Of a stretch of 64,000 bases of DNA, positions 1 to 64,000 are shown piece by piece (position 1 is the stretch's first letter; the number at the start of each line of letters is the position of its first letter). A model generated the notes under the pieces. It was not told the DNA's origin and searched no databases. It saw only the letters and a program-made list of their open reading frames with translations. Source of the stretch: Bacillus sp. (in: firmicutes) (GTDB lineage: Bacteria > Bacillota > Bacilli > Bacillales > Bacillaceae_J); the NCBI GenBank assembly GCA_012842745.1, contig DUSF01000049.1, positions 124,001 to 188,000 on the forward strand. The letters are read 5' to 3'. The position numbers and the translations under genes are program-made.

Positions 1-685
1 TAAAACACGACTCAAATCCATCTAATATATTTGGTGTTGAAATTGTTTTTGGGAAGTTAATTAAACTATTTAATGTCCAGCGGGCACTAAATTTCGTATC
101 TGTATAAAAGCTAAACCGCTTCGTTTCCATTGATTCTTTAAAGTCTTCAATAAAAGCTTTGAATTTATCGTGATAAATTCTTTCGTAACTTGGCAAAACT
201 ACTAATAAAATTCTTTCTTGCATACTGTTCGTTAACCTTGTTAAAAATTGTTGCCCTGCTTCTCTTGATGTTTCAATATAGATTTCTTTTAAACGATGGA
301 CAGGCAACTCATTTATTGAACGGTGTTTTGTATATTCATAAAAAATTTCAAGATTAGGCTCATAGATTGAAAATGTAAACTGCGGAAAGCGGCTCATAAA
401 TGCTTCAATATGGTATCCCAATCCAACACCATAAAATAGAACATGTTCATACTCATTTATTTCTTGGTCAAATTGGTCAATGAATTTTTCTGCTTCTTTT
501 TTCGGATCGTATTTACTGTGAATAAATTGCGGTTGATTATCCCTCATAACTTGAATAGTCGGCAAGCCCGATTTCGTTTCAATAATATCTATATTATTTT
601 CAAATGCTCTGCTTTCATATTGTTGGAGTAGATCACGAATATGACGATGATTTTGTCGTAAATAATTTATATTATCAATAAACAT
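1..685 (-). CDS. MAF-like flagellin glycosylation factor (partial, N-terminal part)
   Basis: The reading frame is open from an ATG at 685 to the window edge, giving about 228 N-terminal residues; the rest lies outside. A good ribosome site (GGAGGG) sits 7-8 bases before the ATG. The motif GVGLGYH near residue 85, followed by a Rossmann-like 'FSIYEPN' strand, is typical of the motility accessory factor / 6-hydroxymethylpterin pyrophosphokinase MptE-like family. Members of that family transfer or help transfer nonulosonic or related sugars onto flagellin in Gram-positive and epsilonproteobacterial species. It is the last visible gene of the sugar-nucleotide operon, 36 bases after ugd. Family assignment is by motif; the sugar is not known. 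The truncation is caused by the window, not by mutation. Confidence 0.72.
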   Translation of the reverse strand, partial: MFIDNINYLRQNHRHIRDLLQQYESRAFENNIDIIETKSGLPTIQVMRDNQPQFIHSKYDPKKEAEKFIDQFDQEINEYEHVLFYGVGLGYHIEAFMSRFPQFTFSIYEPNLEIFYEYTKHRSINELPVHRLKEIYIETSREAGQQFLTRLTNSMQERILLVVLPSYERIYHDKFKAFIEDFKESMETKRFSFYTDTKFSARWTLNSLINFPKTISTPNILDGFESCF

Positions 686-721
686 TGCTTCTTCCCTCCA
701 ATCTACTCTTTTTCGTATAAA

Positions 722-2020
722 TTATTTCACATTCCCTACCTGATAATATTCAATGCCGCTTCTCTCAATTTCTTCAACTTGCAAGCAATTTCGACCATCA
801 AAAATAATTGGCGTTCTCATCCATTGTTTCACTTGTTGTAAATCAATTTCCTGGAATTCCTGCCATTCCGTAAGAATTAAGCAAGTATCAACTCCTATCA
901 GAGCTTCTTTAATGGAATTTGAAAAAATCACACTATCTGGTAGCTGGCCTTTCGCATTTATAACTGCAACAGGATCATAGGCTTTTACATTTGCACCTAA
1001 TGATAATAATTCATTTATAATCGTTAACGAAGGTGCTTCTCTCATATCGTCAGTATTTGGTTTAAAAGTTAATCCTAAAACTGCAACTATTTTACCTTGT
1101 AGGGTGTCAAATCTTGCAACTACTTTTTGAATAAATAAATGCTGTTGTAGTTTATTAACTTCTATAACTTCTTTTAAAATTTTAAAGTCATACCCATTCT
1201 TGCCAGCGATATTTAGTAATGCAAGCGTATCTTTCGGAAAACAAGAGCCACCATAGCCAATCCCTGCATTTAAAAATGCTGCTCCAATACGATGGTCCAT
1301 TCCCATTCCTTCGGCAACATCTTGCACATTTGCACCAACTTTTTCACAAAGATTGGCAATTTCGTTTATAAAGCTAATTTTTGTTGCTAAAAACGCATTA
1401 GATGCATATTTAATTAATTCAGCACTTTCTATTGCTGTCTTTAACAGTGGAATACCAAAAGGCTTATAGATTTTTTCTACAAACGAAGCAGTTTTGGGGT
1501 CATCCGAGCCAATGACTATCCTATCACCATGAAATGTATCATAAATAGCATGTCCTTCTCTTAGAAACTCAGGATTTGAGACAACTTTTAATTTAATATC
1601 ATGCTTTACATTTTGAGCTATGGTTTGTTGAATCAATCGATTTGTGCCAACAGGTACTGTACTTTTTGTAATGACGACAGCATCGTTTGTAACATGTTCG
1701 GCAATATCAATAGAGGCTTGGATGACATACTCCAAATTCGCTGAACCATCTTCTGCCTGTGGAGTTCCGACAGCTATATAAATAGCTTCGGCACTTGTTA
1801 TTCCATCCTTATGTTTCGTAGTGAAAAACAACCGTTTAGCCTCGATATTTTTTTTCATCAATTCTTCCAAACCAGGTTCGTAAATCGGCGATATTCCTTG
1901 CTGCATTTTATTGACCTTTTGCACATCTATATCTATACATGTCACCGTATGGCCAATATCAGCTAAACATACACCCGTTACAAGACCTACATATCCTGTT
2001 CCAATGACTGCTATATTCAT
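722..2020 (-). CDS. ugd: UDP-glucose 6-dehydrogenase
   Basis: This cytoplasmic enzyme oxidises UDP-glucose to UDP-glucuronate with two NAD+. The protein has 432 residues, the usual length. It shows the N-terminal nucleotide-binding loop GTGYVG at residues 7-12, the linker 'YIAVGTP' near 81, and the catalytic cysteine motif GYGGSCFPKDT with Cys260. The C-terminal domain contains 'LTFKPNTDDMREAPS', the second NAD/UDP-sugar domain signature. It follows galU by 3 bases and supplies the substrate for the decarboxylase encoded two genes upstream. It is equivalent to TuaD/Ugd of Bacillus, but here it sits with flagellar glycosylation genes rather than a teichuronic acid operon. Confidence 0.95.
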   Translation of the reverse strand: MNIAVIGTGYVGLVTGVCLADIGHTVTCIDIDVQKVNKMQQGISPIYEPGLEELMKKNIEAKRLFFTTKHKDGITSAEAIYIAVGTPQAEDGSANLEYVIQASIDIAEHVTNDAVVITKSTVPVGTNRLIQQTIAQNVKHDIKLKVVSNPEFLREGHAIYDTFHGDRIVIGSDDPKTASFVEKIYKPFGIPLLKTAIESAELIKYASNAFLATKISFINEIANLCEKVGANVQDVAEGMGMDHRIGAAFLNAGIGYGGSCFPKDTLALLNIAGKNGYDFKILKEVIEVNKLQQHLFIQKVVARFDTLQGKIVAVLGLTFKPNTDDMREAPSLTIINELLSLGANVKAYDPVAVINAKGQLPDSVIFSNSIKEALIGVDTCLILTEWQEFQEIDLQQVKQWMRTPIIFDGRNCLQVEEIERSGIEYYQVGNVK

Positions 2021-2023
2021 CTC

Positions 2024-2920
2024 TTACATGCCTACCTTTGAATGTAACTTTTGATAAATTTCACCGATATAAGTTTCTACATCGGACTTTAAATCGCTTC
2101 TCTCTAACGCAAAATCAATCGTTGCTTTCACAAAACCAAATTTATCTCCAATATCATACATACTGCCTTCAACTGCGCATGCAAAAATAGCTTTTTGTTC
2201 ACCTAATCGTTGAATCGCATCCGTTAGTTGAATTTCGTTACCTGCTCCATAAGGAGTTTCTTCAATTGCTTTAAAAATGTTAGGTGTTAAAATGTATCTG
2301 CCAATTATCGCATAATTTGATGGAGCTTCACCACTTGACGGTTTTTCTACTAATTCTTTAATCGCAAAAACATTCTCTTCAAGAGCCGTTCCATTCGGAT
2401 CAATAATTCCATATTTCGATACTTCTTCGTTTGGAACTCCTTTTACCCCAATAACACTTGTATGATAACGATTATAAACTTGAAGCAATTGCTGTAGCGA
2501 AGGGGTTTCACTTTTAATAATAATATCTCCTAACAAAACCGCAAAAGGCTCATTCCCGATAAATCGACTTGCACAATAAATCGCATCTCCTAACCCTTTT
2601 GCCTCCTTTTGGCGGATATAATGGATATTTGCCAAATTAGAAATTCCTTGAATTTGTTCTAATAAATCATATTTTTCTTTCCTTACAAGAGTTTCCTCAA
2701 GCTCGTATGATTTATCAAAATGATCCTCTATTGCCCTTTTGTTCCGACCACTAATGATAATGATATCTTCAATCCCTGAAGCTACCGCTTCTTCTACGAT
2801 ATATTGGATTGTTGGTGTATCGACAATTGGAAGCATCTCTTTTGGCTGTGCTTTTGTTGCTGGCAAAAATCTTGTTCCTAAACCAGCTGCAGGTATAACA
2901 GCCTTTCTAACCTTTAACAT
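2024..2920 (-). CDS. galU: UTP--glucose-1-phosphate uridylyltransferase
   Basis: It makes UDP-glucose from glucose-1-phosphate and UTP, the entry step for UDP-glucuronate, UDP-xylose and UDP-galactose made by the neighbouring genes. The 298-residue length fits the GalU/GtaB family. The nucleotide-binding signature [11 protein letters not shown] is at residues 14-24 and the active-site region '[20 protein letters not shown]' follows near 190-210. The start at 2920 lies inside the end of the upstream decarboxylase gene (14-base overlap), which suggests translational coupling. The chromosome may carry a second copy (gtaB) elsewhere; this one appears dedicated to the operon. Confidence 0.95.
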
Positions 2921-3866
2921 TTTGCTTAACCCCTTCCAATTGCGAAAAATATTGAATCGTATGTAACAAACCGTCTACTAATTGGATTTTTGGTTCCCAA
3001 TTTAGTTTTTCTTTTGCTAATGAAATATCTGGTTTACGTTGCTTCGGATCATCTTCTGGCAATGGCTTAAAAACAATTTTCGATTTAGAATCCGTCAATT
3101 TTAAAATTGTTTCAGCCAACTCTAGCATATTAAATTCCCCAGGATTCCCCAAATTCACAGGACCTTGGAATGAATCTTCTGATTTCATCATTTTAATGAT
3201 TCCGTCTACTAAATCATCAACATAACAAAATGATCTTGTTTGTGAACCATCACCATATATCGTAATGTCTTCACCTTTTAAAGCTTGGACAATAAAATTA
3301 CTAACAACACGACCATCCTCAGGATTCATATTGGGACCATATGTATTAAATATGCGAATCACTTTAATCTGTACTTGAAATTGTCTTGCATAATCAAAAA
3401 ATAATGTTTCTGCACAGCGTTTTCCTTCATCATAACAACTACGAATTCCAATCGGATTTACATGACCCCAATATGATTCTGGTTGGGGATGAACAAGCGG
3501 ATCGCCATATACTTCTGATGTCGATGCTTGCAATATTTTCGCATTATTTTCTTTCGCCAACTCCAATACATTGATTGCACCGATGACACTCGTTTTTAAT
3601 GTTTGAATCGGATTTGATTGATAATGCACTGGACTAGCTGGACAAGCTAAATTATAAATTTCATCTACTTCTATTTTTAACGGATTCATTACATCCTGTT
3701 CAATAAACGAAAAATGGTCATATTGCAGCAAGCTTTCAATATTTTTCAAGCTTCCTGTATAAAGATTATCTAAACAAATAACTTCATTTCCCTTATTCAA
3801 CAAACGTTCGCAAAGGTGAGAACCGATAAAACCTGCCCCACCAGTCACTAAAATTTTTTTCATCAT
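2907..3866 (-). CDS. UDP-glucuronate decarboxylase (UDP-xylose synthase) type SDR
   Basis: An extended short-chain dehydrogenase/reductase of 319 residues. It has the NAD-binding loop GGAGFIGSH (9-17), a catalytic Ser/Thr region 'STSEVYGDP' (115-123) and the Tyr-Lys pair in 'SCYDEGKR' (Tyr145, Lys149). The combination '[10 protein letters not shown]' (74-83) with 'CYDEGKR' is characteristic of UDP-glucuronate decarboxylases, which turn UDP-glucuronate into UDP-xylose. Its immediate neighbours make UDP-glucose and UDP-glucuronate, so the pathway to UDP-xylose is complete within the operon. A dTDP-glucose 4,6-dehydratase is the main alternative, but the motif favours the decarboxylase. Its stop is adjacent to the galU start. 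Confidence 0.85.
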
Positions 3867-4850
3867 TTAATCACCATTACCCCATAGCTTTACATGCCAT
3901 TTCCATGCTGTTTCGATAATTGATTCAATGCTTTTATACTTCGTTTCCCACTGTAATACAGCATTAGCTTTTTCAGCACTCCCAACTAAAATAGCAGGGT
4001 CTCCTTCACGTCTTGTCGTTTCGACTGTAGGTACTCCTTTTCCAGTTACCTTTTCAACTGCACGAATAATTTCCCGCACTGAATACCCTTTGCCATTCCC
4101 TAAATTAAAGACATTACTTTGTTGCTGCTCTTTTAAGTAATGCAAGGCTAAAATATGCGCTGTTGCCAAGTCTTCAACATGAATGTAATCTCTCACACAT
4201 GTCCCATCTTCTGTATTATAATCCGTACCAAATATTTGGATGTAATTACGTTTTCCTAATGCTGCATCTAAAATGAGTGGTATTAAATGCGTTTCAGGGT
4301 CATGCCATTCACCAATTTCGCACTCTTGATCAGCACCCGCTGCGTTAAAATAACGAAGTGCTGCATATTTTAATCCATAAGCATTTGAATAATCCTCAAG
4401 AATTTGTTCAACCATCCATTTTGAACGACCATACGGATTAATTGGCAATTGCGGATGATCTTCTTTTATTGGAATTTGCATCGGTACGCCATATGTTGCA
4501 CAAGTAGATGAAAAAACAAATGTTTCGACATTAAATTCTCGCATGACTTCAAGTAAATTCAATGTATTGCTCACATTATTAAGATAATATTTTTGTGGAT
4601 TTGTTACTGATTCACCAACATAGGCATTAGCTGCAAAATGCATAACAGCTTGGATTGGATAGTTCGAAAATAACAATCTTAGTTGCTCTTGATTGCTTAA
4701 ATCTCCTAATATAAATGGAACATTCCCCTTTACAAATTCTCTATGTCCTGTACTTAAATTATCGTATACTACAACATGTTGACCGTTTTTGACCAACTGT
4801 TTGACGATATGCGAACCTATATAGCCTGCTCCACCGACAACTAAAATCAT
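3867..4850 (-). CDS. galE: UDP-glucose 4-epimerase family protein
   Basis: I place the start at the ATG at 4850 (MILVVGGAGYIGSH), preceded by AGGAG at normal spacing, rather than at the upstream in-frame codon at 4895. The protein is then 327 residues, the usual GalE length. It shows the NAD loop GGAGYIG, 'HFAANAYVGES', catalytic 'SSTCATYG' and 'PYGRSK', and the C-terminal 'REGDPAILVG'. It interconverts UDP-glucose and UDP-galactose. Given a neighbouring UDP-xylose synthase, 4-epimerisation of UDP-xylose to UDP-arabinose is a conceivable alternative that the sequence cannot decide. Its stop is directly followed by the decarboxylase start, and it begins 14 bases after the PseB-like gene. Confidence 0.9.
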   Translation of the reverse strand: MILVVGGAGYIGSHIVKQLVKNGQHVVVYDNLSTGHREFVKGNVPFILGDLSNQEQLRLLFSNYPIQAVMHFAANAYVGESVTNPQKYYLNNVSNTLNLLEVMREFNVETFVFSSTCATYGVPMQIPIKEDHPQLPINPYGRSKWMVEQILEDYSNAYGLKYAALRYFNAAGADQECEIGEWHDPETHLIPLILDAALGKRNYIQIFGTDYNTEDGTCVRDYIHVEDLATAHILALHYLKEQQQSNVFNLGNGKGYSVREIIRAVEKVTGKGVPTVETTRREGDPAILVGSAEKANAVLQWETKYKSIESIIETAWKWHVKLWGNGD

Positions 4851-4864
4851 AATTCTTCTCCTGT

Positions 4865-5875
4865 TCAATCCAATAAATTTTCTGCTACTATCCACTTTCT
4901 TAATAGTTCTTTCTCTATTATTTCATCTTGAGAAAGTTGAGGCTTTTTGACATTGTCATTACAAACATCTGGATAGCTTCGATGACTACTGTATGGAGCA
5001 CTAACAATATACATATCCTTCGTTTCTCGTGCTACACGCGCTTCATCCTCAGTCATTAGCTCCTCGTACATTTTTTCACCTGGTCGAAGCCCAATTTCTT
5101 CTATTCCAATCGAATCTGTAATCTTATATTTTTTGCTTACTTCTTCAATCATAACCTCTACGAGGTCACTTAATTTAATGATTGGCATTTTCAATACAAA
5201 TACTTCGCCACCTGTAGCCATTTCGTTTGCCTTTAACATCAATGAAATAGCTTGGTATGGCGTCATCATATAACGAAGCATCTCTTTATTTGTGACTGTG
5301 ACTTTTCGTTGTTCCAAAATTTGTTTTTTAAACAATGGAATGACTGAGCCTCTTGACCCCATCACATTACCAAAACGGACCGAGCAAAATATCGTTTGTT
5401 TCGGTCCTTTTTGGTATTGGGCAGCGGATACTAGCCGTTCAGCTGTTAACTTTGTTGCCCCATATGTATTCGCAGGCGCAATCGCTTTATCTGTACTAGT
5501 AAACAATACTCTTTTTACACCAGCTGTTATCGCCGATTGTATAACATTTTGTGTACCAATTACATTTGTTTTTACTGCCTCAAATGGGTTATATTCACAG
5601 GCAGGAACATGCTTCATTGCGGCAAGATGAAAGACGTAATCAATATCTTCCATTGCTCGAAGCAAACGCTTCTCATCACGGACATCACCAATTAAATAGC
5701 GGATATTGTGATATTCTGACATTTCCTGTTGAAGATTAAATTGCTTGTACTCATCCCTACTGAAAATTCTTACTACTTGTGGAGAGTGTCTAAGCAATTC
5801 TAACAACAAATGTCTTCCAATTGTTCCCGTACCACCGATAATTAATATTTTTTTATTTGTATAAATACTTTGCAA
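4865..5875 (-). CDS. PseB/CapD-like UDP-N-acetylglucosamine 4,6-dehydratase
   Basis: A 336-residue soluble, single-domain member of the polysaccharide biosynthesis CapD/FlaA1 SDR group, with loop GGTGTIGRHL, 'HLAAMKHVP', 'STDKA' and 'NTYGATK'. The family removes water from UDP-GlcNAc to give 4-keto-6-deoxy sugars. PseB does this in the first step of pseudaminic acid synthesis for flagellin glycosylation, and other members start QuiNAc- or FucNAc-type sugars. No PseC, PseH or PseG partner is visible here, so the end product is open. The start is a TTG at 5875 with a weak ribosome site (GAAAGAG...); an in-frame stop lies just upstream, so no longer start is possible. Confidence 0.82.
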   Translation of the reverse strand: MQSIYTNKKILIIGGTGTIGRHLLLELLRHSPQVVRIFSRDEYKQFNLQQEMSEYHNIRYLIGDVRDEKRLLRAMEDIDYVFHLAAMKHVPACEYNPFEAVKTNVIGTQNVIQSAITAGVKRVLFTSTDKAIAPANTYGATKLTAERLVSAAQYQKGPKQTIFCSVRFGNVMGSRGSVIPLFKKQILEQRKVTVTNKEMLRYMMTPYQAISLMLKANEMATGGEVFVLKMPIIKLSDLVEVMIEEVSKKYKITDSIGIEEIGLRPGEKMYEELMTEDEARVARETKDMYIVSAPYSSHRSYPDVCNDNVKKPQLSQDEIIEKELLRKWIVAENLLD

Positions 5876-5914
5876 AGACGCTCACTCTTTCAACAATATG
5901 TTGTTATTTCTTAT

Positions 5915-6523
5915 TTAATTTAAATCCGTTCTTTGCCCTTGATGATCAATCGTGTTCGTTAACTCATCTTTAAACCGTTCCAATAACGGTTGAATTTCAT
6001 AAGATATAAGGTCTCCTATAAGAATGGCATCATTATTTACTAAAGCCTCATTCAAATTCTGCAATTCATTTTGAAGGTTTCCCGAAATTTCAAGAAATTG
6101 ATCCCAATTATAAGGTCGTTCCGAGTTTTTATTAACCGTTTCAATAAATTGATAAAGCCATTGCAGCCCTTCTAATAATTGTTGGAATTTCTCCCACGTG
6201 TTCTGGGTTGCACCTTTGTAAAATTCATCCGCAAGTTTTGAAACCTCTGGAATTGCGCCTTTTAAATAATTTTCGCCCATTAACAGAAGATCACTAGTAA
6301 ATGTTTCCACCGTTTTTGCTTCAACTTCAATTTTTTTTATATCATTAATTCTATCTAATAAATATTCCTCACATTCATCATAAACCTCTACACCATCAAC
6401 AATTAAGTAATTAAAGTATAGATTGCTTTCATTAAGCGTATCAATTATTTGCTGAATCAATTCATCAATTGATTCCACCTTATTTGGATAATCATATGTT
6501 TTCTCTAAAAGTATAAGCTGCAT
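5915..6523 (-). CDS. Uncharacterised protein, first gene of the glycosylation operon
   Basis: Start chosen at the ATG at 6523 (MQLILLEKTY), 7 bases after GGAGG; this gives 202 residues. The earlier in-frame codon at 6586 has no ribosome site. I do not recognise the family. The protein is acidic, largely helical by eye and lacks a signal peptide or membrane segment, so it is probably cytoplasmic. Conspicuous features are an N-terminal segment rich in hydrophobic/acidic alternation ('LIVDGVEVYDECEEYL') and a later 'NTWEKFQQLLEGLQWLYQFIE' helix. A SigmaD-like promoter lies 33 bases upstream, and the PseB-like gene follows after 39 bases. Context suggests a role in flagellin modification or export; that is inference only. 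Confidence 0.7.
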   Translation of the reverse strand: MQLILLEKTYDYPNKVESIDELIQQIIDTLNESNLYFNYLIVDGVEVYDECEEYLLDRINDIKKIEVEAKTVETFTSDLLLMGENYLKGAIPEVSKLADEFYKGATQNTWEKFQQLLEGLQWLYQFIETVNKNSERPYNWDQFLEISGNLQNELQNLNEALVNNDAILIGDLISYEIQPLLERFKDELTNTIDHQGQRTDLN

Positions 6524-6555
6524 AGAATGTCCTCCGTTCGTTCTACTCTTACTAT

Positions 6556-6581
6556 ATATCGGCTTAATGCGACATTTTTTA
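6556..6581 (-). promoter_or_regulatory. SigmaD-type promoter of the glycosylation operon
   Basis: On the minus strand the sequence is TAAA, a 14-base spacer, then GCCGATAT, a perfect match to the SigmaD -10 consensus (consensus spacing is 15; with 15 the -35 reads TTAA). It lies 33 bases before the ATG at 6523 and would transcribe that gene and the sugar-nucleotide genes beyond it. Confidence 0.65.
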
Positions 6582-6645
6582 AGCATATAATGCCTTCATT
6601 TCGACATCAGGAAAATATACAGACAGGCTCTACTATTAAAACTAG

Positions 6646-6705
6646 AAAAACCTCATTCTATTGTATACTGTGACTTTTAAAAAATCACCTTACACTAGAT
6701 GAGGT
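6646..6705 (-). terminator. Intrinsic terminator after the glycosyltransferase gene
   Basis: On the minus strand ACCTCATCTA pairs with TAGAATGAGGT (one bulge) and is followed by TTTTTC. The long loop contains a second nested hairpin, GTGATTTT/AAAAGTCAC. It starts 12 bases after the stop of the 6718-8904 gene. Confidence 0.6.
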
Positions 6706-6717
6706 CGTTTCATTCAT

Positions 6718-8904
6718 TTAGCCAAATAAAGGATTACTTTCAGCCTTTTTAAAAATATTTTCTATTTCTATATCTGTACTTAACAAGACTTCAGCTCTGC
6801 TTCTAGCCTTTTTCGCCATTTCTTGATAATAAGCTTGGTCTCGAATATATTGGTGTATTTTTCGTTCCATTTCTAAGTAATTTTTCACACAAAATTCACT
6901 ACCCGCTGCAACAGAAACGTCACCAGAATGAATAGTAACAACTGGCAGCCCTTTATACATCGCCTCAGCGGCTGAACTTCCTCCGCCTGCCCTTTGTGGA
7001 TTTACATAAAGGTCACATAACTCTACTAGTGCTAATACATCTTCTTGAAACCCTAAGTTAGTAGAGGTGTTTTTTAGTTCTGGGTAAAGTGAAATATAAC
7101 TATCATATTTTTTGAACCCACCTATAAAAACAATATGCGCCCCTTCTTTCGTTGTTTTTAGCAGCATTTCTATAAATTCAGTTGTTATTTCTGAATCTAA
7201 TCTTGCACCAATCACTGTAATCAAAAACCTTTTCTCCGGCAAGTTTAACTGTGCTCTTGTAAATGTATGTTCTTGCGGTTTAAAATCAAATGTAAATGTA
7301 CTTTCTATTACATTTTTTTCACTAAAGCCGAACTTTTCGAGAAACTCTATATCATGCTCATTTAATTTTCGACCAATAACATGAAATTGCCCTTCACTTG
7401 TTGGTAACCCACTATAAACAGTTGCTATTGAAATGACAGGGACAATTTTGCTGCATACATCCGATACGATACTTGAACCACCAATATTTACTATACATAG
7501 CGGCTTTCTATTTTCAATTGTTTGTAAAATATTGTTGATTTCATTACTATTAGGCATCATACCATTTGGTTGATAATAAGGAATATTCACATCCTTATAA
7601 CTAATGCTATTAACCTTCTCCAACTCCTGTACAACATTTCCGATTATTGTATTATAAAAAGGAGTTGCTCCACTCTTAGTCATAAGCTCTTTCGTATTAA
7701 TGATTAATACATTTTTATTTAAATGTTTAATCAAACTATAAGCACGGTCAAGTGCTGTTTTGGTTGGTGCATGATTCAGCCCTAAAAACTGCGCTGTTAT
7801 GATTATAACTAATTCATTATCTCGCTCATTTCTAGGAATAAACTTTCCCTCAACATTCATCTCTGACAAAAACCCATAATAGATTTCCCTATACAACTTT
7901 CTTGACAAATAGCCTGTATCTGCATTACCTATATTACTATTTACAAAATTAGCCCGTACATTTTGCCAATACAAAAAGTATTTTTCAAATTTAGTAAATG
8001 CCTTTGTAGTTCTTGTTATATAATAAAGCTTGTTTAAATAGGAAGAATTCGGAAAAACATGAAGCAAATAAGAGAGAATAAAAATCTTAGTATGTGGTTT
8101 AAAATGATTCAATAGTATTTCAAGCGCTTTTTGATAAAACTGCTGCGATTTTATTGGTAAGTCTAAAATCTGTGATTTTAAACTTTCAAAATGGCGAACA
8201 AACCGGCTATCTTCGAAAAATATACTTTTTCCATTATCCATCTCTAATAAATATTGGATTGTATCTTCCAAATTTAAATTCTCACAGAGAAATACGATAT
8301 TCTCAAAACTCAAGGGTTCTTTATTTGACTTGTCAAGGTCCACAACCACAGAATAGCCTTCTACTGGATTAAACAAATAGTATGTACCATTAAATTGATA
8401 GACCCTTTGTTTGTTGTCATTAGGTTTATGGTGTCTATTTAACACGTCTTGAAAGCTACCAATCGGTTCGCACTTCGTATTAAAAAATTCAACAGGAAAA
8501 ATATCTTTATGACAACCAACCACATCTATATTTTTCGTTAAATTCTCCGCTTCATTATAATCCGATTCATACAAATGTATATAAAACTGTTCCAAATTCT
8601 CTATATAATTCGTCTCATTTCCTTTTAGATAGATAAAACGCTCAAAAAATTGATGGAATAAACGATATGTTAGCAAAAGGAAAACTTTATTATTTGATAA
8701 GACATTAAAATGCATATTTTCCGTCTCTTTCCCCCAGATATTTTCAATCATACTTAAAATATGATGAGGTTGTATATTATTTATAGTAATATCTTTAAAT
8801 TTATGTATTTCATACTTTTCCTTTTCAAACTGAATGATACATTCAGTTAATGGCCCATCTTTTTCTATCCCATCCAAAAAACATAATAATACATTTCTTC
8901 GCAT
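6718..8904 (-). CDS. Large glycosyltransferase, candidate flagellin glycosyltransferase
   Basis: A 728-residue protein with a poorly recognisable N-terminal half and a GT-B type C-terminal half. The C-terminal domain (from about residue 540) has 'ITVIGARLDSE', 'HIVFIGGFKKYD' and the donor-binding motif 'VNPQRAGGGSSAAEAMYKG' (within 630-660), typical of GT4-like enzymes. An acceptor-side Rossmann segment 'CIVNIGGSSIVSD' precedes it. The N-terminal 300 residues may form helical repeats for protein recognition. There is no signal peptide or membrane helix. It sits directly downstream of hag, separated by a terminator, and has its own SigmaA-like promoter, next to a sugar-nucleotide/MAF operon. 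I infer that it decorates flagellin, but the acceptor is not shown by sequence. Confidence 0.75.
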   Translation of the reverse strand: MRRNVLLCFLDGIEKDGPLTECIIQFEKEKYEIHKFKDITINNIQPHHILSMIENIWGKETENMHFNVLSNNKVFLLLTYRLFHQFFERFIYLKGNETNYIENLEQFYIHLYESDYNEAENLTKNIDVVGCHKDIFPVEFFNTKCEPIGSFQDVLNRHHKPNDNKQRVYQFNGTYYLFNPVEGYSVVVDLDKSNKEPLSFENIVFLCENLNLEDTIQYLLEMDNGKSIFFEDSRFVRHFESLKSQILDLPIKSQQFYQKALEILLNHFKPHTKIFILSYLLHVFPNSSYLNKLYYITRTTKAFTKFEKYFLYWQNVRANFVNSNIGNADTGYLSRKLYREIYYGFLSEMNVEGKFIPRNERDNELVIIITAQFLGLNHAPTKTALDRAYSLIKHLNKNVLIINTKELMTKSGATPFYNTIIGNVVQELEKVNSISYKDVNIPYYQPNGMMPNSNEINNILQTIENRKPLCIVNIGGSSIVSDVCSKIVPVISIATVYSGLPTSEGQFHVIGRKLNEHDIEFLEKFGFSEKNVIESTFTFDFKPQEHTFTRAQLNLPEKRFLITVIGARLDSEITTEFIEMLLKTTKEGAHIVFIGGFKKYDSYISLYPELKNTSTNLGFQEDVLALVELCDLYVNPQRAGGGSSAAEAMYKGLPVVTIHSGDVSVAAGSEFCVKNYLEMERKIHQYIRDQAYYQEMAKKARSRAEVLLSTDIEIENIFKKAESNPLFG

Positions 8905-8939
8905 AAAATCCCTCTTCCCCTATGCTTCGTTCATTTTTA

Positions 8940-8969
8940 ATTATATGATGTTCAAACTTTCATGGTCAA
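8940..8969 (-). promoter_or_regulatory. SigmaA-like promoter of the 728-aa glycosyltransferase
   Basis: Minus strand TTGACC, 18-base spacer, TATAAT, about 35 bases before the start codon at 8904. This differs from the SigmaD-type promoters of the flanking hag and sugar-nucleotide genes. Confidence 0.6.
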
Positions 8970-8984
8970 TCTTTCACGATGCAT

Positions 8985-9017
8985 AAAAAGAAAAGACCCT
9001 AGATAACTAGAGCCTCT
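8985..9017 (-). terminator. Intrinsic terminator of hag
   Basis: Minus-strand hairpin AGGCTCTAG-TTAT-CTAGGGTCT (with two G-U pairs) followed by TTTTCTTTTT, 13 bases after the hag stop codon. Confidence 0.8.
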
Positions 9018-9030
9018 TCCCTTACATATA

Positions 9031-10152
9031 TTATTGAAGTAATTGTAATACTGATTGTGGACGTTGGTTCGCTTGTGCAAGCATTGCTTGTGATGCTTGA
9101 GAAAGGATGTTGTTCTTAGTGAATGACATCATTTCGTTCGCCATGTCTACGTCACGAACACGAGATTCTGCAGCCTGTAAGTTTTCAGCAGAGTTACCTA
9201 AGTTGCTGATTGTGTGCTCTAGGCGGTTTTGGAATGCCCCAAGCTTTGAACGTTCAGCAGATACTTGGTTAATTGCTGCATCGATAACGGAAATAGCAGC
9301 TGTTGCCTTTTTATGATTACGAATATCTAAAGCGTATGTTTGACCTGCAGTGTCATTACCGATATCAGCTAACTGATTTTGAGCACCACTAGCGAACATT
9401 GCATCTTCTGACTTCTTAACAAGCTCTGCATTTATAACAGTACCGTTGTCTGTTCGAACACTAGTTCCATTAGTCTGTTTTACACCACTTGCTGAATAGT
9501 ATGTTTCAGTTGTACTTACACTCGCAACATTCTTATAAGTACTAGTATTATTAATTTGTGCAGTTTGATTTGTTGTACCAGCAACACCAAGCGCTTCAGC
9601 ACGCATATCAAAAATGTCAACAGTCATATTTTGCATCGAGTTTGCACCAACTTGCATGTGTAGACCGTTTCCACTTGTAACATTACCTGCACCAGCAAGT
9701 TTAATATTATTTGCATCGGCACCAGCTAATTTTTGAGAACCATTTAACAATTTCTTTTGGTTGAATTCTGTATTATTAGCAATACGGTTAATTTCAGAAG
9801 TTAATTGGTTTAACTCTTTTTGAAGCTCTTGACGATCTTGGTCAGTATTTGTGTCGTTCGCTGATTGTGTAGCAAGTTCACGCATACGTTGTAAGATGGA
9901 ATGAGTCTCAGATAATCCGCCTTCAGCAGTTTGGATTAATGAGATTGCATCTTGTGCGTTACGTTGTGCTTGGTTTAAGCCGCGTACTTGTCCACGCATT
10001 TTTTCAGAGATTGCTAGACCAGCAGCGTCATCGCCTGCACGGTTGATGCGAAGACCTGAAGAAAGCTTCTCCATTGATTTTGTTGAATTAAGTTGGTTAG
10101 TTCCCATTTGGCGATATGAGTTCATCGCTGGTAAGTTGTGATTGATAATCAT
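9031..10152 (-). CDS. hag: Flagellin (major filament protein)
   Basis: A 373-residue flagellin. The conserved D0/D1 N-terminus contains 'STKSMEKLSSGLRINRAGDD' and 'AAGLAISEKMRGQVRGLNQA'. The C-terminus has 'ALDQAINQVSAERSKLGA'-type helices ending 'QSVLQLLQ'. The middle 170-280 is the surface-exposed variable domain, rich in Thr/Ser/Asn, where O-glycans would attach. AAGGAGG precedes the ATG. A SigmaD promoter and a leader of about 105 bases with a CsrA-type hairpin lie upstream, and a terminator follows. The nearby csrA and fliW genes fit the known CsrA-FliW-Hag homeostatic loop. It is shorter than the second flagellin at 22645-24162. Confidence 0.97.
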   Translation of the reverse strand: MIINHNLPAMNSYRQMGTNQLNSTKSMEKLSSGLRINRAGDDAAGLAISEKMRGQVRGLNQAQRNAQDAISLIQTAEGGLSETHSILQRMRELATQSANDTNTDQDRQELQKELNQLTSEINRIANNTEFNQKKLLNGSQKLAGADANNIKLAGAGNVTSGNGLHMQVGANSMQNMTVDIFDMRAEALGVAGTTNQTAQINNTSTYKNVASVSTTETYYSASGVKQTNGTSVRTDNGTVINAELVKKSEDAMFASGAQNQLADIGNDTAGQTYALDIRNHKKATAAISVIDAAINQVSAERSKLGAFQNRLEHTISNLGNSAENLQAAESRVRDVDMANEMMSFTKNNILSQASQAMLAQANQRPQSVLQLLQ

Positions 10153-10159
10153 GATTTGT

Positions 10160-10197
10160 TTTCCTCCTTGATTTTGAAAGTTCCCACGTCCATGTGG
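10160..10197 (-). promoter_or_regulatory. Predicted CsrA-binding sites in the hag leader
   Basis: On the transcribed strand the leader folds CCAC-[ATGGAC]-GTGG (10184-10197), a hairpin that presents GGA in its loop, the hallmark of a CsrA high-affinity site. A second GGA lies in the AAGGAGG ribosome site (10161-10169). The two GGA motifs are about 25 bases apart, resembling the dual BS1/BS2 arrangement known for B. subtilis hag. The hairpin is seen directly; binding is inferred. Confidence 0.6.
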
Positions 10198-10263
10198 TTG
10201 GTTTTTAAGACAGATCGCAACTAAAGCGGCCGTCTCTAGCTGCTTTCTGACTTTACATGTTTT

Positions 10264-10290
10264 ATATCGGTATTTTGTTTTGATTGTTTA
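10264..10290 (-). promoter_or_regulatory. SigmaD promoter of hag
   Basis: Minus strand TAAA, 15-base spacer, ACCGATAT (consensus TAAA-N15-GCCGATAT). It lies about 112 bases before the hag ATG and inside the gap between the toxin gene and hag. Confidence 0.85.
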
Positions 10291-10324
10291 ATAGATTTTC
10301 GAAGAATTTTTGATTCTTTAATTT

Positions 10325-10594
10325 CTACGGATTGCTTAAAGTTTCATCATAATGTCCGCAGTTTCGCAAAATAAGTTTATCAGGTTTTTCTATTTCAAAA
10401 GTAATTCGCAAATCCATATTGGCACTTGCCTCCCAGACATTTGGATTACGATAACCTTTCATTTTCTTTATACGTAATGACGGATGTGAGAAATCTTGGG
10501 CTATTATTGTAAGAGCATTTTTGATTGTCTTTTGAGATTGCAGGTCCAATTTCTTGTATTTTTTTACAAAAACTTTTGTAAATTCAAGTTCCAT
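10325..10594 (-). CDS. RelE/ParE-superfamily-like toxin
   Basis: Start chosen at the ATG at 10594 (MELEFTKVFVKKYKKL), preceded by AGAGGA; its A is shared with the stop of the antitoxin gene (TAATG), a sign of translational coupling. The 89-residue basic protein has the RelE/YafQ-like pattern: helical 'FVKKYKKLDLQSQKTIKNAL', then 'SLRIKKMKGYRNPNVWEASA', 'DLRITFEIEK' and 'LILRNCGHYDET', the last resembling the C-terminal His-containing strand of mRNA interferases. Family members cut mRNA on the ribosome or block gyrase. Together with the AbrB-type gene upstream it forms a type II toxin-antitoxin operon. Confidence 0.75.
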   Translation of the reverse strand: MELEFTKVFVKKYKKLDLQSQKTIKNALTIIAQDFSHPSLRIKKMKGYRNPNVWEASANMDLRITFEIEKPDKLILRNCGHYDETLSNP

Positions 10595-10938
10595 TATTTT
10601 TCCTCTTTTGCCCAATCATCCGATTCATTGCTATCTAGCCAATCAAGTGCATCGTCAACATTATCAAATGATGTTACATGGCCTAATTTAATATTTTTAT
10701 CCGCTTCTTGTTCTTCTTTTTGCCATTCTTCTGACCAAAACCACCGTTGGCTGACTGGAACTTGAACCATCGGAACAATAACAATTTCACCGTTTTCATC
10801 AATGGATAACTCTAATGTATCTCCTTCCTCTAGATTGAACCGCTCCATTACAGATTTGGGCAAGGTTACTTGTCCACGTTTGCGAATAGTAAGCCGCTCC
10901 TTCAAGGTATCACTTCTTTCAGTTAATTTTGTACCCAT
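10594..10938 (-). CDS. AbrB/MazE-type antitoxin
   Basis: The swapped-hairpin AbrB DNA-binding motif is visible near the N-terminus: 'ERLTIRKRGQVTLPKSVMER' then 'LEEGDTLELSIDENGEIVIVP'. The acidic C-terminus ('DDALDWLDSNESDDWAKEEK') is the likely toxin-neutralising tail. I choose the ATG at 10938 (MGTKLTER), which has GGAG six bases before it, giving 114 residues. A longer in-frame start at 10983 lies only six bases from a TATAAT box (10990-10995) and would give an almost leaderless mRNA. The last base of its stop codon is the first base of the toxin's start. Autorepression at the TATAAT box is expected from the family. Confidence 0.78.
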   Translation of the reverse strand: MGTKLTERSDTLKERLTIRKRGQVTLPKSVMERFNLEEGDTLELSIDENGEIVIVPMVQVPVSQRWFWSEEWQKEEQEADKNIKLGHVTSFDNVDDALDWLDSNESDDWAKEEK

Positions 10939-10997
10939 TTTATGCTCCATCCTCTCCATTGTTTCCGAATTTCTGAAATTCATACTTTTATTATAAC

Positions 10998-11047
10998 ATA
11001 AAAAATAACCATTCCGTTATTACTGCCTTTGGGAATGGTTATTTTAT
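10998..11047 (-). terminator. Terminator after csrA
   Basis: A near-perfect inverted repeat, AAATAACCATTCC / GGAATGGTTATTTT, with a 16-base loop. On the minus strand it ends in TTATTTTTTATG. It separates the fliW-csrA operon from the antitoxin promoter and could also act on plus-strand transcripts. Confidence 0.8.
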
Positions 11048-11061
11048 CTCATTTTCTTTAG

Positions 11062-11289
11062 TTATTTTTGCACTTGTTTTGATAAACCTTTTAGTAGCTC
11101 AATAGACACAGCTGACGCGAGGGTGTTTTCCTCTTGAATGGCAAGATACACTTCTTTTCGATGTATTTCTATATGTTTCGGGGCATTGATGCCGATTTTG
11201 ATTTGATCACCGTCAATGGCTAAGATTGTTAGTTCAACGTTCTCACCGATTTGAATTGACTGATTTATTTTTCTTGTTAGGACAAGCAT
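11062..11289 (-). CDS. csrA: Translational regulator CsrA
   Basis: A 75-residue RNA-binding dimer with the conserved N-terminus '[15 protein letters not shown]' and the core '[19 protein letters not shown]', whose Arg44-region residue contacts GGA loops. In Bacillus it represses hag translation when flagellin is scarce in the cytoplasm. The ATG follows the fliW stop with no gap (TAA-ATG) and its ribosome site GAGGAGGG lies inside fliW, so the two are translationally coupled. A GGA-loop hairpin in the hag leader 1.1 kb away is the likely target. Confidence 0.97.
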
Positions 11290-11742
11290 TTATTTTCCCT
11301 CCTCGCTTACTGAGGCTGGGGTTTTTACGAGTAAATGTTTTGTTGTGTATTTCTCATCATTTAGGACAATTTGTTTGCCTAATTGGTTTTTTGTGTTGAT
11401 TACGACTGGGCCCCTTAGATTGGCGGTTGTGTTGTGGAATGGATCTTGGACTGTTATTATGCTGAATATCGCCAAATGATCCTCGCCATCGATTTTCAAC
11501 TTCTCAATGACGGAATCTGTTAGTTTCACTGTATAATCGGTAAAAAAGTCAAACGGGCTTGTGATAACGAAGCCTAGGCTTGGCGTTTTAGTTGATTGTA
11601 GAATGAGTAGCGGGCTGTCTTCACCTAATGGTAAAATAGTAAAATGTTTTTCCTCCTCGAAGCTTGGGATGCCTTCTTCAAAATGGATAATATCTTTATC
11701 GTTTATTTCAACTTCACCATGATATTTTGTTTGAATTTTCAT
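11290..11742 (-). CDS. fliW: Flagellar assembly factor FliW
   Basis: FliW is a small cytoplasmic protein that binds either flagellin or CsrA, so that free flagellin leads to CsrA repression of hag. Start set at the ATG at 11742 (MKIQTKYHGEVEI), the usual FliW N-terminus; the frame runs further upstream but into the non-coding repeat array. The 150-residue product contains 'FEEGIPSFEEEKHFTI' and the C-terminal 'NLRGPVVINTKNQLGKQIVL', both family hallmarks. It is directly followed by csrA. Confidence 0.93.
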   Translation of the reverse strand: MKIQTKYHGEVEINDKDIIHFEEGIPSFEEEKHFTILPLGEDSPLLILQSTKTPSLGFVITSPFDFFTDYTVKLTDSVIEKLKIDGEDHLAIFSIITVQDPFHNTTANLRGPVVINTKNQLGKQIVLNDEKYTTKHLLVKTPASVSEEGK

Positions 11743-11840
11743 TTGCTTATTCACCATTTCTTTATTATTATTTGATTTTCTGAAGGGGCAGGGATACCAA
11801 GCCTGTCCGAGACCACTGAAAAAATCGAGCCATTTCGAAC

Positions 11841-11965
11841 TTATTGTCCTAGAATCACTTTTATTGTCCAATAAGAGTCATTTATTGGCGAGATTAGGCA
11901 ACTTATTGTCCGCCCAAGGCCATTTATTGTCCGATTGCCATATATTTGAAATATTGTGCATTATG
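11841..11965. repeat. 21-bp-period intergenic array (copy A)
   Basis: Five units with core TTATTGTCC (third unit TTATTGGCG) start at 11841, 11861, 11882, 11903 and 11924, that is, spacings of 20, 21, 21 and 21 bases. The 12 bases between cores are not conserved. The last unit runs into CGATTGCCA and, 22 bases later, ATGAAA-GCTACTTTT. The same layout recurs at 45607-45745. It lies between yviE and fliW, inside what is one operon in relatives. The 264-base gap 11743-12006 holds nothing else that I can identify. Confidence 0.85.
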
Positions 11966-12006
11966 AAAGCTACTTTTTCAGTAATATTAACCTTGTCCCT
12001 GTTTCA

Positions 12007-12588
12007 CTATATATTTAAGTCATATTTTGTGCCTGTGACTTTAAATTCAATCGATGGTTTTTGCCTTACATAGATTTGCATATCCCCTTTATGGTACTTG
12101 ATGATTGGTTTGTTCGGCTTCACTTGAACAAGCGTTTTGTTTTGGTCAACTTTAATGTCAATTTCAGAAGGCGTGTAATGAAATTTCACCTTAAAGGCTG
12201 ACTCTGGAACAAAGCCGATATTAAATTGGTGTTGCTTAGGTTCACTTTGTTCTTTGGCAATTTGGGGAATAACATTTTTGTTTCCTGATTCAATTTTCAT
12301 AAGGCGATCCCCTTCGGCCGCTTGGCTGGCGAGGTCTCGTAATAGTTTTTGTTTTGCTTCTTGGGCCGCTTCTCTTGTTCTTCTTAACGGTGACTTTAGG
12401 TTTGCATCAGCAAATGCTTCGGTTTGGTTGATTTCGAGTTTTCCCTTTGTTTTCGTCACTGTTAAATCCGGCTGCGGCTGTCTTAACTGCATATCTGCAG
12501 ATGGTTGTTTAATTTCTAGCCACGACTTTTGCGAACTCATACCCAATTTTGCGAATTGACTTGATATGCTTAAATGGAGAAGTTGCAT
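12007..12588 (-). CDS. yviE: YviE-like flagellar operon protein (DUF6470)
   Basis: Start taken at the ATG at 12588 (MQLLHLSISSQFAKLGM), with AGGGGTGA seven bases before it, giving 193 residues. The N-terminal 'LEIKQPSADMQLRQPQPDLTV' and the C-terminal repeat of short beta strands ('IDIKVDQNKTLVQVKPNKPI', 'QIYVRQKPSIEFKVTG') match the YviE family found between flgL and fliW in Bacillus. The function is not established. It is probably cytoplasmic and flagellum-associated by context. Confidence 0.85.
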   Translation of the reverse strand: MQLLHLSISSQFAKLGMSSQKSWLEIKQPSADMQLRQPQPDLTVTKTKGKLEINQTEAFADANLKSPLRRTREAAQEAKQKLLRDLASQAAEGDRLMKIESGNKNVIPQIAKEQSEPKQHQFNIGFVPESAFKVKFHYTPSEIDIKVDQNKTLVQVKPNKPIIKYHKGDMQIYVRQKPSIEFKVTGTKYDLNI

Positions 12589-12667
12589 GAAACTCACCCC
12601 TGTCATTACCTATTTATTCCTATTGTAACGTAATACGAAATAATGTGAAACCTTGTTTGTTGTTTAA

Positions 12668-12701
12668 GAAAAAGAAAAAGCTATCTTCTTTAGATAGCTT
12701 A
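12668..12701 (-). terminator. Terminator overlapping the flgL stop codon
   Basis: Perfect 8-bp inverted repeat AGCTATCT / AGATAGCT with a 5-base loop. On the minus strand it is followed by TTTTTCTTTTTC, and the flgL TAA forms the edge of the stem. It would separate flgM-flgL transcripts from yviE-fliW-csrA. Confidence 0.7.
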
Positions 12702-13946
12702 TCGTAAAAAGTCCATTAATGTTGGTTGGATGATTCTTGCTCCAGCTGCCAGTGATGCACGATGGATGCTTTCTTGGGTTACTAAATTAATGATTGCTTC
12801 CTCAAAGTCGATATCTTCATTATCCGCAACCGTTTGTTCTGCCACTATTCTTTGTTTGAGAAGGCGGTCTTCTACCATTTCAACACGGTTTAAACGAGCA
12901 CCTAATTCCGCTCTTGTAGAAATGACATTGTTTTGCATTTTATCAAGTGTATCCAATGCTTTTGTAATATCTTGTCCAGTCGTTTCAGGATCTACAAGCA
13001 TTTTTTTAATAGATTCAATGCCACTGAATAACTCAATGGAATAAGCAAATGTATTTGCACTATCTTTCCTGACGTTAATCGGGATGGTAACACCTTTCAT
13101 TACCTCAATTTCGACATCTTGGTCATTTGTTGACACTGCTGTTGATTTTGAAATAACTATATCCGTAGGAGATACTGTTTTTGTTACTTCAATCATTCCA
13201 CCGTCTAGCTGTTTATTCTCTTGTAACGAAGTTTGTTCGATGCTGTGGGAGTTAGTAAGATCTATTTTTATAGTCGCCGAAAATCCTGTCTCGGTTTTCG
13301 TCTTTTCTTTATTGGCATCATCTACAACATTATAATTTATTTTTGGCTCAATAACGAACGTTACAATACTACCACTTTTCTCCTCAAACTTATACGTTTG
13401 ACCTTGGTAACTAATGACGTATCCTGCATCAATACTATCACTTTTACCATCGGGTAAACCTCCTAAATCAGCAATCGAAGTACTCATATCTACATTAATA
13501 CCTGTTTCACTTACTGGCTGATTATCCGTATTTGTTCCGTTAAAGATATAGTTGTCACCGACTTTTGTGTTAGCCATCGCAACTAGATGCTGTTGCAATT
13601 GGGTAATTTCTTTTGCAATGTTTGCTCTCGCGTCTTTATCGTAGCTGTCGTTTGATGCCTGAACTGTTAACTCACGAATTCGGTGTAGGATTTGCCCTGT
13701 TTCTTCAAGTGCTGAATCCGATGTTTCTAACCAAGTGAAACCTTCTGTCAAGTTTCGATAAAATTGTTTTACCTCAACTAATTGGCTACGATAACGCATC
13801 CCTTTCATCGCAATAACCGGATCATCAGAAGGGCGGGTGATTTTTTTACCCGTGTTGATTTGGTCCATTATTTTACCTAAGCGATTATAATTTTTGCTAA
13901 TATAACCTAGATTACTGTTTGTTAACATATTTTGTGTTACACGCAT
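12699..13946 (-). CDS. flgL: Flagellar hook-associated protein 3 (hook-filament junction)
   Basis: FlgL joins the hook to the filament. The N-terminus 'MRVTQNMLTNSNLGYISKNY' and 'QINTGKKITRPSDDPVIAMK' match the flagellin-like D0/D1 of FlgL, and the C-terminus 'INLVTQESIHRASLAAGARI' and 'QPTLMDFLR' closes it. At 415 residues it is longer than the roughly 300 of many Bacillus FlgL proteins; the extra is in the middle (about 150-310), a surface-exposed domain. It begins 15 bases after flgK. Confidence 0.93.
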   Translation of the reverse strand: MRVTQNMLTNSNLGYISKNYNRLGKIMDQINTGKKITRPSDDPVIAMKGMRYRSQLVEVKQFYRNLTEGFTWLETSDSALEETGQILHRIRELTVQASNDSYDKDARANIAKEITQLQQHLVAMANTKVGDNYIFNGTNTDNQPVSETGINVDMSTSIADLGGLPDGKSDSIDAGYVISYQGQTYKFEEKSGSIVTFVIEPKINYNVVDDANKEKTKTETGFSATIKIDLTNSHSIEQTSLQENKQLDGGMIEVTKTVSPTDIVISKSTAVSTNDQDVEIEVMKGVTIPINVRKDSANTFAYSIELFSGIESIKKMLVDPETTGQDITKALDTLDKMQNNVISTRAELGARLNRVEMVEDRLLKQRIVAEQTVADNEDIDFEEAIINLVTQESIHRASLAAGARIIQPTLMDFLR

Positions 13947-13961
13947 AATTTATTCACCTAC

Positions 13962-16061
13962 CTATCTTCCTACTAATCCCATGCCATTTATGATTTTATC
14001 TAGTATTTCATCAACTAACGTAATCATTCGAGCAGAAGCGTTATAAGCGTACTGAAATTGAATCATATTCGTTATTTCTTCATCTAATGATACGCTACTA
14101 ATTGACATCCTGCGTTGTTCAACAGAGTCTTTTAGAATCGTACTAGTTGACGTCATACGGTTTGCTTCTGAAGTCATATCTCCCAGGCTGCCAATCATCC
14201 CTTGGTAAAAAGAATGAACATTCGTCATGCTACCACCATAATTTAGTAGAGCATCTTTTACTCTAGATAAAACTAAGGCATTGGAGCCATTTCCCAAAAA
14301 GGCATCGTCTTTTGATTGAATACCATCGGTTGAGAAAGTATATTCCCAAGTTTGGGCAGTAACGGGGTTACTGGTATCATCCTTTGACTTTACAAGATTC
14401 GTATCAATTTCAATTCCATATAGAGTAATCTTTCCGTTAGGAGGTACAGGGCCTGTATCATTTGGTATATTATTAACCGGCTGCCCACCTTGAGTAGTGG
14501 CTGTAACTGTATATGTCCATGTCCCTTTCGTATTCGGTGTAGTTGGTTCTTTATATGTCAATTCAATTTTAAACTGTTTCGTTGGATCAGCAGGATTATT
14601 CGGCATAACCTCAGCTGCGGTACCATTTTTCGAATCATAAATCCCTCTAAACACAGGATTTCCTACTGTTGTGTTTTGAACATTAGAGTCACGTTTAAAT
14701 GAACCCGCATAAACATTTCCTTCTGCAGCTGCTGCGATATTATCAACATTTTCGATAATATCTTTGGATACTTTCAAGTATTTTGCCGCACCCTTTGGAT
14801 CTTTAATATCATTCCCAGCGTCATCCTTTAACTCAAAAAAATCACGAGGGATTTTTTCTCCTCTTATATCTGTTAAACTGTATCCACTTCTATGAACTAA
14901 ATTGAAATGTGTAGCAAATGTATATGCCATCATATCTAGGTCGTCTAACATTTGATTATAAGAACCTTTAGTTACACCATTTTCATCTTTATAGCCGTAT
15001 CCTTCAATAAAACCTTTTAATCTCCCATGTGTATTAAAGGCCGAAAAACTAGCAAACTCATATTTTCCTGTTGCAGCATCAGCATCATCAAGTTTATCTA
15101 TAGTTTTTGAAGAATCTGTGGGATCTACAAAACCTTTCCCATTTGGATTAAGCTCGAAAAATTTTATAGCAGTAACAGGGCTATCTTCTTCATCCCTTGC
15201 TGCATATTCAATATGAATTCCAGTTGCAGTATGTTTATAAGCTCCAGAATCATCCATAGCTTCAATAAGCTTAATTTTCTCACCATTCGAAGTTAATATC
15301 CCCCCTTGCGGGTTCGCAAGATAAATATTATACAACCCTTCCGCATTCCCCGAAGCCAATCCTCCACTTGGCTTCCTTTCAACCTTTATGTTTATATAGC
15401 TTGATAGTTCATCTACTAAACGATCACGCTGATCATATAAATCATTTGGCAAGTAGCCATGCGGTTCAATGGAACCAATTTCTTTATTTACTTGGTTAAT
15501 TTGGCGAAGGATGGAATTAATTCTATCTTGTGATAGATCAATTTCATTTCGATAATCTTTTTGCACTGCTTTGATTGAGTTATACGTGTAATTAAAAGTA
15601 TTCGCTAACTCAATCCCACGCTGGCTAACAACACGGCGAGCCCCGTTGTTTTGCGGTTGAACGGCTAAATCTTGAAGCGAATTCCAAAATTCATCCATTA
15701 TATTCGCAAGCCCTGTATCTGTTGGCTCGTTCATAATGTTTTCCATTTGTCTTAGCATGTCGGCTTTTGCTTCCCAGTAGCCTAGCTTGCTATTTTCACC
15801 GCGAAATTGCATATCTACGAATGAATCTCTGATTCGTTGAATGTCACCCGCTTTAACCCCTGTTCCTAACTGGCCAGGTATCATCGGACGATTTAATGAT
15901 GCTGGTGGATATGGTTCTGTTTGGATAAAATTAACGCGTTGCCTTGTGTAACCTGGTGTATTGGCATTTGCGATATTATGACCTGTCGTATAAAGGGCTG
16001 CCTGATGGGTCATCATGCCCCGCTTGGCTACTTCTAGCCCATGAAAAGTTGATATTGCCAT
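13962..16061 (-). CDS. flgK: Flagellar hook-associated protein 1
   Basis: FlgK is the first hook-filament junction protein. The N-terminal 'STFHGLEVAKRGMMTHQAAL' and 'GHNIANANTPGYTRQRV' are the rod/hook family signature. The C-terminal helix 'EEITNMIQFQYAYNASARMI' with 'TLVDEILDKIINGMG' is typical. At 699 residues it is about 200 longer than the B. subtilis protein; the extra lies in the middle domain (roughly 280-600), again consistent with enlarged surface domains in this organism's filament-end proteins. GAGGTGA precedes the ATG. Confidence 0.95.
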   Translation of the reverse strand: MAISTFHGLEVAKRGMMTHQAALYTTGHNIANANTPGYTRQRVNFIQTEPYPPASLNRPMIPGQLGTGVKAGDIQRIRDSFVDMQFRGENSKLGYWEAKADMLRQMENIMNEPTDTGLANIMDEFWNSLQDLAVQPQNNGARRVVSQRGIELANTFNYTYNSIKAVQKDYRNEIDLSQDRINSILRQINQVNKEIGSIEPHGYLPNDLYDQRDRLVDELSSYINIKVERKPSGGLASGNAEGLYNIYLANPQGGILTSNGEKIKLIEAMDDSGAYKHTATGIHIEYAARDEEDSPVTAIKFFELNPNGKGFVDPTDSSKTIDKLDDADAATGKYEFASFSAFNTHGRLKGFIEGYGYKDENGVTKGSYNQMLDDLDMMAYTFATHFNLVHRSGYSLTDIRGEKIPRDFFELKDDAGNDIKDPKGAAKYLKVSKDIIENVDNIAAAAEGNVYAGSFKRDSNVQNTTVGNPVFRGIYDSKNGTAAEVMPNNPADPTKQFKIELTYKEPTTPNTKGTWTYTVTATTQGGQPVNNIPNDTGPVPPNGKITLYGIEIDTNLVKSKDDTSNPVTAQTWEYTFSTDGIQSKDDAFLGNGSNALVLSRVKDALLNYGGSMTNVHSFYQGMIGSLGDMTSEANRMTSTSTILKDSVEQRRMSISSVSLDEEITNMIQFQYAYNASARMITLVDEILDKIINGMGLVGR

Positions 16062-16077
16062 TTATGAACTCACCTCA

Positions 16078-16581
16078 CTAAGCTTTTGAATTGAAAATTG
16101 AGCGTCCTTCTTCATATTGCTCGGCTTGTCCCGGTCGCCCGTAATTATATGCATCTATATCAGGCGTTAAAAGATCTAGAGACAAATTAACAAACTGTAA
16201 AGACTGCTGAAGCAGTTGTTGATTCAGTTTGTTTCGGTCGGATAGAGCGTTAATTTGCGTTTGTAATTCAGCTTTTATTTTTGTTAATTTTTGTTGTTCT
16301 GAAGAATCAGCATATTGTAAGCAATCCGAAATTGTAGGATTTTGCACACTATTTGCGAAATCTTCATTACATTTGGACAAAAAAATCTTTGAAGCCTGTA
16401 TCCGTTCGGCTTCAAACTTTTGAATAACTTGGATATGTTTTTTTTCTTCCTTTAGAAGTTCGTTGAGGGCATCAGTATCCCCAGTTTTGATTTTTTCCGT
16501 CTTTTGCTGTGCTAGTTGAGTTAGACTTTGATGCAATAGCAAAATTTTTTCGAGTGTTTCAATTAATGGTTGTGCAGACAC
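16078..16581 (-). CDS. flgN: Flagellar export chaperone FlgN
   Basis: A 167-residue, almost entirely helical protein placed between flgM and flgK, the standard position of FlgN (YvyG), the chaperone for FlgK and FlgL. Visible features are the N-terminal 'LIETLEKILLLHQSLTQLAQ' and a C-terminal amphipathic helix 'NQQLLQQSLQFVNLSLDLLT' that would bind FlgK/FlgL. The start is GTG at 16581, behind AGGGGG. Sequence conservation is low in this family, so the assignment leans on position and helical pattern. Confidence 0.88.
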   Translation of the reverse strand: MSAQPLIETLEKILLLHQSLTQLAQQKTEKIKTGDTDALNELLKEEKKHIQVIQKFEAERIQASKIFLSKCNEDFANSVQNPTISDCLQYADSSEQQKLTKIKAELQTQINALSDRNKLNQQLLQQSLQFVNLSLDLLTPDIDAYNYGRPGQAEQYEEGRSIFNSKA

Positions 16582-16595
16582 TGATAAACCCCCTT

Positions 16596-16853
16596 CTAAT
16601 CGTTCCAGAATTCGTACATTTTCCTAGCTACTTCGCGTGAATCGACTTTGTATTCGCCAGATTCAATTTTATTTTTTAATTCTTCAACTTTAGCTTGTCT
16701 TTCTGCCTCGATGCGGCTGCCTTTTTGCATCTCCATCGCTTCAGTAGAAATTTGAATTTTATCCGAGCCCGTAGTTTTTTGTAATTGATCCAGCTTCTCG
16801 ATTTGCTTTTTGTATGGATTAAAATTTACATGACCAAAATTATTAATTTTCAA
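16596..16853 (-). CDS. flgM: Anti-SigmaD factor FlgM
   Basis: An 85-residue protein that binds SigmaD until hook completion. The N-terminal half is polar and likely disordered. The C-terminal 'EELKNKIESGEYKVDSREVA' followed by 'RKMYEFW' is the FlgM helix signature. The start is TTG at 16853, with GAGGTGA nine bases before. It has its own SigmaD promoter (16917-16943), giving negative feedback. flgN follows after 14 bases. Confidence 0.93.
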   Translation of the reverse strand: MKINNFGHVNFNPYKKQIEKLDQLQKTTGSDKIQISTEAMEMQKGSRIEAERQAKVEELKNKIESGEYKVDSREVARKMYEFWND

Positions 16854-16916
16854 AATTATTCACCTCACTTACTTGGAAAAAGCTTGTTTACGTAGTCCAT
16901 CTAAATCTTATGTTTA

Positions 16917-16943
16917 TTATCGGCACTTTTTCCGAAAAGTTTA
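16917..16943 (-). promoter_or_regulatory. SigmaD promoter of flgM
   Basis: Minus strand TAAA, 15-base spacer, GCCGATAA, located 64 bases before the flgM start. It matches the known placement of a SigmaD promoter in front of flgM in B. subtilis. Confidence 0.85.
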
Positions 16944-16970
16944 CTTGTGAGGATTAATTTAGATTGTTAT

Positions 16971-17381
16971 TTAATCTTCTGAATAATACGTCCGCACTTT
17001 CTTCTCCTTCTCTTCAAGTTGACGGCGCCGTTCTTCCTCATGCATATATTGTTTAAGGTCCGATTCAAGAGTACTTGTACAGTTTATACATAGCCTCCCT
17101 TTTTGAATCATTGCTCCACAGCTTTCACAACGGTATCCAAGGTTAGGGAATTGAGTTGTTCGTATACGACCTTCTTTAACAAAGCGCATGATTGTATCCT
17201 CAGGAACACCTGTTGCTTCAACGATTTCTGGAATAGAGGCTGTACGATTTTCACGCTTTCTAATAAATTGATATACTTTCTCAAATAATTTATCTTCTTC
17301 TTTCCGACAAGCATCACAAATCCCATGGAGATTACGGACATATAAACGACCACATTTTGGACAATTACTAAGTTCCGGCAT
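16971..17381 (-). CDS. yvyF: YvyF-family flagellar operon protein
   Basis: A 136-residue protein with two zinc-ribbon-like cysteine pairs at the N-terminus ('CPKCGRLYVRNLHGICDAC') and two more in the middle ('CESCGAMIQKGRLCINC'). Between them is a winged-helix-like segment 'ASIPEIVEATGVPEDTIMRF', and the C-terminus is a charged coiled coil. It is the TIGR03826-type protein encoded before flgM in Bacillus. It likely binds nucleic acid or protein; its function is not proven. GGAGGG precedes the ATG. The 154 bases between it and comFC contain a TATAAT hexamer on the minus strand but no convincing -35. Confidence 0.88.
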   Translation of the reverse strand: MPELSNCPKCGRLYVRNLHGICDACRKEEDKLFEKVYQFIRKRENRTASIPEIVEATGVPEDTIMRFVKEGRIRTTQFPNLGYRCESCGAMIQKGRLCINCTSTLESDLKQYMHEEERRRQLEEKEKKVRTYYSED

Positions 17382-17511
17382 TTTAAATTTCCCTCCTAAA
17401 AATAATCTTATCTGAAAACAACTATTTCATGATTGTAAACAAATGACCATAGATATTATTTACAATTATTATATCGTACATATGTCGAAATGTGTTTAGG
17501 ATTGTTGATGA

Positions 17512-17543
17512 GGAGCTAAAATCGGGATTAAATGATTAGCTCC
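17512..17543 (-). terminator. Inverted repeat at the comFC end, possible weak terminator
   Basis: GGAGCTAA / TTAGCTCC (8 bp, 16-base loop) includes the comFC stop codon. No T-run follows, so termination would be weak or factor-assisted. Confidence 0.35.
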
Positions 17544-18270
17544 TTGCCAGCGTCAAAGAGTTGATTGATTTCGGTGATAATGAGCCTAGTGTTTTCGCAA
17601 TTTGTCGTAATGTTGTGCCTGTTGTATAAATGTCGTCGATGATGAGAAGGGATTTGTTGTAATAGCGGTCTAGTTGGATATCTTGTTTTAGGAGAAAAGG
17701 GGAGTCCGTTACGATTCTTTCCGCTTTTTTCTTTTTACTTTGTTTTTCGGAGTGTGTACGCGCGAGGATATCTTCGATTGGTACGTTTAATAGGCTTGCC
17801 AATGAATAAGCCTGATTAAACCCCCTTTCATAAAGGCGTTCGGCGCTTAGTGGAACCGGGAGGATAATGGGAGGATTTTTTTGATCAAACGTTTGTTTAA
17901 ACTTATTTTGCATGTAGGAAGTGAAAATTTTCACGATTTCATGGTCACCGCGAAATTTAAATTGTGCCAATAGTTCCCTTAGAAAATCGTTGTAGTAGAA
18001 AATCGAAATATTTTTCGTCAAGAGGTCTTGCCATCCTGATTGTCGTTCCCAAAGAAAACAGTCATTGCAGATGTCTTGTTTTCTGAACTTATTGTCCAGC
18101 TTAGAAAACGGACGACTGCAGCTGCGGCATTGTTCACCTGTGATAAGTTCTAGTTTTTGGTTGCAAGGGTGACAGATTTGCGGCTCGTTTTGCCAGCTTG
18201 ATAAGGTAAATAGCGTACTCCAGGTAATTGTTTCATTAATTGGTTGATGGCAAATAAGACAGCGCATCAT
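17536..18270 (-). CDS. comFC: Competence protein ComFC (phosphoribosyltransferase-like)
   Basis: A 244-residue protein with an N-terminal zinc-binding region of cysteine pairs ('CLICHQPI', 'CHPCNQKL', 'CRSC', 'CNDC') and a C-terminal phosphoribosyltransferase fold with the PRPP loop 'LLIIDDIYTTGTTLRQ'. It works with ComFA in pulling transforming DNA across the membrane. GGAGGGG precedes two consecutive ATGs. The first ATG shares its A with the stop of the upstream HEPN gene (TAATG), so comFC is now translationally coupled to an inserted HEPN/MNT pair rather than to comFB. Confidence 0.93.
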   Translation of the reverse strand: MMRCLICHQPINETITWSTLFTLSSWQNEPQICHPCNQKLELITGEQCRSCSRPFSKLDNKFRKQDICNDCFLWERQSGWQDLLTKNISIFYYNDFLRELLAQFKFRGDHEIVKIFTSYMQNKFKQTFDQKNPPIILPVPLSAERLYERGFNQAYSLASLLNVPIEDILARTHSEKQSKKKKAERIVTDSPFLLKQDIQLDRYYNKSLLIIDDIYTTGTTLRQIAKTLGSLSPKSINSLTLARS

Positions 18271-18677
18271 TAGTTCCCCTCCTCATCGTTTATTTTTTGT
18301 TGGAGAAACAAATATGTCTCCTTCATAATTGGATAATATTGTTTGATATTTTTATAAATACGTTCAGCCAGCTTCTCATCATATACATGTGATGTTGAAT
18401 TTCGATCTTTCAACATTTTTAGCCATATTTCTTCGTTATGTATCCAGTTCGCCTTATAGGCTTCTTTTAGGGTAGACCTAGGTGTAGTTGCTTCAACTCC
18501 ATCTTCCTCTAAAAATCTTTTTAATGTCTTCCAAAAAAGTTCTATCGTAAATTCAAAGCGCTGTATCGTTCCATCAATTAATAATTTATCAGTCGTCTCT
18601 CTTTGCACCGCATCTTCTAAGCGGTCTAGTGCATTTTTAAGATTGCTCATGCTTTGTTTCAGTTTTGGCATTGTCAT
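18270..18677 (-). CDS. HEPN-domain protein (HI0074/HepT-like), partner of MNT
   Basis: An all-helical protein of about 135 residues. The motif 'RNSTSH' (Arg-x4-His) before 'VYDE' is the HEPN ribonuclease signature, and the family is the nucleotidyltransferase substrate-binding (HI0074) or HepT toxin type. 'FEFTIELFWKTLKRFLEEDG' is the central helix of that family. The start is uncertain: ATG at 18677 (MTMPKLKQSM) fits an AAGGA best, and an earlier ATG is at 18686. It overlaps the MNT gene by about 40 bases and ends in TAATG with comFC. It probably forms a toxin-antitoxin or RNA-modifying pair. Confidence 0.8.
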   Translation of the reverse strand: MTMPKLKQSMSNLKNALDRLEDAVQRETTDKLLIDGTIQRFEFTIELFWKTLKRFLEEDGVEATTPRSTLKEAYKANWIHNEEIWLKMLKDRNSTSHVYDEKLAERIYKNIKQYYPIMKETYLFLQQKINDEEGN

Positions 18678-18963
18678 AAAGCACACATCCTTCTCTTTTT
18701 ATATTAGTTTTTAGTTCATCTGAGGCTTCAGTAAGCCAAACAACATCAATGGATAATAGAGTATCTAATTCTTCTTGTAGTTGAAAATAAAGGTCTAGCC
18801 AGTCGCTTTCTACAATTTTTTCAGCTTCGATAGCAAGATCAATATCCGATCGTTCTAATGCGTCACCTCTTGCCCGGGAGCCAAATAAAATGACTTTTTC
18901 TACGCCTTCATAGTTTTGCGCGATTTTTATGATTTGATTTTTTATTTTTTCATCGAGTTGCAA
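18637..18963 (-). CDS. Minimal nucleotidyltransferase (MNT), antitoxin-like
   Basis: A small protein of the DNA polymerase beta superfamily. The catalytic motif GS-x10-DxD is intact: 'LFGSRARGDALERSDIDLAI'. Members paired with HEPN toxins neutralise them by AMP-transfer to, or binding of, the HEPN Tyr region. The start is probably TTG at 18963, six bases after GGGGTGA; GTG at 18972 is the alternative. It lies 61 bases after comFA on the same strand, so it probably rides on the com transcript. Confidence 0.8.
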   Translation of the reverse strand: MQLDEKIKNQIIKIAQNYEGVEKVILFGSRARGDALERSDIDLAIEAEKIVESDWLDLYFQLQEELDTLLSIDVVWLTEASDELKTNIKREGCVLYDNAKTETKHEQS

Positions 18964-19024
18964 ACCTGTCACCCCAAGTACTGTTTGCTCTTATTGTACA
19001 AGGAATCAGAAATAACTTCAAAAT

Positions 19025-20569
19025 TTAATCTAGTAGACCGACCGTCTTTCCCTCTTTATTCATTTTTAAAATTTGCGCACGGGCGGCGACGATTGCTTTT
19101 GTTTTTCCATGATGATAAAAAATAACATCACCTGTTGGATATTTCGGGCTGCGTCCGACCCGTCCCGCAATTTGTACAAGGGCACTTTCTGTAAAAATTG
19201 AATCCTCTGCGCCAAGGACAGCAACATCAGTATTAGGGATTGTTACGCCGCGTTCAAGGATAGTCGTTGTCACAAGGAGCGGTATTGTTCCATCACGGAA
19301 GGCTTGGACTTTTTCCTTTCGTTTTGGGTCTTCGGAGTGGACACCTTCAATACTGGGGTGAAGCTTTTTTAGTATGGACACAACTTCGTATAATGTCTCA
19401 ATATGTGGAACGAATAGGAAGGCTTGTTTTTTTGTTTGTAGATGTGTTGTGACCCATGCTTGAATATTCGTGGGGATGGCTTTGTTTTTCTTCAGCCGCT
19501 TTTTCCAATCACCACACCATTTGAACACTGGAACAGGAAGTGGATGGCGATGATATCTTGCCGGAATCGTTACTGTATTGATTAGGCCTCTTTTTGATTT
19601 TTGTTTAAACTCTTCGTCCGGTGTAGCGGTTAAATAGATCATGGCTGCCATTTCTTTTTTTGCCTGTTGGACTGCATATTGAAGTGATTTATCGGCTGAA
19701 TAGGGAAAAGCATCAACTTCATCGATAATAATGACATCGAAATTTTTGTAGTATCTAAGCAGTTGATGGGTGGTGGAAATAGTAAGTTGGGCTGACTTAC
19801 GGCGGTCTTCACTGCCGCCATATAAAGAGATTATAGTTGTGTTCGGAAAGACTTGTTTCAGTCGTGGCGTCAGTTCGAGAACGACGTCGGTTCGTGGTGT
19901 TGTTACACAAACTTGTTTTCGTTGTTGGAGAGCTGTTTGAATACCTTGAAAAAGCACTTCTGTTTTGCCAGATCCGCAAACTGCCCAGACTAATAAATCT
20001 TTATTGTTTCCGATTGCTTCGACTACTTTATTTGAGGCTTTTTGCTGTCCGGGAGAAAGTTGGCCTGACCAGTTTAAAATAGCTTGGTTTGGAGTCGAAA
20101 GCTTGGATGGACCTGTCCAAGTTATGAGCGGTGTGCACTGGCTAACTCGTCCCATCATAATACAATTCCGGCAGTATGTGCACGATTTTTCTTGACAACG
20201 GGCACAGTTGAATTCTGCGAATAAAAATTGGCTTTGATTGCCACAACGTTGACATTCCAACACGTTATTTTGTTTTTTTATAATGCCATAGTTGTATTGA
20301 ATATAGCCGTTGAGATAATGTTCATGAATTTCTGTTAACGGAAATGGAATTTCGTCTAGGAGAAGTTTTTTGCCTTGTAGATGTTGTTGAAGGTCGTGAG
20401 AGAAATGGAATTCATTATTTAATTTTTGCGGCAATAAATCTAAAATTTTGTATATTGGTTGAAGGTTGGGATGTGAATGGCTTGCGGGATTGTTTTGTAC
20501 TAGATTACTAACTAATTTTTCTGGCATTAATACTGTTCCTTTGTTGTACGTTTGGCTTGTGAATCTCAT
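19025..20569 (-). CDS. comFA: Competence DNA-import ATPase ComFA
   Basis: ComFA is a DEAD-box-like, membrane-associated ATPase that helps drive single-stranded DNA into the cell during transformation. The 514-residue protein has a four-cysteine-pair zinc module at 106-136 ('CQRCGNQ', 'CARCQEKSCTYCRNC'), Walker A 'AVCGSGKTEV' (196-205), a DEAD-like box 'IIIDEVDAF' and the helicase motif VI region 'VQIAGRVGRSP'. It is somewhat longer than the B. subtilis protein (463). AGAGGTG precedes the ATG. degV is 45 bases upstream. In B. subtilis comFB and comFC follow; here an MNT/HEPN pair occupies the comFB position. Confidence 0.95.
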   Translation of the reverse strand: MRFTSQTYNKGTVLMPEKLVSNLVQNNPASHSHPNLQPIYKILDLLPQKLNNEFHFSHDLQQHLQGKKLLLDEIPFPLTEIHEHYLNGYIQYNYGIIKKQNNVLECQRCGNQSQFLFAEFNCARCQEKSCTYCRNCIMMGRVSQCTPLITWTGPSKLSTPNQAILNWSGQLSPGQQKASNKVVEAIGNNKDLLVWAVCGSGKTEVLFQGIQTALQQRKQVCVTTPRTDVVLELTPRLKQVFPNTTIISLYGGSEDRRKSAQLTISTTHQLLRYYKNFDVIIIDEVDAFPYSADKSLQYAVQQAKKEMAAMIYLTATPDEEFKQKSKRGLINTVTIPARYHRHPLPVPVFKWCGDWKKRLKKNKAIPTNIQAWVTTHLQTKKQAFLFVPHIETLYEVVSILKKLHPSIEGVHSEDPKRKEKVQAFRDGTIPLLVTTTILERGVTIPNTDVAVLGAEDSIFTESALVQIAGRVGRSPKYPTGDVIFYHHGKTKAIVAARAQILKMNKEGKTVGLLD

Positions 20570-20614
20570 TTTTCGGCACCTCTCTGCTATTCAGCACCAA
20601 CAGCATGATCACTG

Positions 20615-21469
20615 TTAGCGCCTATTTTTATACCAGCCTAATCCAAGTGCACCTTCACCTAAATGTGTACCGATTACCGCACCAAAGTAACTTATATCAA
20701 TTTCTACGTTATGGTATTTTGCTTGAATTTGTTTTTTTAGTTCCTCTGCTATTTCAAGACGATTGGCGTGGATTAACGAGGCTTGAATTGGTACTCCAGT
20801 TTTTGCATCTTCGTCAAACAATTCTACTATTCGTTTGATTGCTTTTTTATGTGTGCGTATTTTTTCGAAGGGAACGATTTGTTTATTTTCAAAATGCAAT
20901 AACGGCTTGACTTGAAGCAGGCTACCTATCAATGCTTGTGCTCCATTTAGCCGGCCTCCACGCTGTAAATGTATTAAATCATCCACCATGAAATAAGCGC
21001 GCATTGATTTTTTCATCTCGTTAAGGCGCTCTATTATTTCTTCAGGGTTTTTACCTTGTAGTGCCATTTCAGCTGCTTCTATTGCGTAAAATCCTTGTGG
21101 CATACAGCTAATTTCTGAATCAAAAGAATGGATTTCAATCCCATCTACCATTTCACCAGCTGTTAAAGCGGCTTGATATGTTCCGCTAATTCCGCTTGAT
21201 AAATGAATGGAAATAACTGCTTCATAGCCTTGAACTTTTAATTTTTTAAACGTTTCTTCAAATAAACCAATGGCTGGTTGAGAGGTTTTCGGTAGCTCTG
21301 GCGCATGCTTTACCTTTTCATAAAAATGATTTGCAGTCATTTCTAGTTCTTCTTTGTACGACTCCGCTGTTCCGAAAATAACGTTTAAAGGACACATTTC
21401 AATCTGTAATTGTTCCCGCAGCTTTTCAGGGATGTAGGCCGTACTATCTGTCACAATTGCAGTTTTCAT
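20615..21469 (-). CDS. DegV family fatty-acid-binding protein
   Basis: A 284-residue protein with the DegV opening 'MKTAIVTDSTAYIPEKL', the lipid-site motifs 'PKTSQPAIGLFEETFKKL' and 'ISIHLSSGISGTYQAA', and 'DDLIHLQRGGRLNGAQAL'. DegV-type proteins bind a fatty acid and some act as FakB subunits that present fatty acids to the FakA kinase. It sits upstream of comFA as YviA does in B. subtilis. AAGGAAGG precedes the ATG. Confidence 0.93.
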   Translation of the reverse strand: MKTAIVTDSTAYIPEKLREQLQIEMCPLNVIFGTAESYKEELEMTANHFYEKVKHAPELPKTSQPAIGLFEETFKKLKVQGYEAVISIHLSSGISGTYQAALTAGEMVDGIEIHSFDSEISCMPQGFYAIEAAEMALQGKNPEEIIERLNEMKKSMRAYFMVDDLIHLQRGGRLNGAQALIGSLLQVKPLLHFENKQIVPFEKIRTHKKAIKRIVELFDEDAKTGVPIQASLIHANRLEIAEELKKQIQAKYHNVEIDISYFGAVIGTHLGEGALGLGWYKNRR

Positions 21470-21501
21470 ATTGAATACCTTCCTTTGTCGAAAGTACTAG
21501 T

Positions 21502-21939
21502 TTATGTGTAAATATTAATTAATAGTCCTTTGATTTCCCCAACCATATTTAAAATATCAAGGCTCTTTTTTTCCTTGTCTAAAACAGCGTTTGTCAAATC
21601 AATTAATTTTTTATCGACTTCTTTCACGATTTTATAGATTTTTGTACGGCCCCGGCGGTTGAAGCCACGGCGTTCCTCAAGCTGGAGACCATTTTGGACG
21701 GCTTCGTCTAAAAACTCCTTGACCATTTTTTTATATTTTCTTAGCTCATCAATCGTTCTTGATTCCGCCAAAACTTTTCCTTGGTCTTCGATGTCTTGAA
21801 CAAGCTTTGTTAATTTTTCATAGACCATTTCCTGACGGTTTTTCCCCATTACTTCTTGGAATGAAATACTTTCAGTTGGCCCGCTTTTTTTTGATTGTAT
21901 GTTATTTAGGCTGGTTTTCCCTACCTTTTGTACATCCAT
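21502..21939 (-). CDS. yaaR: YaaR-family protein (DUF327)
   Basis: A 145-residue basic, helical cytoplasmic protein. The region 'EFLDEAVQNGLQLEERRGFN' followed by 'RRGRTKIYKIVKEVDKKL' is the conserved YaaR/DUF327 core. Function is unknown; some relatives neighbour flagellar genes. The ATG follows GGCGGG. It lies 32 bases before degV. The 184-base gap upstream contains a TATAAT hexamer and a short GGAGATTAATCTCC palindrome, but I see no clear promoter. Confidence 0.82.
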   Translation of the reverse strand: MDVQKVGKTSLNNIQSKKSGPTESISFQEVMGKNRQEMVYEKLTKLVQDIEDQGKVLAESRTIDELRKYKKMVKEFLDEAVQNGLQLEERRGFNRRGRTKIYKIVKEVDKKLIDLTNAVLDKEKKSLDILNMVGEIKGLLINIYT

Positions 21940-22123
21940 TTTATTTTCCCGCCTTTACGGATTACTATTTGTTATGGAATTTAAATACAGTGATTTTATT
22001 ATAGCATATTACTCGCTTATATTTATAGAAGTGATAAAATGATGGCTATTAGGATGATTTAAATGATGAGTAAAAATTTGCGGGAGATTAATCTCCTTCT
22101 TCAGATAAAGAGATTGAATTGGA

Positions 22124-22483
22124 TTAGCTGTTTGCAGCTCCCTTTATAACTCTGATTTCAACATCATGTGTTTCAACCTTTTTCTCAATTCTATCTACCT
22201 TTTCTTCAAGAGAGACTAACTTTTCATACGTTTGTTTGTATCCATCAAATAACACCTTATGGTTTGTTTCTACTTTATTTTCAAGTAATATTAACCTTTG
22301 CTCAAGGCCATCTACTCTTTGCTCAAGTCTGTCTACTTTTTGTTCAAGTCTATCTACTTTTTCCTCAAGTCTGTCTACTTTTTGTTCAACCTTAAACAAA
22401 TCTTGTTTTGTTGCCATGTTAGATTTCATTTCTTGCATTTCAACATACATTTTTTCTAATAAATTAAAAACCTTGTCATCCAT
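22124..22483 (-). CDS. Heptad-repeat coiled-coil protein
   Basis: A 119-residue protein with no recognised enzyme domain. The middle (about residues 30-75) is a run of near-identical heptads of the form (V)DRLE(Q/E)(K/R)V, giving a strict parallel coiled-coil pattern, and another heptad stretch, 'LVSLEEKVDRIEKKVE', follows near 90-105. No signal peptide or membrane segment. AGGAGATG precedes the ATG. At the DNA level the heptads are 21-base direct repeats, which can expand or shrink. It stands alone between yaaR and the second flagellin. Confidence 0.75.
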   Translation of the reverse strand: MDDKVFNLLEKMYVEMQEMKSNMATKQDLFKVEQKVDRLEEKVDRLEQKVDRLEQRVDGLEQRLILLENKVETNHKVLFDGYKQTYEKLVSLEEKVDRIEKKVETHDVEIRVIKGAANS

Positions 22484-22598
22484 ATATAATCACATCTCCT
22501 TTTTTTCATTTGGATTTATTATAGCATTTATACCTCATTTTTTGGGCTATTATTTTTGATTGAATGAAAATTATTATATTCTAGTTTCCTCGCTGTTC

Positions 22599-22634
22599 AA
22601 AAAAACTGGGACAAGGTGTCCCCTTGTCCCAGTT
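22599..22634 (-). terminator. Strong terminator after the second flagellin
   Basis: Minus strand AACTGGGACAAGG-GGAC-ACCTTGTCCCAGTT (13-bp stem) followed by TTTTTT, 10 bases after the stop codon of the 22645-24162 gene. Confidence 0.9.
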
Positions 22635-22644
22635 GATTCTATTA

Positions 22645-24162
22645 TTAACCTTGTAGCAATTGAAGCACGCCTTGCGGCAATTGGTTTGCTTGTGCAAGCA
22701 TTGCTTGTGCTGATTGGTTGAGAATGTTGTTCTTTGTGAATTCTGTCATTTCTAATGCCATATCAGCGTCACGGATGCGTGATTCTGAAGCTGATAGGTT
22801 TTCATGTGTTACTTGTAAGTTGTTAATTGTATGCTCTAGGCGGTTTTGTGTTGCTCCGAGCTTTGAACGTGTTGCTGAAATTTGATTAATTGCTTGGTCA
22901 AATTTAAAAATTGCTTGGTTTGCATCAAAATGCGATAGAACACTTATCTTATCAATACCAAGCTTTACAGTGCTTAATTCAGGTACGTCAATCATTACAT
23001 TTTGGTTAGTATTGGCACCGATTTGGAATGCTAATGCCTTGTTTGTTAAATCAAAATCAGATTTTCCATCCTTAATATTTGTGCCAAATGTTAATTCAAG
23101 TCCTCCATGTTTGATTACACCGTTTGAAGTTGTTAATTCCTTCTCAAATGTTATTGGGATTCCTTTTGCATTTCCACCACTCGCGATTTGTCCATCGGCA
23201 CCTAATGGATACTTTTCAACAGAAACTTTTATCTTCGTTTCTAATTGCACTTTTGCCTTTCCAGCAGCTGTTATTTGTGAGAAATCAATCATTAATTGTT
23301 TGCCATCTACTGTACCTACTTTTTGAATTGGGCCACCAGTATTACTACTAGCACTATCACCAATTAGACCTGCTAAACTACCAATCGAGAATCCGTCTGG
23401 ATCGAATACTTCGATTGTTGCATTTTTACTAACTACCGTGGATCCTGATAAGGTTTCATCATATTTCGTAACAACGATTGTATATTCTCCTAACTTAAGA
23501 TCCCTACCAATGGCTTTATCCCCAGCTAACTGAGAGCCCGAACTAGCAATTACATTCGCAGAACTTACCCCAGCACCTGGCTGATTTAATGATTTAACAT
23601 ATGAACCAGATGATGTAGCTCCATTAACTTTAATTGCATATTTACCTGTTACCATGCTAGGGTCAGATACAATTGGAACTCCAACAATTCCTATTTGATT
23701 TCCACTTCCCCCGTTGCCTTTGAAGTATTGCGTATCCACCGCACTTGACCCATCTAATAGTTTACGAGTATTAAACTCCGTTTTTGATGCGATACTATCA
23801 ATTTCTAGTAGTAATTGATCAATTTCCTTTTGTACAGCTTCGCGGTCAAATGTTGTATTTGTATCGTTGGCTGCTTGAACTGCTAGTTCACGCATACGTT
23901 GAAGCATCGCGTGTACTTCTGTCATTGCACCCTCTGCTGTTTGCATTAGTGATACGCCGTCTAGTGAGTTGCGTTCTGCTTGTTTTAGACCGCGGATTTG
24001 CGAGCGCATTTTTTCAGAGATTGCTAGACCTGCTGCATCATCTGCGGCACGGTTGATGCGTAAGCCTGATGATAGTTTTTCTAAGTTTTTCGAAGTTTGG
24101 AATTGGTTTTTGTAAAGGTTACGGTAAGCATTTAATGCTTGAATATTATGGTTAATTTGCAT
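22645..24162 (-). CDS. Second flagellin, long form
   Basis: A 505-residue flagellin. The N-terminal D0/D1 contains 'NLEKLSSGLRINRAADDAAG' and 'LAISEKMRSQIRGLKQAERN'. The C-terminal end 'NLSASESRIRDADMALEMTE' with 'FTKNNILNQSAQAML' closes D1/D0. The central 300 residues, rich in Gly, Ser and Thr with beta pattern, are about 130 longer than in hag and would form an enlarged outer domain. GGAGA precedes the ATG. It lies in one transcription unit with the FliS-like gene under a SigmaD promoter. Whether it mixes into the main filament or forms part of a distinct one is unknown. Confidence 0.95.
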   Translation of the reverse strand: MQINHNIQALNAYRNLYKNQFQTSKNLEKLSSGLRINRAADDAAGLAISEKMRSQIRGLKQAERNSLDGVSLMQTAEGAMTEVHAMLQRMRELAVQAANDTNTTFDREAVQKEIDQLLLEIDSIASKTEFNTRKLLDGSSAVDTQYFKGNGGSGNQIGIVGVPIVSDPSMVTGKYAIKVNGATSSGSYVKSLNQPGAGVSSANVIASSGSQLAGDKAIGRDLKLGEYTIVVTKYDETLSGSTVVSKNATIEVFDPDGFSIGSLAGLIGDSASSNTGGPIQKVGTVDGKQLMIDFSQITAAGKAKVQLETKIKVSVEKYPLGADGQIASGGNAKGIPITFEKELTTSNGVIKHGGLELTFGTNIKDGKSDFDLTNKALAFQIGANTNQNVMIDVPELSTVKLGIDKISVLSHFDANQAIFKFDQAINQISATRSKLGATQNRLEHTINNLQVTHENLSASESRIRDADMALEMTEFTKNNILNQSAQAMLAQANQLPQGVLQLLQG

Positions 24163-24197
24163 GCTATTTTTCTCCTTTATTATCTTTTTTTAGGGAA

Positions 24198-24626
24198 TTA
24201 GTTATCTTCCATTAAGATACTTTTTTCATATGCCATTGCTTTTTGTCTCACTACTGTTGAAGATGAAGATGGCTTGTTCTTCATTGCCTCGTTCCATGTT
24301 ATTACAATTGGTTCTAATGCTTTTATGACTTCTTCAATAAGCTTTGTATCTTTTTTATAGTTTGCCTCAATTACTTTGTCTGCCATGTAATTATATAAGG
24401 CATCTAGCTGGTCGGCGATAATCCCCGCTTCGTAATTTAGACCTGCACCCAAGCGGTGTAATATATCATTTGCTTTTTGAAGCTTCTTGTTGGCGACGAC
24501 AAAGTCTTTGTTGTTTATATCATCAATCGCTTCTTCTAAATTTGTGAGACATGCTTCATATAGAAGTGCTGTAATTTCTTGAGGTGATTTTTTAAATAGT
24601 GCATCTTCTGTTAGTATGCCGGTCAC
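24198..24626 (-). CDS. fliS: FliS-like flagellin export chaperone
   Basis: A 142-residue helical protein. 'SPQEITALLYEACLTNLEEA' followed by 'NKDFVVANKKLQKANDILHR' corresponds to the FliS four-helix core that cradles the flagellin C-terminus. It is directly upstream of the second flagellin (35-base gap) and behind a perfect SigmaD promoter, so it is likely that flagellin's dedicated chaperone. Start is GTG at 24626, with GGAGGTG eight bases before. The C-terminal 30 residues (Ser-rich, then 'QKAMAYEKSILMEDN') extend beyond the usual core. Confidence 0.85.
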   Translation of the reverse strand: MTGILTEDALFKKSPQEITALLYEACLTNLEEAIDDINNKDFVVANKKLQKANDILHRLGAGLNYEAGIIADQLDALYNYMADKVIEANYKKDTKLIEEVIKALEPIVITWNEAMKNKPSSSSTVVRQKAMAYEKSILMEDN

Positions 24627-24660
24627 GTATTGTGCACCTCCGTTTTGTTATCTGCTCTTT

Positions 24661-24687
24661 TTATCGGCATGAAAATTGTAGAGTTTA
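24661..24687 (-). promoter_or_regulatory. SigmaD promoter of fliS-flagellin 2
   Basis: Minus strand TAAA, 15-base spacer, GCCGATAA. The TAAA overlaps the stop codon of the upstream FlhB-like gene, and the fliS start is 35 bases downstream. Confidence 0.85.
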
Positions 24688-24996
24688 ATAGTTTGTTGAA
24701 TAGTTTTTTTCCATTTCTTCGATAAGCAACAATATTTCCGCCATTACTTGATAGAGTTGTGGGGGGATGTTATCCCCCAAATCCATGTCTAGTAAATTTT
24801 CTACTAACTTTGAATCCTCTTGCATATGGATGTTATTTTTTTTGGCGACTTCGATAATTTGCCGGGCCACATCTCCTTTACCATGGGCAACAACGACTGG
24901 CGCTTTGCCTGAACCCTCATCATATTTAATGACGGCTGCTGATGGGCCGTTAATCTCTTTACGTCTTTTTTGATTGTAGTATCTTGAAACAATCAT
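24685..24996 (-). CDS. Free-standing FlhB C-terminal-domain protein (YlqH-like)
   Basis: A 103-residue soluble protein matching the cytoplasmic C-terminal domain of the export-gate protein FlhB: 'AVIKYDEGSGKAPVVVAHGKG', 'IIEVAKKNNIHMQEDSKLVE', 'GDNIPPQLYQVMAEILLLIE'. The NPTH self-cleavage motif of FlhB is replaced by 'NGPS', and no membrane part is present, so it resembles the cleaved FlhB-CC fragment as a separate gene. Full FlhB-C contacts FliK to switch export from hook to filament proteins. Here the gene overlaps the end of a FliK-like gene by four bases (ATGA), so the two are translationally coupled. Confidence 0.87.
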   Translation of the reverse strand: MIVSRYYNQKRRKEINGPSAAVIKYDEGSGKAPVVVAHGKGDVARQIIEVAKKNNIHMQEDSKLVENLLDMDLGDNIPPQLYQVMAEILLLIEEMEKNYSTNY

Positions 24997-27900
24997 ATTT
25001 TAAAGTCCATTCCTTTCTCCGTAAAGACTGGTCTCATTTGCATTTGTTGTTCTTCTTTGTTTGTTTTTTCTTGCTGACCGCTTGCTTGTTGGCTATTAAT
25101 CGGTGTCATTCTCGTAAAATTAATGTTGCCCACGTTGTAGCCGATTTCTTGCAATTTTTCCTTTGTAAAGGCCGCAATTGGCTCCATTTTTTGTTTAAAG
25201 CCTGTTTTGTCATTTTTTATTGTAATTGATAGACTACGCTCTGTTGATGAAAGCATGATGCCAACATCGCCAAGTTTTTTTGTTTCAATTAAAAAATATA
25301 GGTTGCAGTTTTCCCAATCCACTTGTTGTCCTTCCTTTTTGGAATTGACGAACACTTGTAGATTTTGTGGTTTTTCTCCTAATAATAGTGGCAAGTTGAA
25401 AAACATGCTCTGTAATGTGTTGCCTGAATCTGATTTGCTTAAAAGCTGTTGCCCAGTCAAGTTGTTAAGGGCTTGTTCTGCCTGTTGGGCGATTTTTGTT
25501 GATGCTTCATCCCCACCAGTTTGAGCAAGCTTCATTAAAACTGCTTTTAAGTTTTGCTGTTGTTCGTGGTTTTGTTGTTGCTCTTGGGCCCCATGACCAT
25601 GATTGAATTGCGAATTTCCGCCTTTTTGAAACACTAAAGATTTCGCGAGATCACTATCATGATTCAAGCCAAGTGAGCGCACTGTTTCATACATTTGACG
25701 GGCAGATGGTTCTTGTCTTACATATGAACGTGCTGTTTCGTCAAATTGGTTTAACATCTGTCGCTGCGCTGATTTTGGTTCTACATTCATGCTTTCCTTT
25801 GAAACATAATGCATTACTTTTTGATCGGATGGCTTGAAATTAATTTTGTCCATTAGTGCTTTGATGTCATGAACAATTTTTGCTGCTTCAGCATGATTCC
25901 CTTTTGCTAACAGCTTTTTAGCATCTGCTAGCTGAGAGCTAGCTTGCATTAGTTGCTTTTCAGTTTTCATATCCGTAAACAGCATCATATCGCTTTTTAA
26001 AATAGCATTATCAAGCTTATTAATCGTTGTTTCTAGTATTTGCTTTGCCTGTGGATAGGCATTTTTCTTATACATATTTGCTAGTCGTTCAATTGTATCT
26101 AAGTTTCTAGTAATCTCCCGTTTTAGCTCACGGAAGTCATGGGTAGCTTGGGCAAGCTTTTGGGTAACTTTTGTCACTAGAAGGTTTTTCGACTCTAGCG
26201 GTAATGTTTGAAATTGCACATTTTGCTCAAATTGTTTGATTAATGCATCTTGATTTGCCCTTTGTTGGTCTGCTGCTTGTAAAGGCTCAGATTCGGTTCT
26301 CGCTAGTTCTTGTTCGACTTCAGTTAGTGCGTTTGTGATTTGCTGGCGTGCACCTAGTTCACGGCCTTTTTCTAACAGTTGTGACGAACGGTCGATTGCG
26401 TTTTCGACTTTTTCAACCATTTTTAAATCTAGGTTAGGATTGCTTAATATTTCCTGTCTGATTTGGTTTAGTGCTCTTTCAAGGCTTGGCTCTTTTTGAA
26501 TTTGTTTTAGTGCTTCTTTGATGAGTTCACTTGGGCCTGTCTTGTTTGTTGCTGTTGGTGACTCTTGTTCTATCATATCCGCAAGGATTTTGCTAAGCTG
26601 GTCGTTATTTGTTTGTGCTGATTGTGTTGCTTTTGTCTGACTTTGTTGGTCAGACTGAGTTTTAGATAACGATTCGACTTGCTTCGAATTTTGGGCCTCA
26701 GTTTCGATTTGGTTTTGTTCGCTTACGCCTTTGTTTTCCATCTGGTTCTGAGTTTGACTTTGATTTTGGGCAAGATTTGGCGCACGTACCTCAGTCTGTT
26801 TTATTACATCTTCAACCTGCTCTAAAATTTTGGCAATTCGCTCGCGACCAGCCTGGTCTAGTTGACTAGCTTGGTTTGCGATTTGTTCAATGGGGCGAAT
26901 CGCTTCCATATCGATATTTTTGTTATTTGCTATTAGATTACGAACTACCTCAACAGCGCGTTGGATGTTTGCTTCTCGTTGGACTGCTTCTTTTATTTGT
27001 TTAATAACTTCGCTTGCTGGTTGATTAGTAGCCTCACTTGCTGGTAGTTGCATCTGCTGACCTTGTTCAACTTTTGACTGTTGTACTTGTTGGCCATGCT
27101 CGGCTTTTGGTATTTGCTGCTGTGCTTCAATCTGCCTTAAATCTCTTTCGGCTTGATCTATTGCCCGAATTAAATGGTCTCGACTCATGCCTTCTCTACC
27201 GATTTGCTGTAATTGGCGTGCCTCGGTTACCGCTTTTTCTACTCTCTCCGCTACCTCTCGATTTACTTTTGGATTGTTGACTACTTGTTCACGGACTTTG
27301 TCAATCACTTTTTGTAAATCAGCTTCTCGTTGGATTTCTTCTTTTACCTGTTTCACCGTTTCGCTCGCTGATTGGTCAGTTGTGCGAACAGCTTGTTGCG
27401 TTTGATTTAGTTGTTCCGCTTTACTTTGTTGTTCTGTTGGTCGGCGGTCTTGTTGTGGTTGCATTTGTTGCTCCACTTTTGGTTGTTGTAGCTGTTGACC
27501 TTGTTCAGCTTTTGGCTGTTGTTGTGTTGCTTGACCTTGCTCGTTTTTTGTTATTTGCTGTTGCCGTGCCTCGACTTGCTTTAGTTCTTGTTCTGCTTGC
27601 TCCAATGCTTGCGTTAAACGCTCACGACCCATTGGTTCTCGGCCATCTTGTTGCAACTGACGGGCTTCCGTTAATGCTTTATCGATTTTCTCCGCTACCT
27701 CTTGATTTACTTTCGGGTTGTTGACCACTTGGTCACGGACTTTGTCAATCACTTTTTGTAAATCAGCTTCTCGTTGAATTTCTTCTTTTACTTGTTTCAC
27801 CGTTTCGCTCGCTGATTGGTCAGTTGTGCGAACAGCTTGTTGCGTTTGATTTGGTTGTTCCGCTTTACTTTGTTGTTCTGTTGGTCGGCGGTCCGGTTGT

Positions 27901-30854
27901 GGTTGCGGTTGTTGCTCCACTTGTGGTTGTTGCAGCTGTTGGCCTTGTTCAGCTTTTGGCTGTTGTTGTGTTGCTTGACCTTGCTCATTTTTTGTTATTT
28001 GCTGTTGCCGTGCCTCGACTTGCTTTAATTCTTGCTCTGCTTGCTCCAATGCTTGCGTTAAACGCTCACGACCCATTGGTTCTCGGCCAACTTGTTGCAA
28101 CTGACGGGCTTCCGTTAATGCTTTATCGATTTTCTCCGCTATCTCTTGATTTACTTTCGGATTGTTAACCACTTGGTCACGGACTTTGTCAATCACTTTT
28201 TGTAAATTCGCTTCTCGTTGGATTTCTTCTTTTACTTGTTTCACCGTTTCGCTCGCTGGCTGCTCCGTTGCTTGGCGACCTTGCTGTTGTTGCGATTGCG
28301 GTTGCTGATTTAATTTTAGGTCTTTTACTTGTGTATCCTGCTGCTGTTGATTTTGCTCTGCTTTTGGCTGCGATGCTTGTTGTTGGCGTACCTCAATTTG
28401 CTTTAATTCTTGCTCTGCTTGCTCCAATGCTTGCGTTAAACGCTCGCGGCCCATTGTTTCTCGGCCAACTTGTTGCAACTGACGGGCTTCCGTTAATGCT
28501 TTATCGATTTTCTCCGCTACCTCTTGATTTACTTTCGGGTTGTTGACCACTTGTTCACGGACTTTGTCAATCACTTTTTGTAAATTCACTTCTCGTTGGA
28601 TTTCTTCTTTTACTTGTTTCGCCGTTTCGCTCGCCGGCTGCCCCGTTGTTTGGCGACCTTGCTGTTGTTGCGATTGCGGTTGCTGATTTAATTTTAGGTC
28701 TTTTACTTGTGTATCCTGCTGCTGTTGATTTTGCTCGGCTTTTGGCTGTGATGCTTGTTGTTGGCGTACCTCAATTTGCTTTAATTCTTGCTCTGCTTGC
28801 TTCAATGCTTGCGTTAAACGCTCGCGGCCCATTGTTTCTCGGCCAACTTGTTGCAACTGACGGGCTTCCGTTAATGCTTTATCAATTTTCTCCGCTACCT
28901 CTTGATTTACTTTCGGGTTGTTGACCACTTGTTCACGAACTTTTTCAATTGCACGATCCAAATTGGCTTCACGTTGAACTTCTTCTTTTATTTGTTTTAC
29001 TGTTTCACTTGCTGGTTGGTCGGTTATGCGACTCGCTTGTTGCTGCTGATTTTGTTGCTCCACTTTACCTGGTTGTTGTTCTACTGGTCGGCGTTCCGGC
29101 TGTGATTGTGTTTGTTGCTCTACTTTTAGCTGTTGTTGTCCTTGTTCAGCTTTTGACTGTTGACTTTGCTCAACCTTTGGTTGTTGTTGTTGACGAGCCT
29201 CGACTTGCTTTAGGTCCTGTTCTGCTTGGTCTAATGCCCGTGCTAAATAATCACGGCCCATACTGTCTTGGCCAATTCGGTGGAGCTGGCGTACAACATT
29301 AACTGCTTTTTCAATCTCCTCTGCTACCGCACGGTCTACTTTTGGATTATTGACAACTTGGACGCGAACTTTTTCGATTGCACGCTCCAAATTGGCTTCA
29401 CGTTGAACTTCCTCTTTTATTTGTTTTACTGTTTCACTTGCTGGTTGGTCGGTTATGCGACTCGCTTGTTGCTGCTGTTGATCTTTCCCTTTTGTTTCAA
29501 TAGTAGCTAGTTCACTTTCAACAGTATTTAAAGCATTTACTAACGTTTCTTTTCCCACTGTAATGCGTCCTTGCTGTTGCAAGCGACCTGCTTCTTCTAC
29601 TGCTTGTTTCACTTTTTCAATGACCTCAGCCGGAATTTTTGGATTATCAATGATTTGGCTTTTAACCATTTCTAGCGCACGTTGTAAATTCGGTGTTTTA
29701 CTTACTTCCTCTTTTATAATTTGGACAATTTCTCTTGGTGTTGCTTCACGTAAAGAAGCTCCATCTACACCTCTATTTTGATTTGCGGTTACCTTCGTAT
29801 TTTCTTGGCTTTGCTGTTCTTTTTTTACCAATTGCTCTTCCGCATTTTTTAAAGCTTGAATAAGCCGATCTTTTCCAATCGCTTGTAGCTTCTCTGCTTC
29901 GGAAGCTGCTTTTTCGACTTTTTGAGCTAATTCTCGGTCGATTGAAGGATTTTTAACGATTTCAGCGCGAACCTTTTCGACAGCTTCTTTTAAATCCGAG
30001 GCTTTTTCAACAAATTCCCGATTTTTTTGCAAAAGCTCAGTGAGCTGCTTCGTAGCTGGTGCCGTTTCTGTACTTTGCTTTTCAGCTTTAATTGTTTCAG
30101 TAGTTGTTGATGTTACAGATTTCCCATCCGTCCTTGACGTCCGCGGCATACTGTCGGCAACTTCTTGTTTGCTCGTTGTCTGCTCATTTGCCAAATTACG
30201 TTGAGCTGGGCGCGTCTCTACCTCTTTTTGCTCATTTTTTACAATGTCAAATTCAGGGTCAATTTCTTTCGCTAAGCCTGTTAAAACCTCGTTCAATGGC
30301 TTGCCATGAAGCGCTTCATGAATCGGACGCAAATGTGATTGGGTTACCTCTAATCCTTTATTCACTAAAGCTTTTACCGTATCCATTTTGGCGGCAGGGC
30401 TTCCCTCTGCTTTTTCAAAAAAATTACGTAGCTCTTGGACAATTTCTTTCGTTACAGGTGTACCTTTATCCAATAAAATTTGTACGCTTTGTTTTAGTTC
30501 AGGTATATCCTTTGCAGTAATTCCAACGCTTTGAAGCGCTTTGGCATCATTGGCAAGTGCCTGTGGCTGTGGTGCCTGCGCTTGTGCCGTAGTTGGCTTC
30601 TGGGCATCAGTTGCAATCGTTTTTACAAGGACAGACTGGTCCTTTTGACCGTTTACTTGCACGGTCACTCTATCCTCTTTTGGCACCTGCCCTTCAAATG
30701 TTGCTTTTATCTCTTTGCCGCGAATTTGAATAATCGCTTCGGTATCTGATACTCGTTCTTTGATTTGTGCGTTATAGGATTCCCCTTGTTTTAACTCAAG
30801 CGGGCGTTCTGTTGTTGATAACTGATTTGTAGAAAACTGATTATAAATCTGCAT
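24993..30854 (-). CDS. Giant repeat-containing FliK-like (YlqG-like) protein
   Basis: A 1953-residue, Gln-rich protein with no signal peptide. An N-terminal beta-like domain (about 1-90) is followed by roughly ten helical modules of about 80 residues (pattern: KEEIQREANLQKVIDKVR..., NNPKVNQEVAEKIDKALTEA, RQLQQVGRE-MGRERLTQAL). Six of these, in the middle, are nearly identical. Modules are joined by Gln/Lys/Pro linkers. The last ~120 residues ('LGDVGIMLSSTERSLSITIK', 'KEKLQEIGYNVGNINF') match the FliK Flg_hook domain that engages FlhB. FliK works as a hook-length ruler, normally a few hundred residues. A SigmaD-type promoter lies upstream and a FlhB-C-like gene follows. I infer a variant ruler or substrate-switch protein; length and repeats are highly unusual. 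Confidence 0.85.
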   Translation of the reverse strand: MQIYNQFSTNQLSTTERPLELKQGESYNAQIKERVSDTEAIIQIRGKEIKATFEGQVPKEDRVTVQVNGQKDQSVLVKTIATDAQKPTTAQAQAPQPQALANDAKALQSVGITAKDIPELKQSVQILLDKGTPVTKEIVQELRNFFEKAEGSPAAKMDTVKALVNKGLEVTQSHLRPIHEALHGKPLNEVLTGLAKEIDPEFDIVKNEQKEVETRPAQRNLANEQTTSKQEVADSMPRTSRTDGKSVTSTTTETIKAEKQSTETAPATKQLTELLQKNREFVEKASDLKEAVEKVRAEIVKNPSIDRELAQKVEKAASEAEKLQAIGKDRLIQALKNAEEQLVKKEQQSQENTKVTANQNRGVDGASLREATPREIVQIIKEEVSKTPNLQRALEMVKSQIIDNPKIPAEVIEKVKQAVEEAGRLQQQGRITVGKETLVNALNTVESELATIETKGKDQQQQQASRITDQPASETVKQIKEEVQREANLERAIEKVRVQVVNNPKVDRAVAEEIEKAVNVVRQLHRIGQDSMGRDYLARALDQAEQDLKQVEARQQQQPKVEQSQQSKAEQGQQQLKVEQQTQSQPERRPVEQQPGKVEQQNQQQQASRITDQPASETVKQIKEEVQREANLDRAIEKVREQVVNNPKVNQEVAEKIDKALTEARQLQQVGRETMGRERLTQALKQAEQELKQIEVRQQQASQPKAEQNQQQQDTQVKDLKLNQQPQSQQQQGRQTTGQPASETAKQVKEEIQREVNLQKVIDKVREQVVNNPKVNQEVAEKIDKALTEARQLQQVGRETMGRERLTQALEQAEQELKQIEVRQQQASQPKAEQNQQQQDTQVKDLKLNQQPQSQQQQGRQATEQPASETVKQVKEEIQREANLQKVIDKVRDQVVNNPKVNQEIAEKIDKALTEARQLQQVGREPMGRERLTQALEQAEQELKQVEARQQQITKNEQGQATQQQPKAEQGQQLQQPQVEQQPQPQPDRRPTEQQSKAEQPNQTQQAVRTTDQSASETVKQVKEEIQREADLQKVIDKVRDQVVNNPKVNQEVAEKIDKALTEARQLQQDGREPMGRERLTQALEQAEQELKQVEARQQQITKNEQGQATQQQPKAEQGQQLQQPKVEQQMQPQQDRRPTEQQSKAEQLNQTQQAVRTTDQSASETVKQVKEEIQREADLQKVIDKVREQVVNNPKVNREVAERVEKAVTEARQLQQIGREGMSRDHLIRAIDQAERDLRQIEAQQQIPKAEHGQQVQQSKVEQGQQMQLPASEATNQPASEVIKQIKEAVQREANIQRAVEVVRNLIANNKNIDMEAIRPIEQIANQASQLDQAGRERIAKILEQVEDVIKQTEVRAPNLAQNQSQTQNQMENKGVSEQNQIETEAQNSKQVESLSKTQSDQQSQTKATQSAQTNNDQLSKILADMIEQESPTATNKTGPSELIKEALKQIQKEPSLERALNQIRQEILSNPNLDLKMVEKVENAIDRSSQLLEKGRELGARQQITNALTEVEQELARTESEPLQAADQQRANQDALIKQFEQNVQFQTLPLESKNLLVTKVTQKLAQATHDFRELKREITRNLDTIERLANMYKKNAYPQAKQILETTINKLDNAILKSDMMLFTDMKTEKQLMQASSQLADAKKLLAKGNHAEAAKIVHDIKALMDKINFKPSDQKVMHYVSKESMNVEPKSAQRQMLNQFDETARSYVRQEPSARQMYETVRSLGLNHDSDLAKSLVFQKGGNSQFNHGHGAQEQQQNHEQQQNLKAVLMKLAQTGGDEASTKIAQQAEQALNNLTGQQLLSKSDSGNTLQSMFFNLPLLLGEKPQNLQVFVNSKKEGQQVDWENCNLYFLIETKKLGDVGIMLSSTERSLSITIKNDKTGFKQKMEPIAAFTKEKLQEIGYNVGNINFTRMTPINSQQASGQQEKTNKEEQQMQMRPVFTEKGMDFKI
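27363..29436 (-). repeat. In-frame tandem DNA repeats within the giant FliK-like gene
   Basis: The phase point that encodes 'ASET' recurs at 27363, 27807, 28251, 28629, 29007 and 29436. That gives unit lengths of 444, 444, 378, 378 and 429 bases, all multiples of three (148, 148, 126, 126 and 143 codons). The two 378-base units are almost identical to each other, including their linkers, and so are the two 444-base units. This pattern indicates recent segmental duplication and would allow length change by recombination. Confidence 0.9.
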
Positions 30855-30900
30855 ATTTCTCCACTCCCGTACGATATGCTTGTAGTTTATATATCGGATG

Positions 30901-30927
30901 AAATCGGCTGTTATTAATGGAGATTTA
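30901..30927 (-). promoter_or_regulatory. SigmaD-type promoter of the giant FliK-like gene
   Basis: Minus strand TAAA, 15-base spacer, GCCGATTT, 47 bases before the ATG at 30854. A second, poorer CCGATAT-like box lies just downstream. Confidence 0.7.
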
Positions 30928-30974
30928 TTACCAAATAGCAGTTTCCGTAGAATTGCGTGGAATTATCAGTAGGT

Positions 30975-31964
30975 TCAGTCTAAATCTATTGATGGCAGAT
31001 AATATTTTCGTCCCTTTTTATCACCAGTATATTTGAGATTCATCGAATGAAGAAGATGGTAGGTTATTGCATCTGAGGGTAACTGTAAAAAGTCCTTGAT
31101 TTGACAATTGCTAGTTAATGACCCGTATAAAAGAACATAGTCTTCTATCGTTTTAAGGTGAGATGATTTGGAGGTAAAAGAACAGTTGTGGCAATTCCAT
31201 TTACCACGATGATATTTCATAGGAAGCGCAAGGCAATTTTCACAATAGACACCTGCCACAATATCTGAATAATCAATATTATATAGAGGAAATAAATTAG
31301 GCTTCTCAGGGGTATGCTGTTTTATTAATTGATTGGAAATTTTGTTCATTTCCTTTATCGTTATTAATTCTTTACTATACTTTTCCTTAAAATAGAAAAC
31401 TTTTTCGAGAAGTTTAGTACTTCGAACAATGCTATGCAAGTAATCTTTTTTGCTACTAATTATCTTTAAAATTGTACTTTGATTCGTTAGAACGACAATT
31501 GATTCAACTGGCATAATCGGCAGTTTTTTCTGTTTTAACCACTCTGTGAATTGAAATTGTTGGTGCTTAACTTGGAGGACGGGATCTTGAATTGCTTTTT
31601 CTATTCCTGTTGTAGAGTTTGTCCAAATAACTTGGTCAAAAGCGGGATCTAGTGTAAGGGTACCTGAAATATTTTTTACTTCAATAATTAGATAAAACGA
31701 GGTTGCAATGAGTAAAACATCAATCTGAAAGTAGCTTCCTTCTACATTTGCGAGCCTAAGATTATGAAGAATATAGTAATCTTGATTTGGTAAAAACTTA
31801 AAAAAATAGTCCAGTGATTGTTCACCTTTGAAGCCTGCTAACCGTTTGGCTAGATCCTCTTGAATCATTTGCCGTTTTATGTGGCTAGCTGGTAACCTGC
31901 AATGAATAACTTGAAGATTTTTAATTCTGTGGGTCATTTTAATTTCTTTTTTTATCAAACTCAT
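30975..31964 (-). CDS. NERD domain protein with zinc ribbon
   Basis: A 329-residue protein. The NERD (nuclease-related) domain is at about 40-160, with 'GEQSLDYFFKFL', 'FQIDVLLIATSFYLIIEVKN' and 'QVKHQQFQFTEWL': the Asp, Glu and Lys of the restriction-endonuclease-like core are present. A C-terminal zinc ribbon with CENC...CHNC (about 245-265) and a helical tail follow. Such proteins are presumed nucleases or DNA-processing factors of unknown role. The ATG at 31964 is only two bases after AGGAGG; the TTG two codons later has better spacing. It lies between the giant FliK-like gene and degU. Confidence 0.8.
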   Translation of the reverse strand: MSLIKKEIKMTHRIKNLQVIHCRLPASHIKRQMIQEDLAKRLAGFKGEQSLDYFFKFLPNQDYYILHNLRLANVEGSYFQIDVLLIATSFYLIIEVKNISGTLTLDPAFDQVIWTNSTTGIEKAIQDPVLQVKHQQFQFTEWLKQKKLPIMPVESIVVLTNQSTILKIISSKKDYLHSIVRSTKLLEKVFYFKEKYSKELITIKEMNKISNQLIKQHTPEKPNLFPLYNIDYSDIVAGVYCENCLALPMKYHRGKWNCHNCSFTSKSSHLKTIEDYVLLYGSLTSNCQIKDFLQLPSDAITYHLLHSMNLKYTGDKKGRKYYLPSIDLD

Positions 31965-32120
31965 GGCCTCCTTTTTGATTTTATACTAGTTTACTACTTT
32001 GCAATCCCGTTTTCCTGCCTCTTTTGTGAACTTTTACGTAAATATTAGTGTTCATCAAAGATTTCACAACTGTATCTTGCTCCAGGATATGGGTAAATCG
32101 AATGTGCAGCACATAGAATT

Positions 32121-32243
32121 TATGTCTTATCCACAAAAATTAGGTTGTATCCACAAAAAAACGGATTATATCCGCGGAAATCAGGTTATATCCACGGAAT
32201 TTGAGATATATCCACGAAACCGACGTTATATCCACGAAAACCT
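32121..32243. repeat. 20-bp-period TATATCCAC intergenic array
   Basis: Six units with core (TTA)TATCCAC or TATCCGC start (at TATCC) at 32128, 32148, 32169, 32189, 32209 and 32229, spacings of 20, 21, 20, 20 and 20. The bases after the core are mostly GGAA or GAAA/AAAA. It lies in the 357-base gap (31965-32321) between the NERD gene and degU, just beyond the degU terminator. The rest of the gap (31965-32120) shows no gene or convincing promoter. Confidence 0.85.
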
Positions 32244-32252
32244 CCGCTCTAA

Positions 32253-32290
32253 TTATAAAAGCTCTTCTCCTCACATCGGAAAAGAGCTTA
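32253..32290 (-). terminator. Terminator of degU
   Basis: Minus strand AAGCTCTTTTCC / GGAGAAGAGCTT (11 of 12 paired) followed by TTATAATT, about 30 bases after the degU stop. Confidence 0.75.
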
Positions 32291-32321
32291 ACTAACGTGG
32301 AAAAGCAGCGCAAGCTTACTC

Positions 32322-33014
32322 CTACCCCACCTGCACCCAACCTTTTTTTATTGCTACAACTACAGCTTGGGTGCGGTCGTTTACGTCCATTTTTTGTAAA
32401 ATATTGCTCACATGATTTTTGACTGTTTTTTCGCTGATATATAAAGCTTCCCCGATACTGCGGTTGCTCCTGCCATCGGCAAGCATTTGCAAAACTTCAC
32501 ATTCACGGCGTGTTAAAATATGTAACGGTTTACGGCATTCGGCAACCTTGTCTCTACCGATCGTTTGTCCTTCACCTCCCTCTACTAAACGGCGATACTC
32601 ATTCACTAAATTGTGGGTCACTTTTGGATGCAAGTAGGAGCCGCCATCTGCGACTACTTTTACAGCCTCGACGAGAGCGTCTGCATCCATTTCTTTCAAC
32701 AAATAACCTTGTGCACCTGTTTTAAGAGCATGCATTACATAACTTTCGTCGTCATGAATTGATAGGATTAATACTTTTACATCTGGAAATTTCTTTACTA
32801 ATCTTGCTGTTGCTTCAACACCGTTTATATGCGGCATATTAATATCCATGACTACAACATCTGGGTGGTGCTCTTCAACAAGCGTAACTGCCTCTTCACC
32901 GTCATCACCTTCTGCCACCACTTCAAAATCTTCTTCGAAGTCCAAAATCCGTTTTACACCTTCACGAAACAACTGGTGATCATCAATAATTACAATCGAA
33001 GTATTGCCATTCAC
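32322..33014 (-). CDS. degU: Response regulator DegU
   Basis: DegU is the response regulator that controls exoenzymes, competence, motility and biofilm genes. The 230-residue protein has a receiver domain with the phosphoacceptor Asp57 in 'VVVMDINMP', the acidic pair DD11-12 and Lys in 'YLLKEMDA', then a LuxR/NarL-type helix-turn-helix '[20 protein letters not shown]' and '[18 protein letters not shown]'. The start is GTG at 33014 with GGGGAGG before it. It follows degS by 173 bases, more than in B. subtilis, and that gap holds a large inverted repeat. Confidence 0.96.
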
Positions 33015-33112
33015 GTAATATTCCTCCCCAAATTTTCAAAGCCGTAGATTCTAGTATATTCGTATATTTTTATTGTTAAGCTGCGCTAATCCATAACATC
33101 ACCAATAATTCA

Positions 33113-33173
33113 TATACCGGTATACGTGCTGTCAATTCATTCTATAATATAAATTATAAAGTTGCACGTATAC
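33113..33173. repeat. Inverted repeat between degS and degU
   Basis: GTATACGTGC (33120-33129) is repeated inverted as GCACGTATAC (33164-33173), 34 bases apart. It overlaps a perfect 12-bp palindrome TATACCGGTATA (33113-33124). The intervening AT-rich part also contains TTGACA on the minus strand. It may be an operator or an RNA hairpin ahead of degU. Confidence 0.6.
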
Positions 33174-33187
33174 ATCAAAAATGCAAT

Positions 33188-34339
33188 TTATCCCGCTTCC
33201 TCTTCGTTCAGTAGAGGAACATCAATTATAATCATCGTCCCTTTACCAACCGCTGACTCAAAAACAATCTCACCTTTTAGCAACTCGACACGCTCTTTCA
33301 TCCCCACTATACCAAATGAAAAATCCTTTTTAGCAGCAAGGTCGAAACCGATTCCATTGTCTCTAATAATTAATTTAGTAGCTGTTCTTCTCATTTCAAT
33401 TTTGACTTGAATGTCAGTTGCTTCAGAATGCTTTAGCGCATTTTGAACAGCTTCTTGGACAAGCCTGAATAAAGCAACCTCTAAACGTGGAGTTAAGCGC
33501 TTTTCTTCACCGATTGAGACAAATTTTATCAATTTATTATTATACTCTGCAGTTGTTGACAAATATTTTTTTAACGTTGGGATTAGCCCTAAGTCATCTA
33601 GTGCCATCGGCCTTAAATCGTAGATGATTTTACGAACTTCATATAATGCCGAGCGTACCATCATTCTTAAATCTTTAATTTCTTTAAGACCTTCTTCCAT
33701 ACCACGTTCACGTGAAATTCGTTCGATAAGTTCTGAACGCATCATCACATTGGCAAGCATTTGTGCCGGCCCATCATGAATTTCACGCGACAGCCGTTTT
33801 CGCTCTTCTTCCTGAGCTTCAATAATCCGTAGCCCAAATTTTTGTTTTTCCTTCGCGTCAATTAATAATTCATTCATTTGCTGAATGTCGCTGCTTAAAT
33901 AATTCAAGATAACTGAAATTTGACTAACTAGATTTTCAGCACGTTGAACAGTTTGCTCTATTTTTTTTAAACGAAGCTCAAGCTCATTACGGCGGTCAAT
34001 AAGCATCTTTTCGTTTTGACGATTAAAAGCAAGATTCATCTGTATGCTATGCGCTTTTTCATAAGCGGTACGAACTTCTTTTTCTGAATATTTTTGGAAA
34101 TTACTACTAACTTCAGCTAGGCGTTGTCTCGCCATTTTTACTTGTGCATGTAAGCGGTCACCTTTATTAATTGTATCGGTTACTTCCAGCTTCGTTTTCA
34201 ATAGTTCTTTTGTTAAAATCTCAAATTCCTGGCGCGATTGTTCGCTTATTTCAATAACTTCCTTTTTACTATTAGAAACTGTATGAATCATTGTTTCTAA
34301 AATACGATCTAATGCTTTTTCATCAAGTTTTACTAACAT
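33188..34339 (-). CDS. degS: Sensor histidine kinase DegS
   Basis: DegS is the cytoplasmic kinase/phosphatase for DegU. I place the start at ATG 34339 (MLVKLDEKALDRIL), after GGAGGAG, giving 383 residues, close to the B. subtilis protein. The N-terminal half is a long coiled-coil sensor domain. The HisKA_3 motif 'RKRLSREIHDGPAQMLANVM' contains the phosphorylated His. The ATPase domain shows 'IRDNGIGFD' and 'FGIVGMKERVELLKGEI'. There is no membrane segment, as expected for DegS. Confidence 0.96.
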   Translation of the reverse strand: MLVKLDEKALDRILETMIHTVSNSKKEVIEISEQSRQEFEILTKELLKTKLEVTDTINKGDRLHAQVKMARQRLAEVSSNFQKYSEKEVRTAYEKAHSIQMNLAFNRQNEKMLIDRRNELELRLKKIEQTVQRAENLVSQISVILNYLSSDIQQMNELLIDAKEKQKFGLRIIEAQEEERKRLSREIHDGPAQMLANVMMRSELIERISRERGMEEGLKEIKDLRMMVRSALYEVRKIIYDLRPMALDDLGLIPTLKKYLSTTAEYNNKLIKFVSIGEEKRLTPRLEVALFRLVQEAVQNALKHSEATDIQVKIEMRRTATKLIIRDNGIGFDLAAKKDFSFGIVGMKERVELLKGEIVFESAVGKGTMIIIDVPLLNEEEAG

Positions 34340-34443
34340 TTTTACTCCTCCGAAAAAAGCTATCCAAAATGAAAACTCTCTCACTATAAACTATTCGTAT
34401 GACCATTTAATTTTTTGTGGGTAAAAATAAAAAATAACAAAAT

Positions 34444-34472
34444 TTGAAGCAAAAAGCATGTCCATTTATAAT
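34444..34472 (+). promoter_or_regulatory. SigmaA promoter of yvyE
   Basis: TTGAAG, 17-base spacer, TATAAT on the plus strand, 57 bases before the yvyE ATG, in the divergent region shared with degS. Confidence 0.75.
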
Positions 34473-34529
34473 TAAGATGATTTAGTGTCTTTTCGTCGCT
34501 GTTAATCCAATGGAAAGGAGGCAAACGAC

Positions 34530-35165
34530 ATGCTTTTCCACTATTATACCGTAAAATCGGCTGGGGAACATGAAATTGTCATTGAAAAGTCGAAATTTGT
34601 CGCTCAATTTAAACGAGCCACCACTGAAGAAGAAGCACAGGTGTTCATCCAAGAAATAAAAAAAAAGCATTGGAATGCCACCCATAATTGTTCAGCTTAT
34701 TTGATCGGTGAACATAATCAAATTCAAAAGGCAAACGATGATGGAGAGCCTAGTGGTACAGCCGGTGTACCGATGCTTGAGGTATTAAAAAAGCGTGATT
34801 TAAAAGATACTGTTGTTGTTGTGACCCGTTATTTTGGAGGAATTAAGCTTGGCGCTGGCGGACTTATTCGCGCTTACGGAAAAGCTGTGTCTGAAGGACT
34901 TAATACAATCGGTGTTGTCGAAAGACGGCTGATGCGGATTATTCATACAAAAATTGATTATACATGGCTTGGGAAAATTGAAAATGAACTGCGTGCTCAT
35001 CCAAACTATATTTTAAAAGAAATCCATTATTTAGAGAATGTTGACGTTGAAACCTTTGTTGCTGAGGAGATGAAAGAAAGCTTTGTTGCTTGGATGACGG
35101 AACTGACCAATGGACAGACGGAGATTTTCGAAGGCGAGGCAGAGTATTTAGAATCTGACGTATAA
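34530..35165 (+). CDS. yvyE: YigZ/IMPACT family protein (YvyE)
   Basis: A 211-residue member of UPF0029. The N-terminal domain carries 'HNCSAYLIG', 'DDGEPSGTAGVPMLEVL' and 'VVVVTRYFGGIKLGAGGLIR', the family signature. A C-terminal alpha/beta domain (DUF1949-like) follows. The E. coli YigZ fold resembles EF-G domain IV; its biochemical role is not settled. GGAAAGGAGG lies before the ATG. It is divergent from degS, as in B. subtilis. Confidence 0.95.
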   Translation: MLFHYYTVKSAGEHEIVIEKSKFVAQFKRATTEEEAQVFIQEIKKKHWNATHNCSAYLIGEHNQIQKANDDGEPSGTAGVPMLEVLKKRDLKDTVVVVTRYFGGIKLGAGGLIRAYGKAVSEGLNTIGVVERRLMRIIHTKIDYTWLGKIENELRAHPNYILKEIHYLENVDVETFVAEEMKESFVAWMTELTNGQTEIFEGEAEYLESDV

Positions 35166-35253
35166 TTATTTTGTTATTTAATAATAGAAACACGGGTACA
35201 CTAATGTATATCTACACCTTAAAGGATTCAGTTAAAATAAGGGAGTTTATTAT

Positions 35254-36267
35254 ATGGCCGGTTTGAAAAAACGGAAATTTACTAAAGTGTTGCTAATCAT
35301 CCTGATTCCACTGCTAGCAGTATTTATTGGTATGGCTGCTTATGTCTCCTATTTAGCAAGTACTGCTAAGACTGTCGTTGAAGGCTCACAACATAAATTA
35401 GACAGCCGTAAATTTGAAGAAAAATCAGAATTACGTTTGCAAAAGGTGGACCCGCGGGTTGATAATATTTCTATTTTATTTTTAGGAATTGATGATAGTA
35501 GTGACCATGTTTTTAGTAAAGCAACTAGAACGGATGCAATGATTCTCGCCACTTTTAATAAAAAAGGTAAATCAGTGAAAATGGTAAGCATCCCAAGAGA
35601 TTCACGGGTAGAGCTAGTTGGTAGAGGCCGAATGGATAAAATTACCCATGCCCATGCATTCGGCGGCCTTGACATGACTGTCAATACAGTTGAGAAATTA
35701 TTTGAAATACCTGTTGATTATTATGTCCTACTTAATTTCGATGCATTTATTGATATTATTGATGCCTTGGATGGAATCCAAATTGATGTGCCCTTTGATA
35801 TTATCGAACAAAACAGCCACCGTGAAAAAAACAAAATTAAAATAAAAAAAGGCTTACAAACTTTGAACGGAGAGCAGGCCCTTGCCTATGCAAGGACGCG
35901 AAAATATGACGGTGATGTTGAGCGTGGACAAAGACAACAAGAAATATTAAACGCAATTATAAATCGAGGATTATCAATCAGGTCTGTGACAAAATATGGA
36001 GATGTTATTGAAAGTATTGGGGATAATTTAACAACGAATATGTCATTTGACGAAATGCTTGCCTTTCATGATTATGCTTATGCTGGTAAACATATTGATG
36101 TTGAGATGTTGACATTAAAGGGAAAGCCGTCACGAATAGAAGGACTTTATTATTATTTGCTTGATGAAACGAATTTGCAGGAAGTAAAAACAAAATTAAA
36201 GCAGCACTTGGAATGGGATGGAACAGAAAAGGCAGATGAAAATGAGGAAGGTAAGACTAATTTATAA
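35254..36267 (+). CDS. LytR-CpsA-Psr family wall-polymer ligase
   Basis: LCP proteins transfer undecaprenyl-linked polymers to peptidoglycan at the outer membrane face. The 337-residue protein has a short basic N-terminus, one membrane anchor (about 10-30), and the LCP domain with 'FLGIDDSSDHVFSKATRTDA', 'MVSIPRDSRVEL', 'NFDAFIDIIDALDGIQIDVP' and 'EQALAYARTRK-DGDVERGQRQQ'. The Arg and Asp residues that bind the pyrophosphate are present. It is TagU/TagV-like (YvhJ position next to yvyE). AAGGGAG precedes the ATG; a terminator follows. Confidence 0.92.
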   Translation: MAGLKKRKFTKVLLIILIPLLAVFIGMAAYVSYLASTAKTVVEGSQHKLDSRKFEEKSELRLQKVDPRVDNISILFLGIDDSSDHVFSKATRTDAMILATFNKKGKSVKMVSIPRDSRVELVGRGRMDKITHAHAFGGLDMTVNTVEKLFEIPVDYYVLLNFDAFIDIIDALDGIQIDVPFDIIEQNSHREKNKIKIKKGLQTLNGEQALAYARTRKYDGDVERGQRQQEILNAIINRGLSIRSVTKYGDVIESIGDNLTTNMSFDEMLAFHDYAYAGKHIDVEMLTLKGKPSRIEGLYYYLLDETNLQEVKTKLKQHLEWDGTEKADENEEGKTNL

Positions 36268-36290
36268 ATGAAATGTATAACGTTATACTA

Positions 36291-36340
36291 AAGGGACAGT
36301 CAATAGTCGAACATTCGACATTGAACTGCCCCTTGTTTTT
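36291..36340 (+). terminator. Terminator of the LCP gene
   Basis: AAGGGACAGT / ACTGCCCCTT encloses a second hairpin (GTCGAA/TTCGAC) and is followed by GTTTTT. It overlaps the end of the convergent amidase gene by two bases. Confidence 0.82.
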
Positions 36341-38402
36341 AGTTGTAAAATTGTACAAATGAATCATAAATCGCTTGTGCCGCTTTTTGCTGAAATTCAT
36401 CAGATTTTAACAAAGCTTCTTCTTTTGGATTCGACAAAAATGCCATTTCGACTAAAATCGCTGGTATTTCAGTTTCACGAATGACGTGCAAGCTTTTGTC
36501 GTTGGAGCCGCGGCTGATTGTGCCAAGCTGTGATGTTAATTTTTTTATCGCAATATCTGATAACTGTTTGCTTTGCTGCCAGCTTGGATTTTTACCTGAA
36601 TGATAAAAAGTAGTGGTGCCTGATGATGTTTCTTTAAAAGAATCAGAATGGACGCTCACAAAAGCATCTGCATCATTGGCATGGGCTACTTTTACTCGTT
36701 CTGCCAGTTCCAAAAACGTATCATTTGATCGCGTTAAAATAACTTCAGCACCCGCATAGCGCAATAAATCAGCTAGTTTTAGAGCTACCGCCAGGTTTAC
36801 ATCCTTTTCCTTCGTACCAGAAGGCCCTTTTGCACCTGGGTCATGGGCACCATGCCCGGCATCAACAACAATTCTCTTTCCAGCCAAGCCACTATTTAAT
36901 AAAATGATTCTAACGTTGCTTGTAGTGTGGCGAACGACAAAATGATAGCCTGGATTAAAATAAAGACGAATAGTTGAACCATTATACTCTATTCTATTAA
37001 TTGCTGGATGGGAGTCATTCCATTCATTTACTTGAGCAGCATTTGATGAAATTTCCACACCATTTGGTAGCAATTTATGGGATGTTGTTACAGAACCAAT
37101 TTTTGACCAAGATAACCAAGTGTGATTGTTATCAATAAAATCTAGTCTAGGCTCCCCAAGAGCTGTAAATGGCTGCTCGTTATTGAGTTTCATTGTTACA
37201 TAGCTTGTGTTTACATAGCCCCAAATTCCATTATGTTTAATCAAGGCCCATTGTCCGTTCATTTCATAAATGATAACCTCTTGACCTTGAGTAAGCATCC
37301 CTACCATTGGAGAATTGACATCAGCGCTTTCACGAATGTTTAAGGTAGTCGCTGTAACGATTCCGTTCATCGTTTCTTTGATTGGACGTATTGAGTCAGC
37401 AGCTATATAACCGCTATCGTTATTGTATTCAATCTCCAGCCACTCTTCTGTGTCAAAATCATTTCCACGCGGTTTATCATATACTTTGACTGAATCCCCT
37501 TGGGCAAGTTCACCCAGCGTGTCACTTTTTGTTGATGGCCTTTTATATACAGTCGTACCTCCATCAACTTCGATAATTGCTTGTACAGTTGTTGTTACAT
37601 TATTCCTTGGGGGCACTTCGCCCTTATTAATTGGCGATAAAGGCTCTTCCCTGTCACTATTTACACTTTTTTGTTCAATGATTACTTTTCGTTCCTTTTC
37701 ATTCCATTGAACATTTGCACCATAGCTTTCCGCAAAAAAGCGAAGCGGTATTACTGTATTATTTTTCACAATAATTGGTGCAGGGGTAATGGATAGTATA
37801 TCATTGTTAACAAAAACTTTACTTTCGTTAATCGTGAATACAACTCTTTTATTTTGGTCAACTGCCTCCACTTGCTTCGTGTCTGCCAACCACTTTACGT
37901 TGATGCCAAGATTCTCGCCAATCCCTCGAAACGGCACTAAAACTCTGCCGTCAATAATCGGTGGCGCAATTGGCAGTTTTAATAATTCACCATTTACATA
38001 GACTGAAATTTCCTGCGAGGATGAACTTGCAGCACTTGGGCTTGTTTCTATCATAGTAGCTGCATTAGTTGTTGCGTTAGACGTTTGTGAAATGTTTACT
38101 TTGTCTGATCCATCACTCGGTGTATGTACTTGGATGTAGGAATTATGAACAAATCCATTGCCAGCCTTCGATGAAATTTCTAGCCACTCGCCTGTTCGCT
38201 TAATAATTTGAACTTCCTCACCATTTTGTAATTTCCCTACAATGTCCCCTTGTGTTGAAGGGGCTATTCTTACGTTTAAATTCCCTTCGACGATTACTTG
38301 CCCTATTTCATTTGCGCTTACTAACTTAAGTGGCAGCAACCAAAAAGTCAATAAAACGAGAAAAGAGCAAATACCAAAAGTTATGGGTGACCTTTTTACC
38401 AT
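36339..38402 (-). CDS. Secreted N-acetylmuramoyl-L-alanine amidase with SH3b domains
   Basis: A 687-residue exported autolysin-type enzyme. Order: signal peptide (1-31, ends LVSA-NE); SH3b domain (32-95); a copper-amine-oxidase-N-like domain (about 130-245: 'GRVLVPFRGIGENLGINVKW', 'NTVIPLRFFAESYGANVQWN'); two more SH3b domains (about 270-405); an AMIN-like beta domain; and a C-terminal Amidase_3 domain (about 505-685). The zinc ligands are in 'VVDAGHGAHDPGAKG' (His), the Glu in 'GTKEKDVNLAVALKLAD', 'VSVHSDSF' (His) and the catalytic Glu in 'PAILVEMAFLSNPKE'. It cleaves the amide between MurNAc and L-Ala. It is convergent with the LCP gene. Confidence 0.93.
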   Translation of the reverse strand: MVKRSPITFGICSFLVLLTFWLLPLKLVSANEIGQVIVEGNLNVRIAPSTQGDIVGKLQNGEEVQIIKRTGEWLEISSKAGNGFVHNSYIQVHTPSDGSDKVNISQTSNATTNAATMIETSPSAASSSSQEISVYVNGELLKLPIAPPIIDGRVLVPFRGIGENLGINVKWLADTKQVEAVDQNKRVVFTINESKVFVNNDILSITPAPIIVKNNTVIPLRFFAESYGANVQWNEKERKVIIEQKSVNSDREEPLSPINKGEVPPRNNVTTTVQAIIEVDGGTTVYKRPSTKSDTLGELAQGDSVKVYDKPRGNDFDTEEWLEIEYNNDSGYIAADSIRPIKETMNGIVTATTLNIRESADVNSPMVGMLTQGQEVIIYEMNGQWALIKHNGIWGYVNTSYVTMKLNNEQPFTALGEPRLDFIDNNHTWLSWSKIGSVTTSHKLLPNGVEISSNAAQVNEWNDSHPAINRIEYNGSTIRLYFNPGYHFVVRHTTSNVRIILLNSGLAGKRIVVDAGHGAHDPGAKGPSGTKEKDVNLAVALKLADLLRYAGAEVILTRSNDTFLELAERVKVAHANDADAFVSVHSDSFKETSSGTTTFYHSGKNPSWQQSKQLSDIAIKKLTSQLGTISRGSNDKSLHVIRETEIPAILVEMAFLSNPKEEALLKSDEFQQKAAQAIYDSFVQFYN

Positions 38403-38446
38403 TAGTCTACCTTTCCCCCCTTCTATTCTAGCTTTTTACTATTTTA

Positions 38447-38475
38447 ACTGTAATAGTTTAGTCGCAGAATATCAA
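38447..38475 (-). promoter_or_regulatory. Possible SigmaA promoter of the amidase gene
   Basis: Minus strand TTGATA, 17-base spacer, TACAGT, 45 bases before the ATG. The -10 matches only four of six positions. Confidence 0.4.
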
Positions 38476-38570
38476 GGTAATTTAACCAAATTACAACAAT
38501 TTGAGACAAATGACCCGATTTTGTCATCGACGTGAAATTTTTGTATTATTTTCCGGGAAATATTGTCGAT

Positions 38571-39662
38571 TTAGCTCAACAACCCAATAACCTTTTTCAC
38601 GGTTTCGTTGGCTTCTTGCTGTAGAGGAATCGCTTTTTTCTTCAATAATTCTACTTGTTTCTTTTGTTCTGTTAATTGCATCCCGATTAATTTATATAGG
38701 TCATCTACAGACCACTCTTCATCAACATGTCCAATTAAAGGTTGTCCGACTTGTTTGATGAAGGAATCAATTTTTGGATCGTATGAAATACCAACCATTG
38801 GTGTGTGGGCAATCGCTGCAAATATTAATGCATGAAGTCTCATCCCTATAAGAAGTGATGAATCGCCAATTAATGAAATTTTTTCTTCAATGGAAGCATT
38901 ATACGGAAAAATAAAAGCGTTATTTTTCATCGCAGCCATGATTTCCCTTGAAAAAGCATCATCATGCTCACCATGCATTGGCAAAAACACAACCTTATAG
39001 CCAACCGTACTGCAACGATCTAGCACTTCCACTATTTTTTTTTTAAAATCAGGAAAGCTTGGTGAAGGCCAATCACGAATAGCAACAGTGATAAACGATT
39101 CTTCACTTTCACCTACAAGACCTTCTTTTTCCAACCAAGCGTGATTCAAGCCTTTCTTATATTCCATCCCCATAACTGGATCGGGAACTAGCTCAATTTG
39201 GCCGCCAACACCAACTGTCCTTAGCAAATCAAATGATTCCTGATCTCTTACAGACAGGAAGTTGGCTTTTGTAACAGCAAATTTCACCAGTTTTCGCGAG
39301 ATTGATTTTTCAAGTGGCCCAATGCCTTGGGCATATACAAAAAATGGTTTTCGCAAGTAACGGGCAATCATCATAATGCCTGTATAATACGGAACGCTTT
39401 TCAACCCTGTTTTGTCTTGGAGCAGGCTACCACCGCCGCTTATTACGCCATCGGCAGCGGCAATAGCTTTAATTACTTGACCAAGCTTCCAGCGGTTGAC
39501 CGCGTCGACCCCATACGTTTTTTTCGTATATTCGGGATTATTCGATAAAACCGTTATCTCTATATCACGTTTTTCCGTCCGAAGTGCCTCGATGATGGCC
39601 TGCAAAATCGCCTCATCACCGACATTATGAAATCCATAATAGCCTGACAATACCACTCTCAT
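38571..39662 (-). CDS. csaB: Polysaccharide pyruvyl transferase CsaB
   Basis: CsaB adds ketal-pyruvate to the secondary cell-wall polymer, the modification that SLH domains bind. Start chosen at ATG 39662 (MRVVLSGYYGFHNVGDEAIL), with GAGG before it; this gives 363 residues. Signature segments include 'GYYGFHNVGDEAIL', 'VISGGGSLLQDKTGL' and 'LLIGMRLHALIFAAIAHTP', with the catalytic Arg/His in 'MRLHAL'. The presence of three SLH proteins in the window fits this function. Confidence 0.93.
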   Translation of the reverse strand: MRVVLSGYYGFHNVGDEAILQAIIEALRTEKRDIEITVLSNNPEYTKKTYGVDAVNRWKLGQVIKAIAAADGVISGGGSLLQDKTGLKSVPYYTGIMMIARYLRKPFFVYAQGIGPLEKSISRKLVKFAVTKANFLSVRDQESFDLLRTVGVGGQIELVPDPVMGMEYKKGLNHAWLEKEGLVGESEESFITVAIRDWPSPSFPDFKKKIVEVLDRCSTVGYKVVFLPMHGEHDDAFSREIMAAMKNNAFIFPYNASIEEKISLIGDSSLLIGMRLHALIFAAIAHTPMVGISYDPKIDSFIKQVGQPLIGHVDEEWSVDDLYKLIGMQLTEQKKQVELLKKKAIPLQQEANETVKKVIGLLS

Positions 39663-39736
39663 ATTATAACCTCGCTTGACTTTACAATTTTTCCTCGACA
39701 TTTCAGTTTATTTCACATATTTTGGTGCTAATTCCG

Positions 39737-41701
39737 TTACAATCTTTCTTGAATCTTCGACCAATATTTTTTTCCAAGCCTATATACGAAAATGAATAGT
39801 AGACCAAGCAACGCACCGAATACGAAACCATAAACAGTTCGCAATAATGAAATGTAAATCGGAATATGCAAATGTGTAAACGTATTAACCGTTGATAAAA
39901 AACCAATCGCACCGCCGGCTAATAAATATCTGCCAATTCGCTGTTCCCAGCCCTTGCCTTTATAAATGATATACATTGCTAAAACAAGGATTGGATAACC
40001 AATTAAAAATTCTTTCGTGCGCGGACGAACGAATAATATGTCCTCTAGTTTTTGGCGTAACATCAACTCAGTGCCAGATACTATTTCTCCAGCATCGTTT
40101 CCAGAGCGCATAACTAAAATGGCTAATCCAACACCGATTACAGCAACGATAACGAAATAGTAGTTACGAACGACCGTCATTGCCAGTTCTTTTACATGAT
40201 TACGAATAACATGCAGGAACGTCAATGCAATCGGCAACATAAATAACAGCTTAACACCTTTAAATTCATCTACTTTTACAAGGAATAAGTTGCCATACAA
40301 TAATGCCATTACAAACCAGGCACCTATCATCGCTATGAATGCTCCTTTTAAAAACTTGAGCACAATTTCTTTTTTACTATTAATAAATTCTCCGCAAATG
40401 GCCGCCCATGTTGCCGCCACAATTGAAATAGCTAGTGCTGCAGCCTGTAAAAATAATGTGGCACCAGTAACAATATAACCTGCAGCAACGACTAACATTC
40501 CCGCAACCGTTAGTAATGCAATTTTCTCTGAAACCATCAAAGCCGCAAGTCCAATAAAAGCAGCCACACCAATAAACGCTGCAATCGTCATCCATTTAGC
40601 TGGACTTAAAATATCGAACGATTGAGCAACACCTATCTTATACTTGTCTGCCATTTGCTTCTGTATCGCTTCAATGCCTTGAATAGCTACATCAAACGAT
40701 TGCTGGGCTGTAATCGTTTCTTCTTCTAATTTTTTAATATCCGCAATATGAATATATAGACCGCGAATATTCCGTTCTTTAACTGCACGAGTGGCGCGAT
40801 CTGTATAATCTGCTCTTCCATCAAAAAAGTCGATGCTATGCAAGCGGACAATTTTATTTACGAACTCCCTTGCGTACGTTTCCTCGCCCTTCTGCTTAGC
40901 AAACTCAATGGTCATCAGGACAAAACCTTCATTTTTCAGCCTTAATGCATAGTTTTTATCATCTTCTAAATCTAAATCTGGGTGTGGTGAGAAACCAAGC
41001 ATTTCGTTGCCCGTAAAAATAATTTTATGTCCGCCGAATTTGTCTTGGAGCTCCTTCATTTGGTCTAAAACAAATTCATTATCTTCATTTATATTATTGC
41101 CAATTCGAAAAACAGGATCAAAGCCATAGGATACATATTCAGCAACGAGGTCTTCATCAAATCCTATCGGTCTTGTTAATATCGGATTCGGTACAGAGCC
41201 CATGCCGCGTGCAAGTTCCTCTTTACTTAGTCCTTTTATAAAATAGACAGATTCCCCTTTAAGCACTGGTAAATCAGTCACTTTTTCAATCCGATTACCA
41301 AATGATTTTACAATCGCATCTTCCCAACGATTTTCTAAATCATTACGAAGTAAAATATAGAGACCGTTATCTCTTGCGTACAAGAGCTCTTCACGTGTAG
41401 CCTCATCTTTATTTTGGACCATTGCTAACAAGTCATTTCTTGTTAGCGTCATAACTTGTCCTTTTTTCTCAAGGTCTTGAATGCCTGTAGGTTGAATCGA
41501 AATCCCGCGCACCCCATTTTCATACAAAGAGGTAAGAATTTCCTTTGTATCAAGACCACGATCAGCAAGCTCACGGATTTCCTCAACTGGAACTATCATT
41601 TCATATGTATCATTTTTCCATTCAACTTTGGCACGATTATAAATGAGTGGTGCTGTTAACAATATCGAAAGTACGACGATAGCCATTAATACTTTTTTCA
41701 A
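39737..41701 (-). CDS. DUF5693 multispanning membrane protein
   Basis: A 654-residue protein with an N-terminal signal-anchor, an extracytoplasmic domain of about 340 residues ('LYENGVRGISIQPTGIQDLE', 'FDEDLVAEYVSYGFDPVFRI') and a C-terminal half with about eight to ten hydrophobic helices. It matches the DUF5693 family, which is found directly upstream of csaB in many Bacillales; a role in wall-polymer pyruvylation or export is plausible but unproven. Start TTG at 41701 with GAAGGGA about 11 bases before it. Confidence 0.85.
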   Translation of the reverse strand: MKKVLMAIVVLSILLTAPLIYNRAKVEWKNDTYEMIVPVEEIRELADRGLDTKEILTSLYENGVRGISIQPTGIQDLEKKGQVMTLTRNDLLAMVQNKDEATREELLYARDNGLYILLRNDLENRWEDAIVKSFGNRIEKVTDLPVLKGESVYFIKGLSKEELARGMGSVPNPILTRPIGFDEDLVAEYVSYGFDPVFRIGNNINEDNEFVLDQMKELQDKFGGHKIIFTGNEMLGFSPHPDLDLEDDKNYALRLKNEGFVLMTIEFAKQKGEETYAREFVNKIVRLHSIDFFDGRADYTDRATRAVKERNIRGLYIHIADIKKLEEETITAQQSFDVAIQGIEAIQKQMADKYKIGVAQSFDILSPAKWMTIAAFIGVAAFIGLAALMVSEKIALLTVAGMLVVAAGYIVTGATLFLQAAALAISIVAATWAAICGEFINSKKEIVLKFLKGAFIAMIGAWFVMALLYGNLFLVKVDEFKGVKLLFMLPIALTFLHVIRNHVKELAMTVVRNYYFVIVAVIGVGLAILVMRSGNDAGEIVSGTELMLRQKLEDILFVRPRTKEFLIGYPILVLAMYIIYKGKGWEQRIGRYLLAGGAIGFLSTVNTFTHLHIPIYISLLRTVYGFVFGALLGLLFIFVYRLGKKYWSKIQERL

Positions 41702-41781
41702 AAGTTCTACATCCCTTCGGTCTAATTTTAATTAAAATCGGTCTAGCAGTCCCCTCGTCCCACTTTCATATTAGTACAACG

Positions 41782-41813
41782 AAAAGGGAAAGCTAAGCAG
41801 CTCTCCCCCTTTC
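41782..41813 (-). terminator. Terminator of wecA/tagO
   Basis: Minus strand AAAGGGGGAGAGCT-GCTT-AGCTTTCCCTTTT (imperfect 13-bp stem) followed by a short T-run, 14 bases after the stop codon. Confidence 0.7.
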
Positions 41814-41826
41814 TATTCTAGTGCAG

Positions 41827-42894
41827 TTATGCAGACCTTTTTCCATTTGCTACAATCTTTCTAAAAAAGTTAAGCATCGGCTTGTAATTCTCCGAAACAA
41901 GCCCGACCCGCTCAGCCACAAGCTGAACCGTTAACAATACGACCGCAATAATCAATGTCGCTACCCATAACGTTGAATGGGAAAGCATCACTGCAGCGAT
42001 TCCGAAAAAAGCACTCATGGCATAGATTATTAATACCGTTTTTCGGTGCGAAAACCCTAATCTCAATAAACAATGATGCAAATGTGACTTATCAGGTGCA
42101 GATAGCGGTTTTTTATTAACAATACGGCGAATAATCGCAAACAATGTGTCAGAAATTGGTACACCAAGAATGATGATTGGCAAAATTAATGAGTATACCG
42201 CAATGCTCTTAAAGCCGAGAATCGAAATGACAGAAATCATGAATCCTAGTAAAAGTGCACCTGTATCACCCATAAAAATCTTCGCAGGGTGAAAATTATA
42301 TATCAAAAATCCTAACGTGCTTCCCAATAAAATTAAGCCTAGAGTAGCAGCAAATGCATCCCCCATGAACATCGCCATTGCTGAAATTGTAATTAAGACA
42401 ATCGAAGAAACACCTGCAGCAAGTCCATCCAATCCATCAATTAAATTAATCGCATTTGTAATTCCCACAATCCAAAGCAATGTAAACGGAATGCTGAAAT
42501 AGCCTAAATTAATCGATACATCGAATGGTAAATTAATACTTGAAACCTGAACTCCGGCATAAATCACTACTCCAGCCGCCAAAATTTGTCCAAACAATTT
42601 TACTTTTGGTGAAATTTCAAAGCGGTCATCAAAAATCCCAGTAATCACAATGATTGTTGCACCAAGAATGATGGGCCACATTGCGATATCATCATCGACG
42701 GGCTTTGCAATTGCAAACCCTATTAACATACTAATGTAAATCGCCAAACCGCCTAAGCGCGGCATAATTTTTTGATGAACCTTGCGGTGATTCGGCTTAT
42801 CAACAGCACCGATATATATTGCTAATTTTTTCACTAGAGGTGTTAAAGCAATTGAAGCTAGAAAGCATATCATTGCCGTAATCAATAACATCAT
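41827..42894 (-). CDS. tagO: Undecaprenyl-phosphate GlcNAc-1-phosphate transferase
   Basis: A polytopic membrane enzyme of 355 residues that starts wall-polymer synthesis by transferring GlcNAc-1-P to undecaprenyl phosphate. Family features: 'KPNHRKVHQKIMPRLGGLAI', the Asp-rich 'NLIDGLDGLAAG', 'NFHPAKIFMGDTGALLLGF' and the His motif 'PLSAPDKSHLHHCLLRLGFS'. About ten to eleven membrane helices. The 185-base gap upstream has a TATAAT with a weak -35 on the minus strand and an ATG pair at the start (MM). Confidence 0.93.
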   Translation of the reverse strand: MMLLITAMICFLASIALTPLVKKLAIYIGAVDKPNHRKVHQKIMPRLGGLAIYISMLIGFAIAKPVDDDIAMWPIILGATIIVITGIFDDRFEISPKVKLFGQILAAGVVIYAGVQVSSINLPFDVSINLGYFSIPFTLLWIVGITNAINLIDGLDGLAAGVSSIVLITISAMAMFMGDAFAATLGLILLGSTLGFLIYNFHPAKIFMGDTGALLLGFMISVISILGFKSIAVYSLILPIIILGVPISDTLFAIIRRIVNKKPLSAPDKSHLHHCLLRLGFSHRKTVLIIYAMSAFFGIAAVMLSHSTLWVATLIIAVVLLTVQLVAERVGLVSENYKPMLNFFRKIVANGKRSA

Positions 42895-43079
42895 ATTTGC
42901 ACTCCCCAGATTATTTTATCTCTACTACATTCTCTCTATTTTTACAAAATCATTCTTTATTCCCTATTTATAGTTCTTCTTCTAGCATACAAAACAAATT
43001 ATACCACAAGTCAATAGGGTGGGTAAGTTTTTTTGTAACAAATATTACAATTTTACGTTTTTCGTTATTATAGATTATC

Positions 43080-44654
43080 TCATTTTTGCCGTTGTAATTT
43101 GTGAAGATAGCGGCCAATTATTGGAAGTGACTGCAATTCCTCTCTACTAAAGCCTTTTCCAACGATTACAAGCACTGCATAAACGACCGCGCCAATTGGA
43201 ATGATAACGATTAAATAAAGCAATGCTTCAAGCCTTGACCAGTCCTGAACTGTAAAATAAAACATCGGCGCAAAAACTACCAGACCCATTATAATACTTG
43301 CTCCAACAAATACAAGCGTTTCTTTTCGCCAAATGTTGTAATTTGTCGTTTGAAAAATAAACCAAATATTCAAGAGAGTTAGTAGAACATAAATTAGCAA
43401 AGTTGCATAAGCTGCTCCCATAATTCCTGATTGCGACACAAATAGGAAGTTGAATATACCTTTTAAGACCGCACCGCCAACAATAATCCAAGCAGCCAGC
43501 TTAGAGCGATTTAAACCTTGCAAAATTCCTGTTGTTAAAATGGTAAGCGATGAAAAAACTGAACTCAGGTTGATGATTGCGACAACATCGCTGCCTTGAA
43601 AATCCATGAACAGCGCCCTATTAATTGGCATCGTTAAAGCGAGTAGACCAAGCGCCGCTGGCCATGAAACTAAATGGGCGTATTTTAACGACCTTACAAT
43701 ATATGAATTAGCAAGCTCTATGTCATTTTGCGCCATCGTTTTCGTAATCATAGGTATTAAAGGTAAAATAACCGCACTCGAAAAAACCGAGGCAATCCCT
43801 ACTAGCGATAAACCACGGCGGTATATTCCTAATTGTTGTTGAACATCGGCAGTATCAGCCCCCACCCACGCAAGACCATGCGGAATTGTCACTGAATCGA
43901 CAAGGTTTAAAAGCGCCATTGTTAATGACCCAATCGCAATCGGGATTGAAAGCGCCAAAATTCTCCTTGCCCACTGCCTAAATATATTCACTGAAAAAGA
44001 TTTCATTCCAGCGGGACGGGCTTTGAACCTCATGAACAAGACGCGTAAATATAAGAGCGAAAACAGCGCCCCGATTGACGACCCGACCATAACACCACCG
44101 GCAATCGTTTCATTCGATTTTCCTTGTTTTACTAAGAAATAAGCAACACCAAGGATAAGAGCCACTCTTACAAATTGTTCAATAACCTGAGAAACCGCTG
44201 TTGGCTTCATATCTTCAAAGCCCTGGAAAAAGCCGCGGTAAACAGCCATATAAGGTGCTACCAAGAGTGTAAATGAAACAATCAAAACGGAAGGACGCGT
44301 GAATTCCCCGCCAAGCATGATTGAGATTGGTTTTGAAAAAACAAACATGATCGTAAAGCTACAAATTCCAAATATGATTGCGAGTATGCTTGCTGAATGA
44401 AAAATATCAGCGATTTCGTTTTCGCGATTTGCACCGCGTGCTTCAGAAATTAGTTTTGAAATCGCGATTGGAATCCCGGCAACCGATAAAATTAAAGCAA
44501 TCATATAGACCGGGTATACAAGCCCAAAAATCCCAAGCACTTTATCTCCAGCAATATTTTGCAATGGTATTTGAAAAATACTGCCGATAAATTTGGAAAG
44601 TATCGTTGCTATTGTAATGATGAGTGTTCCTTTTAAAAATGAAGATTGAGCCAT
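43080..44654 (-). CDS. MOP-superfamily lipid-linked polymer flippase (YtgP/SpoVB/MurJ-like)
   Basis: A 524-residue membrane protein with about 14 hydrophobic helices. The N-terminus 'SSFLKGTLIITIATILSKFIG' and 'GLVYPVYMIALILSVAGIPI' with 'AISKLISEARGANRENE' are typical of the polysaccharide biosynthesis protein/SpoVB-YtgP group of MOP exporters. It could flip lipid II, as YtgP/MurJ does, or a wall-polymer precursor made by the adjacent WecA and WecG; context favours the latter or a shared role. It starts six bases after wecG. Confidence 0.88.
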   Translation of the reverse strand: MAQSSFLKGTLIITIATILSKFIGSIFQIPLQNIAGDKVLGIFGLVYPVYMIALILSVAGIPIAISKLISEARGANRENEIADIFHSASILAIIFGICSFTIMFVFSKPISIMLGGEFTRPSVLIVSFTLLVAPYMAVYRGFFQGFEDMKPTAVSQVIEQFVRVALILGVAYFLVKQGKSNETIAGGVMVGSSIGALFSLLYLRVLFMRFKARPAGMKSFSVNIFRQWARRILALSIPIAIGSLTMALLNLVDSVTIPHGLAWVGADTADVQQQLGIYRRGLSLVGIASVFSSAVILPLIPMITKTMAQNDIELANSYIVRSLKYAHLVSWPAALGLLALTMPINRALFMDFQGSDVVAIINLSSVFSSLTILTTGILQGLNRSKLAAWIIVGGAVLKGIFNFLFVSQSGIMGAAYATLLIYVLLTLLNIWFIFQTTNYNIWRKETLVFVGASIIMGLVVFAPMFYFTVQDWSRLEALLYLIVIIPIGAVVYAVLVIVGKGFSREELQSLPIIGRYLHKLQRQK

Positions 44655-44660
44655 GCTTTA

Positions 44661-45398
44661 TTAGCTCCTACCTGTTAATTTTTGTCCAACTACTTTAAGT
44701 GCAAAATGGGGCAAAGCTAGCATTCGCCGCCATCTTGAAGGCTGCTTAAGGAGACGGTAAAACCATTCCAAGTTTAACTTTTGCCAAATTTCAGGGGCTC
44801 GCTTTACTGTACCCGCGAGCACATCAAATGACCCGCCAACACCAATAAAAACACCTTTTTCTACTTCATCAAGATGCTCTGCAATCCACTTTTCCTGTCT
44901 CGGAACTCCTAAGGCAACTAAAATGAGGTCTGGCTTCGTTGCTTTTATTTCATTAATAATAGCTGGGTCTTCCCATTTAAAAAATCCGTGATGGTAGCCA
45001 GCCAGTTGCAGATTTGGATATTCTTTTCTTATTGTTTCGACTGCCTTTTCAATTGTTTCTTCTTGGGCGCCTAGCATGTAGAGCTTTAGCTTCTGTTCAT
45101 TTAAAACCGAGAGTAATTGACGCATTAAATCATAACCTGCAACCCGCTCCGGCAGCGGCTTTCCTAAAATTTGCGCTCCTTTTACTACACCGATGCCATC
45201 GGCTGTCACATAATGCGCTTTGTCGACATATTGCTTGTACGCTCGATCATCCTGTGTATTCATCACGATTTCCGGATTGGCGGTGACAACAAAGCACTTT
45301 TGTTTGTTGAGCATACGCTCTGTTAAGCGCGCTACCATATCTTTCATAGTTGTATGTATAAAATTCACACCTAATATTGAGACGAATTTATCTTCCAA
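44661..45398 (-). CDS. tagA: WecG/TagA/CpsF-family glycosyltransferase
   Basis: A 245-residue GT26 enzyme that adds the second sugar (ManNAc, typically) to undecaprenyl-PP-GlcNAc. Characteristic stretches are 'FVVTANPEIVMNTQDDRAYK', 'ADGIGVVKGAQILGKPLPER' with the catalytic Asp, 'GVPRQEKWIAEH' and 'GVGGSFDVLAGTVKRAPEIW'. The start is TTG at 45398, with GGTGA before it. A possible TTGATA-N16-TATATC promoter lies about 60 bases upstream on the minus strand. Confidence 0.92.
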   Translation of the reverse strand: MEDKFVSILGVNFIHTTMKDMVARLTERMLNKQKCFVVTANPEIVMNTQDDRAYKQYVDKAHYVTADGIGVVKGAQILGKPLPERVAGYDLMRQLLSVLNEQKLKLYMLGAQEETIEKAVETIRKEYPNLQLAGYHHGFFKWEDPAIINEIKATKPDLILVALGVPRQEKWIAEHLDEVEKGVFIGVGGSFDVLAGTVKRAPEIWQKLNLEWFYRLLKQPSRWRRMLALPHFALKVVGQKLTGRS

Positions 45399-45606
45399 AT
45401 TGTTTCACCAACTTATTTTATTTTCGTTCGCTAAATAGACGATTCGATATAATTCTACATTGAACTATATCAAAATGAACGGTAAAATGAAATATTTTAA
45501 ATGGACAGACTAACGAAATGCATTTCTTAATTTAAAAATACTGTATTTTCGCTAATACGTTTTGTAACAGCAATGTAACCAACTGGATTCCAGTACAAAA
45601 TCACAC

Positions 45607-45745
45607 TTATTGTCCGATGGAAATACTATTTTGTCCAAGAGAAGCCCTTTATTGTCCAGAAAAAAATTATATTGTCCGGATAAGAACGTTTATTGTCCGA
45701 TTGCCACTTAATGGTAAATTATGCTATATAATGAAAATTACTTTT
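45607..45745. repeat. 21-bp-period intergenic array (copy B)
   Basis: Five TTGTCC units start at 45610, 45631, 45652, 45672 and 45693 (spacings 21, 21, 20, 21), most as TTATTGTCC. The last continues CGATTGCCA and, 24 bases later, ATGAAAATTACTTTT, the same arrangement as copy A at 11841-11965. It lies in the 451-base gap (45399-45849) between tagA and the SLH glycosidase gene. The remaining bases hold the tagA upstream region and a hairpin. Confidence 0.85.
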
Positions 45746-45766
45746 ACAAAAAACATGTTCACAAAC

Positions 45767-45807
45767 AAGAATCCCTCCACAAACAATGTTTCTGTAGAGG
45801 GATTCTT
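45767..45807 (-). terminator. Terminator of the SLH phosphodiester glycosidase gene
   Basis: A 15-bp near-perfect stem AGAATCCCTCTACA / TGTGGAGGGATTCT with an 11-base loop. On the minus strand it is followed by TGTTTGTG, so the T-run is short. It lies 43 bases after the stop codon. Confidence 0.6.
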
Positions 45808-45849
45808 CCGAAATTAGTCTGATAAAAATTTACATCGCCCGCTTGCCCA

Positions 45850-48702
45850 CTATTCCGCCGTGAATTTAATGACACGTTCCATGAACGATGAAAATTCCGC
45901 ACGGGTTGTTGGCTTGGACGGTTTGAAGCTGCCATCTTCATAGCCGCCTGTAATTTTATTAGCAAGAAGGGCATCAATTGCTGTGGCTGCCCAGTGATTT
46001 GCTTTTACATCTGTAAATGTTTTGTCTGCTGCACCTTCCAATTTATAGGCGCGGGTCAAAATGACAGCCATCTCAGCTCTAGTCAGCTTTGCATCCGGCG
46101 CGAACTTTCCTACTTGTTGGCCATTAATAATGCCTGCCTCTGAAACAGCTTTAATGGCATTATAAGCATAATGTGACTTTTTCACATCATTAAATAGAAA
46201 CGGCAGGTCGCTTGCTTCGGTTAACTTGAATTCTCGGGCAATCATCGCAGCTGCCATTGCTCTTGTAATTTCGGCACTCGGTCTAAATGTTCCATCTTCA
46301 TACCCATTGATAATGCCTCTGTCACTTAAAAAGGCGATTGACTTGTAAGCCCAATGATTATTTGAAATATCCTTAAAGGAAACCGTTTGGCTTGAGTTAT
46401 TTCCATTTTCAGCAGATCCAGCAGGGGGTACTGCTCCTGTTCCACCGTTATTTCCAGCATTCCCTGCGGCTGGCGAATGATTGCTTACATATGCAGATTG
46501 CAATCCATCAAAATAAATGGCACCTTTGTTTTGTTTTTCTTTTACCGTTTCGGCAACATAGATGCGATCAAATTTCAACGGAAGCTGTAAGCCTGCTGGC
46601 ACTTGGGCGCGCACGTATTGCCAGCCAGTCCATGTTAAACCATTTTCTTCTGTAAAATTAATCGTTTGCTGTTTTCCTGCGCCATCAATAATATGGGCGC
46701 GAAGCCAATGTCCTGCTCCATCACCTTTTACCCATACACCTAACTCTTTAGGGTAGCCTTGCAATTCAATTGGCGTCTTTGCTTTTGCATAGGCAACTTT
46801 AATTCCCTCTTCCGCTGTTGTAAAATCATAATTTAATTTTAATGAATTTTTACCTTCTTGAACATCACCGCTGCCTGATGCCAGTTCTACAGATGCATTC
46901 GCTTTAGCTTGTTCAGCAGTCCAATTTGCCAATGATTCAAAGCCGTCAATAAATACAGGGTCCACGCCTACTTTTACAGGAATCGATGCTTTGTTATTTT
47001 CAAATGTTGCGATAATATTTCCTGCTGCTTTTTCCGTACCGGCCGTAAACTTACCATCAGCTGTGATTGTACCGATATTTCCATCCACAGACCACTTAAT
47101 TACAGAGCGATCAAAAACGATTGGCTCACCGCCGTTATAAATGGCGTTTGCTGTCAGTTGGATTGATTCGTTCGTGCCAATCACGACTGATTTCGGTTCG
47201 ATTTCAATTTTGTCTATTTTGTCGATTACTGTTACAGGCACCTCACCATAAGCGCCATTATAGCTGGCAAGAATTTTTCCGGTACCGGCATTTCCAGCAG
47301 TAAAGGTCATGCCATTTATTGTGCCAACATTGCCCTCAGCAGCTAGTGTAATATCACTAGCATTAACTTTGACTGGGTTAAAATATTGATCAAGCGCATA
47401 TTGAAGGTTCAATTGGACTGGTGTTCCTTTTAAAATTTTTCCGTTTGGTATTGAAAGTTTAAGAGTTTTAGGATCACTTGTTGGTGCTGAGCTAATCACT
47501 TGAAAAATTGATGAGACTTTGCGTTCGACCCCTTCAGAGGGCTTATTCACAAGTGTCGGCTGTACATTTCCAAGCGCGCGGACGGTCATTGCCGTTGAGC
47601 CGCCGCCATCAAGATTGATAGCATTATAAGCACCTAGTGAAATTAAATAGTCTGCAAGCTCCCGTAATGTCGCTCCATTACTATGTCCGTTTTGTCTACC
47701 GTCAACGGTTACTAAAAAGACTTTGTCCCCTGTCTGATTTGTAGCAATCGCTGTTCGTGGTTGCAGACTTTTTGCAAACGATTGATTTTCATCCATTGAT
47801 ATTGATACTTGTCCATTTTTTACTAACAACGGGCCTGTTCCAATCACATATTGAGCATCCTGCCAAACATCCCCTAATGAATACTGAAAATCTATCATAT
47901 CGCCAACTTGAACATTTTTTAATCTCTCGCTCCATTCTGGTCCATGCGCGGAAATTACAAAGCCATCGTATGGAATGGCAGCATTTCCACCTTCTCCGAA
48001 TCTGGAAATCTGTGAAACTGTACCAGTCATCGTTTGCCCAACATAAAGCTCCGTCGGTATTGGCATTACATTTGAAACGACAATCTCAGTTCCCCATTCG
48101 TTTGTGCCAGTTGTTTGCTTTGGAGACTTATATAAATGAATAGCGTTTTCCCCACGCTCGCCGTTGATTTTACTAATGTTTATTGAATTTCCAGCAATAT
48201 TAGCAACCACATCTAATTTATAACGGTCAATGACGGCCTTGCCATAACGGTTAATCCCAAAGGCAATCGGTTCGTTCGTTGGGCTTGTTGGCCCTTTAGT
48301 ACCTGCAATCCCAATATTAATTAATTTATTATTCTCGGCAATTAGGTTAACAGGCATTTTTCCTGCCATATCAAAAAAGCCCGCATTCGCAGCACCAATG
48401 ACAAAATGCCCTTCATAATTATTTTGCACCGCACGGTTAGAAACAGTTGTAACAGCTGTTAACGGATTTGGCAAACTGACTTCTAATGAAGTAAATGGGT
48501 CATTCAAATCAATGTTTAGTAGATTAACAGCCCTTTCGTAGCTTCCATTATACTTTTGTTCAGTATACGTAACGCCAGGCGAAACTTGTGTACTTTCTTC
48601 ACCTATCTTCGTTCCAAAGGCAAAAACCGTGCTGCCAAAGCTCTGGAATACTAGCAAAATCGACAATAAGATAGCAATCGTGTTGCGTTTTAATCGTATC
48701 AT
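45850..48702 (-). CDS. SLH-anchored phosphodiester glycosidase (NAGPA-like) protein
   Basis: A 950-residue exported protein. Order: signal peptide (1-29, ending STVFA); a phosphodiester-glycosidase (PF09992, NAGPA-like) domain at about 80-400 with 'FVIGAANAGFFDMAGKMPVN', 'RTAIATNQTGDKVFLVTVDG' and 'YNAINLDGGGSTAMTVR'; Ig-like repeats (about 405-615); a jelly-roll carbohydrate-binding-like module (about 615-765); a Gly/Asn linker; and three SLH domains (about 775-950). The SLH domains tether it to pyruvylated wall polymer. Substrate is unknown; related enzymes uncap phosphodiester-linked sugars, so a wall-polymer target is plausible. It follows the YdcF gene by 42 bases. Confidence 0.9.
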   Translation of the reverse strand: MIRLKRNTIAILLSILLVFQSFGSTVFAFGTKIGEESTQVSPGVTYTEQKYNGSYERAVNLLNIDLNDPFTSLEVSLPNPLTAVTTVSNRAVQNNYEGHFVIGAANAGFFDMAGKMPVNLIAENNKLINIGIAGTKGPTSPTNEPIAFGINRYGKAVIDRYKLDVVANIAGNSINISKINGERGENAIHLYKSPKQTTGTNEWGTEIVVSNVMPIPTELYVGQTMTGTVSQISRFGEGGNAAIPYDGFVISAHGPEWSERLKNVQVGDMIDFQYSLGDVWQDAQYVIGTGPLLVKNGQVSISMDENQSFAKSLQPRTAIATNQTGDKVFLVTVDGRQNGHSNGATLRELADYLISLGAYNAINLDGGGSTAMTVRALGNVQPTLVNKPSEGVERKVSSIFQVISSAPTSDPKTLKLSIPNGKILKGTPVQLNLQYALDQYFNPVKVNASDITLAAEGNVGTINGMTFTAGNAGTGKILASYNGAYGEVPVTVIDKIDKIEIEPKSVVIGTNESIQLTANAIYNGGEPIVFDRSVIKWSVDGNIGTITADGKFTAGTEKAAGNIIATFENNKASIPVKVGVDPVFIDGFESLANWTAEQAKANASVELASGSGDVQEGKNSLKLNYDFTTAEEGIKVAYAKAKTPIELQGYPKELGVWVKGDGAGHWLRAHIIDGAGKQQTINFTEENGLTWTGWQYVRAQVPAGLQLPLKFDRIYVAETVKEKQNKGAIYFDGLQSAYVSNHSPAAGNAGNNGGTGAVPPAGSAENGNNSSQTVSFKDISNNHWAYKSIAFLSDRGIINGYEDGTFRPSAEITRAMAAAMIAREFKLTEASDLPFLFNDVKKSHYAYNAIKAVSEAGIINGQQVGKFAPDAKLTRAEMAVILTRAYKLEGAADKTFTDVKANHWAATAIDALLANKITGGYEDGSFKPSKPTTRAEFSSFMERVIKFTAE

Positions 48703-48744
48703 TACATTCTCTCCCTTATTGGGACTAGGAACATGTCCCGTGCC

Positions 48745-49344
48745 CTAATATTTAAGCCAATAAACAACAAACTTCGCCCATTCTGTAAGAACGATTTGCT
48801 GTTTTTCGGAATCCTTCCACCAATCTTTTAAACTATCAATTCGTTCATCAGGAGCATTGGCGTATGTGAGCTTAATAGTAGTGCCTGCAAAAACTTTGTC
48901 GAAAACAAATTTGCTTCTTTTTGAATGCCAATCAGTTGTTACGATAATAGCAGATTGATAGTTTTTTTCGAGCATCAGTTTTTTAGAGTATAACGCATTT
49001 TCATAGGTACTTCTTGAGTCAGTTTCTTCCATGATTGCATCTAGAGGCACCCCTAGTTCCAATGCCAACGCTGTCATTTCCTCAACAGCCTTTGTCCGCC
49101 ACGAAAGATCTGTGCCATCGGAAAAAATTAATGCATCCGCCAAGCCTTGATTGTAAAGTTCAACAGCCCTTTTCGTACGTTCCCCTTTGATTTCCCCACC
49201 AAGAACGATAATGACATCACTTTTTTTCGCTGTCTCATCAGCAATTAAAAAATCCGCCATGTATTGCAACAACGGATTTTTTGCAATGAAACCTATTATT
49301 ATGAAGAACAATAAAACGATTGAAAAAAATTTTAACTTCCTCAT
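48745..49344 (-). CDS. YdcF/SanA-family (DUF218) membrane-anchored protein
   Basis: A 199-residue protein with one N-terminal membrane helix (about 5-24) and an extracytoplasmic DUF218 domain: 'SDVIIVLGGEIKGERTKRAV', 'ADALIFSDGTDLSW', 'EETDSRSTYENALYSKKLML' and 'AIIVTTDWHSKRSKFVF'. The family is linked to envelope integrity and possibly binds nucleotide or lipid-linked sugar; function is not defined. The ATG is immediately next to the stop of the preceding 50-codon gene. Confidence 0.88.
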   Translation of the reverse strand: MRKLKFFSIVLLFFIIIGFIAKNPLLQYMADFLIADETAKKSDVIIVLGGEIKGERTKRAVELYNQGLADALIFSDGTDLSWRTKAVEEMTALALELGVPLDAIMEETDSRSTYENALYSKKLMLEKNYQSAIIVTTDWHSKRSKFVFDKVFAGTTIKLTYANAPDERIDSLKDWWKDSEKQQIVLTEWAKFVVYWLKY

Positions 49345-49497
49345 TTACTTTGCGCCTACTGATTTCATTAGCAATATAATTTCTTCCACCATTTCCTTCG
49401 GATTATTAATGATTGATTTTTCTCCTTTTATGTAAACAGATTGAAGAATTGCTAGAAGATCGTCTTCATTTAATTTACTAACCTTCGAATCACTCAT
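49345..49497 (-). CDS. Small protein coupled to ydcF
   Basis: A 50-residue acidic protein that I do not recognise. I start it at ATG 49497 (MSDSKVSKLNEDDL), with AAGGTGA at good spacing; a longer frame upstream lacks a ribosome site. Predicted to be two short helices. Its TAA is followed directly by the ATG of the YdcF gene, suggesting coupled translation. Its strand and spacing argue that it is a real gene rather than a chance frame. Confidence 0.6.
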   Translation of the reverse strand: MSDSKVSKLNEDDLLAILQSVYIKGEKSIINNPKEMVEEIILLMKSVGAK

Positions 49498-49738
49498 TAT
49501 GTATATCACCTTCAATTCTATTACTTTTACTACTATATATATCGACAAAATCTAATCATTTTTGTCCGTTCTATTATAACATGTATGTAAAATTCTGTCT
49601 TGTTTTTGAGAAGTGTGGCACTATACTATCAAGCTACGATATTGTAGCGCGTACCACAATATAAAATTTTATATTATAATGGTTAGATAAACTTAATGTA
49701 TGGACTGTTTATGTTAAAAATTGGTGGTGTCTCATTTT

Positions 49739-51448
49739 ATGTTAGTAAACGAAATTTCAAAAGAAAAAATTACATATTGTATCGAGAATCTTCAAAATAT
49801 GTTTAATCCTAAAGTTGAACACGACTATAGAATGTTGAAACGGGGTCTTAGCTTATATAGGGATGGTGCTGTTTTTAATGCTGTTGTTGGTGGTGAAACG
49901 GTAAAAGCCAATGTTCTTGATGACAGATGCACTTATGATATAGAACTTGAGTTAGATTTTATGGAAATAAGCTTTTGTAGCTGCCAAAAAGAGGATGAGG
50001 TTTTTTGCGTGCATAAGCTTGCCACATTATTTTATTTATTTTCATTGTTCGACAGTCCCGGTGAATTTTTTAATAACTGGAAAGCGGGTTATAAATATAC
50101 ACCACTCGAAAAAAAACAACCCACGCCGAAAAAATCAATTTTTGAAGCGCCGAAAGAGAAGGAGCGGTTGTATCAAGAGGATTCACTTGAAAGCTGGCTT
50201 ACCTATTTTAATGAAAAATATGTTCAGTTCACAAAAAAAAGGGAAGCGCGAATGGCGCTCTATTGGACCCATCCCCGTAATAACAATATTGCAGAAGATC
50301 TTTATGAAACATACTACCCAAGCCTAATGGATACGCCTTTGCCTTCATCAGCTTTTGGTGAACTATTATTTCATATTCATGCGGCAATTACAGTTTTCGA
50401 AAAAATACTAGAGGCTGCCCAAGTAAGTTATGCTTCTATGTATTCAAATCATTATACCGGGAAATATGTGAATGAAATTATTTCTGATATCGTTGAGCTT
50501 GCATACAAATTAAGAAAAAGCACGTTCAAGCACACAGCTAAAGACGAAAAAGTTCTAAGCGAAACACCACAGCGGATGATGGATATTTTGCTCATGTCTA
50601 AAGATTTTCAATATGACCGCTTTTACCTTTTTCAAATTGTTACTACAAATTTAATTGATAAAAAAGAAGTGATTGATAAACTTGTCCAAAAATTCTTAGC
50701 CCGCTACAAACAGGAAGAAAAATTGAAGCAAACGGGAAAAGTGAATTTTTCATCAGAATGCCGATTGGCACTTGCACATTTTGATTTCATGCTCGAAAAA
50801 GATAAAGAGGCGATGGAACGTCTTGCTGAAGGAGCAGCAAACGAGGTTTACTACCATACAACATGGTTTAAAACGTTGGCGCAAAATAAAATATGGACTC
50901 GCTTTGAATTATGGCTTCCTTTTATCGAGGAAAAGATGAGCGCTTTTATTCAACAGTATGGTGAACAGAATCTAAAACAGCAGTTAACAACGTTCTACTT
51001 ATTTTTTATAAAAGAATATGCAAGCGAAAAAGGTGCTGGAGAGATTTTCATTAATACTTTGCATAAATGGCTCCCATACAGCCATGTTGACTTCTGTGAA
51101 TATTTATTGGAGAAAAAGGAATTCAAAAAATGGGCTGAGCTCCAGCTTTTCACTAACATGCCGATTGAAAATTTGGACCGGGAGCTGTTAAAGGAAATCG
51201 AGAGCGAAGACCGCACTTCCCTTCTTCCGCTTTATCACAATGCCGTTGAAAGGGCAATTGCGTTGAAAAGCCGCGATGCCTACAAGCAGGCAGTAAAATA
51301 TTTACGAAAGCTACGCACTCATTACAAGGCATTAAAAAAAGAAGACTTATGGAACAACTATATTCATGCGCTTTCAACAAAATATAAAAGATTAAGAGCC
51401 TTTCAAGAGGAATTGCGAAAAGGGAAAGGAAAATTAATCAATGATTAA
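49739..51448 (+). CDS. SWIM zinc-finger protein (YwqB-like)
   Basis: A 569-residue protein starting at the ATG at 49739 after GGTGGTG; the in-frame TTG at 49721 is less likely. The SWIM motif CxCx(n)CxH is at about 85-100 ('SFCSCQKEDEVFCVHKLATL'). The rest is helical and may be a protein-interaction scaffold. It overlaps the SNF2 helicase gene by eight bases. The pairing of a SWIM protein with a SNF2 helicase is conserved in Bacillus (ywqB-ywqA) and suggests a DNA-repair or remodelling complex. The divergent gap upstream contains a hairpin ATATTGT/ACAATAT and a possible TTGTTT-N16-TATACT promoter. Confidence 0.85.
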   Translation: MLVNEISKEKITYCIENLQNMFNPKVEHDYRMLKRGLSLYRDGAVFNAVVGGETVKANVLDDRCTYDIELELDFMEISFCSCQKEDEVFCVHKLATLFYLFSLFDSPGEFFNNWKAGYKYTPLEKKQPTPKKSIFEAPKEKERLYQEDSLESWLTYFNEKYVQFTKKREARMALYWTHPRNNNIAEDLYETYYPSLMDTPLPSSAFGELLFHIHAAITVFEKILEAAQVSYASMYSNHYTGKYVNEIISDIVELAYKLRKSTFKHTAKDEKVLSETPQRMMDILLMSKDFQYDRFYLFQIVTTNLIDKKEVIDKLVQKFLARYKQEEKLKQTGKVNFSSECRLALAHFDFMLEKDKEAMERLAEGAANEVYYHTTWFKTLAQNKIWTRFELWLPFIEEKMSAFIQQYGEQNLKQQLTTFYLFFIKEYASEKGAGEIFINTLHKWLPYSHVDFCEYLLEKKEFKKWAELQLFTNMPIENLDRELLKEIESEDRTSLLPLYHNAVERAIALKSRDAYKQAVKYLRKLRTHYKALKKEDLWNNYIHALSTKYKRLRAFQEELRKGKGKLIND

Positions 51449-54338
51449 AAAACAACTTCAATACGAAATTCAGATTGACTATATAGGTTCAAAACAATTT
51501 TATTTAACCGCTAAACATTTGCAGCAAAAACAACGCTTAATACCACTTGCAAATTGGCGGCCACTCTTTTTTTCTTGGCATTCTGAAAGCTATTTTGGAA
51601 CGAGCTTTCCTGAGATGAACGAAGGGGTTTTGTTGTCTTCATTTGAAACACTGCAATTCTTCTCGGAGCCTGGGCATTCCTGTTCACTTTTTTCTTTTAC
51701 ATGCAGCGAACGCGTGAAATGGCTACAAAAATGCGCACCTATTATTATGAAGGAAATTCATGAGGAGCGTTTTTTACCAGACTTTGAACAGTGGAGGACT
51801 GGTACGTTCGGTTGGAAACTAATGATGGGACTTGATGCACTTTCGCCTTCGGAAGAGCCCTCCCTGTTTACGTATGAGTTTATTCGTGAATGGGTTTCAG
51901 ATGCAATCATGGCATTCGTTGAGCACGATGAGAAGTTGGGTGCACATTGGGCTGATATTATTACAAAAAATCCGCAGTTATTGAAGGAAGGGGCTGGCTT
52001 AGATGAAGCAACCGGCTTTTTCAATGAAGAAGCGTGGTTAGAACGAATTGGCTGGATTGAAGATCAAACACCATTTACCGTTGCATTAAGATTGAGCGAG
52101 CCTGATGATGTGCTGTTGGATGGCTCGAATGAACAGCAAGACGATAATGCATGGACATTAGATATCGTTTTACGTGACAAAATTAAAACAAATCATTGGC
52201 TTGTCTGGAAAGGCAAAGAAACTGCAAACGAAGTTCCTATCGAATGGCAGGACTTCCTTGATAAAATCGACAGGAACAAGGAGTTATGGTTTCACATCGT
52301 TCCTTGGTTACAATCATCCAGCACTGAAAATGAACATGATATTATTTATACGCTTCAAGAGGCGGAAGCTTGGGTATTTTTAACCGAAGCTAGCATCGCG
52401 CTTGCCGAAGCAGGGGTTGAAGTCCTTCTTCCTTCATGGTGGCAGGAAATTCGGGCGATGAATCCGAAGTTAAAAATTCAACTGCGCTCTTCGGTTGGGT
52501 CGTCTCAACAATCACTTTTAAGTTTCCAAGCGATAAGTGATTTTGACTGGAAATTCGCAACAGGAAATGCCGAATTAAATGAGGAAGAATTCTTACAATT
52601 AGTTGAACAAAATCGACGCTTAGTCAAAGTGAACGGGAAGTGGATGAAGCTAGACCCTGCATTTATTAAACAAGTTAAAGATATTATGGGCCGCGTCAAA
52701 AAAGAAGGGCTTTCGTTCCAAGACATCCTTGCACGGGACTTCACTGCAACTGGTGGTACAGCCGAACAAGAGAACCCAGAGCTTGATAACCCACTATCGC
52801 AAATTCAAATTGGACTAAACACCCATTTAGAAAAATTACTATTTCACTTGCATAACATACCATCCATTCCTTCTATAAGAATACCAAAAAGCTTGCATGG
52901 TGAATTGCGCGCTTATCAAAAGCAAGGCGTGGAATGGCTTGTATTCCTGCGAAAATTCGGATTTGGCGCCTGTCTTGCCGACGATATGGGGTTAGGCAAA
53001 ACAGTACAGATGATTACTTATTTCTTATATATAAAAAGACATGAAAAACTAGCAATGCCGGCGCTAATTATTTGTCCAACTTCTGTCTTGGGAAACTGGC
53101 AAAGAGAATTGCAAAAATTTGCTCCTTCGCTGAAAGTTCATCTTCACTACGGTAGTTCAAGAAAGAAGAGTGAAGAATTAGCTCGTTTAGTTCAAGACTT
53201 TGATATTATTTTAACGACTTATGCGTTATCAGCTATTGATGAAGATGATTTAAAAGCAATTTCTTGGAGCACGATTTGCCTTGATGAAGCACAAAATATT
53301 AAAAATGCTTTCACGAAGCAGTCGAAAGCAATCCGGAACTTTTCTGGCCAACATCATATCGCTCTAACTGGAACGCCAATTGAAAATCGGCTGACAGAGC
53401 TTTGGACCATCTTTGATTTTATGAACAAAGGTTATTTCGGAAGCCTTACCTCTTTCTCAAAGCGATATGTGACGCCAATTGAGAAAAACAAAGATGAACA
53501 GCGTATTAAACAAGTGCAGCAGCTTGTGAAACCATTTTTACTTCGGCGTACGAAAAAAGATGAAAGCGTCAGCTTAAATCTACCAGATAAACTAGAGCAA
53601 AAGGAATACATCCCACTTACAGTTGAACAGGCCTCACTCTACGAGCAGCTTGTTCAGGATACGTTCAGCAAAATTGAAAAGCTGTCTGGTATGGAGAGGC
53701 GCGGCCTTATTTTATCGATGTTGACAAAACTGAAGCAAATTTGCAACCATCCGGCTCTCTACTTAAAAGATGACTTTTCAGATTCGGAAATGGCGATCAT
53801 TGAACAGTCTAATAAAATGGAAAAGCTTGTAGAGCTGATTGAAAATATTTTAGCTCAGGGTGAAAGTAGTTTAATCTTTACGCAATACATCGGAATGGGT
53901 AAATTAATTCAACATGTAATCAATCGGCATTTTGGGGAAACAGTTCATTTTCTGCAAGGCAGTTTAAGAAAACAGGAACGGGATACGATCATTGATTCCT
54001 TCCAAGAAGGAAAACAAAAGCTGCTTATTTTATCATTAAAAACGGGTGGAACAGGATTGAATTTGACGGCTGCCAATCATGTCATCCATTATGACCGTTG
54101 GTGGAATCCTGCCGTTGAAAATCAAGCTACTGACCGTGCATACCGAATCGGTCAAAAACGGTTTGTCCATGTTCACAAGCTCATAACAACAGGAACATTG
54201 GAAGAAAAAATTGATGAAATGATTGAAAAAAAGAAATCATTAAGCGATGAAATTATTTCCGGCGAAAACTGGATTACCGAACTTTCAACAGACGAGCTCC
54301 GCGATTTATTTACACTTCGGAAGAGTTGGAGTGAATAA
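51441..54338 (+). CDS. SNF2-family DNA helicase/ATPase (YwqA-like)
   Basis: A 965-residue double-stranded DNA translocase. The N-terminal 450 residues are a family-specific SNF2_N-associated region. The ATPase core begins near 485: Walker A 'ADDMGLGKTVQ' (about 513-523), 'LTTYALSAIDEDD', DEAQ box 'CLDEAQNIKN', 'HIALTGTPIENRLTELW', and the second lobe with 'ILSLKTGGTGLNLTAANHVI', 'DRWWNPAVENQATDRAYRIG'. All helicase motifs appear intact. It is translated in overlap with the SWIM gene and followed by a strong terminator. Confidence 0.95.
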   Translation: MIKKQLQYEIQIDYIGSKQFYLTAKHLQQKQRLIPLANWRPLFFSWHSESYFGTSFPEMNEGVLLSSFETLQFFSEPGHSCSLFSFTCSERVKWLQKCAPIIMKEIHEERFLPDFEQWRTGTFGWKLMMGLDALSPSEEPSLFTYEFIREWVSDAIMAFVEHDEKLGAHWADIITKNPQLLKEGAGLDEATGFFNEEAWLERIGWIEDQTPFTVALRLSEPDDVLLDGSNEQQDDNAWTLDIVLRDKIKTNHWLVWKGKETANEVPIEWQDFLDKIDRNKELWFHIVPWLQSSSTENEHDIIYTLQEAEAWVFLTEASIALAEAGVEVLLPSWWQEIRAMNPKLKIQLRSSVGSSQQSLLSFQAISDFDWKFATGNAELNEEEFLQLVEQNRRLVKVNGKWMKLDPAFIKQVKDIMGRVKKEGLSFQDILARDFTATGGTAEQENPELDNPLSQIQIGLNTHLEKLLFHLHNIPSIPSIRIPKSLHGELRAYQKQGVEWLVFLRKFGFGACLADDMGLGKTVQMITYFLYIKRHEKLAMPALIICPTSVLGNWQRELQKFAPSLKVHLHYGSSRKKSEELARLVQDFDIILTTYALSAIDEDDLKAISWSTICLDEAQNIKNAFTKQSKAIRNFSGQHHIALTGTPIENRLTELWTIFDFMNKGYFGSLTSFSKRYVTPIEKNKDEQRIKQVQQLVKPFLLRRTKKDESVSLNLPDKLEQKEYIPLTVEQASLYEQLVQDTFSKIEKLSGMERRGLILSMLTKLKQICNHPALYLKDDFSDSEMAIIEQSNKMEKLVELIENILAQGESSLIFTQYIGMGKLIQHVINRHFGETVHFLQGSLRKQERDTIIDSFQEGKQKLLILSLKTGGTGLNLTAANHVIHYDRWWNPAVENQATDRAYRIGQKRFVHVHKLITTGTLEEKIDEMIEKKKSLSDEIISGENWITELSTDELRDLFTLRKSWSE

Positions 54339-54341
54339 AGA

Positions 54342-54389
54342 GAGTGGGTATGGATTTTTGTTTACTGAAAATCCATACTCTTATTTTTT
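54342..54389 (+). terminator. Terminator of the SNF2 gene (possibly bidirectional)
   Basis: GAGTGGGTATGGATTTT / AAAATCCATACTC with a 9-base loop, followed by TTATTTTTTG. It lies three bases after the SNF2 stop and ten bases before the end of the convergent ssb gene, so it may serve both. Confidence 0.88.
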
Positions 54390-54398
54390 GCACAAAAT

Positions 54399-54761
54399 TT
54401 ATCCATCCACCTTTTCAGCCACGGGAGCTTGGTTCATATTATTTTTCAATGTAATAAACCTTACTCTGTCAGCGACAACTTCAGTTACATAAATCCGCTT
54501 TCCTTCGTTATTATCATAATACCTTGATTGGAGGCGGCCTATTATGCCGATTAATGACCCTTTTAAACAATAATTTGCTAGATTTTCTGCTGATTTGCGC
54601 CAAATATGACAATTTACAAAGTCCGTATCATACTCCCCCTTCGCGTTTTTAAAATTACGATTTACAGCAATTGTAAACTTCGCGACTGCAATTCCGTCAG
54701 CAGTATAACGCAATTCTGGATCCTTTGTTATTCTGCCAACTAATGTTACTTGGTTAATCAT
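54399..54761 (-). CDS. ssbB: Single-stranded DNA-binding protein, short competence type
   Basis: A 120-residue OB-fold protein with '[20 protein letters not shown]', '[20 protein letters not shown]' and '[20 protein letters not shown]'. It ends '[11 protein letters not shown]' and lacks the acidic DDDIPF tip of replication SSB, which fits the short paralogue SsbB (YwpH) that protects incoming DNA in transformation. dprA and yifB/comM lie nearby. AAGG precedes the ATG. Confidence 0.9.
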
Positions 54762-55186
54762 AGCTCATCACGCCTTCACATTTATTTTATTAAAGTAGAG
54801 ATTTGGGGATGTTCTTTCTTTGAACCTCATCCTCATCAAAATAAAGAATCGCGGGCATTGATTCTTATATTGGGGGGCTACAACATTTTGTAAGAATAAG
54901 AAAGAAAGACCATATAGAGGCTTTTCTTACTACTAAAATACAAACTTATTCAATTTCATGCAAATCGGCAAAATTAAAAATCCCGAACAAAAACGCTCTC
55001 GGATTTTTTAAATTGTCCTAAAGTAATTTTGAAAATCTTAAGTGAAAATTAATAAAAAAATGCTCTTTACCTAATTTTAAATTTTTTTCAAACAAACAAT
55101 ACGGTTGATTGGACACCGATAAAAAATTGTTGCAACGTGTTATAATAATGATTAGACTAGATTGTACACTAAAGGAGGACGATGCT
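54762..55186. other. Intergenic region between ssbB and ywpF
   Basis: About 425 bases without a convincing gene. It contains a short inverted repeat (AAGAATC / GATTCTT near 54843-54864), a hairpin AAAATCCCGA / TCGGATTTTTT (54976-55008) that looks like a terminator on either strand although no gene precedes it, and an extended -10 promoter TGT-TATAAT (55138-55146) on the plus strand about 40 bases before the ywpF start. Confidence 0.5.
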
Positions 55187-55669
55187 TTGAAATCATTCCG
55201 ACTTTGCAAGTTAATGGTTTTCGTTGAAGAGCATAATCAAATGACTAAGCATGAAATTCCACTAAACGATGGATTAATCATTAATAAAGAAAATACGGAT
55301 GACCATTGGTTAATTGAGGGACTTATTCAAAAAGATCTTTTTCAATTTTTCAATACTTTACAAGCTAACAATGAACTCATGATTGCCGAGGCAACCATTA
55401 CGAGCATAGATAATCCTCCGGTATCTTTTGTTGCCAAAGTAAGTGAAATTAAATTTTTAAAGGATCAGCTCCAGCTTCTTTTAGACAGTAAAAGGCTCAT
55501 CCGAAAAGACACTATCTCTGAAATTATTCTTAAAGATTTAATTAACAAAGGACTATCAGGAGAACAATTATTAAACGAATTTAAACGAATAAAAAAAGAA
55601 CGTGGAAATGAGTTCCAATTAATCGTTGAAAATGACATAAAAATAATGAAGGAAAAGAATATTTTTTGA
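55187..55669 (+). CDS. ywpF: YwpF-like protein
   Basis: I start this gene at TTG 55187 (MKSFRLCKLMVFVEEHN), with AAGGAGGAC at correct spacing; the frame upstream is open only by chance. The 160-residue product contains 'HEIPLNDGLIINKENTDDHW' and 'LIEGLIQKDLFQFF', which match the YwpF-like family of Bacillus, encoded near ssbB (ywpH). The C-terminal half is helical and lysine-rich. No signal peptide. Function unknown. Confidence 0.78.
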   Translation: MKSFRLCKLMVFVEEHNQMTKHEIPLNDGLIINKENTDDHWLIEGLIQKDLFQFFNTLQANNELMIAEATITSIDNPPVSFVAKVSEIKFLKDQLQLLLDSKRLIRKDTISEIILKDLINKGLSGEQLLNEFKRIKKERGNEFQLIVENDIKIMKEKNIF

Positions 55670-55687
55670 TATTTTGGCGAAACAAAA

Positions 55688-55730
55688 GACTGACTCAAAA
55701 CAAACGGATAAACCCTTTGTTTTAAGTCAG
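55688..55730. terminator. Hairpin between convergent ywpF and small ORF
   Basis: CTGACTCAAAACAAA / TTTGTTTTAAGTCAG with an 11-base loop, 15 bp with one mismatch. On the minus strand a T-rich tail (TCTTTTGTTTC) follows; on the plus strand the tail is weaker. It likely ends transcription from both sides. Confidence 0.7.
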
Positions 55731-55742
55731 CCTCTTTGGGAA

Positions 55743-55907
55743 TTATTTCAAAATTATTGGAGCAGCAGATCCTTCTGAATTGTCATCTTTTTTCTCGTCT
55801 ATCTTAATAATGATATACGGTCTGCTATCCTCTACCCCTTTTTTCAAATAAATAAGAGATTTTCTTTCATGGATATATGAAACCGAGTTCCGCCTTTTTT
55901 CTTTCAT
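55743..55907 (-). CDS. Small basic protein, 54 residues
   Basis: A short gene. From ATG 55907 it encodes 54 residues: a basic N-terminus (MKEKRRNSVSYIHERKSLIY), 'RPYIIIKIDEKKDD' as a likely beta strand, and a Ser/Ala tail. AGAGGAG is 14 bases upstream, a longer spacing than usual; an in-frame GTG at 55922 sits too close to it. It begins 29 bases after the end of the 55936-56367 gene on the same strand and is followed by a terminator, which supports a real two-gene unit. I do not recognise it. Confidence 0.5.
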   Translation of the reverse strand: MKEKRRNSVSYIHERKSLIYLKKGVEDSRPYIIIKIDEKKDDNSEGSAAPIILK

Positions 55908-55935
55908 AACTATAGTAGACACTCCTCTTGTATTA

Positions 55936-56367
55936 CTATTTATTATTTTCTAGATAAAATAACGGTGCTAAATATTTAATTAAATAAAGCGCTTCCTCAT
56001 GATCATAATTTTCTTGACCTTCCGTTATATACTCAATGAAACCATCTATAACTAGGGAAAGTTGCTCAAATGTTAGTGCTTCTTGATTTTGTCTAAAAAT
56101 GGTCATTAACTCTTTTATCGTAGCCGTATTTCTACTTTGAGATTTGGAAAAACAAAAAACTAAGGCAATTTGCAGACTTGAATAGGAGGACTTAGTAATA
56201 TAAATGGTATTTTGTTTGTGGCAGTCTTTGTTTAACCTTTTTAAAATGTTTAATGATTTTTTAATTAAACTTTTTGCTGTTAGCTGCTTAGAAATTGGTG
56301 ATTGGTCTTTCTCTTCAACGATAATATTAATTTTTTGTCCCTTATTATGCAGCATCGTATTTTGCAT
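55936..56367 (-). CDS. Uncharacterised helical protein
   Basis: Start chosen at ATG 56367 (MQNTMLHNKGQKINIIVEEK) after AGGGAG, giving 143 residues. The N-terminal 30 residues look extended, the rest (40-143) helical: 'LIKKSLNILKRLNKDCHKQN', 'ATIKELMTIFRQNQEALTFE', 'EEALYLIKYLAPLFYLE'. No cysteine motif, signal peptide or membrane span. I do not recognise the family. It lies downstream of dprA beyond a highly structured non-coding stretch and is probably transcribed with the 54-residue gene that follows. Confidence 0.7.
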   Translation of the reverse strand: MQNTMLHNKGQKINIIVEEKDQSPISKQLTAKSLIKKSLNILKRLNKDCHKQNTIYITKSSYSSLQIALVFCFSKSQSRNTATIKELMTIFRQNQEALTFEQLSLVIDGFIEYITEGQENYDHEEALYLIKYLAPLFYLENNK

Positions 56368-56394
56368 ATTTGCCGCTCCCTTCAATATTTTTAA

Positions 56395-56547
56395 ATATAT
56401 AGCAAGATGAAGAGCTTCATCCTGCTATATATAACGCTTGGGGATGGTGGCATTTCGTGATTCCGAGGCGAGTTAGGATGCACGAAATGCGCGAGGATAT
56501 ATATGTAATGAGAGCGGATAGGCCTGGTGATGGTTTTATACCAAACC
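56395..56547. repeat. Cluster of inverted repeats between dprA and the helical-protein gene
   Basis: Three hairpins in about 150 bases: ATATATAGCA-x-GATGAA / TTCATC-x-TGCTATATAT (56395-56432, 16 bp with one mismatch, 4-base loop); GCATTTCGTG / CACGAAATGC (56450-56490, 10 bp, 21-base loop); GGTTT / AAACC (56532-56547). None is followed by a T-run on either strand, so a plain terminator is unlikely. It may be a structured RNA or a remnant mobile repeat. Confidence 0.55.
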
Positions 56548-56572
56548 TAGCACTCTTCTTACAAACTATTAA

Positions 56573-57652
56573 TTATTTTAACAAAATAAACTCACCGTAA
56601 ATTTTTACTTTTCCTTTTAGTTCCAATTTAAAAATAAGTTCTTCAAAATTTACTTGTGAAATGTTAAGAAGTTTCTGTACCTCCACTATTTGTCTTGGTA
56701 CCTGCTCTAAAATCGATAAGAGTTTTATTTCATTAGGAAGAAGAAAGTCTTCTTTCTGTATTTTTGGAGCAGAAGTTTCTCCCAATCCTTTAAGCGAATG
56801 GATTCCTAAATAAGGCTTCGCTATTGTTTCTAAAAGTTTGTTTGAACCCATCCCGCTTGGATTATCAATCCGATTTGGAACCGCGAAAATTTCCCTATTA
56901 TACTTATGGGCAAATTTTGCAGTTGTTAATGCACCACTTCTTTCACCAGCTTCAATGATAATCAATTGCTCTGCCCAAGCGCTAATGAGAGCATTTCGTT
57001 CCAAAAAATACTTAGGATATGCAATTGTTCCTGGCGGATATTTTGAAAGGATTGCTCCATTGTCAATCATTGATTCATAGAGAATGCGGTGTTCAGCTGG
57101 GTAGCATAAATCAACACCATTTGCTAAAAAGGCAATCGTGTATCCACCATTTTTTATAGCTGTTGTATGGGCATAGCCATCAATCCCTTTTGCCATTCCA
57201 CTTATGATTGCCACATTTTTATTTGAAATCTCGGCGGCGATTTGTTGTGTTATTTTTTTCCCATATGCTGAACATCTTCTTGAGCCGACAATGGCAACTG
57301 AGGTTTGTGTTTGTTTTAATGCCCCCTTAACATAGAGAACAATAGGAGATTCCGGGCATGGTCTAGCAAGCATAGAATAATTCGGGTGATCTATCGTAAC
57401 AATTGAAATATTTTTCTTAGCGCATACCTCATTGATTCGTTTTGCTTTTTCAAGAGAACGATTTTGAGAAATTGATTCAACAGCACGGGAACTACCCACG
57501 CGGGAGCCATGTTCTGTAAAGCAATTTTTCAACTCTTCTTCATTTAATAAATAGACATTTTCAGGAGTACCACAGGAGTCTAGTAATTTTTTTTGCAAAA
57601 TTGGACCTACATAGGGCAACATTGAAAGCCATAACCAATATATTCGTTCCAT
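56573..57652 (-). CDS. dprA: DNA-processing protein DprA/Smf
   Basis: DprA loads RecA onto incoming single-stranded DNA during transformation. The 359-residue protein has an N-terminal HhH-like segment and a Rossmann-type core with 'VAIVGSRRCSAYGKK', 'AIISGMAKGIDGYAHTTAIK', 'TIAFLANGVDLCYPAEH' and 'LIIIEAGERSGALTTAKFAH', plus a C-terminal winged-helix-like DML1 region. Its ATG abuts the stop of yifB. Likely competence-induced; no ComK-box is obvious here. Confidence 0.95.
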   Translation of the reverse strand: MERIYWLWLSMLPYVGPILQKKLLDSCGTPENVYLLNEEELKNCFTEHGSRVGSSRAVESISQNRSLEKAKRINEVCAKKNISIVTIDHPNYSMLARPCPESPIVLYVKGALKQTQTSVAIVGSRRCSAYGKKITQQIAAEISNKNVAIISGMAKGIDGYAHTTAIKNGGYTIAFLANGVDLCYPAEHRILYESMIDNGAILSKYPPGTIAYPKYFLERNALISAWAEQLIIIEAGERSGALTTAKFAHKYNREIFAVPNRIDNPSGMGSNKLLETIAKPYLGIHSLKGLGETSAPKIQKEDFLLPNEIKLLSILEQVPRQIVEVQKLLNISQVNFEELIFKLELKGKVKIYGEFILLK

Positions 57653-59191
57653 TTACATCACCAAAAAGTCCCATTGTTCTTTCTCGATATCCCTTGACAT
57701 CAAGCTATTGATTAAATCAATTTTGCGAATGGATGTTGAATGATCAAGATCAGCAAAGGTTCTCGCAATTTTCAGGAATTTATGCAATGTTCTAGCGCTA
57801 TATTTAAACCTGTTGTATGCTTCTTTGATTAAAACTTCATTATCGCTATCCAATTGACAATATTTTTTTATAAGTGCTGCTGTCAGATCCGCATTACAAT
57901 TTATTTCAGGGTCATTTTTATATCTGTTTCTTTGGATTTCTCGTGCATTTTCAACTTTTTCCTTTAATTGGGCAGACGTTACTTTACTATATTTTTCATC
58001 AAAAAAATTTACTAAAGAAACATGCTTCTGTATATCAATTCGATCTAAAATAGGGCCAGATAACTTCTTTCGGTATTTATGAATCTCATAATCTGTACAA
58101 CGGCATTTTTCCGTTCCATAATAACCACATGGACAGGGGTTCATCGCGGCAACAAGCATAAAATTAGAAGGATATGTATTTGTATTATTAACTCTTGTAA
58201 TTGTAACCTCACAATCTTCAAGCGGCTGTCGCAACGAATCTAATGTGTGCCGATTAAATTCAGCAATTTCATCTAAAAATAATACACCATTATGTGAAAG
58301 AGAGACTTCGCCGGGGGTAGCATGGTGACTTCCACCAATTAGGGCTTGTTGAGAGATACTATGGTGCGGGGCACGAAATGGGCGGTTGACAATCAGACTT
58401 CCCTTGAATTTCAATAGATTGGCTACGCTGTAAATTTTCGTAACATCAAGAGCCTCCGCTTCTGTCATTGTTGGCAGAATGGAAGGAATTCTTTTGGCAA
58501 GCATTGATTTGCCGCAGCCTGGTGGACCTGAAAGAAGAATATTATGATTTCCCGCGGCTGCTGCAGTGATATATTTTATAAGCTGCTCATGTCCTTTTAC
58601 ATCTGAAAAGTCAAGTTTTTCATATGTGGTAGGCTGGTGAATTTGGGTGGATTTCTTTTCAGGCTTGAGGGAGCGGTTTCCTTCAAGCAGTGCTACTGCA
58701 TCTTGTAAAGTGTCTACACTATAAATATTGATTTCATTGACAAGGAGAGCTTCCTCTACATTTTCTTTTGGCACGATTACATGGCGAATTCCTTCATTTT
58801 TCGCTCTTATAACCATTGGCAAAACACCTGTAGAAGGACGTAATTCAGCATTTAGTGAAAGTTCACCAATGAAACCGAATAACCTTAAGCAATCTTGGTC
58901 AACTTTCATTTGATTTGATCGTGCTAAAATCCCAATAGCCATTGCTAAGTCAAAATGTGTACCTCTCTTTTTCATATCAGATGGAGCAAGATTGATGACA
59001 AGTTTAAACATTGGAAATTCAAAACCAGCTGTCTTAATTGCGGATACAAGTCTTTCTTTCGCTTCTTTAACAGCAGCATCTCCAAGCCCGACAATGGATA
59101 CCGACGGAAGTCCGTGAATAATATCCGTTTCAACCTCTACGACATGGCCGTCGACGCCTGAGATACTAAAGCTAAAAACTGTTGATGCCAT
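57653..59191 (-). CDS. YifB/ComM-family Mg-chelatase-like AAA+ ATPase
   Basis: Start taken at ATG 59191 (MASTVFSFSISGVDGHVVEV), with GAGGTG before it; a GTG six codons upstream is less likely. The 512-residue protein has an N-terminal lon-protease-like ChlI domain ('HFDLAMAIGILA'), a Walker A 'LLSGPPGCGKSMLAKRIPSI', Walker B 'NGVLFLDEIAEFNRHTLDSL', a zinc-like 'NPCPCGYYGTEKCRC' loop and the C-terminal Mg-chelatase subunit domain. ComM homologues promote branch migration during transformation. Its stop touches the dprA start. Confidence 0.94.
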   Translation of the reverse strand: MASTVFSFSISGVDGHVVEVETDIIHGLPSVSIVGLGDAAVKEAKERLVSAIKTAGFEFPMFKLVINLAPSDMKKRGTHFDLAMAIGILARSNQMKVDQDCLRLFGFIGELSLNAELRPSTGVLPMVIRAKNEGIRHVIVPKENVEEALLVNEINIYSVDTLQDAVALLEGNRSLKPEKKSTQIHQPTTYEKLDFSDVKGHEQLIKYITAAAAGNHNILLSGPPGCGKSMLAKRIPSILPTMTEAEALDVTKIYSVANLLKFKGSLIVNRPFRAPHHSISQQALIGGSHHATPGEVSLSHNGVLFLDEIAEFNRHTLDSLRQPLEDCEVTITRVNNTNTYPSNFMLVAAMNPCPCGYYGTEKCRCTDYEIHKYRKKLSGPILDRIDIQKHVSLVNFFDEKYSKVTSAQLKEKVENAREIQRNRYKNDPEINCNADLTAALIKKYCQLDSDNEVLIKEAYNRFKYSARTLHKFLKIARTFADLDHSTSIRKIDLINSLMSRDIEKEQWDFLVM

Positions 59192-59387
59192 TACATTCGA
59201 ACACCTCACTATACTAAATCACGTTGTATAAAATTTGCGTCTTTTTGAGATTTTTTAAAATGTCATGGGGTAAAAAAACAGAAGTTGGATTTTTCAGTTT
59301 ATTTGAAGTATAACTAGTTCTTAGTTAAAGTAAAATGATTTTTATCACACTATGGTTTTTTTTGACTAATTGTGTTGATTTTGTGAC

Positions 59388-59417
59388 AAAAAAAGAGATC
59401 ATTAATTAATGATCTCT
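59388..59417 (-). terminator. Terminator of the SLH glucosaminidase gene
   Basis: A perfect 24-base palindrome AGAGATCATTAA / TTAATGATCTCT that includes the stop codon, followed on the minus strand by TTTTTTT. Confidence 0.9.
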
Positions 59418-61192
59418 GCTAAATCACCCTTTTCACCATGGGAATAAATATAAGCTTCCTCATAATTAGGGTGGTCAGATTTAATTTTGTACCATGTCCC
59501 ATCACTTCTCTTTAGTTCGTCCAACACAATCATGACTACTCCAGCGTAGCGATGCTCATAGATGAGGCTGTCTTTCGTACTTGGGCCAATGCGAACATTT
59601 AATGATGGCACCTTGCTAATAGCTAAACGATAATGGTTCCAGTCAGCCTTTCCTAAATAAAGATCGGCGCGATACATATAACCGGCAATTTTTTGGCCCC
59701 AGTATGGGTCTGATGCATAAAATAAAGTAACTCCTGCTCCTTTATGTCCTAAAAATGAACCGTTATAAAAACTGCGTTCTCCTGGTGTTAAATAATTATC
59801 TCTTACATATTTAGCCGCATATAAAATACAATCTTCAAAACTTGCAAACTCCATTGCTGAATTATAAGCATCAGCATCAATTGCCCGAATGCCATATAAA
59901 TTATATTTCTCTGTTGCTATTTTACTAGTGCCCCATGAGCTTTCGTGAATCGCATGGGCCAGTAAGTATAAGGCATTTACACCTGTTTCTCGCTCTGCTT
60001 CCTTAAAAACTGCACCTAATCCAATCAGTGGTGAATTAGGGCTTTGAGATGCTATAAAGCGATCAAGCTCTGTTGCTGAATAGCTTGTCTCCGAAAGCAG
60101 CGGCAAATTATTAAAATATTGATCATACGTGCCTTTTGTGAAGTTTTTCCCATCAAAGCTATAGTCCATTTCCCCTTCTTTTAAAAATCTTGGTGCTGGA
60201 CCAAAAATATAACTTTCATATCTTCCATTTTGGACAACATAATGGCGTAAATGCCCATCTACTACTTTATAATAAGATCTATTTTCTACTTCATCCTCTG
60301 GCACGATATTAACATCATCTTTGTTTACATAGCCTTTGACGCCTGCAACCTCTACTTCAACCCGATTGCCAATCAACTCAAGAAACTTCATTTCCGTACC
60401 TACATTTACATACGTACGAACGCGTTTCATGCCAGCTTCATCATAAACATTTAAAAGCTTTGTTGCGATAACAATATGATTCTTATTCGAATCTAGCACT
60501 TTATTTGCTACTGAATCATTTTTGTTGTTAGCCTCTTCCGATTTTTGCTTATCTAATTCTTTCTGCAGTTGTTCTTGCTCTTCTTTTTGTTTTTCTAGCA
60601 GATTATACATCTTGTAAATGATTGCTGCTGTTTGGGCACGAGTAACGCTTTCTTTCGGTCGAAATGTGCCGTCTGTATAAATATCATCCATTATTCCATG
60701 TGATAGAACAGGTTGAATGTCATTTAAATACTTTATATCACTTGCATCATTAAAGTTTGGAGGTTGTGTGGTGCCTAGCGTTACCCCGTTTGAAGTCATC
60801 ACCCTGCTTACCATCAAGGCAATTTCCTCACGGTTTAAAGTCTTATCTGGCATAAACTTGCCATCACCAACCCCATTGATGATGCCTGCTACGGCAGCAT
60901 TATTAATTTCTACTACTAACGGATGGTTAATAGTATCTGTAAATAGATTTAGCTGTACAGTTGGTAAATGTAAAGCCCTGTTCAAAAAGGCAGCAAACTG
61001 CGCTCTCGTCACAATTTTTTCAGGAAAAAAGTTTCCTAACCCATCACCGTTCATAATTTTTAAGGATTCAAGTGAGCGCATCTCCGTTTCAAACTGATGC
61101 CCTGTAATATCATCATTTGCCGATACTTCGACACTTGTCAAGATTGTCAGCAAAAAAGCTGTCAATAAAGCTATAATCGTAAGTTTTTTCAT
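59402..61192 (-). CDS. SLH-anchored endo-beta-N-acetylglucosaminidase
   Basis: Start at ATG 61192 (MKKLTIIALLTAF), preceded by AAGGAGG; the frame runs 11 codons further without a ribosome site. The 596-residue protein has a signal peptide (ends VEVSA), three SLH-type repeats (about 30-205; 'KIVTRAQFAAFLNRALHL', 'LNREEIALMVSRVMTSNG', 'ESVTRAQTAAIIYKMYNL'), a coiled-coil linker rich in Gln/Glu/Lys, an SH3-like part, a glucosaminidase domain (about 365-510, with 'LYLLAHAIHESSWGTSKIAT' carrying the catalytic Glu) and a C-terminal SH3b domain. It hydrolyses peptidoglycan glycan strands at the cell surface; SLH repeats are N-terminal, unlike in the other two SLH proteins here. Confidence 0.93.
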   Translation of the reverse strand: MKKLTIIALLTAFLLTILTSVEVSANDDITGHQFETEMRSLESLKIMNGDGLGNFFPEKIVTRAQFAAFLNRALHLPTVQLNLFTDTINHPLVVEINNAAVAGIINGVGDGKFMPDKTLNREEIALMVSRVMTSNGVTLGTTQPPNFNDASDIKYLNDIQPVLSHGIMDDIYTDGTFRPKESVTRAQTAAIIYKMYNLLEKQKEEQEQLQKELDKQKSEEANNKNDSVANKVLDSNKNHIVIATKLLNVYDEAGMKRVRTYVNVGTEMKFLELIGNRVEVEVAGVKGYVNKDDVNIVPEDEVENRSYYKVVDGHLRHYVVQNGRYESYIFGPAPRFLKEGEMDYSFDGKNFTKGTYDQYFNNLPLLSETSYSATELDRFIASQSPNSPLIGLGAVFKEAERETGVNALYLLAHAIHESSWGTSKIATEKYNLYGIRAIDADAYNSAMEFASFEDCILYAAKYVRDNYLTPGERSFYNGSFLGHKGAGVTLFYASDPYWGQKIAGYMYRADLYLGKADWNHYRLAISKVPSLNVRIGPSTKDSLIYEHRYAGVVMIVLDELKRSDGTWYKIKSDHPNYEEAYIYSHGEKGDLAEIIN

Positions 61193-61232
61193 ATAAGCCT
61201 CCTTATTCGTGGGGTCTGGCATCACATAAAAT

Positions 61233-63239
61233 CTATCCCGCTGCTTCTACTGAAAATTGTCCAGTGCTATTTTGAATTGCTTTTGTGCGTACGAGCGCCC
61301 GGTATAGAAATGTGGCAAATTCCCCTCTTGTGACAGTTTTTTCTGGAGAAAATGTTGTTTTCGTTGTGCCGCCAGCTAAGCCAGATTGATAGATTGTGAG
61401 AATATCAGCTTTAAAAGGTGATGAAGTCACATCAACAAATGGCATAGCTTCCAATGCCTCACTTCCCACCTTACCATCACCATCGGCTTGTAATTGGAAG
61501 GCACGCGCTAACAAGGCAGACATTTCTCCTCTTGTTAAAACATGTCCTGTTCCAAATTGCGTCTTTGACTTTCCTTCCATAATGCCAGCCTTTTTGACGG
61601 CTGCCACTGATGTGTAATAATACGCATTAGGTTTCACATCGGAAAATCCAGGATCCACGACAGCTTCCGTATCCAACCCAAGAATTCTAGCAAAAAAAAC
61701 AGCTGCCTGCTCTCTCGTTACATTTGCGAACGGCCCAAACCGCTTCTCTCCAATTCCCTTCAAAAGGCCTTCGTTATACAATACATTTGCGGAATCCGCA
61801 AAAAAATCTCCAGTTTTTATATCGGAAAATATTGCCTGTCCTTCCTCCTTTTTCTCCATTTTATCAGATGTTTTAAAAGAAAGGACATAGTCTTTTTTGC
61901 CTGAATCTATTTTTAATAGATAGCTAGAATTAGAATCCAATTGATTTTTGGGAATAATAGTAAACCGATTCAATGCTACTGGCACCACATCCACTTCTAC
62001 ATTTTTTCCTGATAATTTAAATAACGAAATTCGCTCTTCCAAGTCGTTAGGCGTTAAAGCCCGATCTAATGTAAGCGTGATTTCCACATTTCGTGGAACG
62101 GCACGATTATATTTTTCTCCTGCTACGATGGACACATCATCATTTGCAAGCAGCATATCACGATGAGCGGTTTTAAGCTCATCACCAGTTTCAGTTTCAA
62201 TATCTGGTGATATACCAACTCCGTCAATCACTTTGCCATCTGGGGTATAAAACTGTGCCACTGTCATTTTGAAAAAGTTACCGCTCGAAAGCTCAAAAAC
62301 TGACTGGGCTACCCCTTTGCCATAGGTCGTTTGACCATAAAGCTTCGCTCCGTTTTGATCTTGAATTGCCCCCGCCAAAATTTCGGAAGCACTAGCGCTT
62401 TCAGCATTAATTAGTAACGAGATTGGACCATTAAGCTGCGGATTTTGTTTATTTGTCATAAACGCCTTTTTCTCAAGGTCCCGACCTTCAACAATTAAGG
62501 CAATCTCAACGTTTGGGAAAAAACCAGCAACATCTTGGGCTGCGTCTAAATAACCGCCCCCATCATCGCGGATATCAATAATCCAGCCTCCGACATCACC
62601 AACACTTTTCATTGCCTTTTTCATTTCCGCAACGGAATTCTCATTAAAGCTATTTAAACGAATATAACCAATATTACCGCCAAGCCAAGCAGACTCTACT
62701 GTTGGCGCTATTTCTGTTTTCGCACGCTTAATAGGAATGCTGAGCGTTTCATTCGTATTTGGTCTCAAAACTTTCAAACTTGCAATTGTACCAGGACTTC
62801 CTAACAAAAATTCCTGTGCTTCTTCAATGGTTTTCCCTGTCAAACTCGTACCATTTACTCCAATGATAATGTCTCCTAATTGCAAACCAGAATGAATCGC
62901 CGCACCTGTTTCAAATAAGTGAACAACCTTAACCCCCTGTTCGTGCTCTTCTCCAATAATACCGATACCAACGTAATTCATATCGATGAAGTATAAAAAA
63001 TCCTCAAATTCCTGTTTTGTAAAATATGTCGTATATGGGTCTAGTTTTTCAAGAATTTCATCAATTGTTGGCTTGTCCAAAATCTCTTGGCTAACCGGCT
63101 TATAATAGCCTTCCTGCAAAAGCTCACGGATTTCATCGATATCATCTGCCAAAACAATCGTTTGAATTTGAAATACTAGTACAATAGTAAAAATAAATAA
63201 AGTCCAAAATTTTCTTTTCTTTAAAAATAAAGTTTGCAT
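61233..63239 (-). CDS. SLH-anchored S41 carboxyl-terminal processing protease
   Basis: A 668-residue exported protease: signal peptide (1-31), a short N-terminal helical part, a PDZ domain (about 88-170; 'GIGIIGEEHEQGVKV'), an S41 catalytic core with 'NIGYIRLNSFNENSV', 'GWIIDIRDDGGGYLDAAQDV', the Ser in 'AESASASEILAG' (279-290) and Lys308 in 'TTYGKGVAQ', then a beta linker and three SLH domains (about 470-655). CtpA/CtpB proteases cut C-termini of exported or regulatory proteins. The added SLH domains would fix it to the wall. GAGAGGA precedes the ATG. It is followed by the SLH glucosaminidase gene after 40 bases. Confidence 0.93.
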   Translation of the reverse strand: MQTLFLKKRKFWTLFIFTIVLVFQIQTIVLADDIDEIRELLQEGYYKPVSQEILDKPTIDEILEKLDPYTTYFTKQEFEDFLYFIDMNYVGIGIIGEEHEQGVKVVHLFETGAAIHSGLQLGDIIIGVNGTSLTGKTIEEAQEFLLGSPGTIASLKVLRPNTNETLSIPIKRAKTEIAPTVESAWLGGNIGYIRLNSFNENSVAEMKKAMKSVGDVGGWIIDIRDDGGGYLDAAQDVAGFFPNVEIALIVEGRDLEKKAFMTNKQNPQLNGPISLLINAESASASEILAGAIQDQNGAKLYGQTTYGKGVAQSVFELSSGNFFKMTVAQFYTPDGKVIDGVGISPDIETETGDELKTAHRDMLLANDDVSIVAGEKYNRAVPRNVEITLTLDRALTPNDLEERISLFKLSGKNVEVDVVPVALNRFTIIPKNQLDSNSSYLLKIDSGKKDYVLSFKTSDKMEKKEEGQAIFSDIKTGDFFADSANVLYNEGLLKGIGEKRFGPFANVTREQAAVFFARILGLDTEAVVDPGFSDVKPNAYYYTSVAAVKKAGIMEGKSKTQFGTGHVLTRGEMSALLARAFQLQADGDGKVGSEALEAMPFVDVTSSPFKADILTIYQSGLAGGTTKTTFSPEKTVTRGEFATFLYRALVRTKAIQNSTGQFSVEAAG

Positions 63240-63379
63240 TCGTTTGACTTCCTCTCAAATTTTGACATTATCAATATATTCTATAATATTACCATTAAAA
63301 GCAAAAAAACTCTGTAAAAACGTTAATGAAATTTAGTTATATTTTTATGAATTTTTTAAAGTACGCTTTACTCCCTTTT

Positions 63380-63535
63380 ATACTGAATAACGGACATATG
63401 GTTCGTTATTTAAGGAAAAATACGAAAAAATGCTGCTCCCATAACAAAATAACGGAACATATGTCCCTTACTTTTAAAAAATGCCGATTTTTATTAAAAT
63501 AGCGGAACCAATGTCCGATTCGTTCTTCAATAACA
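63380..63535. repeat. ATAACGGA / CATATG dispersed repeats
   Basis: Three related segments: ATAACGGACATATGGTTCGTTAT (an interrupted palindrome, 63387 on), ATAACGGAACATATGTCC (from about 63448) and ATAGCGGAACCAATGTCCG (from about 63498). The last two are about 50 bases apart and each is flanked by an AAAAATGC(T/C)G-like stretch. They fill most of the 303-base gap 63240-63542 between the protease gene and cysC; the rest is AT-rich without a recognisable gene. Confidence 0.65.
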
Positions 63536-63542
63536 GAATTAC

Positions 63543-64000
63543 TTACTCGATATATCCCTTTTCCTGTAAAAAGTGCAAAACTCTTGCAACGGACTCCTTT
63601 AGTGACTCCTTGTCTGTTTCTACTACTAATTCTGGCGCCTGCGGTACCTCATATGGAGCATCTATTCCTGTAAAGCCTTTTATTTCGCTGTTTCTCGCCT
63701 TCTTGTATAATCCCTTCGGATCTCGCTTTTCACATTCCTCTAAAGTGCATTTTACATAAATCTCCACAAACTCCCCGTTTTCGACGAGCGCCCGTACGAT
63801 GTCACGGTCCTCCTGATACGGTGAAATAAAAGCCGTCAACGTCAAGACACCGGCATCAACAAACAACTTCGATACTTCACCAATGCGGCGAATATTCTCG
63901 GTCCGATCCACAGGAGAAAAACCAAGATTACGATTTAAACCATGCCGTATATTATCGCCATCCAAAACATAAGTACGTATGCCACGCTTGTGCAATTCTT
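63543..64000 (-). CDS. cysC: Adenylylsulfate kinase (partial, C-terminal part)
   Basis: The frame is open to the window edge, so the N-terminal P-loop lies outside; about 152 residues are visible. '[20 protein letters not shown]', '[17 protein letters not shown]', '[16 protein letters not shown]', '[20 protein letters not shown]' and '[11 protein letters not shown]' are diagnostic of APS kinase, which phosphorylates adenylylsulfate to PAPS in sulfate assimilation. It lies behind the repeat region, separate from the envelope genes. Confidence 0.93.

Follow-up and report, generated by a model that had tools for sequence, protein, structure and literature searches.

The window, by which we mean the whole stretch of 64,000 nucleotides analysed here, carries an old and conserved five-gene module that encodes a giant protein (YlqG2), a free FlhB-C-like protein (YlqH2), a second FliS (FliS2), a second flagellin (flagellin-2) and a DUF327 protein. 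Such a set occurs in many spore-forming bacteria in addition to the usual flagellum genes. By sequence comparison, the giant and YlqH2 are paralogues of YlqG and YlqH, respectively. We give an even chance to the view that the block is a dedicated gating module for the accessory flagellin, acting through a mechanism that we infer.

Gene content and origin of the block

The open reading frames of the window confirmed the minus-strand block that the initial annotation had described, namely a 1953-residue giant, an FlhB-C-like protein, a second FliS and a second flagellin, together with the 4-base overlap. What that annotation had missed was the DUF327 gene as a fifth member, and the other ylqG–ylqH pair elsewhere in the genome. 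The features are listed in Table 1, and the flagellin-2 frame lies just downstream of the range 24198-30927.

Table 1. Coordinates of the module and its features in the window.
Feature	Position	Strand	Description
Giant YlqG2	24993..30854	-	1953 aa; from N- to C-terminus: beta domain, ten copies of a helical repeat joined by Gln-rich linkers, a conserved stretch of helices, switch-like domain
N-terminal beta domain of giant	30615..30809	-	About residues 16-80; common to YlqG (BLASTP)
Helical repeat region of giant	26307..30020	-	Residues 279-1516; 10 copies of a 68-position domain (HMM count)
Predicted C-terminal T3S4/Flg_hook-like core of giant	25113..25448	-	About residues 1803-1914; AlphaFold, Foldseek, Flg_hook in orthologues
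YlqH2	24685..24996	-	103 aa; free FlhB-C-like, 4-base overlap with giant, without NPTH cleavage motif
FliS2, accessory flagellin chaperone	24198..24626	-	142 aa; PF02561 1.9e-26
Flagellin-2	22645..24162	-	505 aa; Flagellin_N 3.4e-47, Flagellin_C 3.7e-31
Small coiled-coil protein	22124..22483	-	119 aa; between flagellin-2 and DUF327 gene
DUF327 (YaaR-like) protein	21502..21939	-	PF03885 4.3e-44; conserved module member
SigD-type promoter 5' of giant	30903..30927	-	TAAA-N15-GCCGAT, weak -10 end
SigD-type promoter 5' of FliS2	24662..24687	-	TAAA-N15-GCCGATA; conserved in relatives

In BLASTP, the genome's own YlqG aligned with the giant near the C-terminus (148 aa, 26% identity, E = 1e-13) and in the N-terminal domain (E = 8e-4), and the same program found no match between the giant and the genome's FliK. 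A similar G-x-D-x-K/R-I tail ends both YlqG and the giant. An origin of the giant as a longer FliK was ruled out, because both of its ends match YlqG and FliK is unmatched. Since the giant and the 103-aa protein match YlqG and YlqH, the block is best read as a second ylqG–ylqH pair and not as a stray fliK–flhB pair. The ordinary pair is still encoded in this 3.5 Mb draft genome, where YlqH overlaps a 448-aa YlqG upstream of a sucC-like gene; the labels YlqG, YlqH and sucC follow the Bacillus subtilis locus. The window pair resembles the YlqG–YlqH pair of Bacillus (rnhB–sucC region) in its two-gene order, its 4-base overlap, its homologous N- and C-termini and its free FlhB-C-like partner. What sets it apart is that it is an additional copy, carries 10 helical repeats, has its own SigD-type promoters and is joined to FliS2, flagellin-2 and DUF327.

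The initial annotation had proposed to check the rest of the genome for an ordinary fliK and a complete flhB, and both are present: fliK is located on contig C56 (450-aa frame, Flg_hook 3.3e-16), and full-length FlhB (1.8e-133) is accompanied by two further FlhB-C-like genes, one of which is YlqH. The main FliS is also encoded, Hag is located in the flgKL–fliW region of the window itself, and a normal FliK was found in the ten other module-bearing genomes checked. A further gene, located apart from the two flagellin loci (L010, genome G000, contig C40:4984-5241), has a 266-aa frame that matches Flagellin_C (2.6e-16) and is possibly a truncated or minor flagellin.

The Pfam/NCBIfam search with the giant returned nothing above the cut-off. 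The window giant alone had no significant match to Flg_hook (PF02120) in the profile search, whereas 24 of 55 giant orthologues matched it (best 1.8e-6). The AlphaFold model of the C-terminus of the window giant has a confident beta-alpha core, with pLDDT >90 over its second half. Foldseek placed this C-terminus closest, among solved structures, to 5cuk, the substrate-specificity-switch domain of PscP (E = 2.4e-3, probability 1.00), and ranked 2rrl, the C-terminal domain of FliK, fourth (probability 0.99). We predict that the C-terminus of the giant has the T3S4 export-switch fold. Because the orthologues and the fold both gave matches, the Flg_hook-like C-terminus of the initial annotation holds through orthologues and structure prediction, but not through any sequence match of the window protein alone. 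The hhalign comparison of this C-terminus with Bacillales FliK C-termini was too weak to use (probability 1%), and no meaningful match came from sequence profile searches of the PDB with either the C-terminus or the N-terminal domain. A short orthologue was modelled with five strands in its N-terminal domain. Foldseek on the full-length model of a 669-aa orthologue, a model of low confidence, returned only spurious receptor matches (rmsd ~25 A) and was discarded.

YlqH2 is 94-109 residues long and, as initially proposed, corresponds to a free FlhB-C: it matches Bac_export_2 (PF01312, positions 263-333, 8e-17), the solved FlhB-C 3b1s (3e-16) and the YlqH of the same genome (46% over 67 residues), and it scores 4.5e-25 against TIGR00789 flhB_rel (87.7 bits, below the curated cut-off of 117.35). 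Like FlhB-C and its free homologues FlhX and HP1575, it covers the FlhB-C domain. It differs from them in having neither the transmembrane domain of FlhB nor the NPTH motif, which is absent from 81 of 81 sequences, and in being tied to a YlqG-type partner and an accessory flagellin. Its identity is 89-92% in five of six relatives, whereas the middle of the giant varies.

FliS2 and flagellin-2 share their protein families and a SigD-type promoter with the FliS–Hag pair, but they stand at a separate locus and in separate clades. In the trees, flagellin-2 formed one clade of 78 against 43 Hag sequences (support 100/99), and FliS2 formed one clade apart from the main FliS (support 100/100). The extra flagellin and chaperone are by these clades a separate lineage from Hag and the main FliS. 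Where the giant occurs in other classes, the flagellins and chaperones encoded next to it fell into the same clades; the exception was a second flagellin-like protein of L203, which is very divergent. In five relatives, as in the window genome, the DUF327 gene is single-copy and part of the module; the solved DUF327 relatives BH1478 (2qup) and TM1646 (2p61) were deposited without a function.

Conservation, promoters and repeat number

The order giant–YlqH2–FliS2–flagellin-2 is kept in six of six same-family relatives, and the DUF327 gene is present in five of them; the contig of the sixth (G006) breaks off within flagellin-2. We also compared 80 named loci from many Bacillota genera, a sample that leans towards close homologues because it was picked by short conserved peptide patterns. 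In these loci the giant–YlqH2 overlap was -4 in 77, FliS2 and flagellin-2 were present in 78, and DUF327 was found in 78, the other two loci ending short of where the gene is expected. The co-occurrence of the four genes, which the initial annotation had suggested checking, is that of a co-inherited module. L095 and L102 keep giant–YlqH2–DUF327 and miss both FliS2 and flagellin-2, so giant–YlqH2 may act independently of the extra flagellin. About two dozen loci have none of the reference deg, com and flgKL genes within ~10 kb, which indicates that the module stays together away from its usual surroundings. In the order-level sample, a clear giant orthologue (E <= 2e-32, well separated from YlqG matches) was found in 47 of 151 genomes. 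Outside the class, an orthologue was present in 4 of 300 phylum genomes. Two out-of-class loci have the same gene order (L201 completely, L204 up to the contig end), and L202 and L203 have all five genes in a rearranged form. Open-licence papers on YlqG, YlqH, YaaR/DUF327, FlhX and a second flagellin contained no account of the module.

Other neighbours of the module are less constant. The 119-aa coiled-coil protein matched no specific family in the profile search and is kept in three of six same-family relatives. A NERD-domain protein (30975-31964) is encoded ahead of the giant in the window and in two relatives of the same family but is absent from this place in most loci, and is probably a mere neighbour. 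Elsewhere in the window, an AbrB-family regulator gene (10594-10983) lies between fliW and hag, and the substrate-binding subunit of an HI0074-family nucleotidyltransferase (18270-18686) is encoded within the comF region.

Both SigmaD-type promoter motifs that had been read from the sequence exist. TAAA-N14..16-GCCGAT has four occurrences in the window, including 24663-24687 and 30903-30927, compared with a mean of 0.52 in shuffled sequence, and four was reached in 0 of 100 shuffles. The -10 of the promoter upstream of the giant is weaker, because the motif continues GCCGATTT. Among the 80 relatives, 52 of 74 loci have a SigD-like motif before FliS2 and 26 of 77 have one before the giant; the corresponding rate in random windows is 3.3%.

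The giant orthologues have 653-2222 residues and 0-17 copies of the 68-position helical domain, and their length follows the copy number (rho 0.947). The window giant, with 10 repeats, is among the longest, and its DNA tandem repeats are 93-95% alike. In minimal orthologues with one or zero repeats, the two terminal domains and the helical stretch ahead of the C-terminus are still present; therefore the conserved function of the giant would lie at its ends. L044 and L045, whose giants are identical in the C-terminal 200 residues, differ in giant length (1122 vs 1443 residues); in this natural length-variant pair, flagellin-2 has 472 and 640 residues, respectively. A coupling between the lengths of giant and flagellin-2 was considered and dropped: the raw correlation (rho 0.54) and the Pearson contrasts (r 0.47) were suggestive, but the rank test on contrasts gave p 0.08, which is not significant, and the correlation fails in close pairs.

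Possible functions of the module

In Salmonella, export is switched by the binding of FliK-C to FlhB-C (PMC6972891). By analogy, we believe that the C-terminus of the giant probably binds YlqH2 and that the pair probably gates the export of FliS2 and flagellin-2 via the shared machine. A duplicated YlqG–YlqH-type pair would have been joined to a second chaperone–flagellin pair and DUF327, and the free FlhB-C-like domain of YlqH2 would be bound by the switch-like C-terminus of the giant at the shared flagellar export gate or close to it. The giant and YlqH2 would then decide the timing or amount of FliS2-bound flagellin-2 exported via the ordinary basal body, and the resulting filament would be mixed or alternative in its make-up. 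The helical, Gln-rich middle may serve as a spacer, a tether or an exported timer whose length is free to drift, and not as a strict hook ruler. The analysis itself establishes gene content, conserved order, the separate clades, the domain homologies and the variation in repeat number; the contact between giant and YlqH2, the action at the gate and the specificity for flagellin-2 are the steps that we infer.

The main alternative reading, which we regard as unlikely, is that a spare YlqG–YlqH pair provides a backup FlhB-C/FliK-C complex for general flagellar export, and that the flagellin and chaperone are mere co-transcribed neighbours. This would suit a pair derived from YlqG–YlqH whose parental pair is still in the genome, as well as the two loci that keep giant–YlqH2 without flagellin-2; a Helicobacter FlhB-C homologue is presented as a spare part in the title of Wand et al. 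(2006), as cited by PMC3040844. However, FliS2 and flagellin-2 adjoin the pair in 78 of the 80 loci, even where the module sits elsewhere in the genome, and both proteins belong to clades of their own. The absence of NPTH says little in favour of either view. The giant might instead be an export substrate, or a filament or surface fibre delivered with flagellin-2, whose C-terminal domain is only a delivery tag. The fast-changing repeat number and the Gln-rich linkers recall repetitive surface proteins, and the window giant is among the longest copies, but the orthologues with one or zero repeats retain both terminal domains and the helical stretch preceding the C-terminus, and we consider this reading very unlikely.

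The initial annotation had suggested a variant hook-length or late-substrate system. In a ruler reading, the giant would be exported like FliK, measure a long hook-like segment (or alternative structure) and switch export via FlhB or YlqH2 to flagellin-2. The predicted T3S4 fold, the helical and extensible middle, the presence of just a single Cys and a single Trp in the 1953-residue protein, and the loose tracking of flagellin-2 length are consistent with it. The giant is like FliK in this C-terminal fold and in the PF02120 scores of its orthologues, but it is nearer to YlqG in sequence, 4-5 times longer and hypervariable in length, and a normal FliK is encoded as well. Unlike a FliK, the giant is not the single hook-length gene of the basal-body operon, and it does not have the constant length that would suit the measuring of a hook. 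FliK frames in the family have 450-461 aa, compared with 813-1989 for the giant (open-frame lengths). Because the length of the giant varies widely and that of FliK stays at ~455, a strict hook ruler is unlikely, though the giant might conceivably measure some other structure. At the 0.2 nm of hook per residue of the Salmonella ruler (PMC6126814), the giant orthologues would specify ~105-420 nm. The free change of length between near-identical relatives such as L044 and L045, together with the normal FliK and full FlhB, speaks against the hook-length role, and we hold the ruler reading as a whole to be quite unlikely. The injectisome needle-length rulers PscP and YscP resemble the giant in having a helical middle, and the switch domain of PscP is the closest solved fold to its C-terminus; unlike them, the giant is found with flagellar genes only, its length is not fixed, and no injectisome genes were seen nearby.

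Returning to the dedicated gating module, a bolder form of it can be imagined for some Bacillota, in which YlqG2–YlqH2 would be a second specificity switch that replaces or overlays FliK–FlhB-C for a dedicated chaperone–flagellin pair, and repeat number would tune the time at which flagellin-2 is added or its distance along the filament. We speculate on this form while considering it unlikely. If true, it would place a second substrate-specificity switch at the flagellar export gate of some Bacillota. Throughout the phylum, genetic linkage joins a second flagellin and its chaperone to paralogues of export-specificity switch proteins, which bears on how one flagellar export machine tells two flagellins apart. 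This puzzle and the long-uncharacterised YlqG–YlqH and DUF327 families become testable in culturable Bacillus relatives, and the freely expanding repeat region offers a natural length series for the ruler, tether and timer ideas.
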